The position numbers and the translations under genes were made by a program. The notes beneath the pieces are model-generated. The model was not told the DNA's origin. It saw only the letters and a list, made by a program, of their open reading frames with translations, and searched no databases. This document shows, piece after piece, positions 1 through 49,141 of a DNA stretch of 49,141 nt. The stretch covers positions 1 to 49,141 of the forward strand of contig NZ_CAMLSE010000047.1 of NCBI RefSeq assembly GCF_946482605.1, written 5' to 3'. Numbering within the stretch: position 1 is the stretch's first letter; each line of letters starts with the position of its first letter. The DNA comes from an uncultured Dyadobacter sp. GTDB lineage: Bacteria > Bacteroidota > Bacteroidia > Cytophagales > Spirosomataceae.

Positions 1-65
1 GACTGACAATTGAGCTCTTTCAGACTGACGGTTGACTTTACGGCCTTGTTCGCGCATTCGTTTTT

Positions 66-114
66 GTCAGCCTGAGCGGAGTCGAAGGCCGTTGCAGTGC
101 CGGCCTTCGACCGC
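66..114. repeat. Palindromic extragenic repeat downstream of susD
   Basis: A perfect 10-bp inverted repeat, GTCGAAGGCC (81-90) and GGCCTTCGAC (102-111), has an 11-nt loop. A further GCG/CGC pairing is possible across a two-base bulge. The left arm is part of the string CTGAGCGGAGTCGAAGGC, which I recognise as an intergenic repeat commonly seen in Bacteroidota genomes. It lies 75 bp past the stop codon of the minus-strand susD gene, so it could also serve as a transcription end or RNA-stabilising hairpin. Only one copy was seen in the window. Confidence 0.55.
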
Positions 115-185
115 CCGGCAGGCGCTACGCTTTTTATGACACAGCCCCTTCCAACACGGGCTTTTGTATTGAAAGAGGCTTGTAT

Positions 186-1616
186 TTACTTATAACCGTC
201 GTTCTGTTTTAAACTCGGGTTGCGATCGATTTCACTTTGAGGTAATGGGAAAAGAACCTGGTGGTCGAAAGCTACTTTTCCTCTGCCTTTGGCCAGCTCG
301 ATGAATTTGCCGTGGCGGATCAGGTCCTGACGGCGCAGTTCCTCGGAGAAAAACTCCCAGCCGCGTTCTTTCAGAATATGTGCCCGGAGCGCTTCCTTGG
401 AAGCGAAGTCGGCGATGGAAAGCGCTGTAATGCCCGCTTTCGCACGTACCTGGTTGATGAGCGCGATCACCTCCGGAGTCGGCCCTTGCAGCTCGTTCAA
501 TGCTTCTGCCCGGCTGAGCAGGATGTCGGCATAGCGCACGACCGGGAAATCGTTGCCAAGGTCGGCACCGGTGGCGGGGAGGTCTTCTTCAAATTTGAAA
601 CTTCGCTTGTCGTCTTGTCCGAGGAGAATGTGCTTGCCGTTCAGATCGTCGTACTCGGTCAGGAATGCGCCGCGCCGCTGGTCTTTCGGATCGAATGAAT
701 CGTAGAATGCCGACAAGGTTTTGAGCTGGGTTGCATAATTGGCTTTTACCGCCCCTTTGTATTTGTAGTTGGGCGGCGCAGCGTGGGGGAGGTAGTTAGT
801 TCCCAGTCCCGGCTGTGCAATGTGCGGCCTGACGTAAATGAACTCGCTGTTTTTTTCATTGGCCAGTTTAAACAGATCGGTGCGGTTGGCTGCATTGAAG
901 AGGCTGTACGCATTCAGGTCGATCACCTTTTGGGCCGTTTCGCCGGCCTTTTGCCAGTCTTTGTTGTTCAGGTAAAATTTGGTGAGAAACGCGAGTGCGG
1001 CACCCCTGGTCGCACGGCTGTACTGTTTGGCGGTTACGGGCAGGATGTCGCTGACGGCATTGAGTTCGTCGGCCACGAATTTGACAAATTCCTCCTTGCT
1101 GGCGCGGGCGGGACGGTCGTCGCTGTTGCTTACGCTGTTGGTGATGATCGGTGTCGGGCCGAATAGATCATAAAGCGAAATGTAGCCGCTGGCGCGAAGG
1201 AAGCGGGCCTCTGCAACGATCTGTTTTTTCCGTTCCTCGTCAAATGCGATGTTAGGCACATTGTCGATCACCAGGTTGGCGCGGTAAATGGCACTGTAAT
1301 AGCGTGTCCAGGCCACATCGAAAAACTCGTGGGAAGCATTCCAGGTGAAATCTTCCAGCGGCTGGGCAAGCCCGCGCAAGCCTCCTTCGCGGATAATGAG
1401 CAGGTCTGTGGTTACTTCGGCCATCACGAAGATGTTCCGGAAGCCGTCCGTACCCTGCTTCTGTTCCAGCGCATAGGCCGCATTGAGCAATGCTTCGGCG
1501 TCGTCCGCGGTTTTGAAAAAATTATTGGGACCGAAAGATGAGTACACCTCTTCTTCGAGCGGTTTGTCGCAGGCGGCAGTGCCCAGCAGCATTAATATAT
1601 AAAGTAACTTTTTCAT
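186..1616 (-). CDS. SusD/RagB-family nutrient-binding outer membrane lipoprotein
   Basis: This 476-aa protein is the surface-exposed substrate-capture partner of the SusC porin encoded just upstream. It starts with a lipoprotein signal ending in the lipobox GTAAC, with the lipidated Cys at residue 16. The usual SusD helical TPR-like scaffold follows: an FFKTADDAEALLNAAY-type N-terminal region, a KKQIVAEARFLRASGYISLYDLFG-like block split over about residues 130-155, and the C-terminal RGWEFFSEELRRQDLIRHGK region with a final FPLPQSEIDRNP motif. Length and motif order are normal for the family. It is co-transcribed with susC at 13 bp spacing. The ligand cannot be read from the sequence. Confidence 0.93.
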   Translation of the reverse strand: MKKLLYILMLLGTAACDKPLEEEVYSSFGPNNFFKTADDAEALLNAAYALEQKQGTDGFRNIFVMAEVTTDLLIIREGGLRGLAQPLEDFTWNASHEFFDVAWTRYYSAIYRANLVIDNVPNIAFDEERKKQIVAEARFLRASGYISLYDLFGPTPIITNSVSNSDDRPARASKEEFVKFVADELNAVSDILPVTAKQYSRATRGAALAFLTKFYLNNKDWQKAGETAQKVIDLNAYSLFNAANRTDLFKLANEKNSEFIYVRPHIAQPGLGTNYLPHAAPPNYKYKGAVKANYATQLKTLSAFYDSFDPKDQRRGAFLTEYDDLNGKHILLGQDDKRSFKFEEDLPATGADLGNDFPVVRYADILLSRAEALNELQGPTPEVIALINQVRAKAGITALSIADFASKEALRAHILKERGWEFFSEELRRQDLIRHGKFIELAKGRGKVAFDHQVLFPLPQSEIDRNPSLKQNDGYK

Positions 1617-1629
1617 TGTCTGATCGATA

Positions 1630-4600
1630 TTAAAAATTGATGCTTACGCCTGCGGTGTACGTACGCGAAAGCGGGAATGCATTGTAATCGGCGCGGACGT
1701 TGGAGGTGCCGAATGCGCTTACTTCCGGGTCGTAACCCGAATAGTTGGTGATCGTAAACAGGTTCTGGCCGGTCAGATACAACTGCACGCCCCGGATATG
1801 CTTCCACCTGCCGGAAGGAAAGTTGTAAGTCAGCTGCACCGACTTCAACCGGAGGTAGGAGGCATTCTCCACGGCACGGCTATTCACGTTGCTCGTGTAG
1901 GAAACAGCCACCGGAACAGCCGAGGAGTTCTGGTTTGTGGGATTAGAAGGCGTCCAGCGGTCGGTGTAGCTTTCGGCCAGCCGGTTGCGGCGGAACGAGA
2001 TCGGGTTTTCCGACTCGGTGCGGTTCAGATTGAAAAGGCTGCTGCCCTGAACGCCCTGGAAGAAAAACGACAGGTTGAACGGCCCGTAAGTGAAATCATT
2101 GTTGAGCCCGTAAGTGAAATCCGGAAAGGGCGAACCCAGGATCGTCCGGTCGGCGGAATTGATGATTCCGTCTTTATTGACATCCCGGTATTTGTATTCG
2201 CCCGGACGTGCCAGCGGCTGCGCTGATCGGGCGATATCGTCGTTTTGCTGGAAAACACCGTCGACAACATAGCCGTAGTATGCATTCAGCGGGTCGCCTT
2301 TGCGGATGATCGTAAAGTCATTGGTAAAACCCGCCGAGCCACCCAGGATGTACGGTAATGCGCCCAGATCGGTCACCTCGTTTTTCACGACGGAGAAGTT
2401 CAGGCCCGACCGCCAGGTAAATGGGGCGGTGACATTAATGGACGTCAGCGCGAATTCGAACCCGCTGTTTTTCAAGCCGCCCACATTTTTAAAGGTCGTA
2501 GAAAAGCCGGTGGTGCGGGGAACGGGCAGTTGCAGCAGCAGATCTTTGGTTTGCTTGTGGAAATAGTCGATACTACCCGAAAGACGGTTGGCAAACAGGC
2601 TGAAATCGACACCGATATCGAGCTGAGAAGTTGTTTCCCATTTCAGGTCGGGGTTGGGAAGCTGGGTGGTGGAAATGCCCACATACGGCGTGCCGTCGAA
2701 AATAGCCTGCCCCTGCGGCCCGAGCAGTACCAGCGACTTGTAGCTGCCGATGTCCTGGTTTCCGGTAATGCCATAGCTGGCCCGGAGTTTCAGATCAGAC
2801 AATGCGTTCACATTTTTCAGGAACAGCTCGTCCTTGATCCGCCAGCCAAGGGCGACCGATGGAAAAACGCCGTATTTCTTGTTGTCGCCAAAACGTGACG
2901 AACCGTCGGCGCGGATGGATGCGGTGAGGAGGTATTTGTCCAGCAGGTTGTAATTCACCCGGCCGAGGTAGGAGAGGAGCTGATTTTTCGTCCGGCCCGA
3001 GCCCAGCAGGAAGGTGCTCTGCGCACCGGCCGCGAGATTGTCCGTGCCCAACGCGTCCAGAGGAAAATTTTGCGCGCCGGCAGTCAGCGAACTTACTTCG
3101 AATTCCTGATAAGTGTACCCGCCGAGGACTTCGAGCTGATGGCCCTTGCTGATGGCCTTACTGTACCGGGCCGTGAATTCCACGAGGTTGTTGGATGCAT
3201 TGCTGGTGAGCACGCTGGCAATGCCTTTGGTCCCTTCGGCACGCTTGGTTAGGCGGGAAGTGAAGATGTCGCGGCGGGAATCCTGGCGGTCGGTCCCGAA
3301 ATTGATCTTGGCCGAAAGCTCCGGCAGGAAGTAGTATTCTGCAAACACGCTGGCAAATGTCCGGTTGGTCGTAGCGAAGTCGCTGACCTCGTTGGCAAGC
3401 CCGACCGGGTTTTCCAGGTTGACAATCTGTGTTTGGGTCCAGGTGCCATTCGGGTTTTTGATCGTCAGGGTAGGATCCTGGAAAATGGCCGTGTTGATCA
3501 CCCCTGCGCCTTCGTTGACGCTCACGCCGTTGGGCACGAAATCATCCTTCACCTGGCTGGAATTCAGGTTCAGTCCGAATTTGAATTTGTCGTCGGTATA
3601 GTTCAGGTTCACTCTTCCCACATACTTTTTGATCCCCGAGCTGATCACGACGCCCTTTTGATCGAGGTAATTCAGGGAAGCGTAGTAGGTGAACTTGTCC
3701 TGGCCGCCGGAGAATGATAGCTGGTGATTTTGCAGGTAGCCTTTTTTGAAAACTTCGTCCTGCCAGTAGGTACCCTTGCCCACCTGTGCGATCTGCTCGG
3801 CGCTGAATTCGGGCTGCTGTTTCTGATCCGAGCGCAGGTCGTTGAGCAGTGCCATATATTGTGTGGCGTTGAGCATCGGCACCCGTTTGGTCACTTCCGA
3901 CACCGAGCCGGATACCGAGTAGTTGACGTTCAACTTACCCTTGGTACCCTTCTTGGTCGTGATCAGGATCACCCCATTGGCTCCCCTGGAACCGTAAATG
4001 GCCGTTGCCGACGCATCTTTGAGTATTTCCACAGATTCGATATCGTTGGGGTTCAATGCATTCAGCGGGTTCCTCGGCGCCTGTTCATTGACCAACGTGG
4101 AAGAAGGCACTACAGAGGAATTGTTGACCGGCAATCCGTCGATGACATACAATGGTTCGTTGTTGGCATTGATCGAGTTGGCCCCGCGGATACGGATCGT
4201 CACGCCGCCGCCAGGTTCCGAGCTCGACTGGGTCACTTGTACGCCGGCGGAACGCCCTGCAATGAGCTGGTCGACGGAAGTTTGTACGCCTTTATTGAAG
4301 TCCTTACTGTCGAGTGAGCTCACCGAACCTGTCAGATCGCGCTTCTTCTGGGTGCCATATCCGACGACCACGAGCTCATTCAGCTGCCTTGTGTCGTCGC
4401 TCAGCTGAACGTTGAACTGGGTACGTCCCTTCACTTCCAGTTCCTGGGTAATGTACCCGATGGCGGAAAACACCAGAATAGCTTTGGAATCAGCCTCTAT
4501 CTCAAATTTACCGTCGGTATTGGTAGTAGTACCGGTGGTGCTGTTTTTGACCAGGACATTGATCCCTGGCAATGGCGACTGATCGGTCGCCGAAGTAACT

Positions 4601-4704
4601 TTTCCCTGAATGGAAACGGATTGGGCATGACTTTGAAAAACTACAAAGCCGCCCAGCAGAGCCCAAATCAAGCGGAAATGATTTGAACGGAAAATTTTAA
4701 TCAT
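1630..4704 (-). CDS. SusC/RagA-family TonB-linked outer membrane transporter
   Basis: This 1024-aa TonB-dependent porin should import the ligand bound by its SusD partner, driven by the TonB-ExbBD system. After a signal peptide (about residues 1-27, ending in SHAQS) comes a carboxypeptidase-regulatory-like domain (about 30-110, KVTSATDQSPLPGINVLVK). The SusC signature VVVGYGTQKKRDLTGSVSS follows, then the plug domain with ILKDASATAIYGSRGANGV near residue 230, and a long beta-barrel ending in an aromatic residue (GVSINF). There is no N-terminal STN domain, so it is not an obvious partner of a FecR/sigma pair. No glycoside hydrolase or sulfatase adjoins this pair on the same strand. Confidence 0.95.
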   Translation of the reverse strand: MIKIFRSNHFRLIWALLGGFVVFQSHAQSVSIQGKVTSATDQSPLPGINVLVKNSTTGTTTNTDGKFEIEADSKAILVFSAIGYITQELEVKGRTQFNVQLSDDTRQLNELVVVGYGTQKKRDLTGSVSSLDSKDFNKGVQTSVDQLIAGRSAGVQVTQSSSEPGGGVTIRIRGANSINANNEPLYVIDGLPVNNSSVVPSSTLVNEQAPRNPLNALNPNDIESVEILKDASATAIYGSRGANGVILITTKKGTKGKLNVNYSVSGSVSEVTKRVPMLNATQYMALLNDLRSDQKQQPEFSAEQIAQVGKGTYWQDEVFKKGYLQNHQLSFSGGQDKFTYYASLNYLDQKGVVISSGIKKYVGRVNLNYTDDKFKFGLNLNSSQVKDDFVPNGVSVNEGAGVINTAIFQDPTLTIKNPNGTWTQTQIVNLENPVGLANEVSDFATTNRTFASVFAEYYFLPELSAKINFGTDRQDSRRDIFTSRLTKRAEGTKGIASVLTSNASNNLVEFTARYSKAISKGHQLEVLGGYTYQEFEVSSLTAGAQNFPLDALGTDNLAAGAQSTFLLGSGRTKNQLLSYLGRVNYNLLDKYLLTASIRADGSSRFGDNKKYGVFPSVALGWRIKDELFLKNVNALSDLKLRASYGITGNQDIGSYKSLVLLGPQGQAIFDGTPYVGISTTQLPNPDLKWETTSQLDIGVDFSLFANRLSGSIDYFHKQTKDLLLQLPVPRTTGFSTTFKNVGGLKNSGFEFALTSINVTAPFTWRSGLNFSVVKNEVTDLGALPYILGGSAGFTNDFTIIRKGDPLNAYYGYVVDGVFQQNDDIARSAQPLARPGEYKYRDVNKDGIINSADRTILGSPFPDFTYGLNNDFTYGPFNLSFFFQGVQGSSLFNLNRTESENPISFRRNRLAESYTDRWTPSNPTNQNSSAVPVAVSYTSNVNSRAVENASYLRLKSVQLTYNFPSGRWKHIRGVQLYLTGQNLFTITNYSGYDPEVSAFGTSNVRADYNAFPLSRTYTAGVSINF

Positions 4705-4777
4705 GGGTGATGTGCTTTAAATACTACACTTGTTTGATGGGCAAAGTAAAGTTATTTTAAAATATTATACTACTAAA

Positions 4778-4807
4778 TTGGTAGATTAAATAGTTTAATT
4801 AAATTTG
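4778..4807 (+). promoter_or_regulatory. Bacteroidota-type -33/-7 promoter
   Basis: TTG at 4778-4780 is separated by 19 nt from TAAATTTG at 4800-4807. This matches the TTTG/TTG-N19..21-TAnnTTTG consensus of the Bacteroidota housekeeping sigma factor. It faces right, away from the susC start at 4704, and would initiate near 4813. That makes it a good candidate promoter for the small ORFs that follow. Confidence 0.6.
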
Positions 4808-4889
4808 CACATCAGCCACCACCATTTTGTATTGCTGTGCGCCCGTCGGGTGCCGGAAGCATCATAGCTTACTTACTCAAAACCTGAAA

Positions 4890-5127
4890 ATGAGAAGAGA
4901 CATTTATCATTTCATCGGGCTGGCGGCTGTCTCCCTGTTATCCGCATTCACCCCGAACGACGACGCTTACGAAGAACAGCTCAGGGAATGACAAGAAAGG
5001 CTTGTCAAAAGCCCTGAAACTATTTCTGGGTGAATTCATATCTCAGCATGAACAAGATTACGAGCGAAGCCTGATGCGTCACCGGAAAGGAATCGTTGCC
5101 TATTTTTATATTAAATCTGTTAAATAA
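4890..5127 (+). pseudogene. Small secreted-protein ORF, apparently frameshifted
   Basis: An ATG at 4890 opens a 33-codon frame that reads like a signal peptide (MRRDIYHFIGLAAVSLLSAF, then TPNDDAYEEQLRE) and stops at 4989-4991. In the +1 frame a coherent stretch continues without a stop from about 4972 to the TAA at 5125-5127. It encodes charged, helix-prone sequence with segments such as KALKLFLGEFISQHEQDYER and HRKGIVAYFYIKSVK. A single frameshift between about 4970 and 4990 would join the two into one protein of roughly 78 residues. It sits about 75 nt downstream of a good promoter. It could instead be a short peptide gene followed by chance coding. I recognise no family. Confidence 0.35.
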
Positions 5128-5146
5128 TAGATTGTCTATCAACGCT

Positions 5147-5374
5147 ATGAAGAACACTTATCAGCTTAAACTGAAATACCCGGCCACATTCAGCCTGCAT
5201 CATATTACCTCTCTGATGGAGTCCGTGAACGGGATCCGGATCCAGCGCCTCAATGTGATCAGCAAAGGCTGTGATTTTGTGGGCGTGATCGTCGTGGAGG
5301 CGGCCGGGCGACTGCATTACAACTACCTGGTAAAACTGATCCGGTCGCGGGAAGAGGTACAAATCGAAGAATAG
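5147..5374 (+). CDS. Small unknown protein, possibly ACT-like fold
   Basis: This 75-aa protein is read from the ATG at 5147 (MKNTYQLKLKYP). The open frame extends 17 codons upstream to 5096, but that extension overlaps the end of the preceding small ORF and adds an unlikely N-terminus. The alternation of strand-like segments (TYQLKLKYP, IRIQRLNVISKG, FVGVIVVEAAG) with a helix (HHITSLMESVNG) suggests a beta-alpha-beta-beta arrangement like an ACT domain. This is a fold guess from the pattern, not a recognised match. It has no signal peptide and would be cytoplasmic. It converges on the oxidoreductase gene and may share the promoter at 4778-4807. Confidence 0.55.
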   Translation: MKNTYQLKLKYPATFSLHHITSLMESVNGIRIQRLNVISKGCDFVGVIVVEAAGRLHYNYLVKLIRSREEVQIEE

Positions 5375-5382
5375 GCGGGCCT

Positions 5383-5421
5383 GCGACCTGGCTATTCATT
5401 TCTGAAAATTGACCAGGTCGC
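5383..5421. terminator. Inverted repeat between convergent genes, putative bidirectional terminator
   Basis: GCGACCTGG (5383-5391) is a perfect 9-bp inverted match to CCAGGTCGC (5413-5421), with a 21-nt AT-rich loop. It begins 9 bp after the stop of the small plus-strand gene and lies 63 bp beyond the stop of the convergent minus-strand oxidoreductase gene. No long T-run follows either arm, so factor-independent termination is plausible but not clear. Confidence 0.4.
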
Positions 5422-5484
5422 TATCCAGCGTCGATAATTTATTATAACGATAGTGACTGTGCTGACATCGCAGAAGAGAACCCT

Positions 5485-7128
5485 TCAATAGGCAGGCATC
5501 CCCACAGCTCCGGGAGCAAGGACGGCGCCATTTTTGACCAGTTCGGCCTTCAATGCTGCATACCGGACTGCCTGCACCGTCGTCCCGGCCTCTATCGCCT
5601 GAACAGCAGCTATCGCGGCAGCCTGGCCAAGGAGCATAAAGGTCCATTCCAGCCGTATGGCCCCGTAAGCAATGTGGCTGGACGAAATGCAGGTGGGTGT
5701 CAGCAAATTGGTGCATTCCGTGGCCCGCGGCACCATCGACCGGTACGATACCGGTAATGGTCGCCAGTAATCTCCCCCAAACACGAATCCCTCATTATAG
5801 GCGGCACCATCGCGTACGATGCGGCGCGCGCTATGGACGTCGGTTGGCCAGTAGGCAATGCACACGGGGTCTTCTACCGGGGTCGGGTTCTCTTTTCGCA
5901 CGTGATGCTCGGTAATCACGTAGTCGGATACCATCCTTCGTGCGTCGCGCACGTAGAACATCCGGGGAAAATGACCATTGTCGGTAAATTCATCCCGCGC
6001 ATAGCCCCAGGTTGCCCATTCCCTTTGCAGCTCCGGTGCCAGTGCTGCCACCTCCGGGTCCGTCGCCAGAAAGTAAAATAGCCCTTTTGTAAAAATTGCG
6101 TGGTATCTGAGGATCTGCTGCCGCTTTGCGTAACTTCCTTCCGGGTAGGCGGCATTCATCCCGTAAAGGTTATGCGAAAGGTCGTGCCACGCGCCCAGAT
6201 CCGTTTTTCCGTTGGGAAGCTGCGCGCCCGGCACATATAATTTGCCGCCGGCTTTCAGGTAGCGCAGGTATATTTCATAGTCGGTACGGCGGTAGCCGTC
6301 CGGTTTGTAAAACAGGAGGCGATTGGCGGGAGTTTGGGTGAGACAAACCCGGAAACAGTATGCCTGGATATTGTGGTCGCCCTCGCCCTGCACGCCCGGC
6401 TGCTCGTCCTGAATGGTCGGGATCAGCCCGCTGCGGGGATCACCGGGAGTGCGGTAGGGGTCGACCCTTACGGAAAACTGCGCATGAGTGGTTTCACCGC
6501 GGATGCCGTTCAGGGTTTCGCCATAGGTACGGTTGGCTTCCCGGCCTACCACGGTGCGGACGCCGGCAGCGGCCAGCAGGTCGCCTTCGATCGTGGCGTC
6601 GATAAAGACCTTTCCCGAAAATGTGCGGCCGTCGGATGCCCGTATCTGCGTTATTACCGCGCCCGACTTTGTCACCGCATCAGCCGATTCGGCCAGGAGC
6701 GTGCCGGGGAAAATGGCTATTTTGTATTCTGAAAGCCATTCCCTAATCACTTTTTCAGCCACTTTGGATTCCATTCGCCACAAGCCGGGATCTTTTCGCT
6801 GCTCCCTGAGCATTTGCTCGAAGGCTTCGCGACGGCCGTATGCGCCGGCTACACGCCGGTAGAATTCGAGTGCAATCCCGCCCACGGCAGGGCTGTTCCG
6901 GAACTCCTTGTGATTATCGATATCGGCCCCGCCGAGGCCCTCTACCACATTCCCGCCGATATGTGCGGAAGGTTCGAGCAGCGCGACCGTTTTACCGAGC
7001 CGCGCCACCTGTATCGCCGATGCATAGCCACCCGCCGAGCCGCCATACACCACCACATCGAATTTTGACTGCCCCTGCACAGGCAATGCAATTCCAAGCA
7101 GGAGCAGTCCGCGAATCCATTTTTTCAT
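5485..7128 (-). CDS. Secreted FAD-dependent oxidoreductase (FAD_oxidored type)
   Basis: I read this as a 547-aa protein from the ATG at 7128, which gives a clean signal peptide (MKKWIRGLLLLGIALPVQGQ). A start further upstream would precede it with 34 unlikely residues and overlap the previous gene. The FAD-binding Rossmann motif VVVYGGSAGGYASAIQVA lies right after the signal peptide, with LLEPSAHIGGNVVEG next, VFIDATIEGDLLAAAGV near residue 180, and a C-terminal TNLLTPTCISSSHIAYGAIR block. These are hallmarks of the oxidoreductase family often found beside SusC/SusD genes. The substrate is not known for most members. It is the last gene of the minus-strand block, 4 bp after a paralogue. Confidence 0.85.
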   Translation of the reverse strand: MKKWIRGLLLLGIALPVQGQSKFDVVVYGGSAGGYASAIQVARLGKTVALLEPSAHIGGNVVEGLGGADIDNHKEFRNSPAVGGIALEFYRRVAGAYGRREAFEQMLREQRKDPGLWRMESKVAEKVIREWLSEYKIAIFPGTLLAESADAVTKSGAVITQIRASDGRTFSGKVFIDATIEGDLLAAAGVRTVVGREANRTYGETLNGIRGETTHAQFSVRVDPYRTPGDPRSGLIPTIQDEQPGVQGEGDHNIQAYCFRVCLTQTPANRLLFYKPDGYRRTDYEIYLRYLKAGGKLYVPGAQLPNGKTDLGAWHDLSHNLYGMNAAYPEGSYAKRQQILRYHAIFTKGLFYFLATDPEVAALAPELQREWATWGYARDEFTDNGHFPRMFYVRDARRMVSDYVITEHHVRKENPTPVEDPVCIAYWPTDVHSARRIVRDGAAYNEGFVFGGDYWRPLPVSYRSMVPRATECTNLLTPTCISSSHIAYGAIRLEWTFMLLGQAAAIAAVQAIEAGTTVQAVRYAALKAELVKNGAVLAPGAVGMPAY

Positions 7129-7132
7129 AGGT

Positions 7133-8710
7133 TTAATTTTTGCGTACGTCTTTGTCGCCGTCCCATCGCTGGTGGTCGATGCTGATAATGACCCCCTTCC
7201 CTTTGAGCCTGGTCTGTAATGCCGGGACATCGATGGCCTGTACGTTTTGCTGCCGGGAAGCAGCCATCGCTGCCGCTATCCCGGCGCTGTTGCCCAGCTG
7301 CATCCAGGTGGATTCCACCCTCGCCGAGCAGAATGCGACATGCGAAACCGAAAGGCATACCGGCACCAGCAGATTGGTACATTCAGAGGACTTGGGCGTG
7401 ATGGTCCGGTAGGAAAACTCATACGGCGCCGTGGTCGAATGCCAGATTCTTCCTTCGTTGACAAACTGTGTTTTTGAAACCGCCACGCGCTGCACATGGT
7501 GGCTGTCGATCCAATGCGAGCCTAGGCAGATCGCATCCGGCTTGGACCGTTGGTCCAGGATGTCGTGCTGCGTCTGGACCAATGCTCCCTGCATTCTTCT
7601 GGCCTCCCGTATGTATAAATAGTAGGGGAAATTGCCATTGTCCTGAAATTCATCCGCCGTGAGTCCGTAGCGGTTCACCTCGTCGTGTAAAGCCTTGGGG
7701 ACGGACGGGTCGTTGGCCAGAAAATAGAGCAGGCCGAGCGTCCAGTTTTTGTGATCGTCGTAAATGGCCCTTTGTTTCTTGTAATCAGCATCGGGATACT
7801 CGGTATTGCCGCCAAAATGCCCCAGCGAAATAACCGACTTTTGCTTGTTGTTAGTCTCGAATTTTCCTGCGGGATAGTTCCAGGCATACAGGTCGATGAT
7901 GTCCCGGAATTTAGTTTCAGGTTTGTTTTTCAAAAGACGTCGCAGCAGTATGAACCGTTCTGGGTTGTAGTGCTCTGGCTTCGGGAATGGCACCCGGTTG
8001 TCCAGCGTGGACATCATGACCCGGAAATTGTAATTCATCACGCGCCGATCAGCCTGACCCTCCGTCAGCGTGCTCCGCTCGACAAAACCGGGCATGAGCT
8101 TTCCCGAATCATCATAGGGCGAAGCATCGATGGGTTCATCCATAAACCGGACGCCCGCGTAGGATTCTCCGTAAGCGTCCTTGCTCTCGCGCCCGTAGGT
8201 GTACGACACGCCCGATCGCGCCATGAGATCACCTTCGTAGGTGCCGTCTATAAACACCCGCGCGGCAAAATCCTTCCCGTCCGTCAGCCGGATCGACGTA
8301 ATGGCGGCCGCCTTTTTATTAACTTTCTGAACAAAACCATTGAAGATAACCTTCACGCCCGCTTCCGATAGCAGGTCGTTGAATGTCTTTTCGGCCACAT
8401 GCGATTCGAAATAGAACTGGGTTTTGTCCTTTCCGTAAAACTTGCTCATGCGAGCGTAAAATTCCAACGGGAGGCCCGAAATCGTTTCTTCGATCATGTG
8501 TTCCGACTCAGCGGTACCGATGCCGCTGGTATTGAGGCCGCCTACATGGCCAGTCTGTTCAATGAGCATGACTTTGGCGCCTTCCCGTGCGGCAGCTACC
8601 GCGGCTATCACGCCTCCGGGAGTACCCCCGTAGACGATGACGTCGTATTGTTCCCCGGCCATACCGGTGAAGCTTTTAAACACAAGGAACAAGGCAAGAA
8701 TATATCTCAT
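7133..8710 (-). CDS. Secreted FAD-dependent oxidoreductase, tandem paralogue
   Basis: From the ATG at 8710 this is a 525-aa protein with signal peptide MRYILALFLVFKSFTGMAG. The longer open frame reaching 8941 would run into the susD gene. Motifs parallel those of its downstream neighbour: VIVYGGTPGGVIAAVAAARE (dinucleotide binding), LIEQTGHVGGLNTSGIG, VFIDGTYEGDLMARSGV, and TNLLVPVCLSVSHVAFCSARVES near the C-terminus. The two proteins align along their whole length but are clearly diverged, so this is an old duplication with probably different substrates. Both are predicted periplasmic, where FAD would have to be acquired during export. It follows susD across a 68-bp gap containing a strong hairpin. 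Confidence 0.85.
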   Translation of the reverse strand: MRYILALFLVFKSFTGMAGEQYDVIVYGGTPGGVIAAVAAAREGAKVMLIEQTGHVGGLNTSGIGTAESEHMIEETISGLPLEFYARMSKFYGKDKTQFYFESHVAEKTFNDLLSEAGVKVIFNGFVQKVNKKAAAITSIRLTDGKDFAARVFIDGTYEGDLMARSGVSYTYGRESKDAYGESYAGVRFMDEPIDASPYDDSGKLMPGFVERSTLTEGQADRRVMNYNFRVMMSTLDNRVPFPKPEHYNPERFILLRRLLKNKPETKFRDIIDLYAWNYPAGKFETNNKQKSVISLGHFGGNTEYPDADYKKQRAIYDDHKNWTLGLLYFLANDPSVPKALHDEVNRYGLTADEFQDNGNFPYYLYIREARRMQGALVQTQHDILDQRSKPDAICLGSHWIDSHHVQRVAVSKTQFVNEGRIWHSTTAPYEFSYRTITPKSSECTNLLVPVCLSVSHVAFCSARVESTWMQLGNSAGIAAAMAASRQQNVQAIDVPALQTRLKGKGVIISIDHQRWDGDKDVRKN

Positions 8711-8724
8711 AAAAATGGAGTAAG

Positions 8725-8754
8725 CCGGCAAGGGTCTCCGCGGAGCCTTGCCGG
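8725..8754. other. Intercistronic hairpin between susD and the oxidoreductase gene
   Basis: CCGGCAAGG (8725-8733) pairs perfectly with CCTTGCCGG (8746-8754). The loop contains a nested CTCCGCGGAG palindrome, so a long GC-rich stem with a two-base bulge can form. On the minus-strand transcript it lies between the susD stop and the oxidoreductase start, with no T-run directly after it. It is more likely an RNA-processing or stability element, or a partial terminator that lowers expression of the downstream genes relative to susCD, than a full terminator. Confidence 0.5.
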
Positions 8755-8778
8755 ACGATGATAGATATCTTAAATGGT

Positions 8779-10209
8779 TCAGTAACCGGGATTTTGCTCT
8801 AATGCAGGATTGACGTCGATTTCCTGTATCGGAATAGGGTATAACAAGTGCCGCTGTTCGGCAACGATCCCGAGTTTTTGCATTCGGGCGATATACCGGC
8901 CTGTGCGCAGTAGATCCCACCGGCGATGCCCCTCGAAGCAAAGTTCCCAGCTCCGCTCGTGGTAAACACTTTCCCTGAACTGGTCTTGTGTCAGGTTTTT
9001 CAGGTCGGGGAGAACTGTGGGCTGCTTACCGTTCCTGGCCCGTGCCCGCACCTGGTTGATGGCCGCGTAGGCATCGGCCGTCGGCCCGCCCGTTTCATTG
9101 AGAGCTTCGGCGTACATCAGCAAAACATCCGCATACCGGATGACCATGAAATTGTTACGGGCGCGCCCGGCACCACATGCCTGCGGGTCCCAGTACTTAT
9201 CGACATGCGGCCCTGTGCGTGACTTGACAACCGTTCCGTTCGCTATCTTTTTTTCTTCAATAACAGTCACCTCGCGGCGATAGTCGCCTTCGGAGTAAGA
9301 ACTTGCGTGGGCCGGCACCACCTGGTAAGTGCCGCCGCTGAGGTTGATCGGATAACTGAAATAAATTGCGAAGTTCTCGGCCATCCCGCTTCCGTATTGC
9401 GGCAGGACGCAGCTGTACTGCACGGAAAAGATATGTTCCGGACCATTTTCCTTTTCCGGTACGAACACGTCGCGGTAATCGGGGACGAGGCCGTATGTTC
9501 CGGATCCGATCACTTCTTTGGCTTTTGCCGCCGCATTCGCCCAATCTTTGCGCGTGAGATACACCTTGGCCAGAATGCTTTTCACAGCTCCCGACGTAGC
9601 CCTTCCGGTCTCGGAAGCAACCGTGTATTTGGCGGGAAGAATGTTCTCCGCTTCCTGTAAATCGGCAATGATCCGGGCATAGATCTTTTCCGCCGGGTCA
9701 CGGGGCATTTCCACGTTGACCACATCGTTGCTCACAGCAGTTACCAGCGGCACGTCGCCGAACGCCCGGACGAGGTTGAAGTAGGCCAATGCACGCAGGA
9801 ATTTGGCTTCCCCCACGATCTGATCGCGGACTTTAGCGTCCATGCTGATGCCGGGGACATTGGCTATGACGCGGTTGGCGCGGTCAATCAGCGTGTAGCT
9901 GGCGGTGTAGAAAGCATCGAAAACGCGGGAGCCGCTGTTGAAAAGATTTTTATGGATCTCGCTGCCGCCGCCGTTCTCTTCCCGGACCTCGCATTCATCG
10001 CCGTTCAGGTCAGCCAGGTCGATCATTGTCATGCCGTAAACATCTCTCAGCCGGTCGTATACGGCATTCAGCGCCGATGTCGCGTCCGAGGCGGTCTTGA
10101 AAGAATTAGACTCTTCCAGAAAGCTGAGGGGTTCTTCTTGCAGGTTGTCTTCGCAGGACACCGAAATGATCAGTGTGGCGATGAGTGTCAGAAGGTATTT
10201 TGTTTTCAT
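8779..10209 (-). CDS. SusD/RagB-family nutrient-binding outer membrane lipoprotein
   Basis: This 476-aa protein starts at the ATG at 10209; the frame also opens with a TTG two codons earlier. It has a lipoprotein signal MKTKYLLTLIATLIISVSC with the lipidated Cys at residue 19. Family features include FKTASDATSALNAVYDRLRD, a RDQIVGEAKFLRALAYFNLV block, VIRYADVLLMYAEALNE, and the C-terminal YHERSWELCFEGHRRWDLLR and YPIPIQEIDVNPAL motifs. It is the surface capture protein for the STN-type SusC encoded 21 bp upstream. This is the second SusD in the window and is only distantly similar to the first. Confidence 0.94.
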   Translation of the reverse strand: MKTKYLLTLIATLIISVSCEDNLQEEPLSFLEESNSFKTASDATSALNAVYDRLRDVYGMTMIDLADLNGDECEVREENGGGSEIHKNLFNSGSRVFDAFYTASYTLIDRANRVIANVPGISMDAKVRDQIVGEAKFLRALAYFNLVRAFGDVPLVTAVSNDVVNVEMPRDPAEKIYARIIADLQEAENILPAKYTVASETGRATSGAVKSILAKVYLTRKDWANAAAKAKEVIGSGTYGLVPDYRDVFVPEKENGPEHIFSVQYSCVLPQYGSGMAENFAIYFSYPINLSGGTYQVVPAHASSYSEGDYRREVTVIEEKKIANGTVVKSRTGPHVDKYWDPQACGAGRARNNFMVIRYADVLLMYAEALNETGGPTADAYAAINQVRARARNGKQPTVLPDLKNLTQDQFRESVYHERSWELCFEGHRRWDLLRTGRYIARMQKLGIVAEQRHLLYPIPIQEIDVNPALEQNPGY

Positions 10210-10230
10210 TTCCAAAAAGTTTGAGCGGGG

Positions 10231-13200
10231 TTAAAAGGACAGGGAAGCGCCGAGCGTATAGGTTCGTGCCGCCGGATAGGCGTAACTGTCCAGCCCGTAT
10301 TGCGTGTTGCTGGTGAAATTGGAGTTGACCTCCGGATCGAAGCCGCGGTATCGGGTCAAAGTCACCAGGTTCTGACCGCTGACATAGGCACGGACGCGTT
10401 TGATCCAGCCCGGTTTCAACGGTATCACATAGCCGAGCGAAACGTTTTTCAGCCGGACAAAGGAGCCGTCCTCAATGTAAAAGGAATCGGTATTGGTGGT
10501 CCGCCATTGCCGGAGCGAAGGCAGGGTATTGGAGGGCTTATCCACCCGCCAGGCACCTTCGATGACCGTTTTCAGGAGATTGTCGCTCGGATCCGATTGC
10601 TCCATGGATTTCCGTGTTTCGTTCAGGATCTTGTTCCCTTGCACGCCCTGGATGAAAACGGAGAGGTCAAAACCTTTGAAAGAAACATTGTTGGTCATGC
10701 CGAAGATGAACTTGGGCAGGCCGTTGCCGAGGATCTGGCGGTCGGTGGCCTCATTGAAAACTCCGTCGCCATTGAGATCCTTGTAGCGGATCGCCCCCGG
10801 CAGGTCACCGGCCCTGGCCAGGTTACCGGCTGCCTTGATCTCCTCGGCGGTTTGCCAGATCCCGTCAAAAACATTTCCGTAAAACGAACCCACCGATTCG
10901 CCCACCTTTACAATGGAACTGGCGGTAAAGATCTGGTCCGACGTATTGAGCCGTAAAACCTTATTACGGTTCAGCGAAAAGTTTGCATTGGTTTTCCATT
11001 TCAGCGCGCCGTCCGTATTCACGGTGTTGATCCCCAGTTCAAAACCCCGGTTCACAAGACTCCCGATGTTACGCGTCACCGTGGTAAACCCGGTCGTGGC
11101 AGGCAGTTCGACAGGCAGTAGGAGGTCGGTGGTGGTTTTAATGTAGTAATCGGCCGTGATCAGCAAGCGGTTACCCAACAGCCCAAGGTCAAAACCCGCA
11201 TCGAATTGGGCCGTTTTCTCCCATCGCAGGTCCGGGTTGGCAATGCGGGAAGCCTGGTTGGCAAGCGCTTCCGTGTCGCCGAAAACCGTGCGGGAAGTGG
11301 CGTACTGAGAAAGCGAGTTATAGAGCCCGATGCCGTCGTTACCGGTCACACCATAGCTCACGCGGAATTTCAGGTCGCTGATCGCCCGGACACTTTTCAT
11401 GAATGCCTCATCGGACACGCGCCATGCGAAGGCGCCCGAAGGGAAAAAGCCGTATTTGTTGTTAGCTCCAAAACGTGACGAACCGTCGATACGTCCGGTC
11501 AATGTAAACAGGTACCGGCCTGACAAACGGTAGTTGACGCGTCCCAGGTAAGAGTTCAGGCCCCATTTGTTCAGTGCGCCCCTGGGCGGGAGCGGCTTGT
11601 TGCCCAGCCCGATATTGTTGGCGCCCAGCGAGTAGCTGGGGAAATCCTGGGCTTCCGCATAGGCCCTTTCCTCCCGGTTGCTCTGGAAAGTGATCCCGGC
11701 CACAACGTCGAAGCCGTGGATGCCGCGCGAACGGGAATAGGTGAGTACGTTCTCATTCAGCAGGTTCAAGTTGTTGGCTGATCCATTGCTGCCATATCCG
11801 TTCAGGGTATTGCCGAGCAATGTCTGCGGCGTGTAAAAAATGTTGCGACGGGTATTCAGCACATCGGCACCCAGGCTGATCCGGGCGCTCAGTCCTTCCA
11901 TAAGGGCGATTTCAGTGAAAACGCTACCCAATATACGATCAGACAAAAGATTGTTGGTCGAAGTCCTGGCGACAGCCACGGGATTGGCAATGGAGCTGAA
12001 ACCCGAGCCGGAGCCGACATTCAGCAGTTGATAGTTTCCATTGGCGTCATAAACCGGGCTGGCCGGCGATGCCCGCAGGGTCAAACCCACCAGGCTGCTC
12101 CCGCCGGTTTCGTTCACGCTGTTGTTGTTGCTGCGGCTGATGGTGAAGTTGGTACCGATCTTGACGCGCTTGCTGACATTCGCGTCAAGGTTGACCCGCG
12201 CGGTAAAGCGTTTGAAATTGGAAGTGATGACAATCCCGTCCTGGTTGAAATAATTGCCGCTGACCAGGTAACGTATCTTGTCGGAACCCCCCGACACCGA
12301 TAGCTGGTAATTCTGAATGGGGGCGCTGCGGAAAATTTCTTTTTGCCAATTGGTTCCGACACCGTATTCCGCAGGGGCCTTGGGATAGGCGCCGTTGGGG
12401 TTGCCGTAGCGTTCCGCGAAGTTAAGGTTGCGCAATTGTTCGTTTTTTGCGGCCGTGTGTTCCGCGGCGGTGGCCATATCCAGCATTCCGGTGATTTGCT
12501 GAATGCCGTAATACATGTCAAAATCTACATTGGCCTGGCCTTCCTTCCCGCGCTTCGTGGTGACGAGCACTACCCCGTTGGCACCCCTTGAACCGTAAAT
12601 GGCGGTCGCGGAGGCGTCTTTGAGTATTTCAATGGATTCGATATCGTTGGGGTTGATGGCCGCCAGCGGATTCACATAGGCAACCGAATTGTTTGCCCCG
12701 CTCGCAGGATCGGGACTGGTTACCGGGAAACCGTCGATCACGTACAGCGGATCATTGCTGGCGGAAATCGAGTTGCCGCCCCTTACGCGGATGGTGATCC
12801 CGCCCCCCGGCGCGTTGGACGAGTTGGTGACCTGTACACCGGCGACCCGGCCCTGCAAGGCCTGGTTGAAGGAGCTCACAGGCTGCTCTTTCAGTTCCGT
12901 AGCACCAATGGACGACACGGATCCGGTCAGGTCCCGCTTCTTGACAACCCCATAACCGACGACCACCACTTCGCTGAGCATCTTGTCGTCCTGTTTGAGT
13001 GTCACGTTAACGACCGTGCCCGTTCCTGTCGTGATTTCCTGGGAGATGTAGCCCACAAATGAAAATACCAGGACCGTGGTTCCGTCGGGGATTTCGAGGG
13101 AATATTTCCCGTTCTCGTCCGTCGTGGTGCCGCTTTGTGTCCCTTTGATGAGGATATTGACGCCTGGCAAACCTATGCCAGCCGGATCGGAAACCACACC

Positions 13201-13629
13201 GGTAATTTTCAGAGCAGCCTTTTCGTCTATCTTTTCTTTCTGCCTGCCATCTTCTTTTTCTTCCCGTAAATTGCGTTTGAGGATAATCTGCCGGCCGACG
13301 ACCTCGTAGGTGAGCTCGTATGGCGCGAGCAGCTTTTCGAGTACCACCGAAAGCTTCTCGTTGGAAAGTTGCAGGGATACCTTGCGGGTCGCCTGGATGA
13401 GGTTGTAGCTGTATGAAAACTTCACGTCAGCACTTTTTTCTATGGAGCTAAGCACCGTAAAGATCTGCTGGTTGGAGGCCTTTACCGACACTTTCCTGTT
13501 CAGCAATTCCTGTGCACGGACATCAGCGGCAAAGGAAATATTGGCAAACAAGGCAGCAAGACAACATTGTAGAATAGTCCATCGCATGGTTTTGACTACC
13601 CCCAAAGGGATAGTGTCAATTATTTTCAT
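10231..13629 (-). CDS. STN-domain SusC/RagA TonB-linked outer membrane transporter
   Basis: At 1132 aa this is longer than the other two SusC proteins because of an N-terminal secretin/TonB STN domain (about residues 40-118, ending YEVVGRQIILKR). That domain sits in the periplasm and signals to FecR-type anti-sigma factors. A carboxypeptidase-regulatory-like domain (about 140-225) is followed by VVVGYGVVKKRDLTGSVSS, the plug with ILKDASATAIYGSRGANGV, and a barrel ending in an aromatic residue (GASLSF). The fecR and ECF sigma genes lie directly upstream on the same strand. The gene set therefore fits a trans-envelope cascade in which ligand uptake switches on transcription of its own operon. 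Confidence 0.95.
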   Translation of the reverse strand: MKIIDTIPLGVVKTMRWTILQCCLAALFANISFAADVRAQELLNRKVSVKASNQQIFTVLSSIEKSADVKFSYSYNLIQATRKVSLQLSNEKLSVVLEKLLAPYELTYEVVGRQIILKRNLREEKEDGRQKEKIDEKAALKITGVVSDPAGIGLPGVNILIKGTQSGTTTDENGKYSLEIPDGTTVLVFSFVGYISQEITTGTGTVVNVTLKQDDKMLSEVVVVGYGVVKKRDLTGSVSSIGATELKEQPVSSFNQALQGRVAGVQVTNSSNAPGGGITIRVRGGNSISASNDPLYVIDGFPVTSPDPASGANNSVAYVNPLAAINPNDIESIEILKDASATAIYGSRGANGVVLVTTKRGKEGQANVDFDMYYGIQQITGMLDMATAAEHTAAKNEQLRNLNFAERYGNPNGAYPKAPAEYGVGTNWQKEIFRSAPIQNYQLSVSGGSDKIRYLVSGNYFNQDGIVITSNFKRFTARVNLDANVSKRVKIGTNFTISRSNNNSVNETGGSSLVGLTLRASPASPVYDANGNYQLLNVGSGSGFSSIANPVAVARTSTNNLLSDRILGSVFTEIALMEGLSARISLGADVLNTRRNIFYTPQTLLGNTLNGYGSNGSANNLNLLNENVLTYSRSRGIHGFDVVAGITFQSNREERAYAEAQDFPSYSLGANNIGLGNKPLPPRGALNKWGLNSYLGRVNYRLSGRYLFTLTGRIDGSSRFGANNKYGFFPSGAFAWRVSDEAFMKSVRAISDLKFRVSYGVTGNDGIGLYNSLSQYATSRTVFGDTEALANQASRIANPDLRWEKTAQFDAGFDLGLLGNRLLITADYYIKTTTDLLLPVELPATTGFTTVTRNIGSLVNRGFELGINTVNTDGALKWKTNANFSLNRNKVLRLNTSDQIFTASSIVKVGESVGSFYGNVFDGIWQTAEEIKAAGNLARAGDLPGAIRYKDLNGDGVFNEATDRQILGNGLPKFIFGMTNNVSFKGFDLSVFIQGVQGNKILNETRKSMEQSDPSDNLLKTVIEGAWRVDKPSNTLPSLRQWRTTNTDSFYIEDGSFVRLKNVSLGYVIPLKPGWIKRVRAYVSGQNLVTLTRYRGFDPEVNSNFTSNTQYGLDSYAYPAARTYTLGASLSF

Positions 13630-13722
13630 AATTTTGATTGTTTTGATTTAACCAACATTGAAGCAAAGCACCCCGCATCGGGTCTCAAGCGATGTCATGG
13701 CAACATGAATGGGGATTTCAGG

Positions 13723-13748
13723 GCCGGTGATGTTCCTGCATCACCGGC
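13723..13748. terminator. Perfect hairpin between fecR and the STN-type susC
   Basis: GCCGGTGATG (13723-13732) and CATCACCGGC (13739-13748) form a perfect 10-bp stem with a 6-nt loop. The T-rich tail TTTTCTTTT follows it in the plus direction, whereas on the minus-strand transcript of fecR the stem is preceded by A-rich sequence and followed by mixed bases. It may terminate antisense transcription or act as an attenuating or processing hairpin between the regulator genes and the highly expressed susC. It starts 58 nt beyond the fecR stop. Confidence 0.55.
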
Positions 13749-13805
13749 TTTTCTTTTGGGGGATGAATGTACTTTTATTACATAGCCGGGGGGTTAGGGT
13801 TTACA

Positions 13806-14900
13806 TTAATTACAGCCGCGTCCGCTGATGACAATCCGTCCGTCGGTACTCCTGTATTCGGCTTCGATGGATTTGCAGATCACGTCCAGTTTTTCATAAA
13901 GCGATTCCATGGTCAGGTCGGCGGTTAGCTCGCATTGTGCGAACAGGTCCGCGTCGAAGGTAATGGGCACTCCGTAAGCTTTTTCAAGCGTTTCAAACAC
14001 TTCCGGAATAGGGGACCTGGTGAAAACAAACTGCTTCGGCAGGCTAGCACCCTTCACGAGAACCGGCTCTTTCACGACAGATCTGACCAGTTCCACATCC
14101 TTGCGAGACAGCCTGGCCTGCTGGTTTGGCAAAAGAAGCAGGTTCCGGACTTTCCCGTTCCCTGTTTTGCGATCCACTCCAAGCTCATCCGAAATCGAAA
14201 CGGCGACTTTGCCCGATGTCACATTCACGACCACATCCTGGTCGCGCTCATAAGCCCTGATATTGAAGCTGGTGCCCAGAACTTTGGTAACCAGCTCGTT
14301 GGAGTATACCAAAAAGGGGCGGTCCGGATTTCTGGCGACGTCGAAATAGGCTTCCCCGCTCAGGTATACCTCCCTGGTATCGCCTTCGTTGATCTGCTCC
14401 GGGAAGGACAGACGGCTCGCGGGCGCCAGCCGGATTTTGCTGCCGTCGGACAGCAGGACGGACATGGGCACATCCCCCGTGTTTACTTTTTCGACGAGGC
14501 GCTGCCTGGCTTCCGCAACATTGGATTCGTAGGTAAGCGCCTGCCGGCGGGGGCTATTGACAAACCACAAACCCAGCAGCAGGGCAATGCTGGCCGCCGC
14601 GGACCAATAGGGCCAGGCGGGTAACCTCCTCACCGGGCGCTCTTGCTCGGTGTGGATCTGTGTTTTGATCTGTCGAAAAACCTGGTCCTGATGCTGCCGG
14701 GAGCCAAAGCCGGCATTAACTTCCTCGTCCAGCGCAAGCAAAACCTCACGAGCCTTTGCAACAGTTGCTGCCTGTTGGGGATATTCACCGAGAAACTGCT
14801 GCCAGAAAGTATCGGAATCGGTGGCTGGATTTTGCACCCATTTGCGAAAATCGGCATCTTCCAGGAAATCACTGACCGAATGGTTTGCGTACTTCATCAT
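13806..14900 (-). CDS. FecR-family anti-sigma factor/regulator
   Basis: This 364-aa inner-membrane protein should bind the ECF sigma factor through its cytoplasmic N-terminus (about residues 1-85, beginning MMKYANHSVSDFLEDADF). A single transmembrane segment lies near residues 92-110 (WPYWSAAASIALLLGLWFV). The periplasmic FecR domain follows (about 130-235, with DVPMSVLLSDGSKIRLAPAS and GEAYFDVARNPDRPF). The C-terminal ~75 residues look like the DUF4974 module that contacts STN domains (PIPEVFETLEKAYGVPITFD). It lies between the sigma gene, 94 bp away, and the STN-type susC, which is the usual Bacteroidota arrangement for substrate-sensing uptake loci. Confidence 0.93.
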   Translation of the reverse strand: MMKYANHSVSDFLEDADFRKWVQNPATDSDTFWQQFLGEYPQQAATVAKAREVLLALDEEVNAGFGSRQHQDQVFRQIKTQIHTEQERPVRRLPAWPYWSAAASIALLLGLWFVNSPRRQALTYESNVAEARQRLVEKVNTGDVPMSVLLSDGSKIRLAPASRLSFPEQINEGDTREVYLSGEAYFDVARNPDRPFLVYSNELVTKVLGTSFNIRAYERDQDVVVNVTSGKVAVSISDELGVDRKTGNGKVRNLLLLPNQQARLSRKDVELVRSVVKEPVLVKGASLPKQFVFTRSPIPEVFETLEKAYGVPITFDADLFAQCELTADLTMESLYEKLDVICKSIEAEYRSTDGRIVISGRGCN

Positions 14901-14994
14901 GTCTGTACCGGGAGATTGGTTGTTCCCGTTTTGAATACAGAGCGCAGCCGGGCTGATTTTAACCTTGCAAAAGCACTATTTTTTACCTAAAAAA

Positions 14995-15582
14995 TCAATA
15001 AAATTTAATCAGGCTGAAAATCAGGACAATGGCGATCCTTTTCAGGATGGAAAGAGCCTTTTGCACGAGATTGCGGGCGGTTTGTTCCTTGATGTTGAGC
15101 ACCTGCGCTACCTCGGCATATTCGAGGTTGTGATAGTAGCGCAGCAACAACGCCTCATTCTGGCGGGGCGGGAGCTGGCTGAGCCAAACCCGAAGCTGCT
15201 CGGTCTGCTCGAAAATCTCCTCATGGTCGGCATAAGCAGATTCGGGTGAAATCTCTACCGGCAGGAGCTTTTCGTCGAGCGCTTCCCAATCTGAATGACC
15301 ATTTCCGTCGGATTTCAGCGTCTTGACGATTTGCCGGCGAAGGGAACGCAGCAGATAAAATTTTACGGAAACAGCCTGACCCACAGTAAGGCGGTTGCGC
15401 CAGATGGCAACAAAAAGATCCTGAATGGCGTCGCTGACAATATCCTGCGATGCCAGCCTTTTACCATAACTGAATAAAACCTGGAAGTAGCGGTTATAGA
15501 GCAACTCGAAAGCGGTTTCGTCACCTTCCCTCATGGACGCCCAAAGCATCTCATCGTCTGTATGTCCGGTGTCCGTTTTCAA
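14995..15582 (-). CDS. ECF-type RNA polymerase sigma factor
   Basis: This 195-aa sigma-70-like protein has region 2 at about residues 20-90 (FELLYNRYFQVLFSYGKRLA, AIQDLFVAIWRNR) and region 4 at about 130-185 (LPPRQNEALLLRYYHNLEYA, VAQVLNIKEQTARNLVQKAL, the helix-turn-helix that reads the -35 element). It lacks regions 1 and 3, as expected for the ECF group. The FecR-type regulator follows on the same strand, so it is probably held inactive until ligand uptake through the downstream STN-type SusC. The last residues (IAIVLIFSLIKFY) are unusually hydrophobic for a sigma factor. Confidence 0.93.
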   Translation of the reverse strand: MKTDTGHTDDEMLWASMREGDETAFELLYNRYFQVLFSYGKRLASQDIVSDAIQDLFVAIWRNRLTVGQAVSVKFYLLRSLRRQIVKTLKSDGNGHSDWEALDEKLLPVEISPESAYADHEEIFEQTEQLRVWLSQLPPRQNEALLLRYYHNLEYAEVAQVLNIKEQTARNLVQKALSILKRIAIVLIFSLIKFY

Positions 15583-15769
15583 AAAAGTTCAGTGCCTCCA
15601 CAAATAAAAACAAAAAACCTTGAAAAATTAAAATTGCAGGGTAGGGCACTTGCGGCCGGGCAGGCATTCACCCGGGAGTTTCTCACCGTCCGAGACGATG
15701 ATTGAAGGAACTGGGAGAGGCCTGCCGGACAGAGAAGTTCAGCTTCGGGCAAAAAAAGACAACCTAAGC

Positions 15770-15801
15770 TTGTTTTAGGGAAAAGGATGTGACTATATTT
15801 G
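15770..15801 (+). promoter_or_regulatory. Bacteroidota-type promoter of the sulfatase operon
   Basis: TTG at 15770-15772 is followed after 21 nt by a perfect TATATTTG (TAnnTTTG) at 15794-15801. This matches the Bacteroidota -33/-7 consensus. Transcription would start near 15808, giving about 70 nt before the polycysteine ORF and about 320 nt of leader before the first sulfatase. It faces away from the sigma gene, so the two blocks are divergently transcribed. Confidence 0.65.
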
Positions 15802-15877
15802 TCCTATCTAATTAATAGATTAACTATTTGTTAACCACCGACAGGTAGTTTGTTCCATATTCAACATAACATTTACG

Positions 15878-15967
15878 ATGAATCCGCATTCAGAACAGGT
15901 TATCTTGTTGAACCTCCGCGTGGTATCTTCCTCCGCTTCTTGTTGCTGCTGGTCGGGCTGTTGTTGA
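15878..15967 (+). CDS. Polycysteine leader peptide, putative sulfur-responsive attenuator
   Basis: A 29-codon ORF starts at ATG 15878 (MNPHSEQVILLNLRVV) and ends in SSSASCCCWSGCC before the TGA at 15965-15967. Five of its last eight codons are cysteine (tgt tgc tgc, then tgt tgt). It lies in the long leader of the sulfatase operon, between a consensus promoter and the first sulfatase at 16131. Cysteine-codon-rich upstream ORFs acting as cysteine-responsive attenuators are known in mycobacteria. The LRVVSSSASC segment also resembles, by eye, the short leader peptides found before sulfur genes in actinobacteria. I infer that ribosome stalling at Cys codons when sulfur is scarce would favour expression of the sulfatase genes. 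It was too short to appear in a standard ORF search. Confidence 0.55.
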   Translation: MNPHSEQVILLNLRVVSSSASCCCWSGCC

Positions 15968-15977
15968 AGTCCCGATC
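15951..15977 (+). promoter_or_regulatory. Hairpin spanning the last Cys codons of the leader ORF
   Basis: GGTCGGG (15951-15957) can pair with CCCGATC (15971-15977), giving a 7-bp stem with one G-U pair and a 13-nt loop. The loop contains the two terminal Cys codons and the stop codon. A ribosome waiting at the Cys codons would prevent this stem from forming. That is the geometry expected of an attenuator, although no U-run follows it. Confidence 0.35.
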
Positions 15978-16092
15978 TCGACAGGCATAATGGAAACATA
16001 GCCTTTGGGCTGCGCTGGGGCATCGTCGCCCGGCCGATATTCCTGCGAGTAATTTCCCGCGAATCCAAGTCATTTTCACCATATCCTAAGTC

Positions 16093-16116
16093 CCGGCGCG
16101 CAATGCGATCTGCCGG
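16093..16116 (+). promoter_or_regulatory. Hairpin just upstream of the first sulfatase start
   Basis: CCGGC (16093-16097) pairs with GCCGG (16112-16116) around a smaller CGC-AAT-GCG stem. The structure ends 14 nt before the ATG at 16131, so it could mask the ribosome entry region. It might work together with the leader ORF, but this is inference only. Confidence 0.25.
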
Positions 16117-16130
16117 TCACCCATTTATTT

Positions 16131-17804
16131 ATGAAAGTTTCTACCATTGCCCTAGGGCTACTCGCCGGATTTTCCGGGGCATTTGTGCCTGAGGCCATCG
16201 CCCAGAAAAAGGCTGCACCCGACACCCGCCCAAACATTGTCCTCATCATGGTCGACGACCTCGGTTACTCCGACATCGGAGCATTCGGTTCGGAGATCAA
16301 AACGCCCAACCTCGACCAGCTGGCAGCTGAGGGGATCCGTTTCAGGCAGTTTTACAACAATTCGATCTGCGCACCAACCCGCGCGTCGCTTATCACGGGC
16401 CAGTACCCGCACAAGGCTGGTGTAGGGTATTTCAATGTCAATCTGGGGCTACCGCCTTACCAGGGTTACCTGAATAAAGAATCGCTCACTTTCGGCGAAG
16501 TGCTGCGTAATGCAGGGTACAGCACACTTCTGAGCGGCAAATGGCATGTAGGCGACGACAGCCTCGCATGGCCCAATCAACGTGGGTTCGATCGTTTCTA
16601 CGGCTTCATCGGGGGCGCAAGCAACTACTTTGATATCGGCGGATACGGCCAGGCGCCGCCGGTGGAACTCGTAGAGAATAATAAGCGCGGCCGTTTGCCG
16701 AAAGACAAATACCTGACCAACGAGATCACCGACCACGCATTGCAGTTCCTGGACGAGCAAAGCAAAACGGCCAAGCCGTTCTTCCTCTACCTTGCATTCA
16801 ATGCTCCGCACTGGCCCTTGCAGGCACTGCCGGAGGATATTGCCAAATACAAAGGCCGGTATGCCGCGGGCTGGGATTCGCTCCGGAGCGAACGCATTGC
16901 GCGCCAGAAAACGCTGGGCATTGCGGACCCCAATCAGGCCATAGCTGTTCGTGACCCCGAGGTTCCAGCCTGGGATAACATTCCTTACGATGAAAAACAG
17001 CTTTGGCAGACTAAAATGGAGGTTTACGCAGCCATGGTGGATCGGGTGGACCAGAATGTGGGCAAACTCCGGGAAAAGCTGAAAGCACTTCAGAAGGATC
17101 AAAACACCCTGATCGTCTTCATCTCCGACAATGGAGCACAAGGCGGTTACTCGGGCACCTCGCGTCGTAAGCCGCAGCGGAACACCGGGCCGGTCGGAAC
17201 GGCGGGCTCTTACAGCTACCAGGACCAGAACTGGGCATACGTATCCAACACGCCGCATTCGCATTATAAAAACAACATGCACGAGGGAGGTATCAGCGCG
17301 CCGTTCATCGCGTGGTTTCCGAAACAGATCAAGGCAGGCGGCATCGTGAAAGGTACCGGTCACCTGATCGACCTCGCCCCGACTTTTTACGACCTCGCAC
17401 AGGCAAACTACCCTGCCACGTTCAACGGCCTTAAAACCAACACATTACCGGGCAGAAGCCTGGTGCCCGTCCTGACCGGTAAGGCCGAGGAAGTAGACCG
17501 CACCGAGCCGATCTTCTGGGAACGCGCGGGCAACCGGGCGGTAAGGAAGGGTAAATGGAAGATTGTATCAACCTACCCATCGTATAAATGGGAGCTCTAC
17601 GACCTGGAAAAGGACCGTGGCGAAACCACCGACCTCGCAGCTTCCCGAACGGACATCGTTAACGAACTGTCGGCGGAATATTTCCGCTGGGCGGAGCGCA
17701 CCGGTGTGGTGGATTATGACAAGATCAAACCAGCCAATCCATTCGGTGCGCCGGCAGGGCAGCCCGCGACGCGGCAGGCAAATGTCCGCACGGGCACGCG
17801 CTAG
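16131..17804 (+). CDS. Arylsulfatase-type formylglycine sulfatase
   Basis: This 557-aa S1-family sulfatase should hydrolyse a sulfate ester in the periplasm. It has a signal peptide (about residues 1-24, ending EAIA). Metal-binding VDDLGYSDIG is at 41-50, and the maturation motif CAPTR has Cys80 as the predicted formylglycine. GKWHVGDD follows, and FISDNGAQGG carries the second Asp-Asn metal pair. Its overall shape, including the arginine-rich insert SGTSRRKPQRNTG after the DN pair, resembles the AtsA-like arylsulfatase group. It is the first gene after the long leader with the polycysteine ORF and is followed 84 bp later by a susC gene. Its C-terminus ends in an extra Ala/Pro/Gly-rich tail. 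Confidence 0.93.
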   Translation: MKVSTIALGLLAGFSGAFVPEAIAQKKAAPDTRPNIVLIMVDDLGYSDIGAFGSEIKTPNLDQLAAEGIRFRQFYNNSICAPTRASLITGQYPHKAGVGYFNVNLGLPPYQGYLNKESLTFGEVLRNAGYSTLLSGKWHVGDDSLAWPNQRGFDRFYGFIGGASNYFDIGGYGQAPPVELVENNKRGRLPKDKYLTNEITDHALQFLDEQSKTAKPFFLYLAFNAPHWPLQALPEDIAKYKGRYAAGWDSLRSERIARQKTLGIADPNQAIAVRDPEVPAWDNIPYDEKQLWQTKMEVYAAMVDRVDQNVGKLREKLKALQKDQNTLIVFISDNGAQGGYSGTSRRKPQRNTGPVGTAGSYSYQDQNWAYVSNTPHSHYKNNMHEGGISAPFIAWFPKQIKAGGIVKGTGHLIDLAPTFYDLAQANYPATFNGLKTNTLPGRSLVPVLTGKAEEVDRTEPIFWERAGNRAVRKGKWKIVSTYPSYKWELYDLEKDRGETTDLAASRTDIVNELSAEYFRWAERTGVVDYDKIKPANPFGAPAGQPATRQANVRTGTR

Positions 17805-17888
17805 CAAACGTATAACGCGGGCGTTCGCCATCCGGAAGGGGCCGAGCGCTCGCACCTACCTTCAACTACTCATCTTAAAACATTTGAC

Positions 17889-20800
17889 ATGAAAAAACTG
17901 ATACTGTCAGTCATCCTCGTATGGCTGACCGGCTCGCTCTACGCGCAGGAGCTGGTCCAGGGCGTGGTACGCGACGACGCCGGACAAACGCTCCCGGGCG
18001 CTACCGTGGTGCAGAAAGGCACTTCCCGCAACGCCGTCACCGACCCCGACGGTTTGTTCAGCATTCCGGCCGGGAAGGACTTTCCATTTACGCTTCAGAT
18101 CAGTCTCACGGGTTATCAGCAGCAGGAGGTCGAAATATATGAACTCAGCACTGCACCCATTGAAGTACACCTTAAAACCTCCAATGTACTCGATCAGGTG
18201 GTGGTGATCGGCTATGGTACCCAGAAAAAGGGCGATCTGACCGGCTCGGTATCATCCATTTCGACCGGAGACCTCAAAGGCGTGCCCATCAGCTCGCTCG
18301 ACCGGGCTTTGCAGGGACGAGCGGCGGGTGTGCAGGTTACGCAGTCGTCCGGGCAGCCAGGCAGTTCGGTGAGCATCAAGATCCGCGGCGGCAATTCCAT
18401 CAATGGCGCTAACGAACCGCTCTACGTGATCGATGGTTTTCCGGTTTACAACAACAACAGCTATGCCGATGCCGGTGTCACTAATGGCCCGACGATCAAC
18501 GCATTATCCACGCTGAATCCTGGCGACATCGAATCGATCGACATTCTCAAAGATGCTTCCGCGACGGCCATTTATGGTTCCAGGGGAGCCAACGGGGTGG
18601 TGATCATCACAACCAAAAAAGGCAAGGCAGGAAAGAACGTGATCACCTACGATGGCTACTATGGTGTTCAAAAAGTACTTAAAAGGCTCCCGCTCCTGAA
18701 TGCACAGCAATGGGCATTGCTGAAAAACGACGCCATGGCCGATTCCAAAAAAGCACCGGCATTCAGTCAGGCGGAGATCGACAGCCTGGGCAGGCCGGGT
18801 GCAGGCACCGACTGGCAGGATGAGGCGTTCAGGCAGGCTTCGATCCAGAACCACAGTCTTTCGTTTTCGGGCGGTGACGACAAAACCCGTTTCGCCTTGT
18901 CAGGTAATTATTTCAAACAGAACGGGATCCTCCAAAATACCGATTTCGAGCGATATTCTTTCCGTATCAATATCGACCGCGATATGAGCAGGCGGTTCAA
19001 GCTGGGTTTCAATTTTTCGGGCAGTAAATCCTCCGCGCAGGTAGCCCCGGAAAACGTCGTTCCCAACCTGTTGCAAATGCCGCCGACCATGCCGGTGTAC
19101 GACCCCACGAGCGCTAACGGCTTTACGTTGCGGAGTATTTACGACAGTCCGCTGGCAAACCCGATCGCGACATTGTTTCTGCAAGTGAATGAAACACATA
19201 TCTTTCGCGGCTTCGGTAATGCTTACGGCGAATACCAGATCGCCGACGGCCTGAAAGCCAAGGTGTCGCTGGGTACCGACATTCTGCTCAACAAACAGAA
19301 CCGCTACCTGCCCTCGACCTTGCAGGAGGGAAGCGGACTGAACGGCCAGGGCATCATCGGGAACAAAAACACGATCGGCTGGCTCAACGAGAACACATTG
19401 AGCTACAACAAAACCTTCAACACCGACCATGCACTGGATGCTGTGGTGGGGATCACCCAGCAGGCCTCTACCACCGAAAATACAGTGGCCCGCGCGGCAA
19501 CCTTCGTCACCGACGAGTTTGGCTACCATAATCTGGGCGGCGGTACGACCTTCCAGAATTCCTCTTCCAACTATTTCAAATGGACCTTGCTTTCTTACCT
19601 GGGACGCGTCAATTATACGTTCCGCAGCAAGTATAACCTCACGCTGACAGCCCGTGCCGACGGTTCATCGCGGCTGGGTAAGGAGAATAAATGGGGCTTT
19701 TTCCCTTCTGCCGCATTCTCCTGGAACCTCGGTCGCGAAGATTTCATTCGCAACATTCAGGAAATCAGTAATCTCAAACTCAGGTTGAGCGGCGGTGTGA
19801 CCGGGAACCAGGAAATCGCGCCCTACACCTCTCTCGCCCAGGAAGCATATTACAGCTACCTCTTCGGCAGAAAACTGGTGGCGGGTTACGCGCCCAACGG
19901 CATTGCCAACCCTAATCTCGGCTGGGAACAGACCGCCCAATATGATGCCGGTATCGATCTGGGTTTGTTCAAAAACCGTGTCACCGTTACTTTGGACGCC
20001 TATTACAAGAAGACGACCGATCTGCTGCTCGACGTTCCGCTTCCTTACACCAGCGGTTATCCTAATGCATTCCAGAATTACGGCAGCGTAAGCAATAAAG
20101 GGGTGGAACTGTCGATCAACACCGTCAACTCGGAAGGGGCGTTCGGCTGGACGACGGATCTGGTGTTTTCCGCCAACCGTAACAAAGTCGTAAGCCTTGG
20201 ACCAGGGGTATCGTCGGTCATCTCGGGCGTGTCGATCGCGCAGGTAGGTTACCCGCTCGGTTCTTTTTTGGTGTTGAAAACCGATGGTATTTTCCAAAGC
20301 GGTGACGACGTGGCCAAGCTGCCCAGGTTCAACGCGAACGACAAAGCGGGAAGTCAGCGGTACGTGGATGTGAGCGGGCCCGATGGAAAGCCCGACGGCA
20401 CCATTACGCAGGCCTACGACCGCGTGATTGTCGGCAATGCGCAGCCGAAGTTTATTTTCGGTCTTACCAATAATTTTTCTTACAAAAACTTCGATCTCAA
20501 TGTCCTGCTGCAAGGGCAGTCTGGCAATAAGGTATACAATGCCAACCAGGCCAACCTCGAACTGGGAACAGGGTATATCAATGCCTCTACGACCATGCTC
20601 GACCGCTGGACGCCCACCAATCCGAGCAACGTCATCCACCGCGCCATTGAGAACCCGGCGGTGACGGTATCCGACCGTTTCATCGAAAACGGCTCTTACC
20701 TGCGCCTTAAAAACCTCAGCCTGGGGTACTCGCTGCCGGCTTCGGTACTCTCGCACCTGGGCATCAGCCAGCTCCGCTTTTATGTGACAGCCCAGAACTG

Positions 20801-20936
20801 GATCACGTGGACGAAGTATACCGGTTATGATCCGGAAGTAAGTCGCAACGAACAGACCACGCTGACTCAGGGCGTCGACAACGGCGTGTACCCGGCCAGC
20901 AAGACATTCCTCGGCGGCTTGACCCTTACATTCTGA
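17889..20936 (+). CDS. SusC/RagA-family TonB-linked outer membrane transporter
   Basis: This 1015-aa porin is the uptake channel of the sulfatase locus. Signal peptide MKKLILSVILVWLTGSLYAQ is followed by a carboxypeptidase-regulatory-like domain (about residues 22-100, VVRDDAGQTLPGATVVQKG). Then come VVVIGYGTQKKGDLTGSVSS, the plug with ILKDASATAIYGSRGANGV at about 215-235, and the barrel ending in an aromatic residue (GLTLTF). There is no STN domain, so it is not expected to signal through a FecR protein. The arrangement after a sulfatase and before susD plus five more sulfatases suggests that it imports a sulfated or freshly desulfated ligand. Confidence 0.95.
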   Translation: MKKLILSVILVWLTGSLYAQELVQGVVRDDAGQTLPGATVVQKGTSRNAVTDPDGLFSIPAGKDFPFTLQISLTGYQQQEVEIYELSTAPIEVHLKTSNVLDQVVVIGYGTQKKGDLTGSVSSISTGDLKGVPISSLDRALQGRAAGVQVTQSSGQPGSSVSIKIRGGNSINGANEPLYVIDGFPVYNNNSYADAGVTNGPTINALSTLNPGDIESIDILKDASATAIYGSRGANGVVIITTKKGKAGKNVITYDGYYGVQKVLKRLPLLNAQQWALLKNDAMADSKKAPAFSQAEIDSLGRPGAGTDWQDEAFRQASIQNHSLSFSGGDDKTRFALSGNYFKQNGILQNTDFERYSFRINIDRDMSRRFKLGFNFSGSKSSAQVAPENVVPNLLQMPPTMPVYDPTSANGFTLRSIYDSPLANPIATLFLQVNETHIFRGFGNAYGEYQIADGLKAKVSLGTDILLNKQNRYLPSTLQEGSGLNGQGIIGNKNTIGWLNENTLSYNKTFNTDHALDAVVGITQQASTTENTVARAATFVTDEFGYHNLGGGTTFQNSSSNYFKWTLLSYLGRVNYTFRSKYNLTLTARADGSSRLGKENKWGFFPSAAFSWNLGREDFIRNIQEISNLKLRLSGGVTGNQEIAPYTSLAQEAYYSYLFGRKLVAGYAPNGIANPNLGWEQTAQYDAGIDLGLFKNRVTVTLDAYYKKTTDLLLDVPLPYTSGYPNAFQNYGSVSNKGVELSINTVNSEGAFGWTTDLVFSANRNKVVSLGPGVSSVISGVSIAQVGYPLGSFLVLKTDGIFQSGDDVAKLPRFNANDKAGSQRYVDVSGPDGKPDGTITQAYDRVIVGNAQPKFIFGLTNNFSYKNFDLNVLLQGQSGNKVYNANQANLELGTGYINASTTMLDRWTPTNPSNVIHRAIENPAVTVSDRFIENGSYLRLKNLSLGYSLPASVLSHLGISQLRFYVTAQNWITWTKYTGYDPEVSRNEQTTLTQGVDNGVYPASKTFLGGLTLTF

Positions 20937-20956
20937 CAACAGTGCATTATCCGGAT

Positions 20957-22495
20957 ATGACCATGATGAAATTGAATTATAAATTACCTAAAAGCCTGCT
21001 GGCCGCATTACTCGCCGCGACAATGGCCGGCTGCGTCGACCTGGACGAAGCACCGAAATCGTTCGTTTCTTCCGACCAGTTTTTCAAAACACAGGCCGAT
21101 GCCCTTGCCGGCGTCAACAGCATTTATTTCCGGCTCAATTCGACCGGACAGACGCCCTACCACGTTCTTTTCTCGACGGGAATGGATATGATGAGCGACG
21201 ACGTGCAGCCCGGTCCGGGGGCGACTAATGCCGATGTGCGCTCGCAGTCGGTGCTCTCGCATTCGTCCACCGGTCAGCGCGTGCGGGAAATCTGGCAGCA
21301 GCATTACGACGCGGTCAATCGTGCCAACATCGCGATTGACAGGATCCCGGCCATTGCGATGGATGAAACCCTGCGCGGGCGGCTGGTGCTGGAAGCCAAA
21401 TTTCTGCGGGCATTGTTTTATTTCAATCTCGTGCGCCTCTACGGGGATGTGCCTCTGATCCTGCATGAAACGAACTCGCTGAGTCCTGCCGACCTGTACG
21501 TGGAGCGGACGCCCGCCGAGCAGGTGTACCAGCAGATCATCCAGGACCTGACAGACGCCGAAGCCTTGCCCAACGAACCCTTTGCGAAATCGGGCGCGAA
21601 ATACACGGCGGGGGACGCCGGACGTGCTACCGGTGGTGCAGCGCGGTCGTTGCTGGCGAAGGTGTATGTGACCCGCTATGATTATGCCAATGCGATCCGG
21701 AAAAGCAAGGAAGTCATCGACGGTACTTTCGGATATGCCTTGTTTGCGGATTACGCGCACGCCTTTTTGCCCGCCTATAAAAACGGGGTGGAACATATCT
21801 TCTCCGCCCAGTTCGAATCGAATGCCGACTCGCACGGAAACAACCAGGCCATGCGGGAGGCGCCTACCGGTATCCCGGGACTGAACGGCAATTTCGCGGA
21901 ACAGCCCATGCCGGGTGTGTATGAGTTGTATGCGACCGGGGACAAGAGACGCGACGTGACCTTCATTACATCGATCGTAAGCCCTGCTAACGGACAGACC
22001 TACCAGCTGACCGTGAAAGATCCGGCCACCGGAAAGAACAAGCCCAACCCGCATTTCAACAAGTGGTGGGATCCGGCACAGGCAGGCAACCTTTCACAGT
22101 CGGCTGCGAATGTGTCGATCCTGCGCTTTTCGGATGTGCTGCTGATCCACGCCGAGGCGGAGAATGAGCAGAATGGACCGAATGCGGCCGCTTATGCATC
22201 TTATAACAAGGTGCGTCAGCGGGCGGGTTTAAACAATCTGACACCCGGCCTTTCCCAGGCGCAGTTCCGGGATTCGCTGCGGATCGATCGCAGGCTGGAA
22301 TTCGTGTTCGAATACTCCCGCTGGTTTGACCTGATCCGCTACAAGCCGCTCGAAGGACCTGATGCCTACCTGATCAAGTCCCTGCACGCCGCCGGTAAAA
22401 CCAACGCCCAGCCCAAGCATTACCTGTACCCGATCCCGCAACAGGAAATCGACAACAATCCCAAACTTCAGGGAAAACAGAATGCGGGATGGTAG
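20957..22495 (+). CDS. SusD/RagB-family nutrient-binding outer membrane lipoprotein
   Basis: The start lies at one of three nearby ATGs (20957, 20963, 20966). A GTG at 20942, six bases after the susC stop, is also open. Any choice gives a lipoprotein signal ending in ATMAGC. The mature protein of about 490 residues carries the SusD hallmarks SDQFFKTQADALAGVNSIYF, GRLVLEAKFLRALFYFNLVR, ILRFSDVLLIHAEAENE, and the C-terminal RLEFVFEYSRWFDLIRYKP and YPIPQQEIDNNPKL. At about 510 aa it is slightly longer than the other two SusD proteins here. It forms the capture half of the transporter in the sulfatase operon. Confidence 0.94.
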   Translation: MTMMKLNYKLPKSLLAALLAATMAGCVDLDEAPKSFVSSDQFFKTQADALAGVNSIYFRLNSTGQTPYHVLFSTGMDMMSDDVQPGPGATNADVRSQSVLSHSSTGQRVREIWQQHYDAVNRANIAIDRIPAIAMDETLRGRLVLEAKFLRALFYFNLVRLYGDVPLILHETNSLSPADLYVERTPAEQVYQQIIQDLTDAEALPNEPFAKSGAKYTAGDAGRATGGAARSLLAKVYVTRYDYANAIRKSKEVIDGTFGYALFADYAHAFLPAYKNGVEHIFSAQFESNADSHGNNQAMREAPTGIPGLNGNFAEQPMPGVYELYATGDKRRDVTFITSIVSPANGQTYQLTVKDPATGKNKPNPHFNKWWDPAQAGNLSQSAANVSILRFSDVLLIHAEAENEQNGPNAAAYASYNKVRQRAGLNNLTPGLSQAQFRDSLRIDRRLEFVFEYSRWFDLIRYKPLEGPDAYLIKSLHAAGKTNAQPKHYLYPIPQQEIDNNPKLQGKQNAGW

Positions 22496-22498
22496 GGA

Positions 22499-22610
22499 GG
22501 CTTTCGGCCGTAGGCTGTCGGCTTTTGGCGGGCAGGAGTAGGATGGGAGCGTTTGTAATTTTTAACTAAAAACAAAAAGGCCGACGGCCGACAGCCGAAA
22601 GCTGATAGCC
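22499..22610. repeat. Palindromic repeat pair, copy A
   Basis: The left arm (22499-22529, beginning GGCTTTCGGCCGTAGGC) and right arm (22574-22610, containing GGCCGACGGCCGACAGCC) are imperfect reverse complements, pairing at roughly 25 of 29 positions around a 44-nt AT-richer centre. The right arm is almost identical (one mismatch over 33 bases) to the right arm of copy B at 28823-28856. Both copies end just before a sulfatase start codon, here 18 nt before the ATG at 22629, after the susD stop. Confidence 0.75.
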
Positions 22611-22628
22611 AACTTTCGACAGCCACCT

Positions 22629-24152
22629 ATGATTCTCAAAACGTTCAAACTCTGCATTATTCTCAACGTGCTGCTGTCGCTTGGCGCCATGGGTACTATT
22701 CATGCCACATTATTGCGGACGGATCAGTACAATGGCCGCCGGCTTCGGGCAGAGCCCTCCGGGGGCGTGCCGTCCGCGGTGCGACCGAACGCGGCCCGAC
22801 CGAACGCGGCCCGGCCGTCGGCGGCCCCACCGAACGCGGCCCGGCCCAACATCGTGATTATTATGGCGGATGACCTGGACAGCCGGCAGTTGAGCTGCTA
22901 TGGCGGCCGGAACCTGCAAACAAGGCATATCGATGCATTGGCGAAGGATGGGTTGAAGTTCAACCACATCTACACCTCCGAAGCGATGTGCGTGCCTACG
23001 CGGGCATCGCTTTTCACAGGCTTGTATCCGGTACGGCATGGCTCGTTCCAGAACCATAAGCCGGTTTACGACCATCTGAAAAGCGTCGGGCATTACCTGG
23101 GCGACCTCGGCTACCGCGTCGGGCTCACGGGCAAGGATCATGTGACGAAGCCGAAAAGCGTCTTTCCGTTCGACATCGTAACCGGATTTGAACCCAACTG
23201 CGTCGCACCTACCGATGACTACCAGCTCGAAGATGTCAGGAAATACATCACGGCAAGCGACCAGCCTTATTGCCTTTTCATCATGAGTATCAACCCCCAC
23301 GCGCCGTGGACGGTAGGCGATACCACTGAATTCGATTCCCAAAAACTGAAACTGCCTGCCGACTGGGTGGATACGCCCATTACCCGCCGGCAATACGTGA
23401 AGTACCTGGCGGAAGTGCGGCGCCTGGACGACCAGGTAGGCGATATTACCGCATTGCTGAAAGAAACCGGACAGGACCGGAACACGATCCTGATTTTCCT
23501 CGGCGAGCAGGGAGCCCAGTTTCCCGGTGCCAAATGGAACCTGTACGATACGGGCCAGCGGAGCTCGATGCTTGTCAAATGGCCGGGCAGGGTGAAAGCT
23601 TCGTCCGAGACCAATGCATTGGTACAATATGAAGACATTACCCCGACGCTGATCGACATTGCGGGCGGCAAGCCTGTTGCGGGCCTGGATGGCAGGAGCT
23701 TTCTGCCGGTGATTTCCGGTAAAAACAAGGAGGCCAGGCGCTATGTCTACGGCGTTCACAACAACATTCCCGAAGGTGATCCCTATCCGATCCGGAGCAT
23801 TCGCGATCATCGGTACAAGCTGATCGTGAACCTGATGCCCGATAAGCAGTATTACAACCGCTTTATGATGAACCGCGAGCGAAAGGACCGTAATACCGTC
23901 TGGTTTTCGTGGATCGATGATACTGCCGACGTTCAGGCCAAAAGGATTACCGACCGCTTCGTAAACCGGCCTGCCATTGAGTTCTATGATACCGAAAAGG
24001 ATCCGTTCGAGCTCGCCAACCTGGCAGGAGAACCTCAACATGCCGCGCGCATCGCTTCCCTGCAAAAGGAGCTGGAAGCGTGGATGAAACAGCAGGGTGA
24101 CCAGGGGGCTTCCATCGACAGGGTGTACACCAAAAAACAGGAAACCAGATGA
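22629..24152 (+). CDS. Formylglycine sulfatase with N-terminal RPNAA repeat
   Basis: This 507-aa S1-family sulfatase has a signal peptide at about residues 1-26. A low-complexity linker built from tandem RPNAA units (52-71) precedes the first catalytic strand RPNIVIIMADDLDS. CVPTR has the predicted formylglycine at Cys121, and GKDHV replaces the usual GKWHL. The second metal site reads FLGEQG rather than the common SDNG, followed by KWNLYDTGQRSSMLVKWPG. These variants suggest a heparan-sulfamidase-like or similar subgroup rather than a classical arylsulfatase, but the substrate is unknown. Its stop overlaps the next gene by ATGA, so translation of the three genes from here to 27246 is probably coupled. 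Confidence 0.9.
   Translation: MILKTFKLCIILNVLLSLGAMGTIHATLLRTDQYNGRRLRAEPSGGVPSAVRPNAARPNAARPSAAPPNAARPNIVIIMADDLDSRQLSCYGGRNLQTRHIDALAKDGLKFNHIYTSEAMCVPTRASLFTGLYPVRHGSFQNHKPVYDHLKSVGHYLGDLGYRVGLTGKDHVTKPKSVFPFDIVTGFEPNCVAPTDDYQLEDVRKYITASDQPYCLFIMSINPHAPWTVGDTTEFDSQKLKLPADWVDTPITRRQYVKYLAEVRRLDDQVGDITALLKETGQDRNTILIFLGEQGAQFPGAKWNLYDTGQRSSMLVKWPGRVKASSETNALVQYEDITPTLIDIAGGKPVAGLDGRSFLPVISGKNKEARRYVYGVHNNIPEGDPYPIRSIRDHRYKLIVNLMPDKQYYNRFMMNRERKDRNTVWFSWIDDTADVQAKRITDRFVNRPAIEFYDTEKDPFELANLAGEPQHAARIASLQKELEAWMKQQGDQGASIDRVYTKKQETR
22782..22841 (+). repeat. Four tandem 15-bp units encoding RPNAA
   Basis: Four in-frame 15-bp units start at 22782, 22797, 22812 and 22827. The first two are both CGACCGAACGCGGCC, and the other two differ at a few bases. 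They encode RPNAA, RPNAA, RPSAA and PPNAA, and the conserved sulfatase strand RPNIV follows immediately. The repeat looks like slipped-strand duplication of the start of the catalytic domain. Confidence 0.85.
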
Positions 24153-25918
24153 AGCAGCGATTCCTTGCCTGGATAATGCTTTGCGCATGCTGGGGCCTGC
24201 CTGCTCACAGCCAGCAGAAAGCACGCCCCAACATCCTACTGATCATGACCGATGACCAGGGTTACGGCGATTTCGGTTTTACGGGTAATCCACACGTGAA
24301 AACGCCGCATATCGACCAACTCGCGGCACGTTCGACGCGCCTGACCAACTATCATAATTCTCCCGTGTGCGCACCTACACGGGCGAGCCTGCTCACAGGG
24401 CGCTATCACCAGCGAACGGGCGTGCACGACACTTATAACGGTGGAGCGATTATGGCCGCAGCGGAGACTACACTGGCCGAGATCCTGGGCAAAAACGGCT
24501 ACAAAACCGGTATTGTCGGCAAATGGCACCTGGGCGACAATTATCCGTTCAGGCCATCGGATCAGGGCTTTCAGTACAGTCTGGTCCATGGCGGTGGCGG
24601 CGTGGGACAGCCGGGCGACTTCTACGAGAATTTCGTGCGCACCGATAGCAGCTATTTCAACACCACCCTGGCTGAAAACGACCGGAAAGTAGCCAGGAAG
24701 GGCTATTGCACGGATATTTTTACCGATCAGGCCCTGCAATTTCTGCGCGACAGCAAATCGGCTCCCTTCTTCCTGTACGTGTCGTACAATGCGCCGCATA
24801 CGCCACTGCAACTCCCCAAACGGTACGAAGACATGTACAAGGACCTCCGCTTCGACACCGACACCGACCGCCAGCCAGGAAAAGCCTGGGCCTCGATGAC
24901 CGATAAGGACAAAGCCGACGCGCGGAAAGTATATGGTATGGCCACCAACATCGACGATAACGTTGGTCGTATTCTCGGTGAGCTCAAAAAGCAGGGACTG
25001 GAAGAGAACACCATTGTGATTTTCCTCACGGACAACGGTAACCAGCAGCTCCGCTACAATGCCGGTTTCAGAGGATTGAAAGGCTCGGCCTACGAAGGAG
25101 GTACCCGCGTACCCTTCCTGATTTCCGGTGCTGGCCTGTTTGAGCCAAACCGTGAAGTGAATGCATTACTGGCGCACATCGACGTGCTGCCCACATTGCT
25201 GGAAGCTGTGAAAATACCATTGCCGGCTGCGCTCCAAACAGACGGACGTCCGGCATTGCAAACCATCCGGGGGAAACAGGCCGCGTCACCGCGCATTTTC
25301 TACAACGCCTGGAACCGCGGCTGGCCGGAACCTTACCGGAATGCGGCTTTTTACAAAGGGAGGCACAAGCTCGTCGCATTCAATGCCGATGGGGACGAGC
25401 TCCATTCATTCGGATTGTTTGACCTGGAAAAAGACCCTTTCGAACAGGATAACCTCGTGCAGCGGCACCCCGAACTCGCCAGACAATTGAAGAAAGGCCT
25501 CGATAGCGTCTACACCGACCTTGCGGGAAGTCCGCATCTTTCACAGCGCCGCATTATTGTAGGTTCCACCCACGAGCCGCTTACGGTACTGACGCGCCAG
25601 GATCTGAATGGCACTGCGATGAGCAACTGGCTGGCCGACAAAGCTACCGGTTACTGGAACATTACCGTTGCACGCGACGGGTATTATGATCTGCGGTCGA
25701 TCCACACCGGTCCCATCGCGAAGGGCACGCGTAGCCTCGTGCGGCTGGGGCAAGTGCAGCGGAGTGTGGTGGCCAAAGGAGATGACAATGCGGCGGTGAT
25801 CCGTGAGGTTTGGCTCAAAAAGGGTGATTACCTGGTGGAATCGTGGTTTGAGGGGCCAGGTGGCGTAACGGGGCCTTACTATCTGGAAATCAGCTTATCA
25901 AAGACTATTAAAAAATGA
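24149..25918 (+). CDS. Arylsulfatase-type formylglycine sulfatase with C-terminal extension
   Basis: This 589-aa secreted S1-family sulfatase has a signal peptide at about residues 1-21 (MKQRFLAWIMLCACWGLPAH). Metal-binding MTDDQGYGDFG is followed by CAPTRAS with the predicted formylglycine at Cys74, then GKWHLGDNYPFRPSDQGF. The second metal site is FLTDNGNQQLRYNAGFRG. After the sulfatase core ends near residue 450 there is an extra module of about 120 residues with strand-like text (GYWNITVARDGYYDLRSIH) that may be a beta-sandwich for substrate contact. It is translationally coupled at both ends by 4-bp ATGA overlaps. Confidence 0.92.
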   Translation: MKQRFLAWIMLCACWGLPAHSQQKARPNILLIMTDDQGYGDFGFTGNPHVKTPHIDQLAARSTRLTNYHNSPVCAPTRASLLTGRYHQRTGVHDTYNGGAIMAAAETTLAEILGKNGYKTGIVGKWHLGDNYPFRPSDQGFQYSLVHGGGGVGQPGDFYENFVRTDSSYFNTTLAENDRKVARKGYCTDIFTDQALQFLRDSKSAPFFLYVSYNAPHTPLQLPKRYEDMYKDLRFDTDTDRQPGKAWASMTDKDKADARKVYGMATNIDDNVGRILGELKKQGLEENTIVIFLTDNGNQQLRYNAGFRGLKGSAYEGGTRVPFLISGAGLFEPNREVNALLAHIDVLPTLLEAVKIPLPAALQTDGRPALQTIRGKQAASPRIFYNAWNRGWPEPYRNAAFYKGRHKLVAFNADGDELHSFGLFDLEKDPFEQDNLVQRHPELARQLKKGLDSVYTDLAGSPHLSQRRIIVGSTHEPLTVLTRQDLNGTAMSNWLADKATGYWNITVARDGYYDLRSIHTGPIAKGTRSLVRLGQVQRSVVAKGDDNAAVIREVWLKKGDYLVESWFEGPGGVTGPYYLEISLSKTIKK

Positions 25919-27246
25919 TCAAGCACAACATAGCCTGGTTTTCGATGATCCTGCTCCTGATCTCCGCAAAAGCGGTGGCGCAAGGCGCTCCCAAACCAAA
26001 CATCGTTTACATCATGGCCGACGACCTCGGCTGGGCGGAATTAGGTAGTTACGGAAACCGGTTCAACCACACGCCGGAACTGGACGACCTGGCACGCCGC
26101 GGCATACGCTTCACGCAGGCATATGCTCCCGCACCTGTGTGCTCACCCACGCGTGTCGCGCTGATGACGGGCCTGCACCCGGCGCGGGTAGGCATTACGG
26201 ATTACCTCGACGCCAGGGACGACAAATTCCTTTCCCCGGATTACCTCACCCTGAACGAACAGCTGGGTAAAGCAGGCTACCACACCGGTCTGATCGGTAA
26301 ATGGCACCTTACCGGGGATTACGACAAAAAGCGCGGCTCACCCGACAAGCATGGCTGGGACGAGGTGATAGGTTCCGAAACGCGGTATATCGCGGGAGGA
26401 GCTTACTACCATCCTTACTTCTTCATGCCCGAGCTCCCTGCCCGGAGCGAAAACGAATACCTCACCGACCGGCTCAATACGGAAGCAGTGGATTTTATTC
26501 GAAGGAATAAGGATCAAAGATTTTTCCTCTATCTCTCGCATTATTCGGTCCATACCAAACTAAAAGGCAAACCGGAAAAGCTGGCGCGGTACCAAAACCG
26601 CCCCGACGCCGGCACCGACCGTAATAACCCGGAGCTCGCCGCCATGCTTGAAAGCATTGATGACGGCGTAGGCCGGATCGTGGCCGAACTGCGCCGGCTC
26701 GGTCTGGAAAAGAATACGCTGATCATTTTTACTTCCGACAATGGAGGCGAAACGAAGGTGACTTCCAATGCGCCCTTGCGCGGCGGCAAGTCGCAGCTCT
26801 ATGAAGGGGGGATCCGTGTGCCGCTGATCGCCTGCTGGCCGGGGGCAATTAAAGCAGGTTCAGGGACGGATACGCCGGTGAGCGCACTGGATGTTTTTCC
26901 CACATTTTCGGAGCTGTCAGGGCAACCGGTGGCGGCAGGCGGCGCGGATGAAAATACCAGTTTTTTGCCTGTATTGTTGGGTAAAGGCAAGATCGCGGCC
27001 AGAAACCTTTATTGGCATTACCCGCTGCAAAAACCGCATTTCCTGGGCGGGCGCTCCGCAGGGGCCATCCGCAGCGGCGATTTTAAGCTGATCGAATTCT
27101 TCGATACCGGAACGGTGGAGCTGTACGACCTGAAAAATGATATTTCCGAACAGACCGATCTGGCGGCGAGCCAACCGCAAAAGGCAACCGAATTGAAGGC
27201 GAAACTCGCGCAATGGCGGAATGGGTTCGCCGCGCAGCCCCGTTGA
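25915..27246 (+). CDS. Arylsulfatase-type formylglycine sulfatase
   Basis: At 443 aa this is the most compact sulfatase of the locus. Signal peptide MIKHNIAWFSMILLLISAKA ends before VAQG. MADDLGWAELGSYG carries the first metal Asp pair, CSPTR has the predicted formylglycine at Cys76, then GKWHLTGDYDK, and FTSDNGGETKV is the second metal site. The C-terminus LYDLKNDISEQTDLA is the usual short sulfatase C-terminal subdomain. The gene overlaps the preceding one by ATGA. The gap of 31 bp to the next sulfatase keeps it in the same transcript. Confidence 0.92.
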   Translation: MIKHNIAWFSMILLLISAKAVAQGAPKPNIVYIMADDLGWAELGSYGNRFNHTPELDDLARRGIRFTQAYAPAPVCSPTRVALMTGLHPARVGITDYLDARDDKFLSPDYLTLNEQLGKAGYHTGLIGKWHLTGDYDKKRGSPDKHGWDEVIGSETRYIAGGAYYHPYFFMPELPARSENEYLTDRLNTEAVDFIRRNKDQRFFLYLSHYSVHTKLKGKPEKLARYQNRPDAGTDRNNPELAAMLESIDDGVGRIVAELRRLGLEKNTLIIFTSDNGGETKVTSNAPLRGGKSQLYEGGIRVPLIACWPGAIKAGSGTDTPVSALDVFPTFSELSGQPVAAGGADENTSFLPVLLGKGKIAARNLYWHYPLQKPHFLGGRSAGAIRSGDFKLIEFFDTGTVELYDLKNDISEQTDLAASQPQKATELKAKLAQWRNGFAAQPR

Positions 27247-27277
27247 CGGGCGTTTTAAAAAGTTTATCTGTAAATAA

Positions 27278-28699
27278 ATGCTTATGATTAAGAAAGTAGT
27301 TTTCGCTGCATTGCTGATTGCAGCCGGGCCATGGAACGCGCACGCCCAAAAGAAGAAGCCACAGCCACCCAATATCGTACTCATCGTCTCGGACGACCAT
27401 AGCGCGCCCTTTCTGGGCAGTTACGGCTATCCGCAGATCAGGACCCCGAACATCGACAGGCTGGCGCAGGAAGGTATCCGCTTCAACCGGGCTTACACCA
27501 CCGCACCCCAATGCGTGCTGTCGCGGGCGGCGATCATGACGGGCCGCAATACGCTCGATATACAAATGACGCGCTTTTCGGCTCCGCTCGACGCTTCGGT
27601 GACGGCCTACCCCGAACTGCTGCGCAAGGGAGGTTACCATACCGGCATTCTGGGCCGTAACTTCCACCTCGACGGCAACCGCCGCGTTCCGGAAACGGTG
27701 ACGGTCTTGGAAAAATACGGGCTGGAAACTTTTAAAAACCGGGTCGATTACCTGAACGCCACCGGCAACCGGGACAGTATTTTTCAGCAATACACCGAAT
27801 TTCTCGACAGAGCCCCGAAACACAAGCCGTTTTTTGTACAGGTAGGGTACAGTGACCCGCACCGCATCTTCAACGCAAAAAGCTTCGAACCGGATCCCCA
27901 GACGCTTTCGCTGCCCGCTCACTGGCCCGATACCAAGGGTGTTCGCGCAGATTTTGCTGCGTATCTGGGCGAAATCCAGCGGCTGGACAGTGATGTGGGC
28001 CGGGTGCTGGACGACCTGAAAAAGCGGGGCCTGGATGAAAATACGCTGGTCGTCTTCATAGGCGACAATGGCGGTGCATTGCTACGGGGCAAGGGCACAT
28101 TGTACAACCTGGGTATTCACGTCCCACTGATCATGCGCCATCCTGCGCTGATCAAACCCGGGCAGGTGAGCGAGGCACTGGTCTCGGGTATCGATATTGC
28201 CCCCACCTTCCTGACGATCGCAGGCATCGCGGTGCCCAAAGACATTACCGGTGCCAGCCTGACGCCCGCATTCGGTAACCCGCAGCATACAGGGCACGAT
28301 TACATCTTTGCCATTCGGGGCGCGCATGGGCAGGGGTTACCTACCAATTCGTCGAATTTCGACCTGGGAAGAACCATTTTTAACAAAAAATACAAGCTGA
28401 TCTACAATGCGATCTGGCAAATCCCTTACCATCCCGTCGACTTCGCCGCCCAGCCTTTCTGGCTGGAACTGAAACAGCAGCACGCGGAAGGCAAGCTCGC
28501 CGAAAAGTACGACCAATTGCTTTTCGCAGACCGCCGGCAAATGTTCGAGCTTTATGACGTGGAAAAAGACCCGGACGAAACCAACAACCTCACCGGTACC
28601 GAGGCCGTCCGCGAAGTGGAGCACGACCTGAAAGCCCGCTTGCAGGAATGGATGATCCTGAACCGCGATTATTTGCCGCTGCCGATTGAGCCGAGGTAG
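27278..28699 (+). CDS. Sulfatase-family protein with altered maturation motif CVLSR
   Basis: This 473-aa protein has a signal peptide (about residues 1-23, ending WNAHA), the S1-sulfatase start NIVLIVSDDHSAPFLGSYG, and FIGDNGG with the Asp-Asn metal pair. It ends in LYDVEKDPDETNNLTG. The maturation motif reads CVLSR at residues 79-83, where C-x-P/A-x-R is expected, so Leu81 stands in for the conserved Pro/Ala. The usual GKWH segment is GRNFHLDG at 126-133, which I believe occurs in a known subgroup. Conversion of Cys79 to formylglycine may still occur, be inefficient, or be lost. The rest of the frame is intact, so it is not obviously a pseudogene. The start at 27284 is equally possible. Confidence 0.88.
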   Translation: MLMIKKVVFAALLIAAGPWNAHAQKKKPQPPNIVLIVSDDHSAPFLGSYGYPQIRTPNIDRLAQEGIRFNRAYTTAPQCVLSRAAIMTGRNTLDIQMTRFSAPLDASVTAYPELLRKGGYHTGILGRNFHLDGNRRVPETVTVLEKYGLETFKNRVDYLNATGNRDSIFQQYTEFLDRAPKHKPFFVQVGYSDPHRIFNAKSFEPDPQTLSLPAHWPDTKGVRADFAAYLGEIQRLDSDVGRVLDDLKKRGLDENTLVVFIGDNGGALLRGKGTLYNLGIHVPLIMRHPALIKPGQVSEALVSGIDIAPTFLTIAGIAVPKDITGASLTPAFGNPQHTGHDYIFAIRGAHGQGLPTNSSNFDLGRTIFNKKYKLIYNAIWQIPYHPVDFAAQPFWLELKQQHAEGKLAEKYDQLLFADRRQMFELYDVEKDPDETNNLTGTEAVREVEHDLKARLQEWMILNRDYLPLPIEPR

Positions 28700-28856
28700 C
28701 TTTCGGCTGTCGGCTATCGGCTTTTTGGCCGTTGGCAACCAGCTACCATTCTCGTCATTAAGTAACCAGAATCATAAACAGGGCCGACCGTAGGTTTGGT
28801 CCAAAAAGTTAATCATTAAAACAAGGCCGACGGCCGACAGCCGAAAGCCGATAGCC
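28698..28856. repeat. Palindromic repeat pair, copy B
   Basis: The left arm (28698-28730, beginning AGCTTTCGGCTGTCGGC) overlaps the stop codon of the preceding sulfatase gene. The right arm (28823-28856) contains GGCCGACGGCCGACAGCC and ends 8 nt before the next ATG at 28865. The arms are near-perfect reverse complements of each other. The right arm repeats that of copy A with one mismatch in 33 bases. A possible -7 element TAGGTTTG lies between the arms (28791-28798) without a clear -33 partner. Confidence 0.75.
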
Positions 28857-28864
28857 ATCTCACA

Positions 28865-30322
28865 ATGCACCTCCTATTCACAACCTTGCTGCTCTTCACC
28901 GCCATGCAGGTGCTTGCGCAGCAGCCCGGGACGCGGACGCGCCCTAACATTGTTCTGATCTATACCGATGACCAGCGGTATGATGCCCTCAGCGTCGTGC
29001 AGCAGGAGCAGGGCGGCAAGGCCCGGTTTCCATGGTTTCATACACCTCACCTCGACCGGCTGGCTCACGAGGGTGTACGTTTCCGGAATGCATTTGTGAT
29101 CAACTCGCTCTGCTCGCCAAGCCGCTCCACCATGCTCAACGGAAGATACAACCATGTGAACGGGATCGCCAACAACCACACCGGGTTGGCAGACACCACA
29201 GTGACCTATGCGACCGAACTGCGCAAAGCGGGCTATCTGACGGCCTTTTTTGGCAAATGGCATATGGGTAAAGAAAACGGCAAGCGACCGGGTTTTGATT
29301 ATTCGGCCAGTTTTGTCGGCCAGGGACAGTATTTCGACTGTCCGATCGAGATCAACGGCAAGCCGGAACCAAGCAAGGGTTGGGTGGACGATGTTTCCAC
29401 CACCAATGCGATTGAGTACATCAGGCAACACCGCGATCAGACTTTCCTGGTCACGCTGGCATTTAAATCCGGACATGGGCCGTTCCAGCCGCCAGTGCGT
29501 CACCGGGATACATTTGCAAAGGTGGAATTGACCCGGCCGGGCACCGAAAGCCTGTCGGCACCCTACAAAGGGCAGATCGATACCGGCAAGCGCCCTGGCG
29601 CCAACACCGGCACAAGTGCGTCGTGGACTGAAAATAACGACCAGAAGATCCGCAATTACTTTGGCGCGTTGAAAGGCGTCGACGACAATATCGGCAGAAT
29701 CCTGCACACGCTCGATTCGCTGCGGCTCGACCAGAACACCGTCGTGATCTTTTCGAGCGACAATGGTTTCTTTTTCGGAGAACACGGCCTGGGCGACAAG
29801 CGGGCAGCGTACGAGGAGTCGATCCGCATTCCGTTGCTGGTGCGGTACCCCGCCCGTTTTCCAAAAGGTAAGAAGATCGATCAGATGGTATTGAACCTCG
29901 ACAATGCGCCTGCATTGCTGGACCTGGCCGGCATTCCGGCACCGGCATCGTTCCAGGGTAAAAGCTGGGTGCCGCTCATCGAAGACAAGGTCAAAAACTG
30001 GCGGACGTCGTTCTTGTACGAGTATTTTTATGAAAATGGGTTCAACACCCCGACGATCAAGGCGATACGCACCGAAACGGGTAAGCTGATCCAATACCCG
30101 GGTGAGGAAGGCTGGTCGGAGCTCTATGACCTCTCGGGAGACCCGGGCGAGACCACCAATCTGTACCAGTCACCCCAAGGCGAAAAGCTGAAAAAGCAGC
30201 TTCTGGGCGAGCTGGGCAAACAGGAAAAGGCCACAGGCTATGCCGAGCCCGCTTATGCAGATCCACGCCCATTGGACGAAAAAGGACAATACAAACGGCC
30301 CGCCAAAGAGGTGATCCCGTAA
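28865..30322 (+). CDS. Formylglycine sulfatase, N-acetylglucosamine-6-sulfatase-like
   Basis: This 485-aa secreted S1-family sulfatase has signal peptide MHLLFTTLLLFTAMQVLAQ. IYTDDQRYDALSVV carries the first metal site, CSPSRS has the predicted formylglycine at Cys83, and GKWHMGKENGKRPGFDY follows. The second metal site FSSDNGFFFGEHGLGDKR is followed by AAYEESIRIPLLVRYP. The D-N-G-FF-GEHG-DKR pattern is typical of glycan exo-sulfatases of the N-acetylglucosamine-6-sulfatase type, but the assignment is tentative. It is separated from the previous sulfatase by the palindromic repeat and is the last of the six sulfatases. Confidence 0.91.
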   Translation: MHLLFTTLLLFTAMQVLAQQPGTRTRPNIVLIYTDDQRYDALSVVQQEQGGKARFPWFHTPHLDRLAHEGVRFRNAFVINSLCSPSRSTMLNGRYNHVNGIANNHTGLADTTVTYATELRKAGYLTAFFGKWHMGKENGKRPGFDYSASFVGQGQYFDCPIEINGKPEPSKGWVDDVSTTNAIEYIRQHRDQTFLVTLAFKSGHGPFQPPVRHRDTFAKVELTRPGTESLSAPYKGQIDTGKRPGANTGTSASWTENNDQKIRNYFGALKGVDDNIGRILHTLDSLRLDQNTVVIFSSDNGFFFGEHGLGDKRAAYEESIRIPLLVRYPARFPKGKKIDQMVLNLDNAPALLDLAGIPAPASFQGKSWVPLIEDKVKNWRTSFLYEYFYENGFNTPTIKAIRTETGKLIQYPGEEGWSELYDLSGDPGETTNLYQSPQGEKLKKQLLGELGKQEKATGYAEPAYADPRPLDEKGQYKRPAKEVIP

Positions 30323-30420
30323 ACGCTCACCGTTTAGCCTCCGGGGCGGCAGTGCTGCTTTTGGCCTGGTAACCAGCCCATTGTTTGTTATATCTAAAAA
30401 ATGCAATTCGATATTCTTTT

Positions 30421-31659
30421 ATGTTTCGCCGTCAATTTCTCAAAAACGCTGTCCTTTTCCCTGCATTCGCGCTCGACCCCGCGCTGGCGGACGCAAAGCT
30501 GCTGGTAACCGACCTTCGCATTCATGAGGTAAAGGTAAACCAGCGGGGCAACTGGCATTTTGTGGAGCTACTCACCAACAAAGGCCTTACCGGCCTGGGT
30601 GAGGCATCCCACGGCTTTTCGGCGGCCGTCAAGGATGGCGGAAAGCAATTGCGTACCGAGCTGGCCACCTTGTTTCAACTGGTTAAAGGCGAATCCCCGT
30701 TTGCGGTGGAGCAGTACCGCCAGCGGGGATTTCAGGATGCATTCGGGCGGGGCAAAATTGCCATTACCGCTTTTAGCGCCATCGAGCATGCGCTATGGGA
30801 TCTGAAAGGCAAAGCGCTGGGTGTGCCTGTGTACGAGTTGCTGGGCGGCAAGTTGCGCAATGAGCTGAAAGTGTATGCCAATATCAACCGCGCCACCAAC
30901 GAGCGCGACGCCAACGGCCGCCGCCTGATCCCTGCATTCCAGGCCAATGCAGAGCGTGCGCTGAAAAGCGGTTTCAAGGCGGTCAAGCTGGCTCCGTTCG
31001 ACGACATGAAGCCGTTGAAGACCTCAGACCAAAGGCGTATTGCGGAAGACATCGACTATGCCGTGACCTGCATTGAGGCCGTCAGGAGCACCATCGGCCC
31101 GGAAACCGACCTGCTGATCGACGTCCACAGCCACCTGAACAAAGACCTGGCCATTTCCACCGCAAAACGCCTCGAAAAGGCAAACCTGTACTGGTTCGAA
31201 GAGCCTATTGATCCGCAGCAATTCCCGGCGGAAACCCGGGAGATCACGGAGGCGATTCAACAGACTTCGGCCGGAGGGGAATCTATTTTTGGCAGGCAGG
31301 GTTTCGCAGGGCTCATTGCAAACCGCGCATTGGACGTGATCATGCCGGATGTAAAGCACTGCGGAGGCATCCAGGAACTCCGCTTTATCGCGGCACAGGC
31401 AGAAACGGCGGGCAACATGGCCATAGCGCCGCATAATCCCAGCGGCCCGGTTTCCACGGCCGCGAGCGTACAGGTATGTGCGTCCATCCCCAACTTTTCG
31501 ATCCTGGAATATGCTTATGGAGAAGTACCCTGGCGCGCGGAGCTGCTTAGCCCGGCCGAGCATTTTGAGAACGGGCATATCCGGATACCAGACCAGCCCG
31601 GGTTGGGGCACAAACTGAACGAAAGCGTGCTGAAGGCCCATCGCCTGGCACCCCTTTAA
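30421..31659 (+). CDS. Enolase-superfamily (mandelate racemase/muconate lactonizing type) enzyme with Tat signal
   Basis: This 412-aa protein is read from ATG 30421; the frame opens 12 codons earlier only with a TTG. The N-terminus MFRRQFLKNAVLFPAFA fits a Tat signal (RRxFLK plus a hydrophobic stretch), suggesting export of a folded enzyme. Enolase-superfamily ligands are visible: Asp in LLIDVHSHL, Glu in WFEEPI, Glu in AGGES. Possible catalytic bases are the Lys in GFKAVKLAPFD and the His in IAPHNPSGPVS. Family members abstract a proton next to a carboxylate and often dehydrate sugar acids. Behind six sulfatases it may process an acidic sugar released from the sulfated ligand. The exact reaction is unknown. 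Confidence 0.87.
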   Translation: MFRRQFLKNAVLFPAFALDPALADAKLLVTDLRIHEVKVNQRGNWHFVELLTNKGLTGLGEASHGFSAAVKDGGKQLRTELATLFQLVKGESPFAVEQYRQRGFQDAFGRGKIAITAFSAIEHALWDLKGKALGVPVYELLGGKLRNELKVYANINRATNERDANGRRLIPAFQANAERALKSGFKAVKLAPFDDMKPLKTSDQRRIAEDIDYAVTCIEAVRSTIGPETDLLIDVHSHLNKDLAISTAKRLEKANLYWFEEPIDPQQFPAETREITEAIQQTSAGGESIFGRQGFAGLIANRALDVIMPDVKHCGGIQELRFIAAQAETAGNMAIAPHNPSGPVSTAASVQVCASIPNFSILEYAYGEVPWRAELLSPAEHFENGHIRIPDQPGLGHKLNESVLKAHRLAPL

Positions 31660-31873
31660 GAGCCCATTGGAGGTAGTCATTTGTGTCGGCCACGTGGCAG
31701 GTCAGCCGGGCCGTATTTGCCGGTATGACGCTTGTGAAGGTGCCGGTTGGTGTCCACAGGGCACTATCCGGTTATTTTCATGATATAGTGTAAAAAAATG
31801 CTTGAATATTAGCTTTTTACCGGATTGATAGATACATTTATATTAACCTAAATTTATCGCTGAATCTGTCAAG

Positions 31874-31887
31874 AGAAGGAGTTAATT
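31874..31887 (+). promoter_or_regulatory. Unusually strong Shine-Dalgarno for the CBS gene
   Basis: AGAAGGAG (31874-31881) lies 6 nt before the ATG at 31888. This is a near-perfect Shine-Dalgarno. Most other genes of this window have none, as is usual in Bacteroidota, so it stands out and fixes this start. Confidence 0.6.
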
Positions 31888-32319
31888 ATGGGAAAAGTCA
31901 GAAATATTCTCGAAACAAAGAAAACAGGACCAGTGTCCATTCGGCCGGACAACACTGTTTTCGAAGCTCTGGAACTGATGGCTGAAAAAAACATCGGCGC
32001 ACTCCTGGTTATGGAAGCACAGGAAGTCGTCGGAATCTTCACAGAAAGGGATTACGCACGAAAAGTTATCCTGAGAGGTAAGGCCTCTAGAGATTTAATG
32101 GTGGGGGAAATCATGACAAGCAACCCCCTTACGGTATCTTCGGATACATCTATTGAAGATTGCATGGCTTGCATGACTGACAAATTTATCAGGCACCTTC
32201 CGGTTATAGACGATGAAAAGCTGACAGGCATCATTTCCATTGGTGACGTCGTGAAATACATCATCGAAGATCAGGAATACATCATAGGCAACCTGAAACA
32301 TTACATCACCGGCATCTAG
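31888..32319 (+). CDS. Two-CBS-domain protein
   Basis: This 143-aa cytoplasmic protein consists almost entirely of a CBS pair (Bateman module): repeat one at about residues 8-65 (VSIRPDNTVFEALELMAEKN, GALLVMEAQEVVGIFTERDY) and repeat two at about 73-130 (IMTSNPLTVSSDTSIEDCMA, LPVIDDEKLTGIISIGDVVK). Such stand-alone pairs bind adenine nucleotides and sense energy state, but the partner is unknown. It lies 93 bp before nuoA on the same strand, so a link to respiration is possible, though no shared promoter was seen. Its base composition is visibly more AT-rich than the flanking genes, and it has a strong Shine-Dalgarno, so it may have a different origin. Confidence 0.9.
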   Translation: MGKVRNILETKKTGPVSIRPDNTVFEALELMAEKNIGALLVMEAQEVVGIFTERDYARKVILRGKASRDLMVGEIMTSNPLTVSSDTSIEDCMACMTDKFIRHLPVIDDEKLTGIISIGDVVKYIIEDQEYIIGNLKHYITGI

Positions 32320-32412
32320 GCAGCTTCCCGTTCCCAACATCTTACCATTTGACCACGCAGATCTGAGAAAATACAGTTTTTTGCTGTTCCCGTTTTCTAA
32401 TCAGGATTGCTT

Positions 32413-32847
32413 ATGGATCGTTTAAATGCGTCTGGCACGCCAGGATGGCCTTTTTGGCTGTATACTTTACTGGTTTTTGCATTATTGACTCTGATTATTT
32501 CGCTTTCTTATTTTTTGGGGCAACGTCACCGCACAACGGCGTCCGAGCAACCGTATGAATCGGGGATTCTCGAAACGGGTTCGGCAAGGCTGCGGTTTTC
32601 GGCTCAGTTCTATCTGATCGCGATGATGTTTGTCATTTTCGACATCGAGGTTGTATTTATCGTGCTGTGGGCCCTGGCATTCCGCGAACTCGGATGGCCC
32701 GGGTACCTCGGCATTTGTGTTTTTATAGGGCTGCTGTTTGCCGTGCTGATCTACGAATGGAGCATCGGCGCGCTCAACTTCGGCCCCGACGGCAAGAAGA
32801 TCCTCAAAGCATACCGTAAACTGGCTGAAAGGCAAACCGTACCATGA
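32413..32847 (+). CDS. nuoA: NADH-quinone oxidoreductase subunit A
   Basis: This 144-aa membrane subunit of respiratory complex I is read from ATG 32413; a TTG two codons earlier is open. It has the usual three transmembrane helices ([60 protein letters not shown]). The conserved loop [10 protein letters not shown] lies between helices one and two, with the acidic FDIEVVF in helix two. It links the quinone chamber to the membrane arm. It is the first gene of a thirteen-gene nuo operon and overlaps nuoB by ATGA. Confidence 0.94.
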
Positions 32848-33482
32848 ACTGGTGGCTCAGTAAACCGTCCGACCCCACCGCGGCTACGCAGGGAACAGGG
32901 TCATTCGAAGAGGCCGTGGGGCAGAGCGTGATGCTTACCACCGTGCAGGACCTGCTTGCATGGGGACGACGGAATTCGATGTGGCCGTTCCATTTCGGCC
33001 TATCGTGCTGTTTTGTGGAAATGGCGACCAGCATCACAAGCAAATATGATGTGGCAAGATTTGGCGCCGAAGTAATCCGCGGAACGCCCCGCGAAGCCGA
33101 TGTGATGGTGATCGCAGGGACTGTTTTCGTGAAGATGGCGCCGATCATCAAAAGGCTTCACGAGCAGATGATGGAGCCCAAATGGGTCATTTCTATGGGC
33201 TCGTGCTCCAATTCGGGAGGGATGTACGATATCTACAGTGTGGTGCAGGGCGTGGATAAATTTCTTCCCGTGGATGTGTATGTACCGGGCTGCCCGCCGC
33301 GGCCGGACGCGTTTATGCAAGGGCTCATGCTCCTGTCCGAGTCGGTAGGGAAAGAGCAGAGGCCGCTGAGCTGGGCCATTGGTCCCCAGGGCGTTATCAG
33401 GCCCGAAAAGCCTGTAATGCGGGTTGAAAAGAGAGAGGAGAGGAAGAAGATCGTTGATTTTCGTACGCCTGACACTGTTTGA
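32844..33482 (+). CDS. nuoB: NADH-quinone oxidoreductase subunit B
   Basis: This 212-aa peripheral-arm subunit holds the terminal [4Fe-4S] cluster N2 that reduces quinone. The ligands are visible: the tandem cysteines in [12 protein letters not shown], the Cys in [11 protein letters not shown], and the Cys in [11 protein letters not shown]. The conserved stretch [20 protein letters not shown] is present. A charged C-terminal tail ([20 protein letters not shown]) extends past the conserved core. It overlaps nuoA by 4 bp and ends one base before the nuoCD start codon. Confidence 0.96.
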
Positions 33483-33483
33483 C

Positions 33484-35241
33484 ATGGATGAATTCGATTC
33501 CGGTCTCGAAGGGGAGCTGAGGGCCGCATTGGGCGACACAGCTTTCAAAGTACAAGTTACCACAGACGGGGTAACCACACTGCGCGTCGGGAAAGAGCAG
33601 GTAGTAGCTTTGCTGACGCACCTGAAAACGAAGATCGCCCACCCATACGGCATGCTCTTTGACCTCAGCGCGATCGACGAGCGCAGCAGGGCGAAGGCGG
33701 CGCTGAATGGAGCCTTACCTCCGGATTTCACGGTGGTTTACCATTTGCTTTCGTTCGGCCGCAACAGGTTCATCCGAATTAAAGTCGCATTGCACGGAGA
33801 GTACCCGTCCATTCCATCCATTTGTTCCCTTTGGAAAAATGCAAACTGGTATGAACGGGAGGTCTTCGATATGTTCGGGATCCGCTTTGAGGGGCATCCG
33901 CACCTGCGGCGTATATTGATGCCGTTAACTTGGGAAGGCCACCCTTTAAGAAAAGAACATCCCGCGCGGGCGACGGAAATGGGACCTTTCCGGCTTTGGG
34001 AAGAAAAGCAGGACCGGGAGCAGGAAGCATTGCAGTTTAATCCGGAAGAATGGGGGTTGAAAAGACATAGCGCCGATGCCGATTTTATGTTTCTCAACCT
34101 CGGTCCCCAGCACCCCGGCACCCACGGCGTGCTCCGTATCATTTTGCAGCTCGATGGAGAAGACATCGTCGATGCAGTACCCGATATCGGTTTCCATCAC
34201 CGTGGGGCTGAAAAAATGGGTGAGAGGCAGTCCTGGCACACCTACATACCCTATACCGACCGGGTGGATTACCTGGGTGGCGTGATGAACAACCTGGCCT
34301 ATCTGCTGGCAGTGGAAAAGCTGGCGGGCATCCGGGTACCTCCACGCGTCGAAGTGATACGAGTAATGTTATGCGAGCTGTTCCGCATTGCCAGCCATTT
34401 GGTATGGTACGGCACATTTGCCCAGGATCTGGGACAGCTCTCGCCGGTATTCTACATGTTTACCGACCGGGAAAAGATATTCGATATCATTGAAGCCATT
34501 TGCGGGGCAAGGATGCACCCCAACTGGTTCCGGATCGGCGGCGTGGCCCAGGATTTGCCTGCCGGCTGGGATAAACTGGTACGTGATTTTGTAAATTATT
34601 TTCCAAAGCGACTCCGCGAATATGACCAGATGGTGCTGCGCAACAGCATTTTCCAGGCGAGGACGGTTGGCATCGGGATTTATACACTGGAAGAAGCCAT
34701 TGAATGGGGCGTAACCGGCCCGGGGCTGAGGGCATGCGGATTTGAGTGGGATTTCAGGAAAAAGCAGCCTTATTCAGGTTATGAAAATTTTGACTTCGAA
34801 ATCCCGACTATGCAAAACGGCGACTGTTTCGATCGCGCTCTGGTGCGCGTGGAAGAAATGCGCCAGAGCCTGCGTATTATCGAACAATGCCTGAACAATA
34901 TGCCGGAGGGACCCTATAAATCGGATCACCCGCTGACGACGCCGCCCATTAAGAAAAATACAATGCAGGACATCGAGACGCTCATTACCCATTTCCTCAA
35001 TGTAAGCTGGGGCCCTGTGATTCCTGCGGGTGAATCCATGAGCTGCATTGAGGCTACAAAAGGCGCGAACAGTTATTACCTGACCAGCGACGGTAACACG
35101 TCGGCATACCGGGTGAGGATCCGGACCCCATCGTTCCCGCACATGCAAATGCTTCCGTATATCAGTAAGGGTTACACGGTGGCTGACCTGCTGTCCATTC
35201 TCGGTAGCATCGATTATGTTTTGGCTGATATAGACCGATAA
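33484..35241 (+). CDS. nuoCD: NADH-quinone oxidoreductase fused subunits C and D
   Basis: This 585-aa protein is read from ATG 33484, one base after the nuoB stop; the open frame extends further only with a TTG inside nuoB. The NuoC (30-kDa) part covers about residues 1-185, with the signature [20 protein letters not shown] and RRILMP. The NuoD (49-kDa) part follows from about 195 with [34 protein letters not shown] and, at the C-terminus, the quinone-site region ending [13 protein letters not shown]. The linker is short and in frame, so this is a true fusion as in Escherichia coli. The two parts form the quinone-binding foot of the peripheral arm with NuoB. Confidence 0.96.
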
Positions 35242-35259
35242 TCAACAAACTATTTTGCC

Positions 35260-35739
35260 ATGATCGCCCAGGAGACACTTACAACAGAGGAAATGGCGGA
35301 GATCGACCATGAGATCGCGCTGGTGCCTGTGCGCCGGGCGGCGGCCATCGAGGCGCTGAAAATCGTGCAGCAGCACCGGAGCTGGATTTCCGACGACAGC
35401 CTGCATGCGATAGCCGGTTACCTCGGCATGTCGCCGGAAGAACTGGACAGCGTGGCTACGTTTTACAACCTGGTTTTTAGAAAGCCGGTTGGCAGAAATG
35501 TAATCCTCCTGTGTGACAGCATTAGTTGCTACGTAATGGGTTATGAAAAGATATACGGGCAGATCCGCGACCGGCTCGGCATCAGCTTCGGGCAAACGAC
35601 CCCCGACGGGCGGTTTACGCTCCTGCCTAATGCCTGCCTGGGAACCTGCGACCAAGCGCCTGCACTGATGATCAACAACGAGTTGTTCCGCGACGTGACG
35701 GAGAACGACCTGGACGAAATACTGGACAGATACCACTGA
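35260..35739 (+). CDS. nuoE: NADH-quinone oxidoreductase subunit E
   Basis: This 159-aa thioredoxin-like subunit carries the [2Fe-2S] cluster N1a. Its four ligands are seen as CDSISC (C-x4-C) and CLGTC (C-x3-C) in the C-terminal half. The N-terminal helices include DSLHAIAGYLGMSPEELDSV and ATFYNLVFRKPVGRN, typical for the family. With NuoF and NuoG it forms the NADH-oxidising module. It begins 18 bp after nuoCD and ends 4 bp before nuoF. Confidence 0.95.
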   Translation: MIAQETLTTEEMAEIDHEIALVPVRRAAAIEALKIVQQHRSWISDDSLHAIAGYLGMSPEELDSVATFYNLVFRKPVGRNVILLCDSISCYVMGYEKIYGQIRDRLGISFGQTTPDGRFTLLPNACLGTCDQAPALMINNELFRDVTENDLDEILDRYH

Positions 35740-35743
35740 CGAT

Positions 35744-37012
35744 ATGGAAACGCCATTAACCCAGCACATCAGCTTTGACCGTGCCTGCTACAACCTCCGC
35801 GACTATGAAAAGAACGGGGGGTACCAGGCATTGCGGAAAGCGCTCTCGCTGTCGCCCGAAACCGTCACCAGCACAGTGCAGGCTTCGGATCTGAAAGGCA
35901 GGGGAGGAGCGGGTTTCAACACCGGTATGAAATGGAGTTTCGTGCCGATGAACGGTCAGTTTACGGTCAAATACCTGATTGCGAATGCCGATGAAATGGA
36001 GCCGGGCACATTCAAAGACCGTATGCTGATGGAGGGAAACCCACATCAGCTGATCGAGGGCATGATCATCTCGGCATTCGCGATTCAGGCGAATATATCG
36101 TACATCTTTCTGCGCTGGGCCTACAAGAAAGCGGGCAGGCTGCTCCGGCATGCCATTGAAGAAGCCTATGCGGCGGGTTATTTGGGTAAAAACATCCTGG
36201 GAACGGGTTATAACCTGGAAATGTACCTGCATACCGGCGTCGGCCGCTACATCTGCGGCGAGGAAACGGCTTTGCTCAATGCATTGGAAGGAAAGCGGGC
36301 CACGCCCAGGGCCAAACCGCCTTTTCCGCAGGTAAGCGGCCTGTTTGGCAAGCCTACCATTGTCAACAATGTAGAAACGCTTTGTAATATCCCGCACATC
36401 ATCAACAATGGCCCCGAATGGTTCAAAAGCCTCGGGAAAGGAAACGACGCCGGGACGAAGATTTACGGGGTTAGCGGCAGGGTCAAAAGACCGGGCCTCT
36501 GGGAACTGCCGATGGGCGTTTCCATGCGGGAGCTGATCGAAGACTGCGCCGGCGGAATGGCCAACGGCTACGGTTTCAGGGGCGCATTGCCCGGAGGAGC
36601 GTCCACCGATTTTCTTGTCAAAGAGCATATGGACATTAACCTCGATTACAAGTCGGTCGCCGCAGCGGGAAGCCGACTGGGCACGGGTACGATGATCATC
36701 CTCGACGACCATACCTGTCCTGTGGGGTTTGTCCATAATCTCGAACATTTCTTCGCACAGGAGTCGTGCGGGTGGTGTACGCCCTGCCGGGAAGGGCTGC
36801 CCTGGACGGAGAAAATATTGCTTTCGATGGAGCGCGGCGAGGGTAAGCCCGAAGATTTGCAGCTGCTTGAAATGCACACGCGGCTTTTAGGGCCGGGCAA
36901 TACGTTCTGCGCGCTGGCGCCCGGTGCGATGGAGCCTTTACAAAGCGCACTGAAATATTTCAGAGAGGATTTTGAAAAGCATATCGATCAAAAAAAATGC
37001 CCCTGGCGGTAA
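35744..37012 (+). CDS. nuoF: NADH-quinone oxidoreductase subunit F (NADH- and FMN-binding)
   Basis: This 422-aa flavoprotein oxidises NADH and passes electrons through FMN to cluster N3. The glycine-rich KGRGGAGFNTGMKWSF forms the NADH/FMN pocket. GRYICGEETALLNALEGKR and PRAKPPFPQVSGLFGKPT are conserved downstream. Cluster N3 is bound by SCGWCTPCREG (three Cys) and the later Cys in NTFCALAPGAM. Length and motif order are normal. Its presence shows that this complex uses NADH directly, unlike the Bacteroides-type complexes that lack NuoEFG. Confidence 0.96.
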   Translation: METPLTQHISFDRACYNLRDYEKNGGYQALRKALSLSPETVTSTVQASDLKGRGGAGFNTGMKWSFVPMNGQFTVKYLIANADEMEPGTFKDRMLMEGNPHQLIEGMIISAFAIQANISYIFLRWAYKKAGRLLRHAIEEAYAAGYLGKNILGTGYNLEMYLHTGVGRYICGEETALLNALEGKRATPRAKPPFPQVSGLFGKPTIVNNVETLCNIPHIINNGPEWFKSLGKGNDAGTKIYGVSGRVKRPGLWELPMGVSMRELIEDCAGGMANGYGFRGALPGGASTDFLVKEHMDINLDYKSVAAAGSRLGTGTMIILDDHTCPVGFVHNLEHFFAQESCGWCTPCREGLPWTEKILLSMERGEGKPEDLQLLEMHTRLLGPGNTFCALAPGAMEPLQSALKYFREDFEKHIDQKKCPWR

Positions 37013-37018
37013 ATTATC

Positions 37019-39712
37019 ATGGTACGCATTTACATCGATAACAAGCCCTTTGAAGTAAAGCCGGGTAAAAACCTGCTCGAAACATGCCTTACGCTGGGCC
37101 TCGATCTGCCTTATTTTTGCTGGCATCCGGCAATGGGATCGGTAGGGGCCTGCCGGCAATGTGCCGTCAAGGTTTTCAAAGATGAAAATGACACAACCGG
37201 CCGCCTCGTCATGGCGTGCATGGAAGGCGTGCGCGACAATATGTACCTGTCCGTAAGCGACGCCACCGCCCGCGATTTCCGGTCGCAGAATGTGGAATGG
37301 CTGATGAGCAACCACCCGCACGACTGCGCGGTGTGCGATGAGGGTGGCGCCTGCCATTTACAGGACATGACGGTCATGACGGGCCATGCTTACCGGCGTT
37401 TCAGGTTCCCGAAAAGAACCTATCAGAACCAGTACCTGGGCCCGTTCCTGCACCACGAGATGAACCGCTGCATTCAATGTTACCGCTGTGTCAGGTTTTA
37501 TAAGGACTATGCCGGCGGGAACGACCTGGATGTATTTGCCGCCCACAACCACGTGTATTTTGGCAGGGAAAAAGATGGCATTCTTGAAAATGAATTCAGC
37601 GGAAACCTGGCAGAGGTTTGTCCGACAGGCGTTTTTACCGATAAGACCCTGAAAGAGCATTATACCCGGAAATGGGACATGACGATGGCCCCGTCGGTGT
37701 GCCAGCATTGTAGCCTGGGTTGCAATATCATTGCGGGAGAGCGGTATGGAGCGCTCCGGCAGATCACCAACCGCTTCAATAGCGACGTAAACGGCTATTT
37801 CATTTGCGACCGCGGCCGTTATGGTTATGAGTTTGTCAATGACCCCGGACGGGTGAGGCAGCCTGTCGTTTCTATGAAAAATGAGGGAACGAATTTGTTC
37901 GAAAGCCTGAGCAGCATCCTGGCCGAAGGCCGCATGATCGGCATCGGTTCGCCCAGGGCATCTTTGGAAGCCAATTTCGCATTGCGGCGTCTGGTAGGCC
38001 AGGAGCAGTTTTACCAGGGCATTCCCGAAAACGAGGCGATGCTGCTCGGCAAAATACTCGCGATACAGCACAGCGGGCACGTGTACACGCCATCACTAAA
38101 AGAGACCGAATATGCGGACGTGACACTGGTGTTAGGCGAAGACCCCACCAATTCCGCACCCAGGCTTGCACTGGCATTGCGACAGGCGGTTCGTACGAAA
38201 CCATTGGAGCACATAGCCGGATCGAATATCCCGCTCTGGCATGATTCGGCCATTCGGGAGCTGATCCAGGATGATAAGGGAGAACTTTTTACGGCCTATC
38301 CCATTCACACCAAACTGGACGACGTGGCTTCCGGTACGCTTCACGCAGCCCCGGAAGATATCGCGCGTTTCGGCTTTGCCATTGCGCATTATATAGACAC
38401 CAACGCGCCCGAACCGGAAGATATGGATGCGCAAACCATAGAGTCGGCCAGGCGTGTTGCCGAATCCCTGCAAAAAGCGCAAAGGCCGCTCATCGTATCC
38501 GGTACCACGCTTTTTAACGAAGACATTATCCAGGCAGCCTATCAGATCGGGCAGGCACTGGAAGACCAAAGGAAAGCCGGGTTATGTTTTGTGCTTCCCG
38601 AATGCAACTCCGCCGGGCTGGCCATGATGCAGGCACCGTCGCTCGCCGCGGCAATGAAAGTTGCGGAAAAGGGTGGATTCACCACGGCAGTCGTGCTCGA
38701 AAACGATCTGTACCGGCGGGCCGGGTATTCCGAGATCGACGATTTTTTCAATGCATTTAAAAATGTTATTGTACTGGACCACGTAGAAAGCGCTACCACC
38801 TCAAAAGCCACGGTCCTGATTCCCGCCGCTACTTTTGCGGAAGGTGAAGGGACGCTCGTCAATAACGAGCTGCGTGCACAGCGGTTTTTTCAGGTTTTTA
38901 TGCCAAAAAACGAGCATATCCGGGAAAGCTGGCGCTGGCTGGACGAGTTTAACCAATTCAAAAAAGGGACCATTCCCGACGAGTTGCGGGAGCTCGACAA
39001 CATTCTTGAAGAGCTGGTAGCCGATTTGCCCCAATTCAGGGGAGTTGAAAGCGCAGCACCCTCTGCGGACTTCCGGATCAACGGCCAGCGTATACCCAGG
39101 GAGCCGCACCGGTTTAGCGGCCGTACTGCCATGCTGGCCCATGTGGCCGTAAGCGAACCTAAGCCGCCGGAAGACACGGATTCACCGCTGTCCTTCACCA
39201 TGGAGGGTTATCGCGGCATTCCGCCGGCTCCGCTGATCCCGTTTTACTGGTCGCCCGGATGGAATTCCGGCCAGTCGGTTCATAAATACCAGGCCGAAAC
39301 CGGCGGGGCTTTACGCGGCGGAGATCCCGGCGTTCGGTTGTCGGGAGCAGGGCAGCAGTTTCAGAATGGTTTTCAAAGTCAGATTCCGGCTGCTTTCAAA
39401 CGGCAACCTAATGAAATGACCATGGTGCCATTAGCCCATATTTATGGTTCCGATGAGCTCAGTGTGCTTTCCCCGTCTGTAGCGAGTCGTTCACCCCGTC
39501 CGTACATCGCCCTAAGTAACCCGGATGCGGAACGCTTGCAGGTAGCGGAAGGAGATGTGTTACAGGTACGCATCGGCGGGCTGGTTTACGATCTGCCGGT
39601 AGTCAGGAAGGACGAACTTCCGGAAGGCCTGGCCGGGCTGCCGTACAATCTGCCCGCGATGTCGGGCGTCACATGGCCTGCGAAAGGCATTTTAACCCAA
39701 CCAACGCGATGA
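37019..39712 (+). CDS. nuoG: NADH-quinone oxidoreductase subunit G with extra N7 cluster site
   Basis: This 897-aa iron-sulfur subunit has the N1b [2Fe-2S] site (C-W-H-P...GACRQC, then MAC). The His-ligated N5 site HPHDCAVCDEGGAC follows, then the N4 site CIQCYRC with the later EVCPTG. A fourth site, CQHCSLGC followed by exactly 27 residues and a Cys (ICDRGRYGYEF), matches C-x2-C-x3-C-x27-C. That is the N7 site found in Escherichia coli-type NuoG but not in most bacteria or mitochondria. The rest is the molybdopterin-oxidoreductase-like domain without cofactor function and an MopB-like C-terminus. It overlaps nuoH by 4 bp. Confidence 0.95.
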   Translation: MVRIYIDNKPFEVKPGKNLLETCLTLGLDLPYFCWHPAMGSVGACRQCAVKVFKDENDTTGRLVMACMEGVRDNMYLSVSDATARDFRSQNVEWLMSNHPHDCAVCDEGGACHLQDMTVMTGHAYRRFRFPKRTYQNQYLGPFLHHEMNRCIQCYRCVRFYKDYAGGNDLDVFAAHNHVYFGREKDGILENEFSGNLAEVCPTGVFTDKTLKEHYTRKWDMTMAPSVCQHCSLGCNIIAGERYGALRQITNRFNSDVNGYFICDRGRYGYEFVNDPGRVRQPVVSMKNEGTNLFESLSSILAEGRMIGIGSPRASLEANFALRRLVGQEQFYQGIPENEAMLLGKILAIQHSGHVYTPSLKETEYADVTLVLGEDPTNSAPRLALALRQAVRTKPLEHIAGSNIPLWHDSAIRELIQDDKGELFTAYPIHTKLDDVASGTLHAAPEDIARFGFAIAHYIDTNAPEPEDMDAQTIESARRVAESLQKAQRPLIVSGTTLFNEDIIQAAYQIGQALEDQRKAGLCFVLPECNSAGLAMMQAPSLAAAMKVAEKGGFTTAVVLENDLYRRAGYSEIDDFFNAFKNVIVLDHVESATTSKATVLIPAATFAEGEGTLVNNELRAQRFFQVFMPKNEHIRESWRWLDEFNQFKKGTIPDELRELDNILEELVADLPQFRGVESAAPSADFRINGQRIPREPHRFSGRTAMLAHVAVSEPKPPEDTDSPLSFTMEGYRGIPPAPLIPFYWSPGWNSGQSVHKYQAETGGALRGGDPGVRLSGAGQQFQNGFQSQIPAAFKRQPNEMTMVPLAHIYGSDELSVLSPSVASRSPRPYIALSNPDAERLQVAEGDVLQVRIGGLVYDLPVVRKDELPEGLAGLPYNLPAMSGVTWPAKGILTQPTR

Positions 39713-40662
39713 ATGAGATCCTGAAATATACATTGATGATCGTCATCCTGCTGTTTACGCTGACCACGATCGCAGCCTGGCTGATCTGGCTGGAACGCCG
39801 CATGCTGGCGCTATGGCAGGACCGTTACGGGCCCAACCGTGCAGGGCCTTTCGGGCTGCTTATTGTTGCAGCAGACACGATCAAGCTGTTTTTTAAGGAA
39901 GACTGGATACCACCGTTCGCAGAAAAGGCTGTTTTTATTTTTGCGCCTGCCATCGTGGCGGCTGCTGTGCTGCTGAGCTTTGTGGTGGTGCCGTTCACGC
40001 CGGATATACTGGTGGCCGACCTGGATATCGGTTTGCTGTTTTTTTTGGCGATGTCGTCGCTCGGGGTGTACAGCATTGTGCTGGGCGGCTGGGCTTCGAA
40101 TAACAAATATTCATTGCTGGGCGCATTGCGCGGCGCGTCCCAGATGATCAGCTATGAAGTTTTCATGGGACTTTCTCTGATGGGTGTGGTGATGCTTTCG
40201 GGTTCATTCCGGCTGACGGACATTGTAATGGCACAGCAGGACTACTGGTTTGTGGTGACACAGCCCGTCGGTTTTGTGCTCTTTCTGACAGCCGGAATAG
40301 CCGAAACGCACAGGTTGCCGTTTGATATTCCTGAGGCGGAAAGCGAACTCGTGGCAGGGTTTCATTCCGAGTACTCGGGTATGAAGTTCGGCATGTTCTT
40401 CATCGGAGAATACCTCGGTATTATCCTCATTTCAGCGATGGTCGTCACCATTTTCTTCGGAGGATGGTTAGGCCCGGTGCTGCCTCCGATTGTGTGGTTT
40501 ACACTCAAAACGTTTGTTTTCATTGTATTTTTTATCCTGCTGCGCGCTTCGCTTCCGAGACCCCGGTACGATCAGCTGATGGAATATGGCTGGAAAATCA
40601 TCCTGCCCATTGCCTTGCTCAATCTGCTCATAACGGGTGCATTAACATTGCTGAAAAACTAA
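39709..40662 (+). CDS. nuoH: NADH-quinone oxidoreductase subunit H
   Basis: This 317-aa membrane subunit lies at the quinone-entry site. The start is ATG 39709, overlapping the nuoG stop by ATGA; the frame upstream lies inside nuoG. It has about eight transmembrane helices. Conserved motifs are ERRMLALWQDRYGPNRAGPF in the first cytoplasmic loop, DTIKLFFKEDWIPPFA, and FLTAGIAETHRLPFDIPEAE followed by ESELVAGFHSEYSGMKFGMF, which line the quinone chamber and carry the acidic residues of the E-channel. Confidence 0.96.
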   Translation: MNEILKYTLMIVILLFTLTTIAAWLIWLERRMLALWQDRYGPNRAGPFGLLIVAADTIKLFFKEDWIPPFAEKAVFIFAPAIVAAAVLLSFVVVPFTPDILVADLDIGLLFFLAMSSLGVYSIVLGGWASNNKYSLLGALRGASQMISYEVFMGLSLMGVVMLSGSFRLTDIVMAQQDYWFVVTQPVGFVLFLTAGIAETHRLPFDIPEAESELVAGFHSEYSGMKFGMFFIGEYLGIILISAMVVTIFFGGWLGPVLPPIVWFTLKTFVFIVFFILLRASLPRPRYDQLMEYGWKIILPIALLNLLITGALTLLKN

Positions 40663-40680
40663 CCATTAACCCGATGCGTC

Positions 40681-41196
40681 ATGATCAGCTTACTCAGATC
40701 GATCGGTCTTACATTCCTGCACATGTTCAGGAAGCGGGAGACCATTCAATACCCTGAAGAGAAAATAGTGCTGCATCCGCGCTGGCGGGGGCGGATCGTG
40801 CTCACGCGTGATCCCGACGGAGGCGAGCGCTGCGTAGGCTGCTACCTCTGCGCCGCCGCTTGTCCGGTGGACTGCATTTCCCTGCAAGCCACCGAGGATG
40901 AGAATGGGCGGAGGTATCCGGCTTTTTTCAGGATCAACTTTTCCAGATGCATATTCTGCGGGTATTGTGAGGAAGCCTGCCCGACCTACGCCATTCAGCT
41001 CACTCCCGACTTTGAAATGGGTGAATACAACCGGCAAAACCTGGTGTACGAGAAGGAGGACCTGCTGATCGACAGCCAGGGGAAATATCCGGGGTACAAC
41101 TACTACAAAGTAGCCGGGCTGGCCGCCGGTGTGAAGGGAAAGGGAGAAGGTGCCAACGAAGAACCGCCGGTTGACATACGCAGCTTAATCCCCTGA
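40681..41196 (+). CDS. nuoI: NADH-quinone oxidoreductase subunit I
   Basis: This 171-aa ferredoxin-like subunit carries clusters N6a and N6b. Both [4Fe-4S] motifs are intact: [18 protein letters not shown] and [18 protein letters not shown]. An amphipathic N-terminal helix ([20 protein letters not shown]) anchors it to the membrane arm. Spacing of 18 bp from nuoH and 3 bp to nuoJ fits a single operon. Confidence 0.96.
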
Positions 41197-41199
41197 TCT

Positions 41200-41760
41200 A
41201 TGGAAATCGCCTTCTACATCGCCGGTGCCGTTGCTATCGTAGCCACTCTAATGGTGATCACGCGGCACAATCCCGTTCACGCATTGCTGTACCTGAATGT
41301 ATCGCTGCTGGCGCACGCCATGTTGTTTTATCTGCTCGGGGCGTCGTTCGCGGCGCTGCTGGAAATCATCATTTATGCCGGAGCGATCATGGTGCTTTTC
41401 ATTTTTGTGGTCATGCTGCTGAACCTCGGGAAAGAAACGGCAGAGCAGGAGCGTAAGTGGTTGAAAATGAAAGTGTGGGTGGGGCCTACGTTGCTGGCTG
41501 CGATCTTGTTTGCCGAGTTTTTAATGCTGGTTCTATCATCGGGGCAAAGCGCGTACAGCCCGGCTGTGGTAAGCCCGCGGGAGGTGGCTGTGTCGCTGTT
41601 CCGCGAATACCTGATCGGCGTGGAGCTGGCGGCCATGCTGCTGATGGCCGCGGTGGTAGGGGCTGCGCACATCGGCCGTCATAAAAAGCTGGTATTGCAC
41701 CGGTTTTTGAAAGAAGAAGTCGAAAAAGAAGAAGAGAAACACGAAGAGATGGTGCTATGA
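41200..41760 (+). CDS. nuoJ: NADH-quinone oxidoreductase subunit J
   Basis: This 186-aa membrane subunit has five predicted transmembrane helices. They include the conserved third helix with [20 protein letters not shown], whose pi-bulge region takes part in coupling electron transfer to proton movement. The C-terminus is a highly charged tail ([20 protein letters not shown]). It overlaps nuoK by ATGA. Confidence 0.94.
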
Positions 41761-42068
41761 AAACATCCGTTTCAGCCGAAGTGGTGGTGCTGCTGGCCGG
41801 CCTCCTGTTTGCATTGGGGGTCGTTGGGGTGATTATCCGTAAAAATATCATTTTCATGCTGCTGTCTGTGGAGATCATGCTCAATGCATCCGGTCTGGCT
41901 TTTGTGGCCGCGGGCTCCCGGTGGGGGCAGCCCGACGGGCAGGTGATGTTCGTATTCATCCTCGCCATGGCCGCGGCGGAGGTATCTATCGGTCTGGCGC
42001 TGATCCTGCAAATCTATCACCAGCACAAATCACTGGATATCGATAAACTGAAAGAAATGAATGGGTAG
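41757..42068 (+). CDS. nuoK: NADH-quinone oxidoreductase subunit K
   Basis: This 103-aa, three-helix membrane subunit carries the two conserved buried glutamates of the proton path: [20 protein letters not shown] in helix two and [17 protein letters not shown] in helix three. Size is standard for NuoK. It overlaps nuoJ by 4 bp, and nuoL begins 22 bp later. Confidence 0.95.
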
Positions 42069-42090
42069 GTAACCCGCTAACTGAAAGCAC

Positions 42091-43980
42091 ATGGACAAGT
42101 ATCTGTGGCTCATTCCCGCCCTCCCGCTCGGCGGATTCCTGATCCTCGCGTTTGCGGGAAGCGTTCTTTCGCGGAGATGGGTGGCGACGGTCGGAGCGGG
42201 CAGCCTATGCCTTTCCGCGCTCGTCACGATCGTGGTAGGCAGCGCATTTTTATCCGGAATGCAGGAAAACGAGGTGTACACGCAAACTTTATGGACGTGG
42301 TTCGAGGTAAGGGCATTCAATGCAAAGATTACGCTCTCGCTCGACGCTCTTTCGATGGTTTTTGTATTCGTAATTACATTCATCGGCGCGCTGATCCACA
42401 TCTATTCCACCGCATTCATGGAGGGCGACCGGGATTATGCGCGTTTTTTTGCCAGCATGAACCTGTTTGTCTTTTCCATGCTGGTTTTGGTATTGGCCGA
42501 CAATCTTTTGCTGATGTACCTGGGCTGGGAGGGAGTGGGGCTTTGCAGTTACCTGCTCATCGGCTTCTGGTACGAACAACCCGCCAACGGCCATGCAGCC
42601 CGCAAAGCATTCACCGTCACCCGTATAGGCGATGCGGCGATGGCAATCGGGCTTTTTATGATCTTCCGGGAAGCCGGCACGCTGGTCATTTCCGACATTG
42701 GAGCACAGGCTTCGGGGATATGGGAGCAGAACGGAACCATCGTCACCATCACTGCCTTGCTGCTTTTGGCCGGGGGACTCGGCAAATCAGCCCAGCTGCC
42801 GTTGCAAACCTGGCTGCCCGATGCCATGGCGGGGCCCTCGCCCGTGAGCGCGCTGATACACGCGGCGACGATGGTGACAGCCGGTGTGTACCTGGTGGCG
42901 CGCATGCACGCGATTTTCGCGCTTTCGGCAACTGCCCTCCTGGTGGTCGCGGTTATCGGGGCGGTAACCTTGCTGCTGGCTGGGTTTACGGCGCTTACCC
43001 AATACGATATCAAACGGGTACTGGCTTATTCGACGATGAGTCAGATCGGTTATATGTTCCTTGCGCTGGGCGTGGGCGCGTGGTCGGCAGCGGTGTTCCA
43101 TTTTATGATCCACGCGTTTTTTAAGGCATTGCTATTCCTCGCTGCCGGAGCAATCATCGAATCGCTTCACCATGAGCATAATATGTTTAAAATGGGAGGT
43201 TTGAAGGACAAAATGCCGGTTGTTTTCTGGACTTTCCTGGCAGGTGCGATCTCACTGGCGGCGCTGCCGCTGATCAGCGCCGGGTTTTACAGCAAGGACC
43301 AGATCCTGTGGTATGCCTGGGCGGCGCAGGACGGTAACCCCCTACTTTGGGCAGTGGCCCTGTCGGGTGCATTGATCACCGCCGCATACACGACGCGCAT
43401 GATGGTCCTGACATTCTGGGGGGAGTCGCACACGCAGATCGGCCATTTGCCTGGCAGGCGCATGACGATGCCGCTGGTGGTACTTGCTGCATTCTCGGTT
43501 TTCGGAGGGTTTGTAGAGTTGCCGCATAATTTCGGGCATTTTACGCCTTTTTCAGATTTGCTGCACCCGGTTTTGCCCGAAACAGTAATGCGGGAAAATA
43601 TCCCTTCTGAATGGCTATTCCAGCTTTTGGCGGCATTAGCCACGCTGGGCGGCATATTTTTGGGATACTATTATTATTACCAAAACCCGGCACGCATTGA
43701 AAATCTCCGGAAGAACGGTCTGGTGGTAACACTTCACCGCTTCTGGTTTTCGGGCTGGGGTTTCGATACGTTTTACGACAAAGTGCTGGTGAAACCGTTC
43801 GTTTACATGGTCAATGTGAATAAAAAGGATATTGTCGATAAGCTGTATACGGGACTGGCCGCAATGGCCGACGAAATGTACGGGCTGCTTTCCAAAACGC
43901 AATCCGGATCGCTCCGGTGGTATATAATGGGTCTGGTCGTTGGCGCAATTCTCATTTTGGGTATTCAGATCATGCTATGA
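42091..43980 (+). CDS. nuoL: NADH-quinone oxidoreductase subunit L (antiporter-like)
   Basis: This 629-aa distal proton-pumping subunit has the antiporter fold and a long lateral helix at the C-terminus. Key segments are YLGWEGVGLCSYLLIGFWYE with the helix-5 Glu, LPLQTWLPDAMAGPSPVSAL with IHAATMVTAGVYLVAR, and LAYSTMSQIGYMFLALGVGA, FHFMIHAFFKALLFLAAGAI. The Lys of GGLGKSAQLPLQTW in helix 7 is present. It is slightly longer than the Escherichia coli protein (613 aa). It overlaps nuoM by ATGA. Confidence 0.96.
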   Translation: MDKYLWLIPALPLGGFLILAFAGSVLSRRWVATVGAGSLCLSALVTIVVGSAFLSGMQENEVYTQTLWTWFEVRAFNAKITLSLDALSMVFVFVITFIGALIHIYSTAFMEGDRDYARFFASMNLFVFSMLVLVLADNLLLMYLGWEGVGLCSYLLIGFWYEQPANGHAARKAFTVTRIGDAAMAIGLFMIFREAGTLVISDIGAQASGIWEQNGTIVTITALLLLAGGLGKSAQLPLQTWLPDAMAGPSPVSALIHAATMVTAGVYLVARMHAIFALSATALLVVAVIGAVTLLLAGFTALTQYDIKRVLAYSTMSQIGYMFLALGVGAWSAAVFHFMIHAFFKALLFLAAGAIIESLHHEHNMFKMGGLKDKMPVVFWTFLAGAISLAALPLISAGFYSKDQILWYAWAAQDGNPLLWAVALSGALITAAYTTRMMVLTFWGESHTQIGHLPGRRMTMPLVVLAAFSVFGGFVELPHNFGHFTPFSDLLHPVLPETVMRENIPSEWLFQLLAALATLGGIFLGYYYYYQNPARIENLRKNGLVVTLHRFWFSGWGFDTFYDKVLVKPFVYMVNVNKKDIVDKLYTGLAAMADEMYGLLSKTQSGSLRWYIMGLVVGAILILGIQIML

Positions 43981-45494
43981 CACTCTTTCTGCTGATCATG
44001 GTTTTAATGGCGGGGGCCGTTGTAGCAGTCGTCGCCGGAACGTGGAACAGGGATTTGCCACGTTGGATCGCATTGGTGGCCTGCGTCGTTGGGCTGTTGT
44101 TGGTTATATCCATTTGGGCTGAGACTTCGCCGTCCGGCCATTCGGTTGCCGATGGACAATGGATCATGCAGTACCGCAAAGCCTGGATCCCTTCCTTTGG
44201 CATTACCTTTCACCTGGCTGTGGACGGGCTGAGCCTGCTGCTGCTGGCACTCACATTTTTCCTGGGAATTCTGGCCGTGTTATGCTCCTGGAATGAGATC
44301 CGCGTGAAGACGGGTTTCTATTATTTCAACTTGCTCTGGATACTGGCGGGTGTCGCCGGGGTTTTTATGGCCATGGATTTGTTCCTTTTCTACTTTTTCT
44401 GGGAGGTAATGCTGATCCCGATGTACTTCCTGATCGGAATATGGGGAAGTGAGAACAGGGTTTATGCGGCGTATAAATTCTTCATTTTCACGCAAGCGAG
44501 CGGCTTGCTGATGTTTCTGGCCATACTGGGCCTGTATTTCATCCACGGCCGCGATACCGGCGTGTACACATTCGGATATTTTGAACTGGCACAAACTGTT
44601 GTTCCATTGAAGACGGCAATCTGGCTGATGTCGGGTTTCATGATCGCCTTTGCCGTTAAACTGCCGGTGTTCCCATTCCATACCTGGCTGCCCGATGCGC
44701 ACGGGGAGGCGCCTACCGCGGGAAGCCTCATTCTGGCCGGGTTGCTGCTCAAAACCGGCGCTTATGGTATGCTCCGGTTTGTGGTGCCGCTATTCCCCGA
44801 GGCGGTGAGCGAGGCGGCCCTTCCCGCCATGGTGCTGGGCGTGGCGGGAATTGTCTACGGCGCGGTAATGGCCTATTCGCAAACTGATCTGAAAAGGCTG
44901 GTCGCATTTACGAGCGTCAGTCATATGGGTTTTGTGATCACCGGGATTTTTGCGTTGAACGAACTTGCACTGCAGGGTGTCGTGATGCAGCTCGTCACCC
45001 ACGCCCTGAGCACCGGGGCGCTGTTTTTGCTGGCCGGGATGATCAAGGAGCGGCTGCATACGCGCGACATCGAACAAATGGGAGGACTCTGGAGCCCGAT
45101 GCCCCGGATGGGTACCATGGGGCTGGTGTTTGCGATGGCATCACTGGGCCTGCCGGGATTGGGCAACTTTATCGCCGAGTTTCTCATCCTGCTGGGCGTT
45201 TTTCAGGCGCAGCCGTGGGTGGCGGTGGCAGCGGTATCGGGACTGATATTTTCGGCTGTGTATTCCCTTCGCATTGTTTCGAAAATATTCCTGGGGCCGC
45301 GAAAAGCATTGGAACCTGTCGCCGATTTGTCTTTCAGGGAAATGCTCATCATGGCCACGCTCACGGTTTCGGTGGTCTGGCTGGGGTTATTTCCGCAGCC
45401 GGTGATCGACACGGCCAGGCCTGCGATTACGGAACTCGTTCGGTTAATGCATCTTCAAACAGAGACTTCACGCCTTCAGTCTTATGTCAAATAA
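43977..45494 (+). CDS. nuoM: NADH-quinone oxidoreductase subunit M (antiporter-like)
   Basis: This 505-aa proton-pumping subunit has about 14 transmembrane helices. The ATG at 43977 overlaps the nuoL stop; the longer frame to 43917 lies inside nuoL. Motifs are LFLFYFFWEVMLIPMYFLIG (helix-5 Glu), KLPVFPFHTWLPDAHGEAPT (helix-7 Lys), AGSLILAGLLLKTGAYGMLR, and LKRLVAFTSVSHMGFVITGI. It overlaps nuoN by 11 bp, the longest overlap in the operon. Confidence 0.96.
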   Translation: MTLFLLIMVLMAGAVVAVVAGTWNRDLPRWIALVACVVGLLLVISIWAETSPSGHSVADGQWIMQYRKAWIPSFGITFHLAVDGLSLLLLALTFFLGILAVLCSWNEIRVKTGFYYFNLLWILAGVAGVFMAMDLFLFYFFWEVMLIPMYFLIGIWGSENRVYAAYKFFIFTQASGLLMFLAILGLYFIHGRDTGVYTFGYFELAQTVVPLKTAIWLMSGFMIAFAVKLPVFPFHTWLPDAHGEAPTAGSLILAGLLLKTGAYGMLRFVVPLFPEAVSEAALPAMVLGVAGIVYGAVMAYSQTDLKRLVAFTSVSHMGFVITGIFALNELALQGVVMQLVTHALSTGALFLLAGMIKERLHTRDIEQMGGLWSPMPRMGTMGLVFAMASLGLPGLGNFIAEFLILLGVFQAQPWVAVAAVSGLIFSAVYSLRIVSKIFLGPRKALEPVADLSFREMLIMATLTVSVVWLGLFPQPVIDTARPAITELVRLMHLQTETSRLQSYVK

Positions 45495-46920
45495 CGATTT
45501 TTATGCGCTGATGCCGCTGCTGATGCTGGCCGGCGCGTCGGTTTTAGTGATGTTGCTGATCGTCGTGCGGCTGAGCCATCGCGTGATCCAGCTGGCGAGC
45601 TTGCTGCTGTTTTTCGTCGCATTCGCTTCGCTGGTCAATATCCGGGGAATGCTTCCTTACCGCATAGATCCGCTGTTCGTGATCGATGGTTTCGGCGCTT
45701 TCATGATCGGACTGATCATTTTTTCCGGGCTGGTGGTCAATGTGTTTTCCTACGTTTATTTTCAGGAAAAAGAAGAAGGGCCCAGGGAGTATTATGTATT
45801 ACTGTTCCTGTGTACGCTGGGTGCGTGCGTGCTGGCCGTAAGCGCCCATTTCGTCTCGGTTTTTCTGGGCCTGGAAATCCTGACAGTGGGATTGTATGCG
45901 CTCGTGGCTTATCTGCGGAAAAGGAACCACAGCATCGAGGCCGGGATCAAGTACCTCGTATTGGCGGCGTTTTCATCCGCTTTCTTGTTGTTTGGAATGG
46001 CGCTGGTTTATTTGCAGACCGGTACCATGTCATTTGCGGGCATGGCGCATGTGCTGGCAACAGGCAGCGTGCCGCCATTGCTCCTTACCGGCCTGGGCCT
46101 CATACTCGTCGGTATGGGTTTCAAGCTGGCGGTGGTTCCCTTCCATATGTGGACGGCCGATGTGTATCAAGGTGCCCCGGTACCCGTTACCGCCTTTATC
46201 GCGACGGCCTCCAAGGGTGGGGTGATCGCGGCGCTGTTACGCTTTTTTGTGGCCATCGACGGTTTCCGGTCGGAACCGCTGCAGATGGTTATGATCACGA
46301 TCGCCATTGCTTCGATGATCGTGGGTAACCTGCTGGCATTAAGGCAAACCAACATCAAGCGACTACTCGCTTACTCTTCCATTGCGCACCTGGGTTATGT
46401 GCTTGTAGCGTTCATACCGGGAAGCGACGTGATGCCTCAGGCTGTCAGTTTCTATCTGCTTACCTATTTTACCACCACCTTCGCGTCGTTTGGGGTAGTC
46501 ACGATCCTGTCACGTGCGGAATCGGATGCGGAGGACCTCAGTCGTTATCACGGGCTGTTCTGGAAGCATCCCGCTTTGGCAGCTATACTGAGCATTGCGA
46601 TGTTCTCCCTGGCGGGGATACCGCTCACAGCCGGCTTCACCGGTAAATTCTTCGTCCTGACAACCGGTATCGGGCAGGGATTCTGGTTACTGGCCATTGT
46701 ACTGGTGCTGAGCAGTGTCGTTGGACTTTACTACTATCTCCGGGTGGTAACGATCATGTTCTCCGGAGCCCGTGGCGATGTGCCCGAGCCCCGCCCGAAA
46801 TACCCCGTTTTTCTCGGCATCAGCATGGTTGTGCTGTCCGTCCTCACTTTTGCATTGATCTGGCTTGGTGTTTATCCTGACGGGGTGATCGGCGTCGTCC
46901 GGGGGCTCCAACTGGAATAG
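45484..46920 (+). CDS. nuoN: NADH-quinone oxidoreductase subunit N (antiporter-like)
   Basis: This 478-aa antiporter-like subunit is the last gene of the operon. Motifs are FLGLEILTVGLYALVAYLRK with the helix-5 Glu and SIEAGIKYLVLAAFSSAFLL. GFKLAVVPFHMWTADVYQGA and PVTAFIATASKGGVIAALLR carry the helix-7 and helix-8 lysines, and NIKRLLAYSSIAHLGYVLVA follows. Length is close to the Escherichia coli protein (485 aa). No clear terminator hairpin was seen in the 150 bp after its stop. Confidence 0.96.
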   Translation: MSNNDFYALMPLLMLAGASVLVMLLIVVRLSHRVIQLASLLLFFVAFASLVNIRGMLPYRIDPLFVIDGFGAFMIGLIIFSGLVVNVFSYVYFQEKEEGPREYYVLLFLCTLGACVLAVSAHFVSVFLGLEILTVGLYALVAYLRKRNHSIEAGIKYLVLAAFSSAFLLFGMALVYLQTGTMSFAGMAHVLATGSVPPLLLTGLGLILVGMGFKLAVVPFHMWTADVYQGAPVPVTAFIATASKGGVIAALLRFFVAIDGFRSEPLQMVMITIAIASMIVGNLLALRQTNIKRLLAYSSIAHLGYVLVAFIPGSDVMPQAVSFYLLTYFTTTFASFGVVTILSRAESDAEDLSRYHGLFWKHPALAAILSIAMFSLAGIPLTAGFTGKFFVLTTGIGQGFWLLAIVLVLSSVVGLYYYLRVVTIMFSGARGDVPEPRPKYPVFLGISMVVLSVLTFALIWLGVYPDGVIGVVRGLQLE

Positions 46921-47069
46921 GGCAGTACGATCCGTTCGTCGCTCCCGGGCTGAAAAATCGACCACAACCACTTGAAATGCTGCTAGGGCCGGCAAAGCGG
47001 TATGGAAATATTAGTAGAACATATATGACTTAATGTTTTAAAATCCTACATTTGGTCAAAAAGAACCGG

Positions 47070-47612
47070 TTGAAAAAGGTTTTCTCCATACTCATGTGCG
47101 GGTTACTCCTCTACAATATCATGGGCTTCCCGCTGATGTATTGGATAGAAGAATACTGGGCTATGGGAGAAAGCGGAGCTGTTTCACCGGTCCCCGTATC
47201 GCCCGAAGAGCTGCTGATCCTGAAAATTCCGATCATGATCCCTTACCAGACCGACTGGCAGGTAGCCGAGCAGGCGGAGGGCCGCTTGCGAAGAGGGGAG
47301 GATTTTTATCAGATCGTCGAACAGCAACTCCGCAACGATACGCTGTATGTGAAATGCAAGCTCGATATCTCTGCGAAGGACCGTTATCTCGACCTGGTGT
47401 CGCATGTAGACAAGCATGTGAAGGGCGGCGTCGCCGACGGCAAGGGAAAGACCCCTCAGCTGCTCAAAAATTTCCTGAAAGATTACCTGACCTTCAATAG
47501 AAAGCACTTTTTCTTCGTGATCGACTGGATCGAGCATCAGACCAGCTTCAAAAGTATCGTATTAACTTTCCCTTCATCGCTTCTGTACGTTGCGTCCCCA
47601 CCGCCAAGGTGA
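47070..47612 (+). CDS. Unknown membrane-anchored protein
   Basis: I do not recognise this protein. The frame is open from TTG 47052; TTG 47070 gives the most protein-like start (MKKVFSILMCGLLLYNIMGF, reading the TTG as Met), and ATG 47094 is the first ATG. A possible -7 element TACATTTG (47047-47054) overlaps the first TTG, which argues for a later start, but no clear -33 partner exists. A single hydrophobic segment at the N-terminus suggests a membrane anchor or signal peptide. The remainder is a mixed alpha/beta, charged domain of about 150 residues (ILKIPIMIPYQTDWQVAEQA; RYLDLVSHVDKHVKGGVADG) and ends SSLLYVASPPPR. It follows nuoN by about 150 bp and may be an independent gene. Confidence 0.65.
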   Translation: MKKVFSILMCGLLLYNIMGFPLMYWIEEYWAMGESGAVSPVPVSPEELLILKIPIMIPYQTDWQVAEQAEGRLRRGEDFYQIVEQQLRNDTLYVKCKLDISAKDRYLDLVSHVDKHVKGGVADGKGKTPQLLKNFLKDYLTFNRKHFFFVIDWIEHQTSFKSIVLTFPSSLLYVASPPPR

Positions 47613-47723
47613 TTTTTTGACATATTCCGTGCATAACACCCCTCGCTGCCGCTGTATCGTGCAGGGATGGGATGCTGACTGTACGCACTGTTTTGTTCAA
47701 AAAATCAGAGTAACACTTAGAAA

Positions 47724-49141
47724 ATGAGGCAAAAACTTTTACTGTTGACCGTCGTGCTGTTAAGCGCGATGGCGATAAGCCTGTGCACCAAGCCGACATC
47801 GGAGGACAAAATGCTGAGTTTGTTGCAGGAGGCGAAGCAAAGGGCGTTTAACTACCAGAACAACTTCTGCCCGGATGCGCAGCTGCTTTACCTGGATTCA
47901 CTGCTGAAAGCCATACCGGAAAGCGAAGTGGCACAGCGGTTCAGGATCAAGCATTTCAAGGCCAATGTGCTGTTGCAGCTCGGCAAGCCGGACGACGCGA
48001 TCAATATCCTGAAAAACCTGGAACGTAATCCGGGCCCCTTCCTGGGATTGCCCGGCGTGCTGCGGAAAGTAAGCGACGACATGGCGGTAGCTTACCTGCG
48101 CTTCGGAGAGCAGATCAACTGTATCAACAATCATTCCGTAGATGCCTGTATCCTGCCGATCAAAAATGGCGGTATCCATCAGAACACCAAAGGCTCCCGG
48201 GGGGCGGTTGATATCTACAAGAGACTGCTGTCCGAAAAAGCCGACGACCTGGAAGCGCTGTGGCTGTTGAATATTGCGTATATGACATTGGGTCAATATC
48301 CGTCGCGTGTGCCCAAGACGATGCTGATCCCCGCCATGGATGCCCCGGACCCTAATGCGATAAAACCTTTCCAGGACATCGCGCCCGATTTGAAACTGGA
48401 TGTCAGAAATATGGCCGGCGGGGTGGTCACCGAGGATTTCGATAACGACGGATTCCTGGATCTGGCGATGTCGGGCTGGGACCTGAGTGAACCGATGCAT
48501 TATTTCAAAAACAATGGCGACGGCACGTTTACGGACCGATCCGAGCATTCTGGGCTGAGCAAGTTCACCGGCGGCTTGCATATGATGCAAACCGACTACA
48601 ACAACGACGGCAACAAGGACATTTTTGTCCTGCGGGGAGCCTGGCTGAGCGGGCCTTATGGTGAGCAGCCCAACTCGCTGCTCCGGAACAATGGGGACGG
48701 TACTTTCACCGATGTAACGATCGATAGCGGCCTGCTGTCGATGCATCCCACCCAGACAGCAACCTGGAATGATTTCAACAACGACGGCTGGCTGGACGTC
48801 TTCATCGGAAACGAAACGACGATCGGTGCGAACTACCACCCCTGCGAGCTGTATCTGAACAACAAAAACGGCACATTTACAGAAGTAGCGAAACTGACGA
48901 ATACCGATGTGGCCGCATTTGTGAAGGGTGTCAATTCGGCCGACTATGACAACGATGGCTGGAACGACCTGTTCATCTCCACATTAAGCGGTCGCCGCTT
49001 TTTGCTGCGGAACAAGGGTATGGGAAGCGGCAGCAATGGCCGCGGCATCAGTTTCGAGGATGTGACCCAGAAAGCGACGCTGGATATCGACCAGAATCGC
49101 AGTTTCGCAACCTGGTTTTGGGATTATGACAACGACGGCTG
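47724..49141 (+). CDS. TPR plus FG-GAP/VCBS repeat secreted protein, incomplete at window end
   Basis: An ATG at 47724 opens a frame that runs without a stop to the last base, so only about 472 residues are visible. The N-terminus MRQKLLLLTVVLLSAMAISL is a signal peptide followed by Cys, possibly lipidated though the lipobox is poor. A TPR-like helical region follows (about residues 65-200, with FKANVLLQLGKPDDAINILK and LWLLNIAYMTLGQYPS). From about residue 230 there are at least five FG-GAP/VCBS calcium-binding units: DFDNDGFLDLAMSG, DYNNDGNKDIFVLRG, DFNNDGWLDVFIGNE, DYDNDGWNDLFIST and a last DYDNDG cut by the edge. Such proteins form surface beta-propellers in Bacteroidota. The role is unknown. 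Confidence 0.88.
   Translation, partial: MRQKLLLLTVVLLSAMAISLCTKPTSEDKMLSLLQEAKQRAFNYQNNFCPDAQLLYLDSLLKAIPESEVAQRFRIKHFKANVLLQLGKPDDAINILKNLERNPGPFLGLPGVLRKVSDDMAVAYLRFGEQINCINNHSVDACILPIKNGGIHQNTKGSRGAVDIYKRLLSEKADDLEALWLLNIAYMTLGQYPSRVPKTMLIPAMDAPDPNAIKPFQDIAPDLKLDVRNMAGGVVTEDFDNDGFLDLAMSGWDLSEPMHYFKNNGDGTFTDRSEHSGLSKFTGGLHMMQTDYNNDGNKDIFVLRGAWLSGPYGEQPNSLLRNNGDGTFTDVTIDSGLLSMHPTQTATWNDFNNDGWLDVFIGNETTIGANYHPCELYLNNKNGTFTEVAKLTNTDVAAFVKGVNSADYDNDGWNDLFISTLSGRRFLLRNKGMGSGSNGRGISFEDVTQKATLDIDQNRSFATWFWDYDNDG

Follow-up and report, generated by a model that had tools for sequence, protein, structure and literature searches.

The window (the whole 49,141-nt stretch of DNA analyzed) contains an operon of five genes, headed by a sulfatase gene and preceded by a short upstream ORF (uORF) that ends in a cluster of Cys codons. 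The features are as follows.

13806-14900, minus strand: FecR-type gene, divergent from the sulfatase operon
14995-15582, minus strand: ECF sigma gene, divergent from the sulfatase operon
15770-15801, plus strand: promoter, with TTG at 15770-15772, 21 nt, and a –7 box TATATTTG at 15794-15801 (sequence only, start unmapped)
15804-15818, plus strand: palindrome CTAT-N7-ATAG, presumed operator, spanning the expected transcription start
15822-15850, plus strand: A hairpin, 11-bp stem, loop AACCACC at 15833-15839 (predicted fold; stem covariation across 145 sites)
15878-15967, plus strand: uORF, 29 codons, MNPHSEQVILLNLRVVSSSASCCCWSGCC, TGA stop (ATG ORF; orthologue and operator-site comparisons)
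15920-15924, plus strand: B box GTGGT, Val-Val codons 15-16, complement of ACCAC in the A loop
15941-15949, plus strand: Cys codons 22-24 (TGT TGC TGC), from the orthologue alignment
15959-15964, plus strand: Cys codons 28-29 (TGT TGT), Cys-Cys in 8 of 8 orthologous uORFs
16131-17804, plus strand: sulfatase, first gene of the operon (PF00884, 9.5e-64)
17889-20936, plus strand: SusC/RagA-type TonB-dependent transporter (TonB plug domains)
20942-22495, plus strand: SusD-like protein (weak SusD-type matches, E 3.4e-24, far under the model cut-off)
22629-24152 and 24149-25918, plus strand: two further sulfatase-like genes (matches under equivalog cut-offs)

The earlier note had described 15770-16130 as a promoter, a 29-codon ORF with a Cys-rich end, a 163-nt gap and a sulfatase gene, and this layout proved accurate on re-reading. 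The uORF ends SCCCWSGCC*, with Cys at five of the final eight codons, and its stop lies 163 nt from the sulfatase ATG (16131). Judged from the position of the putative promoter, the uORF ATG (15878) falls ∼77 nt past the end of the –7 box (15801). The palindrome carries one additional C in front, and hence mismatches the exact pattern used below for genome searches. The B box comprises 5 nt, shorter than the usual form GGTGGT, and Cys codons 28-29 come 39 nt after it. An ECF sigma and FecR-type gene pair, with SusC/SusD, adjoins the sulfatase operon divergently (13806-15582, minus strand).

To assess conservation, the sulfatase was searched in 200 genomes of the GTDB family of Spirosoma validum, to which its close orthologues belong; 33 of the 200 gave a match at E ≤ 1e-200. 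Among 30 loci, 19 (L106-L124) form a close set, with 77.8–84.2% identity. A uORF of exactly 29 codons, with an ATG start, is present in eight of these (L107, L109, L113, L115, L116, L117, L120 and L122), following the pattern MN..SE...CC with CC, CCC or CCCC at the end. Codons 28 and 29 are Cys-Cys in all eight and in the window, and much of the peptide body differs. L106, L108, L111, L112 and L124 retain a CCACC-type box as well as the promoter block, without a Cys uORF, and neither block nor box was found in the 420 nt examined at L110, L114, L118, L119, L121 and L123. L121 lies within an operon whose first gene, for a binding protein, is preceded by a separate Cys uORF (L217). More distant sulfatase loci (L125-L135) showed the uORF in 0 of 11 cases. 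The 11 of 19 close orthologues without the uORF count against the reading that we favor below. Nonetheless, the earlier note had staked its proposal on conservation of the ORF or its Cys codons in relatives, and both are found again in 8 of the 19 close relatives.

Alignment of these leaders revealed a conserved block, ACTTTGTCTATC-AAATTT-ATAG, across the expected start. The derived pattern ACTTTGTCTAYN6-7RTAG occurs at 64 places in 14 chosen genomes, versus 2 for the reversed pattern, and 36 of the 64 precede an ATG ORF whose last ten residues include two or more Cys (a loose filter). Such uORFs precede sulfatases, a fatty-acid-hydroxylase gene (PF04116), SusC and a PBP_like_2-like protein (weak match, under the model cut-off). 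The genes that follow the operator, whether a uORF is present or absent, include those for a rhodanese, a TlpA/ResA-like protein, a chromate-type transporter, sulfatases, ECF sigma factors, an SfnG-like monooxygenase (partial match, under cut-off) and a NifS-like cysteine desulfurase (under the equivalog cut-off). Of 147 Chitinophagaceae genomes, 17 together contain TTTGTCTAYN6-7RTAGACTA at 27 places (control, 1), and a Cys-ending uORF follows 15 of these places under the same kind of loose filter. The operator combined with an ACCACC box occurs at 134 places in 46 of 222 Spirosoma-family genomes (control, 1), and a similar combined pattern was matched 15 times in Chitinophagaceae (11 of 394 genomes; control, 0). 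Thus, by sequence comparison, the leader is conserved before many sulfur-related genes in two Bacteroidota families. The proposal of a conserved Cys-codon leader ahead of sulfur-scavenging genes therefore holds, both for the 8 of 19 close orthologues and for other sulfur-related operons. Its link to the sulfatase operon holds in part: the leader is present there, but it is common to the gene set with the same palindrome rather than unique to that operon. The palindrome's regulator may be an Rrf2-type protein, which is a guess on our part. Genes of the PAPS-reductase family (cysH/cysD type) lacked the operator at all 26 loci from nine of these genomes; the few CC-containing short ORFs (sORFs) seen at such loci were all without operator. 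This argues against viewing the gene set as a general cysteine regulon.

Could such an ORF arise by chance in an ordinary 5' region? Single cases can: in a wide set of sulfatase loci, ORFs of this type numbered 32 in sense and 10 on the opposite strand. Because chance CCC ORFs are so common there, we used a test anchored on the operator. (A genome-wide search with TGYTGYTGYN0-12TRA was also tried and was unusable, giving hundreds of matches per genome.) Loci L136-L375 yielded 145 distinct sites that combine the operator with ACCACC and have 350 nt or more of downstream sequence, and we scored ATG ORFs of 10–60 codons that start within 130 nt and contain CC in the last ten residues. A CC-ending uORF follows 87 of the 145 sites. 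Dinucleotide shuffles gave one in 48 of 2900 cases (1.7%), and the reverse strand at 3 of 145 sites. When the same test was run for doubled residues of the other 19 amino acids, the highest count was 15 (Ser). The 145 sites come from related genomes, so these counts are not independent. Yet with the 8 of 19 orthologues, the excess over shuffles and a B box in 76 of the 87 uORFs, a chance origin is scarcely credible. By eye, probable members lie beyond the filter as well: L286 and L307, with single-Cys ends, and L372, with a longer tail.

Assigned by crude motifs, the downstream genes at sites with a uORF are PBP (27), TonB/SusC (23), fatty-acid-hydroxylase operon (20), other (12) and sulfatase (5); at sites without one they are other (30), TonB/SusC (14), PBP (6), sulfatase (5) and fatty-acid hydroxylase (3). 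In four fatty-acid-hydroxylase operons (L140, L145, L214 and L216), a conserved sORF of ∼39 codons, membrane-like by eye, opens the operon before the annotated gene.

Cysteine is concentrated at the very end of the uORFs, making up 32% of residues in the final ten positions versus 1.9% upstream (87 uORFs), and the last Cys is the very last residue in 53 of 87. TGT (206) and TGC (74) interchange between leaders. By comparison, across the 3190 codons of five operon genes in the window, Cys is encoded by TGC in 11 cases and by TGT in none, and TGT serves at 3 of the 5 Cys codons of the window leader. Leaders thus often use a codon avoided by the operon.

Because short peptides rich in Cys are characteristic of RiPPs, we considered whether the uORF might encode a functional small protein or RiPP precursor. 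This seems highly improbable. The peptide body is wholly different between operon types, whereas the reading frame of GTGG and the terminal Cys are retained, and the window peptide has no NCBIfam match. A Cys-rich nascent peptide might instead respond to metals or redox state, and not to the charging of Cys-tRNA. Cys clusters can bind metal, and a copper-sensing nascent protein has been described (in the available part of PMC9973294). But a Cys run at the extreme end of the peptide would still be inside the ribosome, and the genes that were typed are sulfur-related, with no metal-homeostasis family save one chromate-type transporter. On these grounds we regard metal or redox sensing as very unlikely.

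The ACCACC box forms the loop of a 5' hairpin (A), whose stem shows compensating changes. Across the 145 sites the stem score averages 5.28, versus 3.46 when the 3' flanks are permuted (sd 0.10, maximum 3.72), and with 123 unique flanks the values are 5.17 and 3.44. Stems of at least 5 bp occur at 98 of 145 sites, and the window A hairpin is present in both MFE and centroid structures. Scores are similar at sites with a CC uORF (5.41, n = 87) and without (5.09, n = 58). That the hairpin is kept at these 58 sites implies a role independent of the uORF. We also observed ECF sigma genes (L266, L268, L306, L340, L354 and L355; identity confirmed by Pfam for L266 only) that have the operator and ACCACC hairpin, without a Cys uORF, which argues that the hairpin is useful in its own right.

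Within the uORFs, a second element (B), GGTGG or GTGGT, is complementary to the A loop. It is found in 76 of 87 uORFs and in 19% of shuffled ones, and in 73 of the 76 it lies in one frame, with GTG as a codon. The residue ahead of B is variable, and the third position of its codon is mostly G; this suggests that the RNA matters here rather than the peptide. The distance from B to the first counted Cys is 34–40 nt in 52 of 76 uORFs, and 13 in ten SusC-type leaders that have an additional early Cys. Pairing between A and B extends into their flanks, with a score of 113 versus 86.5 for permuted flanks (sd 7.2, 0 of 2000), a comparison weakened by relatedness among the sequences. In two cases, L141 and L142, the Cys run is gone and the main gene (a binding protein in L141, a sulfatase in L142, which is the same locus as L106) has the B-box stretch fused in frame at its start.

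These data bear on another explanation, in which two separate layers coexist: the palindrome and A hairpin would be bound by a protein or a trans-acting RNA, the Cys uORF would act independently, and the A/B complementarity would be a side effect or a decoy. Equal conservation of the hairpin at uORF-less sites, the ECF sigma genes included, speaks for this explanation. It accounts less well for the recurrence of the A-loop complement in 76 of 87 uORFs in a single frame and for A/B flanks that fit better than permuted ones, and we consider it unlikely, though worth keeping in mind.

A and B have further potential partners downstream. Element C, GGTGGT located 50–99 nt past the uORF stop, occurs in 27 of 87 leaders versus 4.9% of shuffles; most of the 27 belong to fatty-acid-hydroxylase operons or to Chitinophagaceae. 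In 14 aligned fatty-acid-hydroxylase leaders, C is part of a conserved stem that shows compensating changes. The usual A/C pair is GTTAACCACC/GGTGGTTGGT; the two co-change in L250, from a Cnuella genome (GTTAATCGCC/GGCGATTGGC), and in L237 (ATTTACCACCA/TGGTGGTAAAT). In SusC-type leaders, B can pair with a stretch directly ahead of the SusC start (D), mostly ACCAC. Over 12 aligned leaders, 59 of 60 B:D pair cells can pair; both partners are near-invariant and hence give no covariation evidence. ACCAC lies 9–10 nt before the SusC ATG in eight such leaders. In the uORF-less sulfatase orthologues L112 and L124, GTGGTTAAC right before the ATG can pair with the A-box sequence GTTAACCAC. The window has no GGTGGT after the uORF and no ACCAC ahead of the sulfatase start. 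Across the set, the A, B and C boxes and covariation hint at mutually exclusive pairings; the window itself lacks C and has a short B.

Folding of individual leaders was less informative. The whole window leader folds no better than shuffles (z 0.30), and a helix between the 5' region and the uORF beat shuffles in 10 of 70 single leaders at p ≤ 0.05. Because duplex energies and single-leader helices are mostly at shuffle level, our argument rests on position, frame and permutation across leaders. The 7-bp hairpin GGTCGGG/CCCGATC that the earlier note had placed around the terminal Cys codons does appear in the predicted fold, but with a shuffle p of 0.40, and it is not conserved: the best helices of four tested orthologous leaders differ from it. 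We therefore dropped the hairpins of that note, which are not conserved; the RNA parts that are conserved are the hairpin with the ACCACC loop and, within the uORF, the box complementary to it. Alignments and the window fold had also suggested a hairpin at the uORF start codon, but its stem lengths match those of shuffles (4.85 versus 4.84), and it was rejected. Searches of Rfam gave no relevant match for the window (one irrelevant hit, under cut-off) and none for nine of the loci.

The uORF, its Cys run, the A hairpin, the B box, their spacing and their position before sulfur-related genes are conserved. Taken together, these features make it probable, with good confidence on our part, that the leader is cysteine-responsive and works by ribosome stalling, with alternative RNA pairing around the ACCACC loop. 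Transcription from the palindromic-operator promoter would yield an RNA that opens with the A hairpin (loop AACCACC). The uORF would then be translated, and when Cys-tRNA is poorly charged, a ribosome would stall at the terminal Cys run. Since most leaders have B ∼12 codons upstream of the Cys run, the stall could decide whether the A loop pairs with B. Given the size of the ribosome footprint, a single ribosome halted on the terminal Cys codons would have B right behind its trailing edge, free for A; a second, queued ribosome would cover B. A:B pairing would exclude pairing of B with the stretch before the SusC start in one operon type, and pairing of the A loop with the downstream GGTGGT loop in others. 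We infer translation, stalling, the response to cysteine, its sign and the output step from the arrangement of these parts. Stalling would favor the ON state, with the start region unmasked or premature termination prevented. The sign is argued from physiology rather than from sequence: a role in sulfur scavenging favors ON at low cysteine, so the leader probably turns on sulfur scavenging at cysteine shortage. In SusC-type leaders, A:B pairing would free the SusC start, which fits ON under a single-ribosome stall.

A more specific version casts the ACCACC-loop hairpin as an RNA hub, for which the Cys stall picks a GGUGGU partner, either in the uORF or in a downstream loop, and which would operate without Shine–Dalgarno elements or intrinsic terminators as a new class of amino-acid attenuator. 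We advance this version tentatively, as a possibility to which we give somewhat less than even weight. The PAPS-reductase-family result led us to slightly reduce our confidence in the hub, and to hold the broader stalling explanation at probable.

Mycobacterial polycysteine uORFs were reportedly described by Canestrari et al. in 2020 (10.1111/mmi.14498), and are leaderless by the title of that paper. As cited in the available parts of PMC9094748 and PMC13236596, such uORFs act as attenuators, and the leader resembles them: a short ORF with successive Cys codons close to its stop precedes sulfur or cysteine genes. In the present set these are sulfur-scavenging genes, with the operator absent at the 26 PAPS-reductase-family loci. 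Unlike leaderless mycobacterial uORFs, however, the window uORF begins downstream of a conserved hairpin, ∼70 nt from the expected transcription start. It also differs in having a complementary box within the uORF, in its phylum, and in its association with sulfur scavenging rather than cysteine synthesis. Given its different RNA parts and a uORF that is not leaderless, we describe the leader as working like a cysteine attenuator but do not count it in the mycobacterial family.

In Actinobacteria, candidate Cys leader peptides (PMC1262725) likewise have Cys-codon runs adjoining the stop before cys operons and no conserved terminator. The available part of that paper reports no conserved hairpin between leader and operon, and describes neither an ACCACC hairpin nor A/B/C pairing. 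The ilvB1 attenuator of Mycobacterium tuberculosis, as presented in part of PMC13236596, combines a uORF of regulatory codons with mutually exclusive RNA structures, as proposed here, but it concerns branched-chain amino acids and uses an intrinsic terminator. No terminator-like site was found at 15750-16200 of the window, whereas trp/ilv-type attenuators have an intrinsic terminator between leader peptide and operon. Transcriptome maps of Bacteroidota list leader-peptide-like sORFs in long 5' regions (PMC9723704, PMC7366714), with no cysteine leader or sulfatase operon described in the available parts. Bacteroidota mRNAs lack Shine–Dalgarno sequences (PMC6847099). A literature search, with subscription papers mostly outside its scope, gave no Bacteroidota cysteine leader and no such RNA among the matches listed.

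If the proposed mechanism is true, a set of sulfur-scavenging operons in Bacteroidota, among them sulfatase/SusCD loci acting on sulfated compounds, is served by a cysteine-responsive leader system, and polysaccharide-type uptake loci would be tied to sulfur status. Amino-acid attenuation in Bacteroidota would also become directly testable, and the palindrome plus ACCACC loop would serve as a predictor of set members in unannotated genomes.

Cys-ending sORFs were also seen in leaders of Pedobacter, Mucilaginibacter and Sphingobacterium (L001-L075), where no ACCACC box of the present form was evident by eye. SusC leaders of Pedobacter, Filimonas and Sphingobacterium (L016, L017, L018, L049, L032 and L033) share a recurring CAATTGGCGTTGGC-type motif. 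It often lies within AACAGG...CCTGTT and is accompanied by Cys-ending sORFs; perhaps these leaders are another version of the system.
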